Shown here: piece after piece, positions 1 to 36,740 of the stretch
Numbering within the stretch: the first letter of the stretch is position 1
Layout: every line of letters starts with the position of its first letter
Assembly: GCA_029288865.1 (NCBI GenBank)
Contig: JARIGM010000001.1
Span: 1 to 36,740 of the forward strand
Length of the DNA: 36,740 bases
From: Candidatus Kaiserbacteria bacterium
GTDB lineage: Bacteria; Patescibacteriota; Minisyncoccia; Phycocordibacterales; Phycocordibacteraceae
Reading direction: 5' to 3'
Translations under genes and position numbers: made by a program
Notes under the pieces: model-generated
The model's database searches: none
What the model saw: only the letters and a program-made list of their open reading frames with translations
Told to the model about the DNA's origin: nothing

Positions 1-1237
<1,237 letters not shown>

Positions 1238-1277
1238 TGGAACCGAGATGATAGAGATATCACTCAAGTCGATCTGC

Positions 1278-1351
1278 TAGTGTGCTGCATGTTGGGAATT
1301 AGTTAGAAGAGGTTCGCCTCGGACATCTAACTCTCAACATGCAGCACACTA
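1278..1351 (+). other. Long RNA hairpin in the 16S 3' trailer (17-bp perfect outer stem, 7-bp middle stem, GAGG-UUCG-CCUC cap)
   Basis: TAGTGTGCTGCATGTTG (1278-1294) is the exact reverse complement of 1335-1351; AGTTAGA (1301-1307) pairs TCTAACT (1326-1332); GAGG TTCG CCTC at 1309-1320. Confidence 0.85.
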
Positions 1352-1410
1352 CAGGGGAAATTGCAGACATCCCTAAATGCTGCTCGGACGCAGGAAAAAC
1401 GTACCTGCAC

Positions 1411-1437
1411 GTGGGATCGCTCAATTGACGATCTCAC
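1411..1437 (+). other. Second trailer hairpin (9 bp, one G-U)
   Basis: GTGGGATCG (1411-1419) / CGATCTCAC (1429-1437), 9-nt loop. Confidence 0.5.
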
Positions 1438-1485
1438 AACGAATAGGCGGAGCACAAGAGAATGTTTCCCTTTACATAGACAAAA

Positions 1486-1554
1486 CACAAAAGAAAATAC
1501 CCACTATTCCGTTCCAAGAGATGGACTAAGAAATAGTGGGTATTTTCTTTTGTG
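1486..1554. terminator. Bidirectional intrinsic terminator between 16S trailer (+) and small minus-strand ORF
   Basis: 23-bp perfect inverted repeat CACAAAAGAAAATACCCACTATT ... AATAGTGGGTATTTTCTTTTGTG, with U-rich tract on both strands. Confidence 0.9.
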
Positions 1555-1555
1555 C

Positions 1556-1711
1556 CTAGGGGGTAGCTTCTGCTGAGGATGCCTGGAGGCGGGCGATAGC
1601 GCGGCGCCAGATGCGTAACTTGTTACGATGCCGACGAAGCTTGTCGGCGATAGTGGACGCACGGCTTGCGCGGTGCTGTCGTGGTTCTCGGGTTGTACCG
1701 CGATGTACCAT
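1556..1711 (-). CDS. Small Arg-rich basic protein, 51 aa (MVHRGTTREPRQHRASRASTIADKLRRHRNKLRIWRRAIARLQASSAEATP)
   Basis: Start reassigned within ORF 1741..1556; upstream TGTAATACT -10-like box 10 nt before ATG; stop codon directly abuts the bidirectional terminator. Confidence 0.45.
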   Translation of the reverse strand: MVHRGTTREPRQHRASRASTIADKLRRHRNKLRIWRRAIARLQASSAEATP

Positions 1712-1769
1712 CTGTACCTCTAGTATTACACGGCACAGCATGAAACTGGTATGAATTGGGGAAATCTGG

Positions 1770-1775
1770 TACTAT
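1770..1775 (+). promoter_or_regulatory. Candidate -10 box for tRNA-Ile (TGGTACTAT)
   Basis: TACTAT preceded by TGG, ~35 nt upstream of tRNA 5' end. Confidence 0.35.
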
Positions 1776-1810
1776 CGGCAAAGTTCCTCACCAACAGGAA
1801 TAACCCATAC

Positions 1811-1883
1811 GCAAGCGTAGCTCAGTTGGTAGAGCACCCGACTGATACTCGGGCGGTCGAAAGTTCGAATCTTTCCGCTTGCA
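1811..1883 (+). tRNA. tRNA-Ile (anticodon GAU); 3' CCA not encoded
   Basis: Cloverleaf by eye: acceptor GCAAGCG/CGCTTGC, D arm GCTC/GAGC, anticodon arm CCCGA-CTGATAC-TCGGG, T arm GAAAG-TTCGAAT-CTTTC, discriminator A followed by CTA. Confidence 0.95.
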
Positions 1884-1943
1884 CTATTTAGATATTGTGC
1901 TATAGTTAATCTGGTAACCCAACTCTAGCAAAAGGAGGGATAG

Positions 1944-2558
1944 GTGGGTTCTAGTAATCTTGAAAAGTCCGATGCAGATCGGAGGTTCTATATCGTGCCA
2001 ATTGCGGGGGGTCTCGTATATAACCACGACGGCAAACCCTGGCTCGGTGAAGATACTGCTCTGGCTTGCCGGCACGCAGTTCTAGCTGCTCATAATGCCG
2101 TGCACCAAGGAAGGAAACCGGTAATTTTCCTTTCAGCTACCAAGGCGCCCCGATATGGCGACGTTATCATGGGGGAACTCATGAGATCATACGTTAAGGG
2201 CCTGGTGAACGGCGATTCGCGTATCCAGGTGGAATTCCACGAGGCTCGTTGCTTTAACACAGCAGGCGAATGTGCGGCCCTAGCTGATTTCTTGTGTCAG
2301 CAGGGTTACTCATCGCACGATAAGCCCGTCACTTATGACATCGAAGTGGATGTTAAAGATTGGCACGCCCGGCGCACACACAAGACGATGCAGCTCGTCA
2401 TGGAAAAATGGCCGTTCAACGTAACCATCATCATGCGACCGCATCATGATGAGGCGTCGTTCAGGATGCGAACTCTTGAGTTTGTAAAACTCAAACTCGT
2501 TCAGTTCACGGTGGATGGTGTTACAGACCTGTACACCCGACGTGAATGTTTCGCCTAA
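1944..2558 (+). CDS. YdcF/DUF218-like protein (tentative)
   Basis: GTG start with AAAGGAGGG just upstream; protein pattern (VPIAGGLVYN..., KPVIFLSATKAPRYGDVIMGELM, FHEARCFNTAGECAAL) resembles the DUF218 fold. Confidence 0.55.
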   Translation: MGSSNLEKSDADRRFYIVPIAGGLVYNHDGKPWLGEDTALACRHAVLAAHNAVHQGRKPVIFLSATKAPRYGDVIMGELMRSYVKGLVNGDSRIQVEFHEARCFNTAGECAALADFLCQQGYSSHDKPVTYDIEVDVKDWHARRTHKTMQLVMEKWPFNVTIIMRPHHDEASFRMRTLEFVKLKLVQFTVDGVTDLYTRRECFA

Positions 2559-2562
2559 ACAA

Positions 2563-2597
2563 AACCGGAATGCCTCGTGCGTTCCGGTTTCTTTTTA
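2563..2597 (+). terminator. Intrinsic terminator
   Basis: AACCGGAA...TTCCGGTT followed by TCTTTTT. Confidence 0.8.
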
Positions 2598-2656
2598 TAC
2601 ACTCATACGACTTGTTTGTTCGATGCTGCATGCAAGAGAGCGGTATACTAGTACTG

Positions 2657-3181
2657 ATGCGTGATCTTTATCTTGTTGCAGGCATGGGAATTATCGCTGT
2701 GGTCATTGGTGGCCTATTGTATCTCTTTGGCCCTTCATCTTTGCATAGTGACTTTTCAAATGCTTTCTCGCTCAGCAGCGACGGACATGTGCGCTTCACG
2801 AAACTCCAAGAGGGAACAGTAGCCTATTCTATCTCCCAGCCTTCAAACTATCGCATCAGCACGTGGGAAGATTTCTCAACGCTCTGGACGCTCATCTATG
2901 GCGACGGTCGCGGTCCTGATATGCCAAAAGTAGATTTCAATAATTATGAAGTGCTCGCTGTCTTTGATGGAAGCCACTCAACCGATGGGTATGAAATCAG
3001 TGTGGACGAAGTGACTGATAAGGATTCTGTGCGAACGATCATGATTACGCACAAGATTCCGGACAAGCATTGCCGTCTCTCGGCTCGCTCTACGAGCCCA
3101 TTCGAGATCATTCAGGTGCCAAAGACATCATTCTCGCTCGCTCACCAGGACCAGATCGCCACGACAACCTGTCTTTACTAG
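2657..3181 (+). CDS. Membrane-anchored PrcB-like (PrcB C-terminal domain) protein
   Basis: Start moved to MRDLYLVAG, 7 nt behind TATACT (2644-2649); N-terminal TM segment; 'VLAVFDGSHSTDGYEISVDEV...PFEIIQVPK' resembles PrcB_C. Confidence 0.6.
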   Translation: MRDLYLVAGMGIIAVVIGGLLYLFGPSSLHSDFSNAFSLSSDGHVRFTKLQEGTVAYSISQPSNYRISTWEDFSTLWTLIYGDGRGPDMPKVDFNNYEVLAVFDGSHSTDGYEISVDEVTDKDSVRTIMITHKIPDKHCRLSARSTSPFEIIQVPKTSFSLAHQDQIATTTCLY

Positions 3182-3231
3182 CTGGAAACGCGGCAGTTAA
3201 CGGACGGCTCCTTTCGCGCTAGGATGAGGGG

Positions 3232-4551
3232 ATGGACGCACGAGCCTATTTCGAGGGCAAGAAGATAACCGTAATGGGGCTCGGCCTGTTGGGCCGCGGC
3301 GTTGGAGATATACGCTTTCTCGCCTCATGTGGCGCGGACCTCATCGTGACGGATCTCAAGACGCGGGAGCAGCTGGCTAGTTCACTGGAACAGTTGAATG
3401 AGTTTCCGAATATCGGGTTTGTGCTCGGTGAGCATCGCCTGGAGGATTTTCGTGATCGGAACATGATCCTCAAGGCGGCTGGGGTGCCTGCCGATTCGCC
3501 ATACATCGCTGAAGCTCGCAGTGCAGGAATTGCTATCCGCATGAGTGCAGATCTCTTTGCTGAACTGTCGGGGATTCCTATCATTGGCGTCACGGGCACA
3601 CGCGGCAAATCCACGACCACGCACATGATCCACGAGATCCTTGAGCGAGCAGGGAAGAAGACGGTGCTTGGCGGGAATGTGCGCGGTATCTCAAATCTTT
3701 CGCTTCTGTCTGAAGTGACTCCGGATTCTATCGGAGTGTTTGAACTCGATTCATGGCAGCTACAAGGATTCGGCGAAGCGGGTATTGCGCCATCGCTTGC
3801 TGTCTTCACGACGTTCTTCCCAGACCATCTCACGTATTACCATAATGACCTCGATGCATACCTGCGCGATAAGGCGAATATTTTCATACATCAGAAGCCA
3901 GGGGATACGCTCATACTAGGTGAGCAATGTGCAGCGCTTGTGCAAGAAAAGTACCACGACCAAATTCGTGCGGAGGTGACCGTGGTGGGAAGCGAAGGAT
4001 TGCCAGCAGAATGGGCTCTCTCGATCCCAGGTGAACATAACCGGTACGATGCTGCGCTTGCTCGTGCAGCAGCGCGCGCGTATGGGATATCGGACGAGGT
4101 GATCAAAGAAGCACTCGAATCATTCAAGGGCGTGCCTGGTCGTTTGGAATTCCTTCGGACCGTCGATGGCGTGACGTACTACAACGACTCGAACTCTACG
4201 ACGCCGGACGCCGTTCGTGTTGCGCTGGCAGCACTCGGTTCTGAAAAGAAAAATATCATACTCATCTTCGGTGGTGCCGATAAGAGTATCGATATGCAGC
4301 AAGCGATTGACGTGATTCCGCAATATGTGAAGCATGTCGTACTCATCGCTGGCACGGGAACGGACCGCATCCGCAGTTCGTTTTCGGATGCGGCGGTGCA
4401 CGATAATCTTGCAGATGCGCTTACCGACGCTCGCTCGCATGCGCAGCCCGGCGACATCATACTGCTCAGTCCCGGTTTCACGTCCTTCGGTGTGTTCAAG
4501 AACGAATACGATCGTGGTGATCAGTTTACTAATCTCGTGCGAGCGCTATAA
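3232..4551 (+). CDS. murD: UDP-N-acetylmuramoylalanine--D-glutamate ligase
   Basis: Mur ligase motifs GLGLLGRGVGD, GVTGTRGKSTTT, FPDHLTYYHNDLDAY, YYNDSNSTTPDA. Confidence 0.93.
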   Translation: MDARAYFEGKKITVMGLGLLGRGVGDIRFLASCGADLIVTDLKTREQLASSLEQLNEFPNIGFVLGEHRLEDFRDRNMILKAAGVPADSPYIAEARSAGIAIRMSADLFAELSGIPIIGVTGTRGKSTTTHMIHEILERAGKKTVLGGNVRGISNLSLLSEVTPDSIGVFELDSWQLQGFGEAGIAPSLAVFTTFFPDHLTYYHNDLDAYLRDKANIFIHQKPGDTLILGEQCAALVQEKYHDQIRAEVTVVGSEGLPAEWALSIPGEHNRYDAALARAAARAYGISDEVIKEALESFKGVPGRLEFLRTVDGVTYYNDSNSTTPDAVRVALAALGSEKKNIILIFGGADKSIDMQQAIDVIPQYVKHVVLIAGTGTDRIRSSFSDAAVHDNLADALTDARSHAQPGDIILLSPGFTSFGVFKNEYDRGDQFTNLVRAL

Positions 4552-4554
4552 ATA

Positions 4555-5847
4555 ATGGATATGGCTACTTCTCAAAAGGTTCACTTGGTCGGCATCGGAG
4601 GCATCGGCATCTCAGCGCTTGCGCAGTTGTATCACCACGACGGCTGGATCGTGAGCGGTACGAACGATGACCCAAGCCCGGCAACTCTTGATCGCGTGCG
4701 TGATCTCGGCATCAAGGTCTTCCTTGAGACAAGCATCAAGAATATCGATCCGGATACAGACCTGATTGTGTATAGCTATGCATGGGAGCAGCGCGCGCCT
4801 GAGTTCATGGCGAATCTGCGGGGTCTCGGGATACCAGTCATCTCCTATTTCGAAGCATTGGGAACTGTCTCGGCAGGGAAGCGCACGATCGCTGTTGCAG
4901 GAACGCATGGCAAGACAACAACGACGGGTATGCTCGCAAAGATCCTTCGAGATGTAGGCGTTTCCCCGACGGCAATCGTCGGCTCGATCGTGCAGGATTT
5001 CGGGAGCAATTATCTGCCCGGCACTTCGGATTTATTCGTGGTAGAGGCATGCGAAAATCAGCGACACTTCCTTCATCTCTCGCCGGAAGTGCTCGTCGTC
5101 ACGAATCTCGAGTTCGATCACACAGATTATTTCCATGATCTTGCTGACGTGCAGAGCGCGTTTCGCGCATTGATGGAAAAAGTTCCAGCCAAAGGAGTAA
5201 TCATTACAGACACGGAAAATCCGAACATCCAGCCGATCCTTGAAGGACTCGCTGCAGAGGTGGTGGATTATCATAGTGAGCCGGCGTACGAACTGCTCTT
5301 GCCAGGCGTGTTCAATCAGATGAACGCACGCGCAGCCGCAGCCGCAGCGCGTGCCGTCTTGCCGGAACTCTCAACCTTTGATACGCATCAATCGCTTCAT
5401 TCGTTCCGTGGCACCTGGCGACGTTTTGAATATAAGGGCAAGAACAAGAACGGGGCAGATGTGTTTGACGATTACGCGCACCATCCGACTGCCGTGCAAG
5501 AAACGCTTCGAGCGCTTCGAGAGAAAGTGGCGGGCAGGATCGTGGTGGCGTTCCATCCGCATCTTTATAGCCGGACCCGCGATCTTCTCGATGGATTCGC
5601 CCGTTCTTTCGTCGACGCTGATGAAGTGATACTCGCTCCTATCTATGCGGCACGCGAAGTAGATGATGGCACGGTCTCAAGCGAGATGCTCGCTGCTCGC
5701 ATCCGCGAAACCGGCAAGCCTGCGCAGGCAATGAGCTCGCTCGAAGAAGTAAAATCGTATCTCGAGAATACGTCCGCGCCAAACACCATCATCACGATGG
5801 GAGCGGGGGATATCTTCAAAGTCGCAGACGCGCTCGTTAAGAACTGA
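4555..5847 (+). CDS. murC: UDP-N-acetylmuramate--L-alanine ligase
   Basis: VHLVGIGGIGISALAQL, VAGTHGKTTTTGML, EFDHTDYF, FDDYAHHPTAVQETL. Confidence 0.92.
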   Translation: MDMATSQKVHLVGIGGIGISALAQLYHHDGWIVSGTNDDPSPATLDRVRDLGIKVFLETSIKNIDPDTDLIVYSYAWEQRAPEFMANLRGLGIPVISYFEALGTVSAGKRTIAVAGTHGKTTTTGMLAKILRDVGVSPTAIVGSIVQDFGSNYLPGTSDLFVVEACENQRHFLHLSPEVLVVTNLEFDHTDYFHDLADVQSAFRALMEKVPAKGVIITDTENPNIQPILEGLAAEVVDYHSEPAYELLLPGVFNQMNARAAAAAARAVLPELSTFDTHQSLHSFRGTWRRFEYKGKNKNGADVFDDYAHHPTAVQETLRALREKVAGRIVVAFHPHLYSRTRDLLDGFARSFVDADEVILAPIYAAREVDDGTVSSEMLAARIRETGKPAQAMSSLEEVKSYLENTSAPNTIITMGAGDIFKVADALVKN

Positions 5848-5848
5848 T

Positions 5849-6532
5849 ATGGGAACTTTATCTGTCGTCGCCACCCCGATCGGTAACTTAGGAGACATTA
5901 CTATCCGTGCGCTCCAAATACTCAAAGACGCAGACGCGATCGCCTGCGAGGATACGCGTGTATCCTCGAAACTCCTCGCTCGATACGACATCAAGAAACC
6001 ATTGCTCATCTTCCATGCGCAAAGCGGCCGTCATGCAACTGACCGCATCCTCAGCATGCTCGGAGAAGGAAAGCACATTGCGCTCATCACGGATGCGGGT
6101 ACGCCCGGCATATCGGACCCCGGCAGCATCCTCGTGCGTGAGGTGCGCGATCGTCTGGGCGATGACGTTCGCCTCGAGACGATCCCGGGACCTGCTGCGG
6201 TAACGGCTGCGCTTGCGATCGCCGGCGTTCCCACGCACGAGTTCGTCTTCCTCGGGTTCTTGCCGCACAAGAAAGGCAGGCAGACCATCATCAAAGAGAT
6301 TGCGGGGCAGACTCGCACCGTCGTGTTCTATGAGTCGCCACACCGCATCGAGAAGGCGCTCGCTGCGCTCGCAGAAGTTCTCGAAGACGATCGGAAGGTG
6401 CTCGTATTCCGCGAGCTCACGAAGCTTCACGAGACGCTCGTCGAGGGCACAGCGAAAGAAGTCGCTGATCATTTTACATCCCACCCCGGGTCAGTCCGTG
6501 GCGAGTTCGTCGTTATCGTATCTGCGAGCTAA
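5849..6532 (+). CDS. rsmI: 16S rRNA (cytidine(1402)-2'-O)-methyltransferase
   Basis: GTLSVVATPIGNLGDITIRAL, ACEDTRVSSKLL, LITDAGTPGISDPG, IPGPAAVTAALAIAG, GFLPHKKGRQ. Confidence 0.95.
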   Translation: MGTLSVVATPIGNLGDITIRALQILKDADAIACEDTRVSSKLLARYDIKKPLLIFHAQSGRHATDRILSMLGEGKHIALITDAGTPGISDPGSILVREVRDRLGDDVRLETIPGPAAVTAALAIAGVPTHEFVFLGFLPHKKGRQTIIKEIAGQTRTVVFYESPHRIEKALAALAEVLEDDRKVLVFRELTKLHETLVEGTAKEVADHFTSHPGSVRGEFVVIVSAS

Positions 6533-6538
6533 GCGTTT

Positions 6539-6566
6539 TTGACATATCAACTCGATAAGATATAGT
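6539..6566 (+). promoter_or_regulatory. Strong sigma70-type promoter TTGACA-N16-TATAGT
   Basis: TTGACA 6539-6544, TATAGT 6561-6566; predicted leader ~45 nt before ATG 6620, containing AGAAAGGAAAT. Confidence 0.75.
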
Positions 6567-6619
6567 TCGAAAGAACGATCTTTTCGTCACATTCAACATT
6601 TCCTCAGAAAGGAAATCCC

Positions 6620-7114
6620 ATGATTGCTCAAGTCACTCCTAAGCGCGAGCCTGTTCTTCAGTTGGTCAACCCGAGTGTCCATCTCGACGCCATCGCGTCC
6701 TACGATCCGAAGGGATTCACGACCCGCAGAGGTCTTCATGTCTCTGACGATTTTCATTCTCGCGTCGGCAAGAAGGCGAAGCCGGTCAAAGACCTGCCCG
6801 CCATCACGTTCACGTCCAGCGACCTCATCAAGAACGCCTACGACAAGGAGATCCAGGCCGATCCCGTCATGCCCGCGAACCACATGTTCGAGAGCGAGTC
6901 GGACTTTGTCGCCTATCTCGACCAGATGCTTTCCAAGCAGCCGAACGGCGAAGAGGGCCACCTCCTTGCCAGTGGCGGCTGGAATATCTTCTATGTCGCA
7001 GGCCGCGTGGTTTATGTGCGCTGGCGCGCCGACCGACTGAAGTGGTACGTCCACGCGTGGCGTCTCGACGACGACTGCTGGGGCGCTGGCCGTCGCGTGT
7101 TCGGTCGCAACTGA
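6620..7114 (+). CDS. Protein of unknown function, 164 aa, likely highly expressed
   Basis: Own promoter, leader and terminator; strongly C/G-ending codon usage; aromatic C-terminal block GGWNIFYVAGRVVYVRWRADRLKWYVHAWRLDDDCWGAGRRVF. Confidence 0.85.
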   Translation: MIAQVTPKREPVLQLVNPSVHLDAIASYDPKGFTTRRGLHVSDDFHSRVGKKAKPVKDLPAITFTSSDLIKNAYDKEIQADPVMPANHMFESESDFVAYLDQMLSKQPNGEEGHLLASGGWNIFYVAGRVVYVRWRADRLKWYVHAWRLDDDCWGAGRRVFGRN

Positions 7115-7138
7115 ACCTTGTCCATTTTGGACTGAATC

Positions 7139-7194
7139 CAAATCCTCAGGTTTCTTTGATACTTTGTATCTTTGAAGCTTGGGGATTTTCTTTT
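7139..7194 (+). terminator. Intrinsic terminator downstream of 6620 ORF
   Basis: AAATCCTC...GGGGATTT (one G-U) followed by TCTTTTT. Confidence 0.65.
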
Positions 7195-7235
7195 TGTATT
7201 CATGTGCAGACTAGCCGCGCCCGGGGCGGGCGCGG

Positions 7236-7241
7236 TATACT
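7236..7241 (+). promoter_or_regulatory. -10 box GGTATACT, 6 nt from ATG (leaderless)
   Basis: gcGGTATACTacgcgaATG. Confidence 0.6.
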
Positions 7242-7247
7242 ACGCGA

Positions 7248-7427
7248 ATGACGCGTGAAAGTTTCCTGATCCTTCTCGGTGCCTTAGTGATACTTTCACC
7301 ATTTATCGGGCTGCCTCTCGAATGGCTCTCCTGGCTCTTGCCCGCGCTTGGACTCCTTATAATATTGACGAGCTTGCTCATTCGCCACGACCGGCAGAGC
7401 GGCGAAATTCCTCCCGAAGGCGTATAA
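7248..7427 (+). CDS. Small two-segment hydrophobic membrane protein, 59 aa (MTRESFLILLGALVILSPFIGLPLEWLSWLLPALGLLIILTSLLIRHDRQSGEIPPEGV)
   Basis: Not in supplied ORF track (below length cutoff); read directly. Preceded by -10 box and followed 11 nt later by ATPase start. Confidence 0.7.
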   Translation: MTRESFLILLGALVILSPFIGLPLEWLSWLLPALGLLIILTSLLIRHDRQSGEIPPEGV

Positions 7428-7438
7428 TAAAGCGAGCT

Positions 7439-9190
7439 ATGGATAATCCCGAACAAGTCACATACTTTGGTGCTACGGACTCACGGGGAAGGCGCGTACC
7501 GTTCGGTCTTAAGCAGAAGGACCGCTCGAAGCACATGTACGTGATCGGCAAGACGGGCATGGGTAAATCGACCCTGCTCGAGAACATGGCCATCCAAGAC
7601 ATCCGGAATGGCGAAGGTCTCGCGTTCATCGATCCGCACGGCGGGACGGTAGATAAATTGCTTGAATATATTCCCGAGCATCGCATCAAGGATGTGATCT
7701 ATTTCGCGCCGTTTGATATGGAGCATCCCATTGCCTTTAACGTGATGGAAGACGTCGGATACGATAAGCGTCACCTCGTAGTATCTGGCCTCATGGCGAC
7801 CTTCAAGAAGATTTGGGTTGATGCATGGAGTGCGCGTATGGAATACATCCTTACGAATACGCTTCTCGCGCTCCTTGAGTATCCTGGTGCGACATTGCTC
7901 GGCGTCAATCGTATGTATACGGATAAGGCGTATCGCAAGAAAGTGATCGACAATGTGAAAGACCCAGTCGTGAAAGATTTCTGGACGAAGGAGTTCGCGC
8001 AGTACACGGATCGCTTCACGCAGGAAGCGACACCTGCAATCCAAAACAAGGTGGGACAATTCACGAGCAATCCCTTGATCCGCAACATCATCGGCCAGTC
8101 GAAGTCATCATTCGATATACGTGAGTGCATGGATCAGAAGAAAATCCTTATCATCAATCTTTCGAAAGGACAGGTAGGGGACACGAACGCGCAACTGCTC
8201 GGGTCCATGATCACGACGCGCATCTTCCTCGCTGCGATGAGTCGAGCTGATCTTTCGGGTGCGGAGATTGCGAAGCTTCCGAACTTCTACTTCTATGTGG
8301 ACGAGTTCCAGAACTTCGCGAACGAGACGTTTGCTGAGATCTTGTCTGAGGCACGCAAGTATAAGTTGAACCTGATAATCGCGCACCAATACATAGAACA
8401 GATGCAGGAAGAGGTGCGTGATGCGGTGTTCGGAAACGTCGGTACGACGCTGGCATTCCGTGTCGGGCCATTCGATGCTGAAGTCCTCGAGACAGTATTC
8501 ATGCCAGAGTTCACGAAAGAAGACTTGGTTAATCTTGGGCCACGACAGATTTATCTCTCGCTTATGATCGACGGCGTCGGCTCGCGCCCGTTTTCTGCGA
8601 CAACTATCCCGCCGATCGAGCCGCCACGGCTTACATTTAGACGAGAGGTAATCGAGTCGTCACGTGCTAGTTTCGGGACGCCGCGTGCTCAGGTCGAGGC
8701 CTCAGTCGCTGCGGATCTTGCCTCGACGGCAGGTGATCCAGAATCTGAACCTGCTCCAAAACAGGAAAAGAAATGGACGCCACGTCCTGATTCGCAGCCA
8801 CGTCCGCAACAGTCTTCGCCGCACCATTCACAACCGCAGCATCGGCAAGAAGGCGACCGGCACCCGCGTCCTCAGGACTCACATGGAGCCTCTCATGCAC
8901 CATCACATGATCGTCCGCATCGCGATGCGCCTCATCCGCAACCGCATCAGAAGAGTGCAGAAGATCTCAAAGCGATCCTCCGCACGATGACGCAAAGTCA
9001 TCCGCAAAAGTTGCACGAGCGTGCACAACAGAACGAGCAACATAATGACGCGCTCAAGGGTGCTCTGACCAACGTGCTGAGCAAAGGAGTGCCGCCAACG
9101 ATGATTCCTCCAGCTCAGCCGGCGCCCCACGCAGAGCCGAAGCCGTATGAAGTTCCCGAAGACGTCCTGCGCTCGGTCTTTAAAGAATAA
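7439..9190 (+). CDS. TraD/VirD4/HerA-like conjugation-type DNA-transfer ATPase with His/Pro/Gln-rich C-terminal tail
   Basis: Walker A GKTGMGKST, 'LAFIDPHGGTVDKLL', Walker B 'NFYFYVDEFQNF', 'LNLIIAHQYIEQM'. Start moved to MDNPEQVTYFG, 10 nt behind TATAAT (7423-7428). Confidence 0.85.
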   Translation: MDNPEQVTYFGATDSRGRRVPFGLKQKDRSKHMYVIGKTGMGKSTLLENMAIQDIRNGEGLAFIDPHGGTVDKLLEYIPEHRIKDVIYFAPFDMEHPIAFNVMEDVGYDKRHLVVSGLMATFKKIWVDAWSARMEYILTNTLLALLEYPGATLLGVNRMYTDKAYRKKVIDNVKDPVVKDFWTKEFAQYTDRFTQEATPAIQNKVGQFTSNPLIRNIIGQSKSSFDIRECMDQKKILIINLSKGQVGDTNAQLLGSMITTRIFLAAMSRADLSGAEIAKLPNFYFYVDEFQNFANETFAEILSEARKYKLNLIIAHQYIEQMQEEVRDAVFGNVGTTLAFRVGPFDAEVLETVFMPEFTKEDLVNLGPRQIYLSLMIDGVGSRPFSATTIPPIEPPRLTFRREVIESSRASFGTPRAQVEASVAADLASTAGDPESEPAPKQEKKWTPRPDSQPRPQQSSPHHSQPQHRQEGDRHPRPQDSHGASHAPSHDRPHRDAPHPQPHQKSAEDLKAILRTMTQSHPQKLHERAQQNEQHNDALKGALTNVLSKGVPPTMIPPAQPAPHAEPKPYEVPEDVLRSVFKE

Positions 9191-9196
9191 GCAATA

Positions 9197-9919
9197 ATGC
9201 TGGGACTCCTGTTACAGATTACCGAGGTGATGTATAACCCGGCTGGAACTAACACGGGCCGGCAGTGGATTGAGGTGCGAAACGTGAGCGACTCGGCAAT
9301 AGATCTAGGCGCGAAAGACGTGCGAGTGAACGATGCGAAAGGAAGTCACCTCATTAAGGCAGAAGAGGGAAGTATGGTGCTCCTGCCCGGTGCGCTTGCG
9401 GTGATAGCAGAGAATCCCGATACGTTTCGAGCGGATTGGCCGCACTACTCAGGTACGCTCATGAAGAGCGCGTTCTCGCTCACAAGTGCAGGCAGCGTGC
9501 AGGTGGCGCGCACCGATGGGACCGTTCTAGCTACTGCGAACTATGATTCGAGCATGGGTGCGAGAAATGACGGCAATTCCTTACAGCTTTCTGACGGTTC
9601 GTTCGTGGCTGCGGTGCCGACGCCTGGTGTGTATGTGAAGCCGCACGCGCAGGATGCGGCTCAAGCGAAACCTTCCACTGCTATGGCCGGTTCTATCAAG
9701 CGAGAAGTAACGAACGAATCATATGATCCAGGCACGGTAGCCCCTTCCCCTTCAGCTAAGGCTGAAGGGGGAGGGGCGCTGTCACGCGGGCCGGTAACGG
9801 TTGCAGCAGCGTTTCAAAGCAAGGTCATCCCGCTCGTCTCATCCGTATGGTTTTCCTCGTTCCTGCTCCTCCTTGCTTTTTCCGGGTTTTCCCTCATTCT
9901 TTTAATACGTTATGCCTAA
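9197..9919 (+). CDS. Lamin-tail-domain (LTD) protein with C-terminal TM anchor
   Basis: 'ITEVMYNPAGTNTGRQWIEVRNVSDSAIDLGA' LTD signature; C-terminal hydrophobic VSSVWFSSFLLLLAFSGFSLILLIRYA. Confidence 0.8.
   Translation: MLGLLLQITEVMYNPAGTNTGRQWIEVRNVSDSAIDLGAKDVRVNDAKGSHLIKAEEGSMVLLPGALAVIAENPDTFRADWPHYSGTLMKSAFSLTSAGSVQVARTDGTVLATANYDSSMGARNDGNSLQLSDGSFVAAVPTPGVYVKPHAQDAAQAKPSTAMAGSIKREVTNESYDPGTVAPSPSAKAEGGGALSRGPVTVAAAFQSKVIPLVSSVWFSSFLLLLAFSGFSLILLIRYA
9740..9777. repeat. 38-bp palindromic element inside the LTD coding region
   Basis: GCCCCTTCCCCTTCAGC-TAAG-GCTGAAGGGGGAGGGGC: 17-bp stem with one G-U wobble, 4-nt loop. Confidence 0.85.
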
Positions 9920-10769
9920 AACAATCCTAGTTACTGGAGGTGCCGGCCTCGTCGGAACGAACCTATGTCGCCGTCTTATCACTGAAGGGAATACAGTGAT
10001 AAGTCTTGATAATTATTTCACCGGAAGCAAGGACAATCATGTGTCGGGCGTCGAGTACCGTGAAGGTCACACGAAAGACATCACACGGCTTGTCCCCGAA
10101 ACGCCCGATCTCGTGTATCACCTCGGCGAGTACTCTCGTACTGAGAAGAGTTTCGAAGATGTTGAGACGGTGTTCGATCTGAATGTGGTCGGAACATTCG
10201 CGGTAGCAGAATTCTGCAGGAAGAAGAACGTGAAGCTCGTCTATGCAGGTTCTTCTACCAAGTTTGCGGATGGAGGACTCGGCCGCGATCAGAGCCCATA
10301 CGCGTTCAGCAAGGCAAAGAATACAGAACTGATACGGAATTATGGGACATGGTTCGGTATGCCATTCGCTATCGCATATTTCTATAACGTATACGGACCA
10401 GGCGAGCGTGCCGGCGCGTACGGTACGGTCGTCGAGATTTTCTTGCAGAGACTTTTTCGCGGAGAACCGCTAATCGTGGAAGAGCCAGGAACCCAGAAGC
10501 GTAATTTCACGCACGTCGATGACATCATCGAAGGTTTGCTATTAATCGGGGAGCACGGTGAGGGCGATGAGTTCGGTCTCGGAAATGAAAAGGCATATAC
10601 GATTCTCGAACTTGCTGAACTCGTTGGTGGCACGATCGAAATGACACCGTCGCGTCCTGGCAATCGCATGACTGCGGAGATTGACACGACAAAGTCAAAA
10701 CTTCTCGGCTGGCATCCGACTCGAGAGCTTGCTGAGTACATTCGCGAACGCAAGGCGGCTGCAGCATGA
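9912..10769 (+). CDS. NAD-dependent epimerase/dehydratase (extended SDR)
   Basis: TGGAGLVGTNLCRRL, YAFSK catalytic motif, NVYGPGERAGAYGTVV, NFTHVDDI. Confidence 0.9.
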   Translation: MPKTILVTGGAGLVGTNLCRRLITEGNTVISLDNYFTGSKDNHVSGVEYREGHTKDITRLVPETPDLVYHLGEYSRTEKSFEDVETVFDLNVVGTFAVAEFCRKKNVKLVYAGSSTKFADGGLGRDQSPYAFSKAKNTELIRNYGTWFGMPFAIAYFYNVYGPGERAGAYGTVVEIFLQRLFRGEPLIVEEPGTQKRNFTHVDDIIEGLLLIGEHGEGDEFGLGNEKAYTILELAELVGGTIEMTPSRPGNRMTAEIDTTKSKLLGWHPTRELAEYIRERKAAAA

Positions 10770-11968
10770 AGCGCATCCTGATATTTTCCCTTAATTATTA
10801 CCCGCGATTCATCGGCGGGGCAGAGGTGGCGATAAAAGAGATTACTGACCGACTCTCTCCTGAGGAATTCGAATTCCATCTTTTGACTCTTCGTTTCGAT
10901 TCGGAACTGCCGAAGCAAGAGAAGATCGGAAACGTGATTGTCCATCGCATCGGCCCGACTCGTCCGCATCCGACGATCACCGACCTCGGCAAGCCGCCGC
11001 TTCATTATGCGAAATACTGGTATCAATTCGCAGCCGCATGGCATGCTCATCTGCTTCATCAGAAGTATCGGTTCGATGGTCTATGGGCGATGATGGCTCA
11101 CTCATGCGGAGTGCCAGCAGGCCTATTTAAACTTTTCCATCCATCCGTGCCATATCTTCTGACCCTTCAAGAAGGAGATCCGCCTCAAGATATAGAACGC
11201 ACGATACGAGTCGTATGGCCGCTTTTCAAACAAGGGTTCACTCGCGCGGACAGGCTGCAAGCAATTTCTAATTTCTTGCTTGAGTGGGGGAAGCATATGG
11301 GATTTACGGGTGAGGAGGTACTGATTCCGAACGGTGTAGACATCACACGATTCGCGCATCAGTATTCTGAACAAGAAATCTCGCAGATGCAAAAGGAGCT
11401 CGGGAAGAAACCAGGCGATGTCTTCCTTGTGACGGCATCGCGGCTCGTGCACAAGAATGGATTAGATGAGGTCATCCGCACATTACCGAAGCTTCCTGAG
11501 CATGTCTCATTCCTCATCTATGGCATTGGTCCGGATGAATCGATGCTGCGAGAGCTCGCGGATTCGCTGGGTGTTGGAGCTCGCGTGCGTTTCATGGGAC
11601 AGATGGGTCACGATCAGCTGCCGCTCGCACTCAAAGCATCCGATATCTTCATTCGACCATCGCGTTCGGAAGGGATGGGCAATTCATTCATCGAGGCGAT
11701 GGCAGCTAGTCTGCCGGTGATTGCGACACAAGAGGGAGGAATCAGCGATTTCCTCTTTGATGCGATACGAAATCCGGATAAGCCCACGACTGGATGGGCA
11801 GTAGACGCTGATGTGCCTGAGCAGATTGCACGGGCGGTCAATGAAATTATTTCGAATCATGAGCAGACTCAGAAAGTCGTCGAGAATGCGTCAATCTTGG
11901 TTCGAGAAAGCTATGATTGGAATGGCGTTGCAGCCGAGATGATGTCGGTCTTTAATGGCTTATATTAG
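10766..11968 (+). CDS. Glycosyltransferase family 4
   Basis: N-terminal FIGGAEVAIKEITDRL; C-terminal IRPSRSEGMGNSFIEAMAASLPVIATQEGGISDFL. Confidence 0.9.
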   Translation: MKRILIFSLNYYPRFIGGAEVAIKEITDRLSPEEFEFHLLTLRFDSELPKQEKIGNVIVHRIGPTRPHPTITDLGKPPLHYAKYWYQFAAAWHAHLLHQKYRFDGLWAMMAHSCGVPAGLFKLFHPSVPYLLTLQEGDPPQDIERTIRVVWPLFKQGFTRADRLQAISNFLLEWGKHMGFTGEEVLIPNGVDITRFAHQYSEQEISQMQKELGKKPGDVFLVTASRLVHKNGLDEVIRTLPKLPEHVSFLIYGIGPDESMLRELADSLGVGARVRFMGQMGHDQLPLALKASDIFIRPSRSEGMGNSFIEAMAASLPVIATQEGGISDFLFDAIRNPDKPTTGWAVDADVPEQIARAVNEIISNHEQTQKVVENASILVRESYDWNGVAAEMMSVFNGLY

Positions 11969-11998
11969 GGCTAATTTGATGCGTGCTACTATAGCGAT

Positions 11999-13096
11999 AT
12001 GAAATTGGTGATCGCGACCCCTCTCTATCCGCCCGAATCAGGCGGTCCGGCAACGTATGCAAAGAATCTGGAACAGGGCCTACCCCCGCTCGGCGACGAG
12101 GTGATCCTGGTCAAGTTCAGTGAGGTGCGTGGTTATCCGAAGGTGATCCGGCACGTTCTATATTTTCTTAAGGTACTGAAGGCGGCTCGACGAGCAGATA
12201 TCGTACTCGCTCTCGATCCCGTGTCGACTGGTTTTCCTGCTGCGCTTGCTGCTCGAGTGTTGGGTAAGCCATATGTGGTGAAAGTGGTGGGGGATTTCGC
12301 GTGGGAACAAGGGCGTCAACGATTTGGCATAACAGCTCAGCTCGATACGTTCGTGCACGACAAGCATGTTCCACTCATGGTTTCCATCTTCCGTCTGATA
12401 CAGACAAGTGTGGCGCGTCACGCTGCTCGGGTGATGGTGCCAAGCCAGTACTTGAAAAAGATCGTAACAGCCTGGGGCATCGATCCTGAGAAGATAACTG
12501 TCATCTATAATGCTATCGAGTCTGAAGAAGGCGGAAGCGTCCCCGAGGCCGCGCACGTTGGGCGACCGCGCATTGTTACTGCGGCGAGACTTGTTCCATG
12601 GAAAGGGATTACGGGGATCATCGACGCGATCGCTGCATTAGGCCAAGATTTTCCTACACTCACTCTCACGGTGGTCGGTGAAGGGCCTGGCCACGCTGAG
12701 TTAAGCGCGTACGCAGATGAGAAAGCTCCAGGAAGAGTGTCGTTCATTGGAGCGCAATCGCATCGAGATACGCTCGCTATCATGAAGGACAGCGATACGT
12801 TCGTTCTCAATTCTTCATATGAAGGCCTCTCGCACGTTCTCGTAGAATCATTGCTGATGGGGTGCATGACGATAGCGTCTATAGCAGGCGGCAATCCTGA
12901 GGTGATAACTGACGAAGATAATGGGTTGCTCGTACCAGTCGGCGATACTGCTGCACTCATTACCGCGCTTCGTCGCTCGCTCACCGATGGCACACTGCGC
13001 GCCCGACTCACCTCACGTGCGCTCGAGACGGCAAGCCGCTTCTCGATCACACGCATGCTTTCTGAAGCCCATGCGCTCCTTTCTTCACTTATATGA
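11999..13096 (+). CDS. Glycosyltransferase family 4
   Basis: YPPESGGPATYAKNL; NSSYEGLSHVLVESLLMGCMTIASIAGGNPEVI. Confidence 0.9.
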   Translation: MKLVIATPLYPPESGGPATYAKNLEQGLPPLGDEVILVKFSEVRGYPKVIRHVLYFLKVLKAARRADIVLALDPVSTGFPAALAARVLGKPYVVKVVGDFAWEQGRQRFGITAQLDTFVHDKHVPLMVSIFRLIQTSVARHAARVMVPSQYLKKIVTAWGIDPEKITVIYNAIESEEGGSVPEAAHVGRPRIVTAARLVPWKGITGIIDAIAALGQDFPTLTLTVVGEGPGHAELSAYADEKAPGRVSFIGAQSHRDTLAIMKDSDTFVLNSSYEGLSHVLVESLLMGCMTIASIAGGNPEVITDEDNGLLVPVGDTAALITALRRSLTDGTLRARLTSRALETASRFSITRMLSEAHALLSSLI

Positions 13097-14232
13097 AAGC
13101 ACTATTCGTTTCGAACGACCCGAAGATATTCGATCCTGCAAGCGTGGTCCGCGCGCGTATGCGCTTGTATGCGGAAGCTATAGGGACGCTGCATATCGTC
13201 TCTCGTGGTCCGGCGAACGCTGAACTTGTGACTCGCGAAGAACTCGCGGATGGCAGTCTGCTTGTCTTGCATTGTCTTCGGACCTCTAAGATCGGGGCGT
13301 TGCTTCATGCGCCAGTACAGATCCGCAAGATCATTCTCGAAGAGGAGATACAAGTCGTGTCTGCCCAGGATCCATTTGAATATGGATACATAGCTTACCG
13401 CGCAGTGCGAGGAACTTCTGCAAAGCTCCACATACAAGTTCACACCGATTTTCTTTCTCCGCAATTTGTCTCGGGCTTGTCCCGCATGGCAATATTGAAT
13501 CGTATCCGCGTTCGTATCGCTGACTATGTCTTGCCTCGCGCTGCTGCTATTCGGGTTGTGAGCGTACGAATCAAGAATCGGATATTGGCTCGCTACGGCA
13601 CTATTGCTAAGCCAGCGGTACTACCGATTCGAGTTCCAGAGGTGACTGATGTAAGCGCGGTCTCGTTCCCGCCGCATGATTTCTCATTCGTTATCTTTGC
13701 AGTGGGACGACTCGAGGAAGAGAAGCGTTTTCAAGATTGTCTTCGAGCTCTTACAGGCGTTCATAATCGATATCCTGACGTAGGGCTTTTCATTGCAGAT
13801 AACGGACGTGAACGTCCAAAACTCGAACGACTTGCACGAGATCTGGAAATTGCAGACAAAGTAGTATTTCTCGGCCACCGCACTGATGTACAAGGACTCA
13901 TGAGGAGTGCAGATCTGTTCATACAGGCCAGCGCATATGAAGGCTACGGCCTCACGCTTTTGGAAGCGGCACTGGCCCATCTTCCCATCATCACGACCGA
14001 CGTCGGTATTGTGGGCGAAGTATTGGAAAAAGATGAAGATGTAGTCGTGGTACCCTTTGCGAATCCTGCCTCGATGGCGCATGAGATCATAAGCATGATA
14101 GAGGATGCTGAACGCCGCCACGCACTCGCCGAGCATGCAGAGCATACAGCTCTTGAATACGTGCGTTCTCAATCCTCATCACCGCGCGATATCGCGTGTA
14201 ACCTTGAGCAGGCATTAACGAGTTCTCTATAA
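13093..14232 (+). CDS. Glycosyltransferase family 4
   Basis: FAVGRLEEEKRFQDCLRAL; IQASAYEGYGLTLLEAALAHLPIITTDVGIVGEVL. Confidence 0.88.
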   Translation: MKALFVSNDPKIFDPASVVRARMRLYAEAIGTLHIVSRGPANAELVTREELADGSLLVLHCLRTSKIGALLHAPVQIRKIILEEEIQVVSAQDPFEYGYIAYRAVRGTSAKLHIQVHTDFLSPQFVSGLSRMAILNRIRVRIADYVLPRAAAIRVVSVRIKNRILARYGTIAKPAVLPIRVPEVTDVSAVSFPPHDFSFVIFAVGRLEEEKRFQDCLRALTGVHNRYPDVGLFIADNGRERPKLERLARDLEIADKVVFLGHRTDVQGLMRSADLFIQASAYEGYGLTLLEAALAHLPIITTDVGIVGEVLEKDEDVVVVPFANPASMAHEIISMIEDAERRHALAEHAEHTALEYVRSQSSSPRDIACNLEQALTSSL

Positions 14233-14235
14233 GAT

Positions 14236-15111
14236 ATGCAAACAATCGGATTCATCGGGCAGGGCTGGATAGGGAAAAATTACGCAGACGATTTCGAGCG
14301 TCGAGGTCTTTCCATTGTGCGATATGGACTTGAGCCGGCGTATGCGGAGAACAAATCACGAATAGCAGAATGCGATATCGTTTTTATCGCTGTTCCGACA
14401 CCAACGACGACGGAAGGATTTGATCTTTCAATCGTACGAGGCGTGCTCCCGCTCGTAGGGGTAGGCAAGATAGCTGTCATCAAGTCGACCATGGTGCCGG
14501 GTAGCACGGAGAAGCTCCAGGAAGAATTTCCAGACCGCATCATCATGCACTCGCCAGAATTCTTGCGGGAGTCTTCAGCGGCTAAAGATGCGAGCGAACC
14601 GGAGCGAAATATTATCGGTATCGTGAGAGACACTGCTGAGACGCGTGAAGCGGCGGAACAAGTACTCCGCGTCCTTCCTCCTGCGCCCTTCTCTTCGGTA
14701 ATGTCTGCGCGCGCTGCTGAGCTCGTGAAGTACGCCGGCAATGTATTCCTCGCGCTCAAGGTAGTGTATGCGAACATGTTGTACGATCTCGCGGACTCGT
14801 TGGATGTCTCGTATGAGGACGTGCAGGAAGCAGTGGGAGCAGACCCTCGTATCGGCCCATCGCATCTCTCTCCAGTCTCGGCAAGCGGACACACGACGAG
14901 GGCAGGCCGTGGTGCGGGAGGACACTGCTTCATCAAAGATCTTGAAGCGTTTCGCCGACTCTATGCTGCTGAGACGCATGATGGGGCAGGCATCGATGTC
15001 TTGAGCGCAGTTGCGGTAAAGAACAACCAGCTCCTCGTCAATTCGGACAAGGACCTCGATCTCTTAAAAGGAGTATATGGCGAGCAGATCGAAGTGGAGA
15101 GATTATCATGA
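14236..15111 (+). CDS. UDP-glucose/GDP-mannose dehydrogenase-like, short form (291 aa)
   Basis: IGFIGQGWIGKNYADDF, VFIAVPTPTT, KSTMVPGST, HSPEFLRE, catalytic GGHCFIKD; C-terminal UDP-binding domain not present. Confidence 0.82.
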   Translation: MQTIGFIGQGWIGKNYADDFERRGLSIVRYGLEPAYAENKSRIAECDIVFIAVPTPTTTEGFDLSIVRGVLPLVGVGKIAVIKSTMVPGSTEKLQEEFPDRIIMHSPEFLRESSAAKDASEPERNIIGIVRDTAETREAAEQVLRVLPPAPFSSVMSARAAELVKYAGNVFLALKVVYANMLYDLADSLDVSYEDVQEAVGADPRIGPSHLSPVSASGHTTRAGRGAGGHCFIKDLEAFRRLYAAETHDGAGIDVLSAVAVKNNQLLVNSDKDLDLLKGVYGEQIEVERLS

Positions 15112-16151
15112 GGTTGTTGATCGTAACGCAGAAAGTTAACGAATCTGATCCAGTCTTAGGATTTTTCGTGGATTGGCTGCGGGAATTTGCTGCCCATGTC
15201 GAGACGCTCGAAGTCATCTGTCTTGAACAAGGAAATGCGAGCCTTCCGAATAATGTCACCGTCCATTCTCTGGGGAAAGAACACAGGGAAGCTTCTTCGA
15301 TGCAATATGCAGTTCGATTCTTTGGCCTCACATGGAAGCTCCGAAGCCATTATGACGCAGTGTTCGTGCACATGAATCCGGAGTATGTCGTACTTGCAGG
15401 ATGGATGTGGCGAATGCTCCATAAACCAGTCGCACTCTGGTATTTACATAAATCAGTCACATGGAAATTGCGGGTAGCGGAGTTTTTTGTGAACTCGATA
15501 TTTACGGCGACGCCGGAAAGTTTTCGACTTCCTTCTAAGAAGATATACGTGACCGGGCATGGGATCGATATTCACGCGTTGACACCTTTGCCGGCGCTGC
15601 GAGGCACCACGCCTTTGCGTCTCATTACAGTCGGGCGTTTGTCACCAATAAAGCGAGTGGATCTTCTGATTGCAGCAGTCTCAGAACTTCGTGCGAGAAA
15701 TATCAGCGTGCAACTCCAGATCATTGGCAGTCCCGCTGGTGCAGAAGGAATCGCGTATGAGAAACGCTTGCGAGAGCAGGTCGCGTCCCAGAAACTTGAA
15801 GATTGTATCGAGTTTACTGGTCCGGTCGCACATAGTGCCTTGCGTGAATATTTTGCGCGGGCGCACCTGTTCGTCCACGCGAGTGAGACGGGCTCGCTTG
15901 ATAAGGCGATACTAGAGCCGCTTGCAGTAGGTATGACAGTGGTGACCACATCAGTACCTTCTGGTGCAGATGATATTCCTGCGATCGTAGCCGCGGCATC
16001 ATCTGCGGGTGGAATTGCAGATGCTATACAAGAGGCTATGCGAGATCAATTATGGGCACAAGATGATGTACGCGCAGGTGCTCGCACATACATCGAACAA
16101 AACCATAGTCTCTCAGCGTTGATTCCTAAGATTCTCCGTGTGCTGGCGTAG
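15108..16151 (+). CDS. Glycosyltransferase family 4
   Basis: ITVGRLSPIKRVDLLIAAV; FVHASETGSLDKAILEPLAVGMTVVTTSVPSG. Confidence 0.88.
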   Translation: MRLLIVTQKVNESDPVLGFFVDWLREFAAHVETLEVICLEQGNASLPNNVTVHSLGKEHREASSMQYAVRFFGLTWKLRSHYDAVFVHMNPEYVVLAGWMWRMLHKPVALWYLHKSVTWKLRVAEFFVNSIFTATPESFRLPSKKIYVTGHGIDIHALTPLPALRGTTPLRLITVGRLSPIKRVDLLIAAVSELRARNISVQLQIIGSPAGAEGIAYEKRLREQVASQKLEDCIEFTGPVAHSALREYFARAHLFVHASETGSLDKAILEPLAVGMTVVTTSVPSGADDIPAIVAAASSAGGIADAIQEAMRDQLWAQDDVRAGARTYIEQNHSLSALIPKILRVLA

Positions 16152-17862
16152 AAGTTCCGATCTCGTAAATCATTACATCAGGACCCAGCATAGGTAGGGT
16201 GTAAAGGAACCAGAGGAGGTGGCCATGAACATAGTCGCTCGTGTCGCCGCCAATGAACAGGCCGTGGATATTTGGTATGGCCGAGCTACCGATAAACTCC
16301 TTGATAAGGTGACGGTTCGGCAGCATTACGTCGATGGTAGTAGTGGCCCATGCATCTTCGATCAGATAGACAGGAGTGGATGAAGTCGCATGCGCGAGCG
16401 CCTCATGCACGAGCAAAGTCTGATCCGCAGCGGTAGCGTTGTGAAGTGTGAAGAGCCTGAATGGATGCGGAGCATAATGGTCGTCGGATAGAAGTACCCG
16501 ATCAGATGCGCGGAGAGAAGAAGAGCTGATTCGATCTTGCTCGGCGATCGATGCTGAAGTGCCTGAAAGACGAAGTCGATCAGAATCAGAATTGAGTATC
16601 ACGGTACTGCCAGATGGGAGTTCGGATTCTATCCACTGCTTTGCCTCGATGCGGGTATCGTTCTGAAGAAGCAAGAAATCATAGCGGATGAATACGATAC
16701 ATGAGTAGACGATAAGGATATATATGAATGTGAGTCGGGCCATCTTCTGATGTGCTGGCGGCATATTCTCGATCGCAGAATAAATCCCAAACGCAGCCAT
16801 GAGAGAAAACATTGGAAGGAGCGCCACCAGGTATCGGTCAATATTCGGTAGGAATATGTACATCGGGATCACAACGGTACCGAAGAAAAGACCGAACAGA
16901 CCGAGCAGCTTATATCGCTTCTTGTAGAGCATGAATGCGAATCCAAGAAATGCCCCCAGAAGGATTGGTGTCTCGAAATTCCAGAGCGAGTGCAGGTAGT
17001 AGAGTACGAAGTTCAACGGAGTCTTCACTGCACTCGATACGACGTGATGCGTGACTTGCGTGTTGAAAGGGTAGGGATCGATACCCAAGAATAGCGCGAC
17101 GCACAGAATGAACGGGATGCCCGCCGTAAGGCCATTTATAAGAAGCGTACGCGCAGTATTGGCGAGGTCGTCCTTCTTCCACGAGAAGTAGGTTATTATC
17201 CCAGCGATGCAAGGAACATAGAAAGGCAGATAGCTGAACCCAAATGAGCATCCAAGAGCGAGACCGCTTGCTATAAGCCAGCGTCCACGATGATTGGTGC
17301 CTTCATGGAAGGCTCTCCATACTAACCAAAGCGCGAGGATACTCGTGAATGTTCCTGGAGTCCATTGACGCGTCGCGCTTGCTATCGTGGTGCTGAGATA
17401 GCTTGTAGCGAGGAATAGCGCAGCGAAGAGGCCAACGGTCTTATTCCTGAAGAGTGACCATCCGAGCCGATAGAGCACATAGATGCTTCCTAAACTGAAG
17501 AGGATTCCGAGCGTACGACCGGTATACCAGAGTACGGAAGGGTCGAGCGTGAGCATAGCAGTAAATGCGGGGATGCCTGGCGCGCCCCAGACTATATAGG
17601 TAACTGCAAGCACGGGAAGGAATACAATCGCGTAGATAGTAGCGAGGAATGGTGGTTCATAGAGTACGGTGAAAGCTCCCGGGTGCAATACAGGGAGAAG
17701 GGTGTGGAGATGAATCATCTGCAGCGCTCCGTAAACGCTCGCCTCTTCATCGCCGATAAGGTGATAAGGAAGCCCGTAAGGAACTCCAGGTAGGCGAATG
17801 AGGAATGAGACCAGGAGAATGAGTCCGATCCACGAAAAGCTGCGCGAAAGATATCTAGGCAT
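16126..17862 (-). CDS. Multi-TM glycosyltransferase (GT39/ArnT-like, lipid-linked donor)
   Basis: Many TM helices; 'GVPYGLPYHLIGDEEASVYGAL' N-terminal acidic motif. Start placed at MPRYLSRSF (17862). Confidence 0.72.
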   Translation of the reverse strand: MPRYLSRSFSWIGLILLVSFLIRLPGVPYGLPYHLIGDEEASVYGALQMIHLHTLLPVLHPGAFTVLYEPPFLATIYAIVFLPVLAVTYIVWGAPGIPAFTAMLTLDPSVLWYTGRTLGILFSLGSIYVLYRLGWSLFRNKTVGLFAALFLATSYLSTTIASATRQWTPGTFTSILALWLVWRAFHEGTNHRGRWLIASGLALGCSFGFSYLPFYVPCIAGIITYFSWKKDDLANTARTLLINGLTAGIPFILCVALFLGIDPYPFNTQVTHHVVSSAVKTPLNFVLYYLHSLWNFETPILLGAFLGFAFMLYKKRYKLLGLFGLFFGTVVIPMYIFLPNIDRYLVALLPMFSLMAAFGIYSAIENMPPAHQKMARLTFIYILIVYSCIVFIRYDFLLLQNDTRIEAKQWIESELPSGSTVILNSDSDRLRLSGTSASIAEQDRISSSSLRASDRVLLSDDHYAPHPFRLFTLHNATAADQTLLVHEALAHATSSTPVYLIEDAWATTTIDVMLPNRHLIKEFIGSSAIPNIHGLFIGGDTSDYVHGHLLWFLYTLPMLGPDVMIYEIGTSTPAHGES

Positions 17863-17878
17863 ATAATGGAAGGGTATC
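17862..17878. promoter_or_regulatory. 16-bp divergent promoter region between GT39-like (-) and GT4 (+)
   Basis: TATAAT 17862-17867 points to ATG 17879; minus-strand ATG begins at 17862. Confidence 0.5.
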
Positions 17879-18943
17879 ATGAAGATCGACCTGCTTCTCC
17901 TCCCATACCGGTTCACCTTGGATTATTGGGGCCTTCGTCCATCGGCCTGTGCTAGTTATCCAGAAATCGTGTCCGCCCGCGAAGTTCCTGCAGGGAACCT
18001 GCTCATGCTGTTCTTAATGCAGCCATGGAAATCCCGCACCAGGATCCTCTGCCTTCACTGGTCGACGGAGCTTTATGGAAGCAAGTTCTGGATCAAATCT
18101 TTGTTCATGCTCGCAACTAACCTCGCAGGTCTTCTCGCATTGAAGCTTTTCAATAATGTCAGATTCGTCTGGGTACTGCATAACCGATACGCGCACGACT
18201 ACCCGCACCCGCTGATTGATCGGATAGGTCGCTCGCTTGTCGAACGATTAGCAGATGTGATCGTCGCTCAGCAGCAACAGACAGAACACGAATACAAGAC
18301 CAAGTATCCACATAAACGAATCGAATATATTCCGCACGTGAATTTTGTCGGAGCCTACGGACCTCTTGTTCCAAAGACAGATACTTTGCGAGAGGAATTC
18401 GCTCTTTCGAGCGAGGATATAGTGCTACTTTCTTTTGGCGCGATCCGTCCCTATAAGAAGATCGAATATGTAATCGACGCACTTGCTGCCTGTGCACCAG
18501 AACTTCGGAATCGGATCGCTCTTGTCGTTGCCGGAAAAGGGTCGGAGCCATATATCGACATGCTTAAGAAACGAGCGGGAGACATGGTGCGCCTTTTTGT
18601 TCGCGAAGGATTCGTACCTGATGATCAGGTTCCGATTCTCCTGAGCAGCGCTTCCTATGCAGTGTTCTTTTTCGATGAATCGGAACGCACTTCAGGAAGT
18701 CTGCTTGTGTCCCTTTCATATGGGTTGCCCGTTATTGCACGTGCGATCGCTGGCGCAGAATGCGTGGACGGCACGAATGGATATACATTCTCTGATACGA
18801 ACGGCTTGAAACAGATACTTGAGCGCTTGCCAGTAACCGTCCGTCCGGCTCCCGAAGCTGTTGCGGCATCGGTCGCTGCGTTCAGCGTTGAGGCCGTAGA
18901 ACAGGCCTATAAGGCCCTGTATGAGAGCCTTATACTGCCGTGA
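17879..18943 (+). CDS. Glycosyltransferase family 4-like
   Basis: LSFGAIRPYKKIEYVIDAL; FFDESERTSGSLLVSLSYGLPVIARAIAG. Confidence 0.82.
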   Translation: MKIDLLLLPYRFTLDYWGLRPSACASYPEIVSAREVPAGNLLMLFLMQPWKSRTRILCLHWSTELYGSKFWIKSLFMLATNLAGLLALKLFNNVRFVWVLHNRYAHDYPHPLIDRIGRSLVERLADVIVAQQQQTEHEYKTKYPHKRIEYIPHVNFVGAYGPLVPKTDTLREEFALSSEDIVLLSFGAIRPYKKIEYVIDALAACAPELRNRIALVVAGKGSEPYIDMLKKRAGDMVRLFVREGFVPDDQVPILLSSASYAVFFFDESERTSGSLLVSLSYGLPVIARAIAGAECVDGTNGYTFSDTNGLKQILERLPVTVRPAPEAVAASVAAFSVEAVEQAYKALYESLILP

Positions 18944-18949
18944 TATAGT
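18944..18949 (+). promoter_or_regulatory. -10 box TATAGT, 6 nt from ATG
   Basis: gaTATAGTctggctATG. Confidence 0.5.
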
Positions 18950-18955
18950 CTGGCT

Positions 18956-19591
18956 ATGAACGTACAGCAATTTGAGGATGCGCGCTGGAAGACCTTGGAT
19001 CAGCCGATCGAATTCCGTCATCGCGCAGCCGCAGGACTTATTGAAGGCGGCAGCATGCTCGACTTGGGATGTGGGGATGGACTCTTGCTCCAGATGGTAG
19101 GAGACAAGGTCAACAAGAAAGTCGGTCTCGATATCTCTCCTGAAGCGCTGGAGAAGTGCCATGCGAAAGGCATCGAAGCGCATAGCCAATCGTTCGATGA
19201 TCCGCTTCCGTATCCCGATAACAGTTTTGAGTACGTGGTGCTCCTCGACGTGCTGGAGCACGTGTATGATCCTGCATTGCTCTTGAAGGAAGCTGCGCGT
19301 GTATCTTCGAACTATGTGATCGTAGGCGTGCCGAATTTCTCGTCGCTGCCTGCGCGCATCCAGACCTTGCTCGGACGAGTCCCGGAAAACAATCAACCGC
19401 ATAAGGGACATTTGTATTGGTTTAATGATCGCGTATTGCAACGGGTCGCGCGGGAAGCTGGCGTGAAGATCGTCGCGAAGAAGATGAATACGTTCTCGCT
19501 CGCAGCGGCATTCGGAGACTTTTGGACGAACCTATTCCCGAATGTATTTGCACTCTCGTTTGTCGTGAAGCTCCAGAAGTCTCATGGCTAG
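18956..19591 (+). CDS. SAM-dependent methyltransferase (MetW/Methyltransf_11-like)
   Basis: MLDLGCGDGLLLQMVG, VVLLDVLEHVYDP. Confidence 0.85.
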   Translation: MNVQQFEDARWKTLDQPIEFRHRAAAGLIEGGSMLDLGCGDGLLLQMVGDKVNKKVGLDISPEALEKCHAKGIEAHSQSFDDPLPYPDNSFEYVVLLDVLEHVYDPALLLKEAARVSSNYVIVGVPNFSSLPARIQTLLGRVPENNQPHKGHLYWFNDRVLQRVAREAGVKIVAKKMNTFSLAAAFGDFWTNLFPNVFALSFVVKLQKSHG

Positions 19592-20672
19592 CACGCAGTT
19601 GCGCCTTTTCGTTGATCCTTCTTGGCATCGTGAGAATCTTTCGCCAAGTCCGCTCCTGTACCCATTTTGGGGCAACCCTCCTGCAACAAAGAAGCCCCTC
19701 TTTAAGCAGATATTCGAACGACATACGTTCGATACGAGTCTCTATTCTATCACCGAATCAATTGAAGAAGCGGACATGGTATTTCTTCCGTACGATCACA
19801 ACACCACGCTTCGAAATGCTCCGGAGCTTCTTCCGCTTTGCGAGGCCGCTGCTATGGAAGCAGGGAAGCGTCTACTCATCGATGGTATGGGAGATCTCGA
19901 ACAGCTCGTCACGATTCCGGACGCGATCGTATTGCGATACGGTGGATATCGATCTTCCTTGCACTCGAACGAGATAGTGATGCCGCTCTATACGGACGAT
20001 CTTCTCGAGGCGTACTGCGACGGTAAGCTCTTGATTCGAGAAAAGAATAGCAAGCCAGTAATCGGATTTGCGGGTTGGGCAGTAATGGGATCAGTGCAAG
20101 AACTTAAGACGGTTCTCAAGGAGTTACCGACACGGTTGCATTCGATCTTGTACCCGGAATATCGCGCATGGAAGAAGGGAATATTCTTCCGTCGTGCCGC
20201 GCTTCACATGCTTCAAAACTCTAACCGGGTGATAACTAACTTCAAGACCCGTGATTCATACTCCGGGAATACGGAAACGGCTGAAGCGGATCCGAAACTG
20301 CTTCAGAAAGAGATGGTCGAGCTGCTACTGGCAAGCGACTATGGCTTAGACGTACGCGGTGACGCAAACGCATCCATGCGACTCTTCGAGATACTTTCTC
20401 TGGGGCGTATCCCCGTCATCATTGATACTGAACGAAACTTACCGTTCAGCGATGTGCTGAACTATAACGATTTCTGTTTGGTCGTGGACTACAACGATCT
20501 GCGCCGGTTACCCGACATACTTGCAGAATTCCATGACCGCCTATCACCCGAAGCGTTTATGACTATGCAACAGAAGGCTCGTGAAGCATATATCCAGTAT
20601 TTCCGAGTGGACGCCATCATGCCGCATCTGATTCGGGAACTTCAGAAGCGTGGGGTGAGTTTTAAGAGCTAA
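19584..20672 (+). CDS. Exostosin-family (GT47-like) glycosyltransferase
   Basis: 'YGLDVRGDANASMRLFEILSLGRIPVIIDTERNLPFSDVLNYNDFCLVV' matches the exostosin C-terminal pattern. Confidence 0.75.
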   Translation: MASTQLRLFVDPSWHRENLSPSPLLYPFWGNPPATKKPLFKQIFERHTFDTSLYSITESIEEADMVFLPYDHNTTLRNAPELLPLCEAAAMEAGKRLLIDGMGDLEQLVTIPDAIVLRYGGYRSSLHSNEIVMPLYTDDLLEAYCDGKLLIREKNSKPVIGFAGWAVMGSVQELKTVLKELPTRLHSILYPEYRAWKKGIFFRRAALHMLQNSNRVITNFKTRDSYSGNTETAEADPKLLQKEMVELLLASDYGLDVRGDANASMRLFEILSLGRIPVIIDTERNLPFSDVLNYNDFCLVVDYNDLRRLPDILAEFHDRLSPEAFMTMQQKAREAYIQYFRVDAIMPHLIRELQKRGVSFKS

Positions 20673-20681
20673 ACGGTTATT

Positions 20682-21821
20682 ATGGAACATATGGATCAGT
20701 CCACTCTCTACTATGTGGTGAACGCGCGCATGCCGACGGAAAAAGCGCATGGGCTCCAGATCGCGAAGATGTGCGCTGCGTTTGCTGCAGGCGGCCAGAA
20801 GGTGGTCTTGCTTGTTCCCAAGCGAGGCGCTGGCTCAGCTGAGGCGATCTACGAAACCTACAAAGTCGCGCCATCTTTTGGTGTTGAATTCCTGCCAACC
20901 TTGCAGGTGCCGGTATGGGTCCCTGGATCATTCCTGCTCCAGTCCGCAGCCTTCGCTATCGCTGCGGCACACCGTCTCAATTCGCTTAAGAATGTGATTG
21001 CATACACCCGAGGTGAAAGCATCTTACTCTTCGGGCGCCTGCTCTCGAAAAAAGTGCCACTCATCTGGGAGACACATATAAAGCCAGATCGAGCATACCG
21101 ATACAAGAAAGTCGCTCAAGTGGCGCGAGCGCTCGTCACGGTCACCACGTATTACGAGAAAGAAATTCCGGGACTCTGGGAGGTGGAAGAATCGAAAGTC
21201 ATCTGCGATCCTGATGCGGTATCGCTGGAGGATTTCCAGAACCCTGAACCGAAAGCGGAGAGTCGTGCTCGGCTCGGGTTGTCTCAAGATAAGAAGGTCG
21301 CCTTGTATATCGGAAGGGTAGATGGATGGAAGGGTCTCGACATGCTTTGCGATGCTGCAGAGTTCCTAACAAACGGGGTCCAGGTCGCGATAATCGGAGG
21401 AGAACCGGACCAAGTTGCGGATCTTAGAACGAAATATCCTAAGGTCATGTTCCTCGGATACAGTCCCTACGAACAGCTCGCAAATAATCAAGCGGCCGCT
21501 GACGTGCTCGTACTCACCGGCAACCCTGCGTCGGAGATCGCACAGCACTACACCTCGCCCTTGAAGCTCTTTACGTATATGGCCTCGAATGTGCCGGTCG
21601 TCGCAGTTGACCTCCCATCGTATCGCGATATTCTTTCTGAACAGACCGCGTTCTTCTCGAAGCCGAGCGCACAAGAACTGGCACAGACCATAGAGTACGC
21701 TGTTACTCATACCGAAGAGGCGCAGATTCGTGCTGATGCGGCGCACGCACTTGTGCAACAATATTCATGGGAAGCGCGCGCTCGACGCATTCTCGATCAC
21801 ATCGCAATCACCACAACATAA
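20682..21821 (+). CDS. Glycosyltransferase family 4 (alternative start 20691)
   Basis: ARMPTEKAHGLQIAKMCAAFA; YIGRVDGWKGLDML; SPLKLFTYMASNVPVVAVDLPSYRDIL. Confidence 0.9.
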   Translation: MEHMDQSTLYYVVNARMPTEKAHGLQIAKMCAAFAAGGQKVVLLVPKRGAGSAEAIYETYKVAPSFGVEFLPTLQVPVWVPGSFLLQSAAFAIAAAHRLNSLKNVIAYTRGESILLFGRLLSKKVPLIWETHIKPDRAYRYKKVAQVARALVTVTTYYEKEIPGLWEVEESKVICDPDAVSLEDFQNPEPKAESRARLGLSQDKKVALYIGRVDGWKGLDMLCDAAEFLTNGVQVAIIGGEPDQVADLRTKYPKVMFLGYSPYEQLANNQAAADVLVLTGNPASEIAQHYTSPLKLFTYMASNVPVVAVDLPSYRDILSEQTAFFSKPSAQELAQTIEYAVTHTEEAQIRADAAHALVQQYSWEARARRILDHIAITTT

Positions 21822-21823
21822 CC

Positions 21824-22714
21824 ATGTCTACCGAAACCATTTCACACGATCCATTGAAGGCATACGCCAAGGATGTGGCTTCCCAGGGAGGGGAAGACGG
21901 CATCATCGCACGTATCTTTGAGATAATCGGTACGGCGAATAAATATTGTCTCGAGCTTGGTGCCCTGAATGGCACGCATGATAGCAATACATGGAACCTC
22001 ATCACAAATGAAGGCTGGAATGCCTTGCTTCTCGAAGCTGATGTGACTCAGTTTGCAAAGTTGCAGGCGCTCTACAAAGACAATACCAAGGTGCAGGCAG
22101 TAAATGTATTCGTATCGTTCGAAGGTGAGACTTCGCTCGACGTGCTCTGTGCGAATGCAAATCTTCCGAAAGATTTTGACCTCTTGTCTCTGGATATCGA
22201 CGGAAATGATTATCATGTATGGGAGTCGATGACTCAGTTCACTCCTCGTGTGGTCGTGATCGAGTTCAATCAGGCGATTCCGAATTCGATTTCGTTTATC
22301 CAACCGCGTGATATGAATGTGTTCCAAGGGTCATCACTTAAGGCGGTGACTGAGCTCGCAAAAAAGAAGGGATATGAACTCGTGACCACGACTGAATCGA
22401 ATGGGTTCTTCGTCCGCAAGGAATTATTCGAGAAGTTCGGTATAACCGATAACTCACTTGATGCGTTGCATACAGATACGAGTTTTCAGACCCAGATATT
22501 CCAGCTCTACGATGGAACACTCAAGATCGAAGGTTGTAAGGAATTGATTTGGCACCATCTCCCGATCACAGAAGAAGCCATACAGGTATTGCCGAAGGCA
22601 AAGCGGAAATATTCGGCACATATCGACGCATCAGATACGGTACGCGTGCTGAAGTATCATATCCGTCGTTTGCCGGGATATGCATTAGCCCAGAAGATAA
22701 GAAAGTCACTATGA
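21824..22714 (+). CDS. FkbM-like methyltransferase-related protein
   Basis: SQGGEDGIIARIFEIIG...CLELGALNGTHDSNT...LLEADVTQF...DFDLLSLDIDGNDYHVWESM. Confidence 0.7.
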   Translation: MSTETISHDPLKAYAKDVASQGGEDGIIARIFEIIGTANKYCLELGALNGTHDSNTWNLITNEGWNALLLEADVTQFAKLQALYKDNTKVQAVNVFVSFEGETSLDVLCANANLPKDFDLLSLDIDGNDYHVWESMTQFTPRVVVIEFNQAIPNSISFIQPRDMNVFQGSSLKAVTELAKKKGYELVTTTESNGFFVRKELFEKFGITDNSLDALHTDTSFQTQIFQLYDGTLKIEGCKELIWHHLPITEEAIQVLPKAKRKYSAHIDASDTVRVLKYHIRRLPGYALAQKIRKSL

Positions 22715-22878
22715 ACACGACCCTGTGGGCGAGAAGTATTTATCCTCGTGAAGGATTCATCAAGGTAGAAATCCTCGAAGGAAAGCGAGCGATTGGTATC
22801 GACTGCCTTGCGCTTCCTTCGGTAGATGTTGCGTATTTGTTCCCCATACAGTGCCTAACGTGGGAACTCGGGAAATAG
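22711..22878 (+). CDS. Small protein, 55 aa (MNTTLWARSIYPREGFIKVEILEGKRAIGIDCLALPSVDVAYLFPIQCLTWELGK)
   Basis: ATGA overlap with upstream stop and only 1 nt before next ATG at 22880; fits the operon's coupling pattern. Sub-ORF of track entry 22549..22878. Confidence 0.6.
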   Translation: MNTTLWARSIYPREGFIKVEILEGKRAIGIDCLALPSVDVAYLFPIQCLTWELGK

Positions 22879-22879
22879 C

Positions 22880-23962
22880 ATGAAGATCGGCGTCTTGGTT
22901 GATCCATACGGAGAGGTGCACCCGAGTGGGCTCGGGAGGTGGGCACAAGAGATCGTCCGAAACCTGCTCGCTCTGGATACAGGAGATACTTATACCCTAT
23001 ATGTGAAGCATCAAGACCCGGCAAGTCCTTCACCTTTCGGCTCACGTGCCCAACTTCGTCCGCTCCAGAAGAAGACATTATGGTTTTCGGGAGGTCACCG
23101 GCTCGATAGTCGGCAAGATCTCTATCTGTTCTTGAATCCGCTCATGCCGCTCACGTTCTTTCCGAAGCGCGCTGTCGTCGTTGCGCATGATTTTGCGTAT
23201 CTGGAAATAAAATCGCACGGCATGATGCCACTGATTCGAGCGTATAGCTTATATTTCCTGCAATTGATTACCTTTTGGAAGGCGCGGAAGATCCTCTGCA
23301 TTTCAGAAGAGACTCGCCAAGCCGTGCAAAGGCATTTCAGAATTCCGAAGGATAAAACGAACGTGATCACATTGGGGCCAGTCGAACTTGGCACTCGTAC
23401 TGAGTCGGTCAATGTACCACGCGACTTCTTTTTGTTCGCAGGTGTTCTTAAAGAGCGCAAGAATGTGAAGGGAATAATCCGAGCGTTCGCGATCTTCTGT
23501 AAAGAGAATCCTGAATTCTCGAGTCATGAACTTTGTATCGCCGGACGAACTGGGGGTGAATATTATGATCAGCTCGTGAAATTGGCAGATGAACTCGGAG
23601 TGCGAGACCGAATCAGATTCCTCGGGTATGTAACGGATGGCCAGATTCTCTTCCTCTATCAAAACGCGGCAGCATTGGTGTTCCCAAGCTTCATCGAGGG
23701 ATTCGGCATGCCTGTGCTTGAAGCAATGCAATCAGGACTGCCCGTGATCACTTCTGACCGTGGAGCGCTTGCTGAGGTAGCGGGTGATGCGGCGCTTTTG
23801 GTTGATCCTGCTGATCCGGCGGCAATTGGAGCAGCGCTCACGCGAATCGCACGAGAGCCTCAATTGCGCGAACAGCTTCGTGAAGCGGGGTATTGTCGTG
23901 CCGCAGAATTCTCCTGGGAAAAGACGGCGCAGCAGGTACAGCATGCAATAAATTCTCTATGA
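22880..23962 (+). CDS. Glycosyltransferase family 4 (GT4, mannosyltransferase-like)
   Basis: FLFAGVLKERKNVKGIIRAF; FPSFIEGFGMPVLEAMQSGLPVITSDRGALAEVAGDAALLVDP. Confidence 0.92.
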   Translation: MKIGVLVDPYGEVHPSGLGRWAQEIVRNLLALDTGDTYTLYVKHQDPASPSPFGSRAQLRPLQKKTLWFSGGHRLDSRQDLYLFLNPLMPLTFFPKRAVVVAHDFAYLEIKSHGMMPLIRAYSLYFLQLITFWKARKILCISEETRQAVQRHFRIPKDKTNVITLGPVELGTRTESVNVPRDFFLFAGVLKERKNVKGIIRAFAIFCKENPEFSSHELCIAGRTGGEYYDQLVKLADELGVRDRIRFLGYVTDGQILFLYQNAAALVFPSFIEGFGMPVLEAMQSGLPVITSDRGALAEVAGDAALLVDPADPAAIGAALTRIAREPQLREQLREAGYCRAAEFSWEKTAQQVQHAINSL

Positions 23963-25080
23963 AAATCCTTATCGTAACAGGAAGCGTTGTAGCAACTTCA
24001 GGATGGGGTCGCCATTCCAGCGCGATTGCTGAGGCGCTCCGTTCCCAAGGAGTGGAAGTTTCGGTATGTGCTGAAGAGGTCGAATCTGAAACGGCCGGAG
24101 GGCTTCCTTGCACGAAGATCGCTTCAACGAACTCATCTTTCCCAATGTGGGAGTTCTTGCACAACGTGCAGGCGGTACGTCGGGCTGCACGAACGGCAGA
24201 CCTCGTGCATGCGCTCGATGGAAAATACGGCATCTATGGCTATCTCGCGACAGTTGGTACGAAAAAGGATCTTTTTCTCAATGGCATCGGCACCTATTCA
24301 GTCGCACCGCTTTATTCTCCGTGGATGGGATGGCTGTTCCGTTGTATGTATCGGAAAGCAAAATCAATATTCTGCATCAGCGAATACACGAGATCGCAGC
24401 TCGCACAGGCCGGTGTTCCCGAAGAGAAGCTTGTCACTGTGCATTATGGAGCGCCACAGCTCAGCGAACCGTCTCAGGAAGAGTCCGCGTCATATAGAGT
24501 TCGATATGAGATAACGACAGATGCGCACCCTATCATCCTTACCGTTGGCGCGATCAAGGACCGGAAGGGGCAGCTCGAGACGCTCCGTGCTGTTAACCTC
24601 TTGCGGACGACTTATCCGAATATTCTCTACCTCCTCGCAGGGAAAGGGAACTCTTCTTCCTATATCGCAGCAGTGCGCTCGTTCATACAGGAACACACGA
24701 TGGAAGCGAATGTCCGAATAATCGAAGATGCTGACGATCGAGCGCTCGCATTCCTCTATGCAGAATGCACGATCTTCGCGCTCAACTCGAATACCGACCG
24801 GGTTACGCATCACTTCGAAGGATTCGGTGCGGTGATCGTAGAGGCATACCAGTTCGGTAAGCCAGCGGTGGGCAGTCGGGACAGCGGGATCGAAGACGCG
24901 ATCGCCGACGGAGAAAGCGGGCTCCTCACTGAACAGAGAAGTCCCGGAGATATAGCTGAAAAGATAGGAATGATCCTCAAGAGGTACGACTTCTTCTCGA
25001 AAAATGCTAGTATGCGCTATAAGGAATTCGACTGGCAGAAGACTGCTGCCGCATATATTCATGCTTACCGTAACGACTAG
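23959..25080 (+). CDS. Glycosyltransferase family 4
   Basis: Start moved to MKILIVTG (ATGA overlap); ILTVGAIKDRKGQLETLRAV; HHFEGFGAVIVEAYQFGKPAVGSRDSGIEDAI. Confidence 0.9.
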   Translation: MKILIVTGSVVATSGWGRHSSAIAEALRSQGVEVSVCAEEVESETAGGLPCTKIASTNSSFPMWEFLHNVQAVRRAARTADLVHALDGKYGIYGYLATVGTKKDLFLNGIGTYSVAPLYSPWMGWLFRCMYRKAKSIFCISEYTRSQLAQAGVPEEKLVTVHYGAPQLSEPSQEESASYRVRYEITTDAHPIILTVGAIKDRKGQLETLRAVNLLRTTYPNILYLLAGKGNSSSYIAAVRSFIQEHTMEANVRIIEDADDRALAFLYAECTIFALNSNTDRVTHHFEGFGAVIVEAYQFGKPAVGSRDSGIEDAIADGESGLLTEQRSPGDIAEKIGMILKRYDFFSKNASMRYKEFDWQKTAAAYIHAYRND

Positions 25081-25789
25081 CTGGGATGATGGAGACGTTC
25101 TCGATGAGCGGCTTGTCGCGCTGCTCGACAAGTATGGCATCAAGGGAACGTTCTACATCTCGAAAGACTATCGGAAGAATCGCCTATCCGATGATGTAAT
25201 CCGAAGTATCGCAGCACGATATGAGATAGGAGCGCACACGCTATCGCATCGATTGCTCCCTACGCTCACTTCGGAAGAGAAGCGACAGGAAATCGAGGGC
25301 GGAAAGTCTTGGCTCGAAGCTATGCTCGGCGTAGAGGTGCCGATGTTCTGTTATCCTGCAGGGCAATACGACGATGAATCGGTACAGCTTGTTCGGGAAG
25401 CGGGCTACAAAGGTGCACGTACCGTTAACCTGTTTTCTTTGACGACTCCAGAAAATCCGTTCCTCGTGGATACCACGTTTCAGGTGTATCCATTGCCGCT
25501 ACGACTCGTCCCGGGAGGAGGAATTTATCTGGGAAAGGCACTTTCGACCCTACGCGAACGGGGGTCAGCCATGCAATCGTACGGCCTCTCGCCGTGGTCC
25601 ATGCGTAGTTTTGAGGCTGCGGCAAAGGCTGCTTTCGATATAGCCCGCAAGAAAGGAGGCATTTTCCACCTCTGGGGGCACTCCTGGGAGATCGACCAGT
25701 ACGGATTGTGGGAATCTTTGGAACATGTGCTTTACTATATGAGTAACAGAGCCGATTGTCGGTATATAACAAATGGGGAAATCATTTAA
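25061..25789 (+). CDS. Polysaccharide deacetylase (NodB/CE4-like)
   Basis: SWDDGD motif, GIKGTFYIS, EIGAHTLSH, FCYPAGQYD. Confidence 0.88.
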   Translation: MLTVTTSWDDGDVLDERLVALLDKYGIKGTFYISKDYRKNRLSDDVIRSIAARYEIGAHTLSHRLLPTLTSEEKRQEIEGGKSWLEAMLGVEVPMFCYPAGQYDDESVQLVREAGYKGARTVNLFSLTTPENPFLVDTTFQVYPLPLRLVPGGGIYLGKALSTLRERGSAMQSYGLSPWSMRSFEAAAKAAFDIARKKGGIFHLWGHSWEIDQYGLWESLEHVLYYMSNRADCRYITNGEII

Positions 25790-25791
25790 GT

Positions 25792-26502
25792 ATGAAAATC
25801 AAGACCTGGATCAAGCAGGCTTTCGTGCGGTTGTATAACCGACTGATGCCTACCGAAGACATTAATCAGAGCAAAGAGAAATGGAACTCTTTGGCTAAAG
25901 ACAATGCCCGCTATTTCGTACTCTCAAACTACGGCAAGGAAATATCGGAAGAAGTATTTCGCGAGGAAGGAGAAGCCGATTACAAAGCTCTCGTAGCAGA
26001 AGATTCGCTCATCAAAGAATCGCTCGGTGACTTCTCAACAAAACGGGTATTGGAAATCGGTTGCGGTATCGGCCGACTTACCGAATTCTTTGCCGATGAT
26101 TTCGCATCTGTTGTCGGAATCGACATTTCAGAAGAGATGATCGAACAAGGGAAGAAGCGCGTGGAAGGGAAGAAAAATATCTCTTTGGTGGTCGGCGATG
26201 GGCAGACCTATCCGCTCGGAGATGCTTCGATTGATTTTGTCTTTTCCTACATCGTATTCCAGCACATGCCCGACGCGGCAACAGTACGCAAGAACTTCGA
26301 GGAGATAGCCCGAGTTCTAGTCACGGGAGGAATCGCAAAGGTCCAGCTTCGTGGTGTCGAGGTGAAGAAAGGCGAATGGTTCTATGGACCCTCTTTCAAT
26401 CATGCTGGCGTCCTCGAGATCCTCGAAGGCCTTCCATTCGAATTGATTCGTGAGGAAGGAGAAGGTGAACGATACTACTGGATAACGCTTCGCAAGACTT
26501 AA
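25792..26502 (+). CDS. SAM-dependent methyltransferase
   Basis: RVLEIGCGIGRLTEFFADDFASVVGIDISEEMI; IVFQHMPD. Confidence 0.9.
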   Translation: MKIKTWIKQAFVRLYNRLMPTEDINQSKEKWNSLAKDNARYFVLSNYGKEISEEVFREEGEADYKALVAEDSLIKESLGDFSTKRVLEIGCGIGRLTEFFADDFASVVGIDISEEMIEQGKKRVEGKKNISLVVGDGQTYPLGDASIDFVFSYIVFQHMPDAATVRKNFEEIARVLVTGGIAKVQLRGVEVKKGEWFYGPSFNHAGVLEILEGLPFELIREEGEGERYYWITLRKT

Positions 26503-26505
26503 AAT

Positions 26506-27300
26506 ATGCCATCCCGTTCGGAAACAGTACCGACAATTTCTTTTGTTCTAATCGTACGGAACGAACGGCATAATATCCAACAGTATTTCAAATCAATAGA
26601 AGGAGTCGCGGACGAATTGGTAATCGTAGACACGGGGTCGACTGACGGAACGATAGAATGTATCGAGTCCCTACGACCAATGGCTTCTTTCAAAGTCCAA
26701 CTCGTGCAGGAAGATATACGTCCGTTTCACTTTGGGAAGGCAAAAAATAGTGGAATAGCAAGAGCGTCAGGAGACTATATTTTCCTTCTAGATGCGGACG
26801 AGCGTCTCACCCCCTCTTTGAGAGAATCACTTAAAGTATTCCTTACAGATCGCGATCCGCTCCTTGTCTGCTTTAATCGAGTCGATGAGCTGGTACCCCA
26901 TTTTATCGACCCATGTATCCGTTTGTTCAAGAATAATCTGAATATCAGATACGGAGAAGATGATGCCTCGCTCGTCGATGAGATCCTTCAGTTCCAAGGA
27001 GAAGTTCTCGAGTTCGATCAACCAATATTGCATTATCAGGGCATTAATCATCTCCTGCGAAGGCCACAAAGAAATCTTTTCCAATTGGAATTAGATGTAA
27101 ACCGGACAAATAAGGAGCATGGAACCCTGAGAGAATTATTTCGGGGATTCGCATCTTTTATGTATATCTTCAGGAAGATATACTTCCGTCGAAAAGCTTG
27201 GAAAGATGGAAAGATTGGATTCAAATATGCGCTGCTTCGAGCATGGTATAAATTCCTCGTTCATTTTTTCATTGCAATGAAGCCGACAATACACACATGA
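26506..27300 (+). CDS. Glycosyltransferase family 2
   Basis: ISFVLIVRNERHNIQQYFKSI, ELVIVDTGSTDGT, DYIFLLDADERL. Confidence 0.92.
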   Translation: MPSRSETVPTISFVLIVRNERHNIQQYFKSIEGVADELVIVDTGSTDGTIECIESLRPMASFKVQLVQEDIRPFHFGKAKNSGIARASGDYIFLLDADERLTPSLRESLKVFLTDRDPLLVCFNRVDELVPHFIDPCIRLFKNNLNIRYGEDDASLVDEILQFQGEVLEFDQPILHYQGINHLLRRPQRNLFQLELDVNRTNKEHGTLRELFRGFASFMYIFRKIYFRRKAWKDGKIGFKYALLRAWYKFLVHFFIAMKPTIHT

Positions 27301-28550
27301 AAATCTGCATTCTCATCGATAGGATTCCTCCCGAAGGTAAGGGAGGTGCAGAGCGGGTTGCTGTGGAGACAGCACGCGCTCTGACTGCTCGAGGCCATAG
27401 CGTCACGCTTATTACCGCAACGGCACAAGATATTCCTGGAGGTCTTAGAGAAGAGAATGTTGATGGTGTTCGGATAATTTCAATCTACTCTCGATATCCT
27501 GAACGTTGGCGTGCATGGAGAAGCTTGTATAACCCAGGACCGGTGAAAATCATCCGAAGACTGTTTGCAGAGATACAGCCTGATATTGTTCACGTACATA
27601 ACGTACATTACGATCTCTCGTACCATGTCCTAAAACTTGCAAAGGAGGCGGGGTCCCGAGTATTTATTACGGCCCACGACGTCATGCTATTCCACTATGC
27701 AAAATTAGTGGAATTCATTGATCCTGCTAATCCGGTCTGCAAGAAGGAATGGGATTACCATGTGAAGGTCACCGACCAGATAAGGCGGTACAGATGGAGA
27801 TATAATCCGCTACGGAATCTAGTGATCCGCTACTATGTACGACGCTATACGGATAAACGCTTCGCAGTGAGTAAAGCACTACAGAGAGCGTACGCCCAGA
27901 ATGGCTTGCCTGGATTTGAGGTGTTGTATACCGGCATAAATGCAGACGAGTGGGAAATAAAGCCGGATTCGATACGAACGTTTAAGGAGAAATTCAATCT
28001 TCAAGGAAGAAAAGTAATCCTCTTCGGCGGCCGTATCACCCGGCTTAAGGGCGGAGACGTTCTTCTTGAGGCGTTGAAGAAGATCGTACAAGAAGTTCCC
28101 ACAGCACTCGTGCTTATTGCCGGAATGGCGGACCACTATGTGGAGGAACTTCAAGATCGAACTCGAGCCGCCGGCCTTTCAGAACATGTCCGTGTTACCG
28201 GATGGCTTGAGGGTGATGAACTGCGTGCCGCCTATCACGCATCCGACGTCATTACTGTTCCTTCGGTTTGTTTCGATTCTTTCCCGGTAACTAATCTTGA
28301 AGCCATGGCATGCAGCAAACCGGTGGTCGCGACCTGTTTCGGCGGATCTTCAGAAAGTATCGAAGATGAGGTGACAGGATATATCGTGAATCCATACAAT
28401 ATAGATGATCTTGCGACAAAGATCATAGATCTGCTGATGAATGATACAAAGCGCACCATCTTCGGTGAAGCTGCACACGATCGCGTCATCAGAGAATTCT
28501 CTCTACAGCAACATTTTACTGCCTTAGAAAAGGCATATCTGGATAAATAG
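27297..28550 (+). CDS. Glycosyltransferase family 4
   Basis: GGAERVAVETARALTARGHSVTLIT; FGGRITRLKGGDVLLEAL; VPSVCFDSFPVTNLEAMACSKPVVATCFGGSSE. Confidence 0.93.
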   Translation: MKICILIDRIPPEGKGGAERVAVETARALTARGHSVTLITATAQDIPGGLREENVDGVRIISIYSRYPERWRAWRSLYNPGPVKIIRRLFAEIQPDIVHVHNVHYDLSYHVLKLAKEAGSRVFITAHDVMLFHYAKLVEFIDPANPVCKKEWDYHVKVTDQIRRYRWRYNPLRNLVIRYYVRRYTDKRFAVSKALQRAYAQNGLPGFEVLYTGINADEWEIKPDSIRTFKEKFNLQGRKVILFGGRITRLKGGDVLLEALKKIVQEVPTALVLIAGMADHYVEELQDRTRAAGLSEHVRVTGWLEGDELRAAYHASDVITVPSVCFDSFPVTNLEAMACSKPVVATCFGGSSESIEDEVTGYIVNPYNIDDLATKIIDLLMNDTKRTIFGEAAHDRVIREFSLQQHFTALEKAYLDK

Positions 28551-28551
28551 G

Positions 28552-29511
28552 CTACGCTTTATTACGACGAAGTATAGCGTTCCGTACGCTTATAAAGGAA
28601 CCATATATTCCCGGCAATCGAGAGCGGAAGAATGTTGAGAGATGGCCACGCGTGTACGCAATGTGGTGGCGAATAATGAAGCGGACGCTGTAATAGTGTT
28701 TCGCGACATTCCAATGACGATCGTACTGATGAACGACGTTCGGCACGACGACATGACCGTTTAAGATATGGCCATTCTTCCGTACGAGTGTATCTTCTAT
28801 GCCCACGGTAAAGACAGGGCCTTCATCATTCTTGTATATCTGTAACGCAGGGAGGAGGTTCTTGTAGATAAGGTAGTTATGTATGCCCTGATCCATGCCG
28901 GGGATCTCGATGGGTACATCTCGATCCACGACAGTCTTTACGAATATGGAAAGGTATTCAAGGACGCGTGCTGCGGAGCCGACGGTAACCCCTGAGCAGA
29001 TGATAGGCTTCGAAGCGAGTTCGTCTGATACTTCTTTTCCGAATCCTTTCTCGATCCACATCGCATTAATAGAAGAATCTGCAATCACTGAGCCTTCGTG
29101 TTCAGTGAAGCAGTACAGCTTATCTTGAGGAGAGAAGTCAAACGGATCCTTTTGGAAAATCACGTCACGCGTGTCAGAAAGCAACACGTTCTCGTAGCGG
29201 TCTCCGAATTCCTTAAGATAGCAATATGCGAGCAAATATCTAAGACTATGCACTGCAGTGTTTTGCCAGTGCGCGTTAGTGGTCCACTCATTATGTCGCG
29301 CCCACGCTCCTTCCATATAAGGAGGAGTCGTCATAAAGGGAACGAGGATCACGCCCCATTCTCTCAGCGTTTCGAGCGTTTTTGGATCTATCTGTGAATA
29401 AAAGAAGACTGTGTCTCCTTCGTAACCCGCTTTCTTAAGTGTCGCAAGGAAGGGGCGGAGCACTTCAAAGTCATAGCCTTTTATCGTGCCGAGAACGAGG
29501 TTCTTTTTCAT
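28552..29511 (-). CDS. Putative glycosyltransferase (GT-A-like, DTRD motif)
   Basis: 'NVLLSDTRDVIFQKDPFDF' DXD-like motif; family not firmly recognised. Confidence 0.55.
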   Translation of the reverse strand: MKKNLVLGTIKGYDFEVLRPFLATLKKAGYEGDTVFFYSQIDPKTLETLREWGVILVPFMTTPPYMEGAWARHNEWTTNAHWQNTAVHSLRYLLAYCYLKEFGDRYENVLLSDTRDVIFQKDPFDFSPQDKLYCFTEHEGSVIADSSINAMWIEKGFGKEVSDELASKPIICSGVTVGSAARVLEYLSIFVKTVVDRDVPIEIPGMDQGIHNYLIYKNLLPALQIYKNDEGPVFTVGIEDTLVRKNGHILNGHVVVPNVVHQYDRHWNVAKHYYSVRFIIRHHIAYTRGHLSTFFRSRLPGIYGSFISVRNAILRRNKA

Positions 29512-29514
29512 ATG

Positions 29515-30555
29515 TTATGGAAGAAGCAATCGCTCAGCGTCGTTCACGAACTCCTTATATTTCTGAGGTTTCATGAGTGCATAATACGCCTTTTTAAGAA
29601 AAAGGTACGGCATGCCAAATCGATATTTGAAGAACCATTTCAATCGATCCTTAAGAAGATGACTGACTCCTTGTCCTTTCTCAAGGTAATACGCTTCATC
29701 ATAAGAGTTAACAGAGACCGATTCTGGATGGATGAGGGGGAACTGCATTGGATAGGTGGGACGGTCTGCCCAGAGGGGATCGTAGACGGTTGTCTGCGAA
29801 GCGAACTGGTCGAATCCGATATTCGATATGAGATTCTGCCGAGGATAGACCGAGAGTCCTCGCGTAGAAAGACAGGAGAGTATCCATTGGCCATCCCAAC
29901 TCCGTATCTTCTTGTCGTAGTATTCTTGAAATTTCTTTCCAAGGCGGAAAGCGGCTGCGCTCGGCAACAGACTGTAGAGTAGCTTCGAATCACGAATCTG
30001 AGGCCATGAACGTACTTCGACATCGTAGTGCTTCCATGCGCGGCGCCATGTTGCCCATCCCCATATACAAGGGATGGATAAGAAATAGTAACTTGCCGAG
30101 CATTTAAAATTTCGATTTCCTTGCTCGACGTCTGTACCGCTGATCTGCATGATACGTTCGTCGTCTCGGTATCTCGCGAGGAGCTCTTCGCAGTACGGGA
30201 AGAAGGTCTGGTCAGGCAAGCAATCAGCTTCGAGAATTATTCCTTCTTCGACATGCTCGAAGAACCAATCGATGGCTGAGCTCGGTGCATATTTGATGCC
30301 GAGGTTGGTGTCTAGGAAGCGTGTTTGCACATCGCATGGCCAATCTATGCGAGAAAGAATCTCTGTGCGTACTTGCTCGCAGCGCTCTTTGTCTTCCGGA
30401 ACATGTGCCCGTGGACCATCAGCATTTATGAAAAGCTTCGACGGGCGAGCTTTACGAATCTCTTCAAATACCCGAAGGGTCGTGTCCGGACGATTGAAAA
30501 CTATAAAGAGTACGGGAGTTTCAAGTGAAGAGGTCTCTACTTCTCGTCTTTCCAT
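29515..30555 (-). CDS. GNT-I/HlpA-like glycosyltransferase
   Basis: 'TPVLFIVFNRPDTTLRVFEEIRKARP', 'EEGIILEADCLPDQTFFPYCEELL', 'CIWGWATWRRAW'. Start placed at MERREVETSS. Confidence 0.7.
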   Translation of the reverse strand: MERREVETSSLETPVLFIVFNRPDTTLRVFEEIRKARPSKLFINADGPRAHVPEDKERCEQVRTEILSRIDWPCDVQTRFLDTNLGIKYAPSSAIDWFFEHVEEGIILEADCLPDQTFFPYCEELLARYRDDERIMQISGTDVEQGNRNFKCSASYYFLSIPCIWGWATWRRAWKHYDVEVRSWPQIRDSKLLYSLLPSAAAFRLGKKFQEYYDKKIRSWDGQWILSCLSTRGLSVYPRQNLISNIGFDQFASQTTVYDPLWADRPTYPMQFPLIHPESVSVNSYDEAYYLEKGQGVSHLLKDRLKWFFKYRFGMPYLFLKKAYYALMKPQKYKEFVNDAERLLLP

Positions 30556-31280
30556 ATATGCGCCACTCCCCATGGATACATCCAATGGACTGAATATCCG
30601 CGCGGCTTGAAGAAATCTTCAGCCCAATTATTTCGCGATCCCCATGGTATTGCATGAAGTTCGATGATCAAGTGACGAATCTTCCTGATGGTGGATTCAG
30701 AAGCGGCTTCGATAAGGTCGAATTCTGCACCTTCCACGTCAATCTTCAGTAAATCCACGTGATCGAAGTTTGCGAGTATCGTATCAAGGCTTCGTCCAGG
30801 AACAGCGATGCCATCTTTCTCAACTAGGTGCCGTGCGATTGCAGGACCATCGGCCTGTATCATGACCATGCCATCTTTTCCTGCAGCAGCTTCTTGCTTA
30901 AGCTCCGCGAACGGAGCATTCTTTTCGAGAAGTGCGAATGTTACCGGGTGAGGCTCGTATGCTGTGATTGTCGCATCAGGATAGTGTGCTTTCGCATCGA
31001 TACTAAAGGCACCGATGTTCGCTCCCAAATCGACAATGATCGGATTAGGAGGAAGAGGAACCTCATTCAGTCGGTATTCGTTAAGGTTAAAGAATGACGT
31101 AACGAACGAAAGCTCGGACGAGAATATGTCGTGAATCGTTATGGGGAAGCCGTTACGCAAGTGAAGCGTCTGCTCTCCTCTGTGGAAGTGATTAAAGGGG
31201 AAGACAACTTTATACCAATCACTGAATGCGGTAATGCTTGCCCGCTTGGCACGGATACGATCTCTTAATTTGGAACTCAT
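30537..31280 (-). CDS. FkbM family methyltransferase
   Basis: IVDLGANIGAFSI, AYEPHPVTFALLEKN, DLLKIDVEGAEFDLI. Confidence 0.88.
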   Translation of the reverse strand: MSSKLRDRIRAKRASITAFSDWYKVVFPFNHFHRGEQTLHLRNGFPITIHDIFSSELSFVTSFFNLNEYRLNEVPLPPNPIIVDLGANIGAFSIDAKAHYPDATITAYEPHPVTFALLEKNAPFAELKQEAAAGKDGMVMIQADGPAIARHLVEKDGIAVPGRSLDTILANFDHVDLLKIDVEGAEFDLIEAASESTIRKIRHLIIELHAIPWGSRNNWAEDFFKPRGYSVHWMYPWGVAHIWKDEK

Positions 31281-31286
31281 AGGACT

Positions 31287-31292
31287 ATAATA
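31287..31292 (-). promoter_or_regulatory. -10 box TATTAT, 6 nt from minus-strand ATG
   Basis: ccttaTTATAGTcctATG on the minus strand. Confidence 0.45.
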
Positions 31293-31316
31293 AGGTATCA
31301 GCGAGCTTGCTCCAAA

Positions 31317-32573
31317 TTATGCGATTCTGTCAGGTCGTGATGCGATCCGGTACAAGATATACCAGAGTATTCCAGTGATCATGCGGATAAATATGATTGA
31401 CCAGATGAGTCCCCAGAGCCCGAAGTAGAAGATTCCCACGCACATACAGATTATCTGGGCGATGCTGATGACGACGGAACTGATGTACTGTTCCTTTAAC
31501 AGTTTCTTTGCGCCGAGATAGGAACCGCTCGGAGCGAACATCAGACTCAAGAATGAGAGTATATATACTTGCGAATAGGGAATCGCGACACTATAGGTTG
31601 GATAGAGGATATGATAGACAAACGGTGCGAGCGGTATGTATATGACGATACATACGATCGAAAAGGCCAGGAGCAGCAAAGACTTCGTGCCCATGTTGTC
31701 TCGGATATTCTGAGGCAGGTGATTGGCAAATCGAGCCTGCAACATGCCGTCGAGATTCTTAAGCGGTCCTTTGAGCTGGTCAGGGATACCGGTCGCGAAG
31801 CTGTAGATCGCAAGTTGCGCCGGTCCGACGAAGTGGAACAAGAGGATCTGGTCCGCGTTCGCTGCGATTCCGCCAATGATTCCCATGAAGCTCAAGTGTT
31901 TGGCATATGACAACGCGCCAGGATCAGCGGTCGTCGGGTCGGGCTTGTAGAGGCGCATGACATACCAATAGAGGAGCAAGTCGGTAACGGCATTCGCAAT
32001 AAAGTAGACGACTACTAACGCGAGAGAATTCGGAAGGGTGAAGCCAGTAATGATGAGTGCACCTGCCGGGATGAGGCTGCCTGCTGCGCCGCTATAGATA
32101 GCAAGACGCGCAAAATCTTTCTTGGCAGTGAGGAATGCTGATGCTAGGCTTGCGCCGATAATGAATGGTGTAAGCGATCCGCCGATCAAGACACCTATAC
32201 CGATCGTGTAGTTGCCTTGCAGGAAATAATAAAGCGCGATCGCGAGTGCGCCTACGAAGATTGCGATACTCCAGCGTAGGTTCGTACGGAAGGCGAGCGC
32301 AAGCGTGCCATCGAATCCGCGCGAAACTGATTGCAGGACTGCATTACCGAGTCCAGTAAGGGAAAGGATAGGGAGGAGGGAAACGAGAGAAAGGATGTAC
32401 TTGTACTCGCCATAGACATCTTTCGAAACATATCGAGACAAAACAACGGAGAGTGCAAGTGCGGAACCAACGCTCGCGATTTGCGAGACGATACCCCAGA
32501 ATGTTCCGCGTGCGAGATAGCGCACGTCAATCTTAATGTGCTTCTCCAGAAACGAGATGAGAGAATCTTTCAT
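31317..32573 (-). CDS. Polysaccharide flippase (Wzx/MOP superfamily)
   Basis: 'YLARGTFWGIVSQIASVGSALALSVVLSRYVSKDVYGEYKYILSLVSLLPILSLTGL', multi-TM. Start placed at MKDSLISF. Confidence 0.85.
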   Translation of the reverse strand: MKDSLISFLEKHIKIDVRYLARGTFWGIVSQIASVGSALALSVVLSRYVSKDVYGEYKYILSLVSLLPILSLTGLGNAVLQSVSRGFDGTLALAFRTNLRWSIAIFVGALAIALYYFLQGNYTIGIGVLIGGSLTPFIIGASLASAFLTAKKDFARLAIYSGAAGSLIPAGALIITGFTLPNSLALVVVYFIANAVTDLLLYWYVMRLYKPDPTTADPGALSYAKHLSFMGIIGGIAANADQILLFHFVGPAQLAIYSFATGIPDQLKGPLKNLDGMLQARFANHLPQNIRDNMGTKSLLLLAFSIVCIVIYIPLAPFVYHILYPTYSVAIPYSQVYILSFLSLMFAPSGSYLGAKKLLKEQYISSVVISIAQIICMCVGIFYFGLWGLIWSIIFIRMITGILWYILYRIASRPDRIA

Positions 32574-32577
32574 ATAA

Positions 32578-33312
32578 CTAGTGAGATTGGGACTGTCTGA
32601 AGATAAGCGTAATACCGGTGCATGCGTATAGGGTATAACCACGCTCAACCAAGAAGCGATACGTTTCAGAATGAGAAGGATTATTAACGTCGAATGTATG
32701 ATCTTCCACGGCAATCACTTGCGGGGCAAACCGCTGCCAATCATTCGAACGTAGCACCTCGAGGTCATATCCCTCGGTATCGACATTCAGGAAGTCGATA
32801 GGGGTCTCCACCGGAACGTACTCTTCTAATATATCGGCAAGCGGACGAACTGGGATCAGGCTTGTCGGAAGTTCCTTGAGCCAGGAACGTCTACGCGCAT
32901 CAGCTGCAGCGTCAGGGGAGAATGTGTTGAATGCAGGATCAGCGAATTGATAATAGGGGAGCGAAGTTTCGGTGCTCGCTACGCCGAGCACTACGCTCAT
33001 ATCACGTGGACGTGCCCGTTTAAAATAATCAATCGCTTTCGCATAAGGATCGATATTCAGGCCGTGCCAGCCACGCTTATATAAAAGGTACGTATTGGAA
33101 TAGCGGAACGGGTGATTCGCGCCAACATCTACGAAGTAACCCTTTTCCTTTGTGAGAAGCTTTGAACTTACGATATCCTCGCCGGACTGGGAATAATATG
33201 ATTGCCGATAGGAGCCCCAGAGGACATTCTTGAGGTCGACAAGGTCTTGGCGATAGGTAGGCGGAATGGTTTCTAGGATGCGTTCTTTGAGATGGTGAGG
33301 CCAACGGGACAT
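32578..33312 (-). CDS. FkbM family methyltransferase
   Basis: YYSQSGEDIVSSKLL, GYFVDVGANHPFRYSNT, LNIDPYAKAIDYF, DFLNVDTEGYDLEVL. Confidence 0.88.
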   Translation of the reverse strand: MSRWPHHLKERILETIPPTYRQDLVDLKNVLWGSYRQSYYSQSGEDIVSSKLLTKEKGYFVDVGANHPFRYSNTYLLYKRGWHGLNIDPYAKAIDYFKRARPRDMSVVLGVASTETSLPYYQFADPAFNTFSPDAAADARRRSWLKELPTSLIPVRPLADILEEYVPVETPIDFLNVDTEGYDLEVLRSNDWQRFAPQVIAVEDHTFDVNNPSHSETYRFLVERGYTLYACTGITLIFRQSQSH

Positions 33313-33329
33313 ACGGTATAGTGTACCTC
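33313..33329. promoter_or_regulatory. 17-bp divergent leaderless promoter
   Basis: Plus -10 TATAGT (33317-33322) is 7 nt from ATG 33330; minus -10 TACACT (33325-33320) is 7 nt from ATG 33312. Confidence 0.6.
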
Positions 33330-34415
33330 ATGAAGCTTTCTATCATAATCCCATGCTACAACGAGCCGGAAACTATTGCCGATGTCGTCGCACGGGTCGT
33401 GGCGGCGCCTCTGCCTGAAGGATGGGAACGCGAAGTCATTATTGTCGACGACGGTTCGCATAAACAGACGCAAGAGACCGTACGTGCGCTCGCGTCTGGT
33501 GTCGTGCAGAGCGTATTCCGCGAGCAGAACGGCGGCAAGGGTGCCGCCGTGAAAGATGGTTTCCGCAGAGCAACCGGCGATTACGTCGTCATTCAGGACG
33601 CTGATGCAGAATATGATCCAGATGAGTATCACATACTGCTTGAACCGATCATCAAAGGCGAAGCGCGATCAGTGTTCGGGTCCCGTATCGCAGGCCAGAA
33701 CAATGTACCGTTCAGTCATATTTATTTTTACGGCGGTCTGCTTGTCGCGCGTGTATTCAATCTTGTATACGGAACGAAGTTTTCAGATATAACCACCTGC
33801 TACAAGATATTCCCGCGGGAGCTCATACCTTCTCTTCTCGCACAGCAGAGCGATGACTTCGTCTTCGATGCAGTTGAAATGACGCGCGTTATTGCCAGTC
33901 ATGGAAAGGTTATCGAGGTTCCGATTTCGTATAAGGCACGCAGCAGAGAGGAAGGAAAGAAACTGAACTGGATGCATGGTGTTCGTTGTGTCATTGCGAT
34001 TTGTTCTTTACGCGTTGGCATGCAACTTGAGACCGCGTTGTGCATCGGACGATTCTTGGTGTCGGGAGTCTTCGCGGCATTGGTAAACTTGAGTGTGCTG
34101 TACGTATTGGTGGAGTATGCTCGCATGTGGTATCTAGCCGCCGCAGTCATTTCGTTCATCTTTGCATTCGTAGCAAGTTTCCTTGCGAATAAACTTTGGA
34201 CATTCGGAAACCGCACCATGGTGGGTTCCCATCGTCAGTTCGTGCTCCATCTTGCAATCTCACTCGTGAATCTCGGGATTAATACGCTCCTCGTGTATTT
34301 ATTCGTCGACAAGCTTCACGTTTGGTACATTCTCGCTCAGATCTTAGCGACAGCCCTCATTGCGGGAGAAAGTTATTTCGCATTCCGTTGGATCTACCGT
34401 CAAGTAACGGCCTAA
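33330..34415 (+). CDS. DPM1-like GT2 fused to C-terminal GtrA-like membrane domain
   Basis: LSIIIPCYNEPETIADVV, IVDDGS, GKGAAVKDGF, IQDADAEYDPDEY; then GRFLVSGVFAALVNLSVLYVL...SFLANKLWTF GtrA signature. Confidence 0.9.
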   Translation: MKLSIIIPCYNEPETIADVVARVVAAPLPEGWEREVIIVDDGSHKQTQETVRALASGVVQSVFREQNGGKGAAVKDGFRRATGDYVVIQDADAEYDPDEYHILLEPIIKGEARSVFGSRIAGQNNVPFSHIYFYGGLLVARVFNLVYGTKFSDITTCYKIFPRELIPSLLAQQSDDFVFDAVEMTRVIASHGKVIEVPISYKARSREEGKKLNWMHGVRCVIAICSLRVGMQLETALCIGRFLVSGVFAALVNLSVLYVLVEYARMWYLAAAVISFIFAFVASFLANKLWTFGNRTMVGSHRQFVLHLAISLVNLGINTLLVYLFVDKLHVWYILAQILATALIAGESYFAFRWIYRQVTA

Positions 34416-34430
34416 AACATACGTGCGTGG

Positions 34431-34436
34431 TATCAT
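34431..34436 (+). promoter_or_regulatory. -10 box GGTATCAT, 10 nt from ATG
   Basis: gtGGTATCATaaaaccacatATG. Confidence 0.4.
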
Positions 34437-34446
34437 AAAACCACAT

Positions 34447-36621
34447 ATGGCAGAAAACACCGTAACCCGTATCGTCCGTTGGGGCGTCATAATCGCATTA
34501 TTCGTAATACCTTTTATTCCTGTAATCCCGGGCATCGCCATCGCGAACTCGTTCTTCTTCCCGTTCATCACGGGTAAGAATTTCGCATTCCGTATCCTCG
34601 TAGAGATTGCCTTCGCTGGTTGGGCGCTCCTTGCGGTTGCCGATAAGCGGTATCGCCCGCGATTCTCGTGGCCGGCAGTGCTCTTCGGCACGCTTGTCAT
34701 CTGGATGGCGATCGCTGACGCCTTCGCGGTTAATCCTCATAAGGCATTCTGGAGCAATTATGAACGTATGGACGGATGGGTCACGCTCGTGCACCTGCTC
34801 ATGCTCTTCTGCGCGCTGCAGACTTTCACTGTGATGAAGTTGTGGCGTAACTGGTGGCTCGCATTCGTCGGTGCAGCGACCATCCTTTGCGGATACAGCG
34901 TATTGCAGATCTTCCATGTGCTCGCTATCCATCAGGGAAGTACGCGCGTCGACGCGACGATCGGAAACTCTGCATATCTAGCTGCCTACCTCCTCTTCGC
35001 TTTTGCGCTCACGCTCTGGCTAGCCCTCGATACTAAGAAGGAATACGCATGGCTTCGGTACGTGCTCTTCGGCATATCTATTCTCGAGGTAGTCATCTTG
35101 CTCTACACCGAGACTCGCGGCGCGATCCTTGGCTTCATCGGCGCTGTCTTGCTGGGAGCATTGCTATGGATGGTTGAGTCTGGTGCTCGCGGCCGCAAGT
35201 CTGCTGCCACTTTGTTCATCGGCATGCTCGTGCTCATCGGCGGATTCGTGCTCGTGCGTCACGAGCCATGGGTGCAGAAGCTTCCAGCATTCGGACGTCT
35301 CGCTACCATCTCGCTTTCTGATGGCGAAAGCGCAGCACGCTTCCATATCTGGAACATGGCATACAAGGGCTTCCTTGCTCGCCCTATTACTGGATGGGGT
35401 CAAGAAGGATTCAACTATGTCTTCAATACGTATTACACGCCGAACATGTACGGCCAAGAGCCATGGTTCGATCGTGCTCACGATATCTATCTTGATTGGC
35501 TGATCGCGGGAGGGGCACCTGCATTGCTCCTTTTCCTCGCGCTGCTCGGTGCAACCGTGTATGGCATCTTCAGGAGCCAGATGTCGAAGAAAGAGAAGAT
35601 CTTGCTTATCGGCGCACTCGCAGCGTATGCCTTTCAAGGAATCTTCGTATTCGATAATCTCTTCACGTACATGCCGCTCATCGCCATTCTCGCTATGGTG
35701 CATGGCGCGATCGGAAAGCCCGTAAAGTATCTCGAAGACCTCGGTGAGGTTTCTGAGGATCAGCTTAGTTTGGTCGCGCTTCCAGTTGCGGGGATTGCGC
35801 TCGCCCTCACGCTGTGGATCGTGAACGTGCCCGGCATGCGTGCTGCAACCGATCTCATCACGGCGATCACCCCTTCGCAGGATAGTAACGTGAATCTCGC
35901 TGCGTTCAAGCAGGCGTATGCAGACGGAGGATTCGGAGATCAGGAAATCACGGAGCAACTCATGTCATATGCAGGATCAGTCGCGACAAATCAGAATATC
36001 TCTGCAGCAGACCGTCAAACGTTTGTAGATTATGCCGTGCAGCAGATGCTCGCGCTTACGAAGCGTATTCCGAAGGACGCTCGCATTCATATCGAGTTCG
36101 CATATGGGCTCCGTTCATTCGGCGATTATAAGGACGCACTCGTACAGGTCACTACCGCTGAACAGCTCTCACCGAACAAGCAGAGTCTCTATATCGAAGA
36201 AGGCGTAGAGCAATGGCAGTCAGGTAACATCGCCGCTGCGAACACGGCATTCCAGAAAGCGTATTCTCTCGATACGTCGTTCAGCGCACTTGCGCCGTAT
36301 GTAGCCGCGGGGAAGATCATCTCGGGCGATGTCGCAGGAGGCAAAGCCTTCCTGATGAATTCTCTCGGCACTACTACCGTCGACTCTCAGATTCTCTCGC
36401 TCGCATACTACACAGCGAAAGATTACGCTGATTTCCTCACAGCTGAGAATTATTCCGCCCAGGCAGAATTTAATGTCGCTGCTTCGTATGGAAACGATGG
36501 TAACTTCGCGCAAGCTCGCGCGTGGGTAAACCGTGCGGTAAAGGATCATCCTGAATATACGACACAAGGCGCATCGTTCATCCAGCAGATTAATACGGTC
36601 GCACATCAGAGAGGGCAGTAG
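34447..36621 (+). CDS. O-antigen ligase/polymerase (Wzy/WaaL-like) with C-terminal TPR region
   Basis: Multi-TM; 'PITGWGQEGFNYVFNTYY...PWFDRAHDIYLDWLIAGG' ligase motif; C-terminal TPR-like repeats. Confidence 0.85.
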   Translation: MAENTVTRIVRWGVIIALFVIPFIPVIPGIAIANSFFFPFITGKNFAFRILVEIAFAGWALLAVADKRYRPRFSWPAVLFGTLVIWMAIADAFAVNPHKAFWSNYERMDGWVTLVHLLMLFCALQTFTVMKLWRNWWLAFVGAATILCGYSVLQIFHVLAIHQGSTRVDATIGNSAYLAAYLLFAFALTLWLALDTKKEYAWLRYVLFGISILEVVILLYTETRGAILGFIGAVLLGALLWMVESGARGRKSAATLFIGMLVLIGGFVLVRHEPWVQKLPAFGRLATISLSDGESAARFHIWNMAYKGFLARPITGWGQEGFNYVFNTYYTPNMYGQEPWFDRAHDIYLDWLIAGGAPALLLFLALLGATVYGIFRSQMSKKEKILLIGALAAYAFQGIFVFDNLFTYMPLIAILAMVHGAIGKPVKYLEDLGEVSEDQLSLVALPVAGIALALTLWIVNVPGMRAATDLITAITPSQDSNVNLAAFKQAYADGGFGDQEITEQLMSYAGSVATNQNISAADRQTFVDYAVQQMLALTKRIPKDARIHIEFAYGLRSFGDYKDALVQVTTAEQLSPNKQSLYIEEGVEQWQSGNIAAANTAFQKAYSLDTSFSALAPYVAAGKIISGDVAGGKAFLMNSLGTTTVDSQILSLAYYTAKDYADFLTAENYSAQAEFNVAASYGNDGNFAQARAWVNRAVKDHPEYTTQGASFIQQINTVAHQRGQ

Positions 36622-36632
36622 AGTTGCTGCAT

Positions 36633-36740
36633 ATGATCGTATCTGAGTCGGTTTCGCTTGCGTCCCTCACGACGCTCAAGGTGGGCGGCTCCGTTGCGAT
36701 AGTAGCGACGTGCGAGAATGTTGAAGACATAAAGGCCGCG
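36633..36740 (+). CDS. murB: UDP-N-acetylmuramate dehydrogenase, N-terminal fragment (truncated by window end)
   Basis: MIVSESVSLASLTTLKVGGSVAIVATCENVEDIKAA matches the MurB N-terminus (TTxKVGG). Confidence 0.7.
   Translation, partial: MIVSESVSLASLTTLKVGGSVAIVATCENVEDIKAA

Follow-up and report, generated by a model that had tools for sequence, protein, structure and literature searches.

A 17-bp spacer between divergent surface-glycan genes of a Candidatus Kaiserbacteria bacterium is a candidate leaderless bidirectional promoter

The window analysed here, a stretch of 36,740 nucleotides from one contig of an 842-kb Candidatus Kaiserbacteria genome (G000), contains two divergent genes whose start codons are only 17 bp apart, and this spacer is likely to be a leaderless bidirectional promoter. 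The start codons, read on the plus strand as CAT (33310-33312) and ATG (33330-33332), enclose ACGGTATAGTGTACCTC (33313..33329), which is the entire intergenic region and, as judged from sequence and shuffles, the proposed promoter core for both strands. A -10-like hexamer of the plus gene, TATAGT (33317..33322, plus strand), and one of the minus gene, TACACT (33320..33325, minus strand), were scored with a PWM. They share 3 bp (33320-33322), and each lies 7 nt before its own ATG. The gap, the overlap and both distances had been given in the initial annotation and were exact when 33310-33332 was re-read. The near-palindromic core of the spacer is TANANTNTA and the longer near-palindrome is TATAGTGTA. 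From the -10 to start spacing, the predicted transcription starts are the A of the minus-strand ATG at 33312 and the A of the plus-strand ATG at 33330, 18 bp from each other.

The minus-strand gene (32578..33312) encodes an FkbM-type methyltransferase (Pfam PF05050, Methyltransf_21, E 2.4e-21), and the plus-strand gene (33330..34415) encodes a DPM1-like GT2 glycosyltransferase fused to a GtrA membrane domain (PF00535, E 4.7e-30; PF04138, E 4.2e-21). Since ATG 33312 is the sole ATG, GTG or TTG in the first 50 codons of the FkbM gene, a start further inside was ruled out. For the plus gene, GTG 33321 is the single in-frame alternative further upstream; it is disfavoured because homologues align from the residues MKLSIIIP. 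Both start codons on which the 17-bp distance depends therefore hold. The FkbM gene heads a five-gene minus-strand run extending down to 28552, which further comprises genes for a polysaccharide flippase and another FkbM protein, together with two ORFs that gave no Pfam match. On the plus strand, the GT2-GtrA gene is followed by a Wzy/O-antigen ligase-like gene (34447-36621).

The spacer was compared with the other gene starts of the genome, of which 580 kb was read with genes called by a simple home-made hexamer model. TANNNT ended 6 nt before the start of 100 genes and 7 nt before the start of 24 among 566-569 genes, against a background of 8.7 per position; at 6 or 7 nt together the count was 124 of 566 genes versus 9 at control positions. 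Among the 112 divergently placed genes, 25 carried the hexamer at 6 nt and 10 at 7 nt (background 2.2). The same peak was present in every relative sampled. When the leaderless promoters of the clade were aligned, they read TGnTATAAT-N6-ATG, with an extended -10 (TGN) instead of a -35 element, the signal of which was almost nil. This genome context strongly supports the prediction of a leaderless promoter at the spacer, where a -10 element lies 7 nt before ATG without a Shine-Dalgarno (SD) sequence on either side. The PWM score of TATAGT (8.7) corresponds to the 50th percentile of the genome's own leaderless set and is reached by 0.02% of genome 9-mers; that of TACACT (6.8) corresponds to the 27th percentile and is reached by 0.13%. 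Both scores are typical of members of this set. On neither strand is the TGN extension complete (CGG and AGG), and the distance to the start is 7 nt, not the modal 6 nt. In random 17-mers of the same GC content, TANNNT occurred exactly 7 nt out on both strands at a frequency of 1.7e-4, a post hoc figure; both strands had it somewhere within 5-8 nt in 1.2%. Taken in its genome context, the match at the spacer is well beyond chance.

The recurrence of such spacers was evaluated in 2.18 Mb from seven genomes (G000 plus six relatives), grouped into five sets for the analysis. In this sample, 21 of 277 divergent pairs, defined by a home-made gene caller, had an ATG-ATG spacing of 14-24 bp, several distances having been examined after the case was seen. 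TANNNT was found at 5-8 nt on both strands in 10 of these 21 pairs, compared to 0.66 for shuffled spacers, and in 7 pairs (shuffled 0.16) when only 6-7 nt was allowed. Of the longer-spaced pairs, 22/214 had both -10s when the first ATG was used (Fisher P 7e-5 versus the short-spaced pairs) and 40/214 when any ATG was allowed (P 0.004). Half of the ten double -10 pairs had a spacing of 20 bp. Two more minimal pairs were found in G000, at 31545-31570 of contig C9 (L064; also L087) and 12961-12986 of contig C13 (L032). Both are arranged as CAT-N6-AGTATACT-N6-ATG with 20-bp spacing, and AGTATACT is a perfect palindromic -10 that reads TATACT on both strands. As a predicted architecture, the minimal two-way spacer is thus a repeated feature of this small-genome lineage. 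This recurrence, together with the genome-wide -10-at-start signal, backs the earlier description of the site as minimal, nearly symmetric and leaderless on both sides.

A search of 148 genomes from the order gave 23 sites with the palindromic form present in the window, CATN4TANANTNTAN4ATG, compared to 7 for the reversed pattern, 9 at spacing 15 and 12 at spacing 23; this excess is suggestive only. Since ORFs of 80 or more amino acids flanked only 4 of the 23 sites on both sides, the excess does not consist entirely of gene pairs. At many of the sites (loci L100-L121) a long gene was present on just one flank, and these may be two-way -10 cores that also make antisense or very short RNAs.

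Such one-sided sites would also fit a one-way promoter, in which a single hexamer, more probably TATAGT on the plus strand, drives transcription. The second hexamer would then follow from the near-symmetry of -10 elements, and transcription of the opposite gene would be weak or come from elsewhere. TATAGT does score clearly above TACACT. However, TACACT lies at an enriched distance from the FkbM start, the FkbM gene with its single possible start has no room for another leaderless promoter, and paired -10s in short-spaced pairs exceed chance. We therefore consider a one-way promoter unlikely.

Considerably less probable is that both genes have conventional promoters with leaders inside the opposite coding sequences, the spacer hexamers being due to chance. 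The share of random 17-mers with both hexamers at 5-8 nt given above leaves some room for chance, and on the minus strand the FkbM ATG is preceded by a GAGG at a distance of 13 nt. This GAGG is too distant for a Shine-Dalgarno sequence, however, and the 16S gene lacks CCUCC; the leaderless signature is moreover genome-wide. A sigma-70 scan returned zero sites at the spacer and no convincing site for either gene near it, and classical -35 promoters at the spacer were rejected on this result. The hexamers at a 17-bp distance from the two -10 elements are GGTGAG and TTATGA, both poor. The initial annotation placed both -35 regions necessarily inside the opposite coding sequences. Such a requirement is not supported, as the leaderless promoters of the clade have almost no -35 signal, and any -35 of these promoters falls inside the opposite gene by geometry alone. 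The competition between polymerases that was also proposed is likewise not supported: two polymerases at the spacer would be expected to exclude each other sterically, but in E. coli basal transcription was too low for competition at five of five bidirectional promoters (PMC12825309).

The contig begins inside the 16S rRNA gene (window 1-1237), and zero Rfam matches to 23S were obtained in the window; the rRNA genes may lie in a split operon, or the assembly may have interrupted the operon. At the 3' end of the 16S gene (1189..1237, plus strand), GTGGAACATATCCAATTGG is present in place of TGGATCACCTCCTTT and the anti-SD core is absent from the gene sequence. Where an E. coli-like 16S has the latter sequence, the window gene reads TGGAACATATCCAAT, with CATATCC for CACCTCC. 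We read 23 distinct 16S ends from the relatives set, and CCTCC was found in 0/22 bacterial genes, one eukaryotic-looking end being set aside; in a wider sample of the class it was found in 10/28. The end set aside (L236, G018:C21) belongs to a 16S-family match with the 3' end GGTTTCCGTAGGTGAACCTGCGGAAGGATCATTA that looks like a eukaryotic 18S, probably a contamination of its genome. A displaced anti-SD (ATCACCTCCT-like, at most 1 substitution) was searched for in the window and in 21 other loci, over stretches of up to 1.6 kb following the 16S gene, and none was detected, so an anti-SD hidden downstream by an intron was rejected.

SD-like motifs near starts were barely raised in G000 (30 vs 19 in the control, of 566) and not above the control in genomes G169 and G024, and conventional SD use was rejected on these counts. 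Across the class, TGNTATAATN6ATG was common in genomes with and without the anti-SD (47 vs 60 matches, 10 genomes each), and AAGGAG before ATGA persisted in genomes without it (57 vs 12 in the control). A strict one-to-one link between anti-SD loss and motif use is therefore unsupported. Amin et al. (2018; PMC6107228) listed 128 taxa without an anti-SD, mostly Bacteroidetes, Tenericutes and Proteobacteria. We found no report of anti-SD loss in CPR/Parcubacteria in the open literature, which is not proof of novelty.

It is very improbable that TATAGTGTA, a near-palindrome whose core does sit between divergent genes, is an operator through which a dimeric regulator controls both genes and not simply two -10 boxes, since the core letters are the genome's own -10 motif, the other two G000 pairs have AGTATACT in common and not this core, and no regulator gene was recognised adjoining the spacer.

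The bidirectional promoter proposed at the spacer is probably real, as a variant of a type already described. Promoters that are bidirectional through -10 symmetry have been described by Warman et al. (2021), Warman et al. (2026; PMC12825309) and Middlemiss et al. (2023; PMC10268837). As in those of E. coli, -10 hexamers of opposite strands overlap in one core at the spacer. In E. coli, a start-site spacing of 18 bp is the commonest, with 10 and 23 bp also preferred (PMC12825309, PMC10268837), and the spacer would match this mode if transcription of each gene begins at the A of its ATG. On the same assumption, each -18T, a base with a role in bidirectional promoters (PMC10268837), would be the complement of the initiating A of the other promoter; the plus-strand T at 33312 is position -18 of the plus promoter. 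The spacer differs from the standard E. coli class in that its hexamers, located at -13 to -8, interleave by 3 bp as TANANTNTA and do not share TANNNTA; the reciprocal -7T/-11A pairing of the 18-bp class is thus lacking, with an offset of 3. Small shifts in the -10 to start distance are tolerated in bidirectional promoters (PMC12825309). While the bidirectional promoters of E. coli and Salmonella often make one RNA that is antisense and non-coding, the spacer is flanked by two genes. Unlike the RNAs of -10 symmetry promoters, both of its RNAs would be leaderless mRNAs, and the promoter would therefore fill the whole intergenic region. Mycobacterial leaderless promoters (PMC4633059) likewise have a -10 placed for a start at the start codon without a Shine-Dalgarno sequence, but at the spacer two such elements are interleaved head to head, in a small-genome bacterium whose 16S gene is without the anti-SD core.

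As a working model, RNA polymerase with the housekeeping sigma factor would bind TANANTNTA in either orientation by way of the two interleaved -10 hexamers, with -35 elements contributing little. On either strand, the first transcribed nucleotide would be the A of the ATG or its direct neighbour. The two mRNAs would therefore begin at their start codons and would be translated without a Shine-Dalgarno leader. In this way the spacer would supply both of the divergent runs of surface-glycan genes. Should both starts be used, the 17 bp would hold two promoters with neither mRNA having a leader, and hardly any smaller regulatory region between two bacterial genes would be possible. Promoter symmetry would then be tied directly to start-codon spacing, and small genomes could compress divergent operons in this manner. 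For the order as a whole, we put forward more tentatively that loss of the 16S anti-SD core goes with leaderless initiation, and that -10 symmetry fixes how far apart head-to-head start codons lie (about 17 and 20 bp), so that the whole intergenic DNA is one two-way promoter. If mature rRNA confirms that the anti-SD core is missing throughout the order, the few groups known without it would be joined by a large uncultured lineage.

The head-to-head FkbM/DPM1 pair, and with it the spacer, was absent from all loci with FkbM or DPM1 homologues examined in relatives, and a scan of genome contigs gave distant matches only. In one locus from the same bacterial family (L049, 2179-2211), an FkbM homologue is head to head with a flippase gene across AGTATACT. 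This flippase is 31% identical to that of the window; the ATGs are 27 bp apart, and leaderless spacing is present on the FkbM side only.
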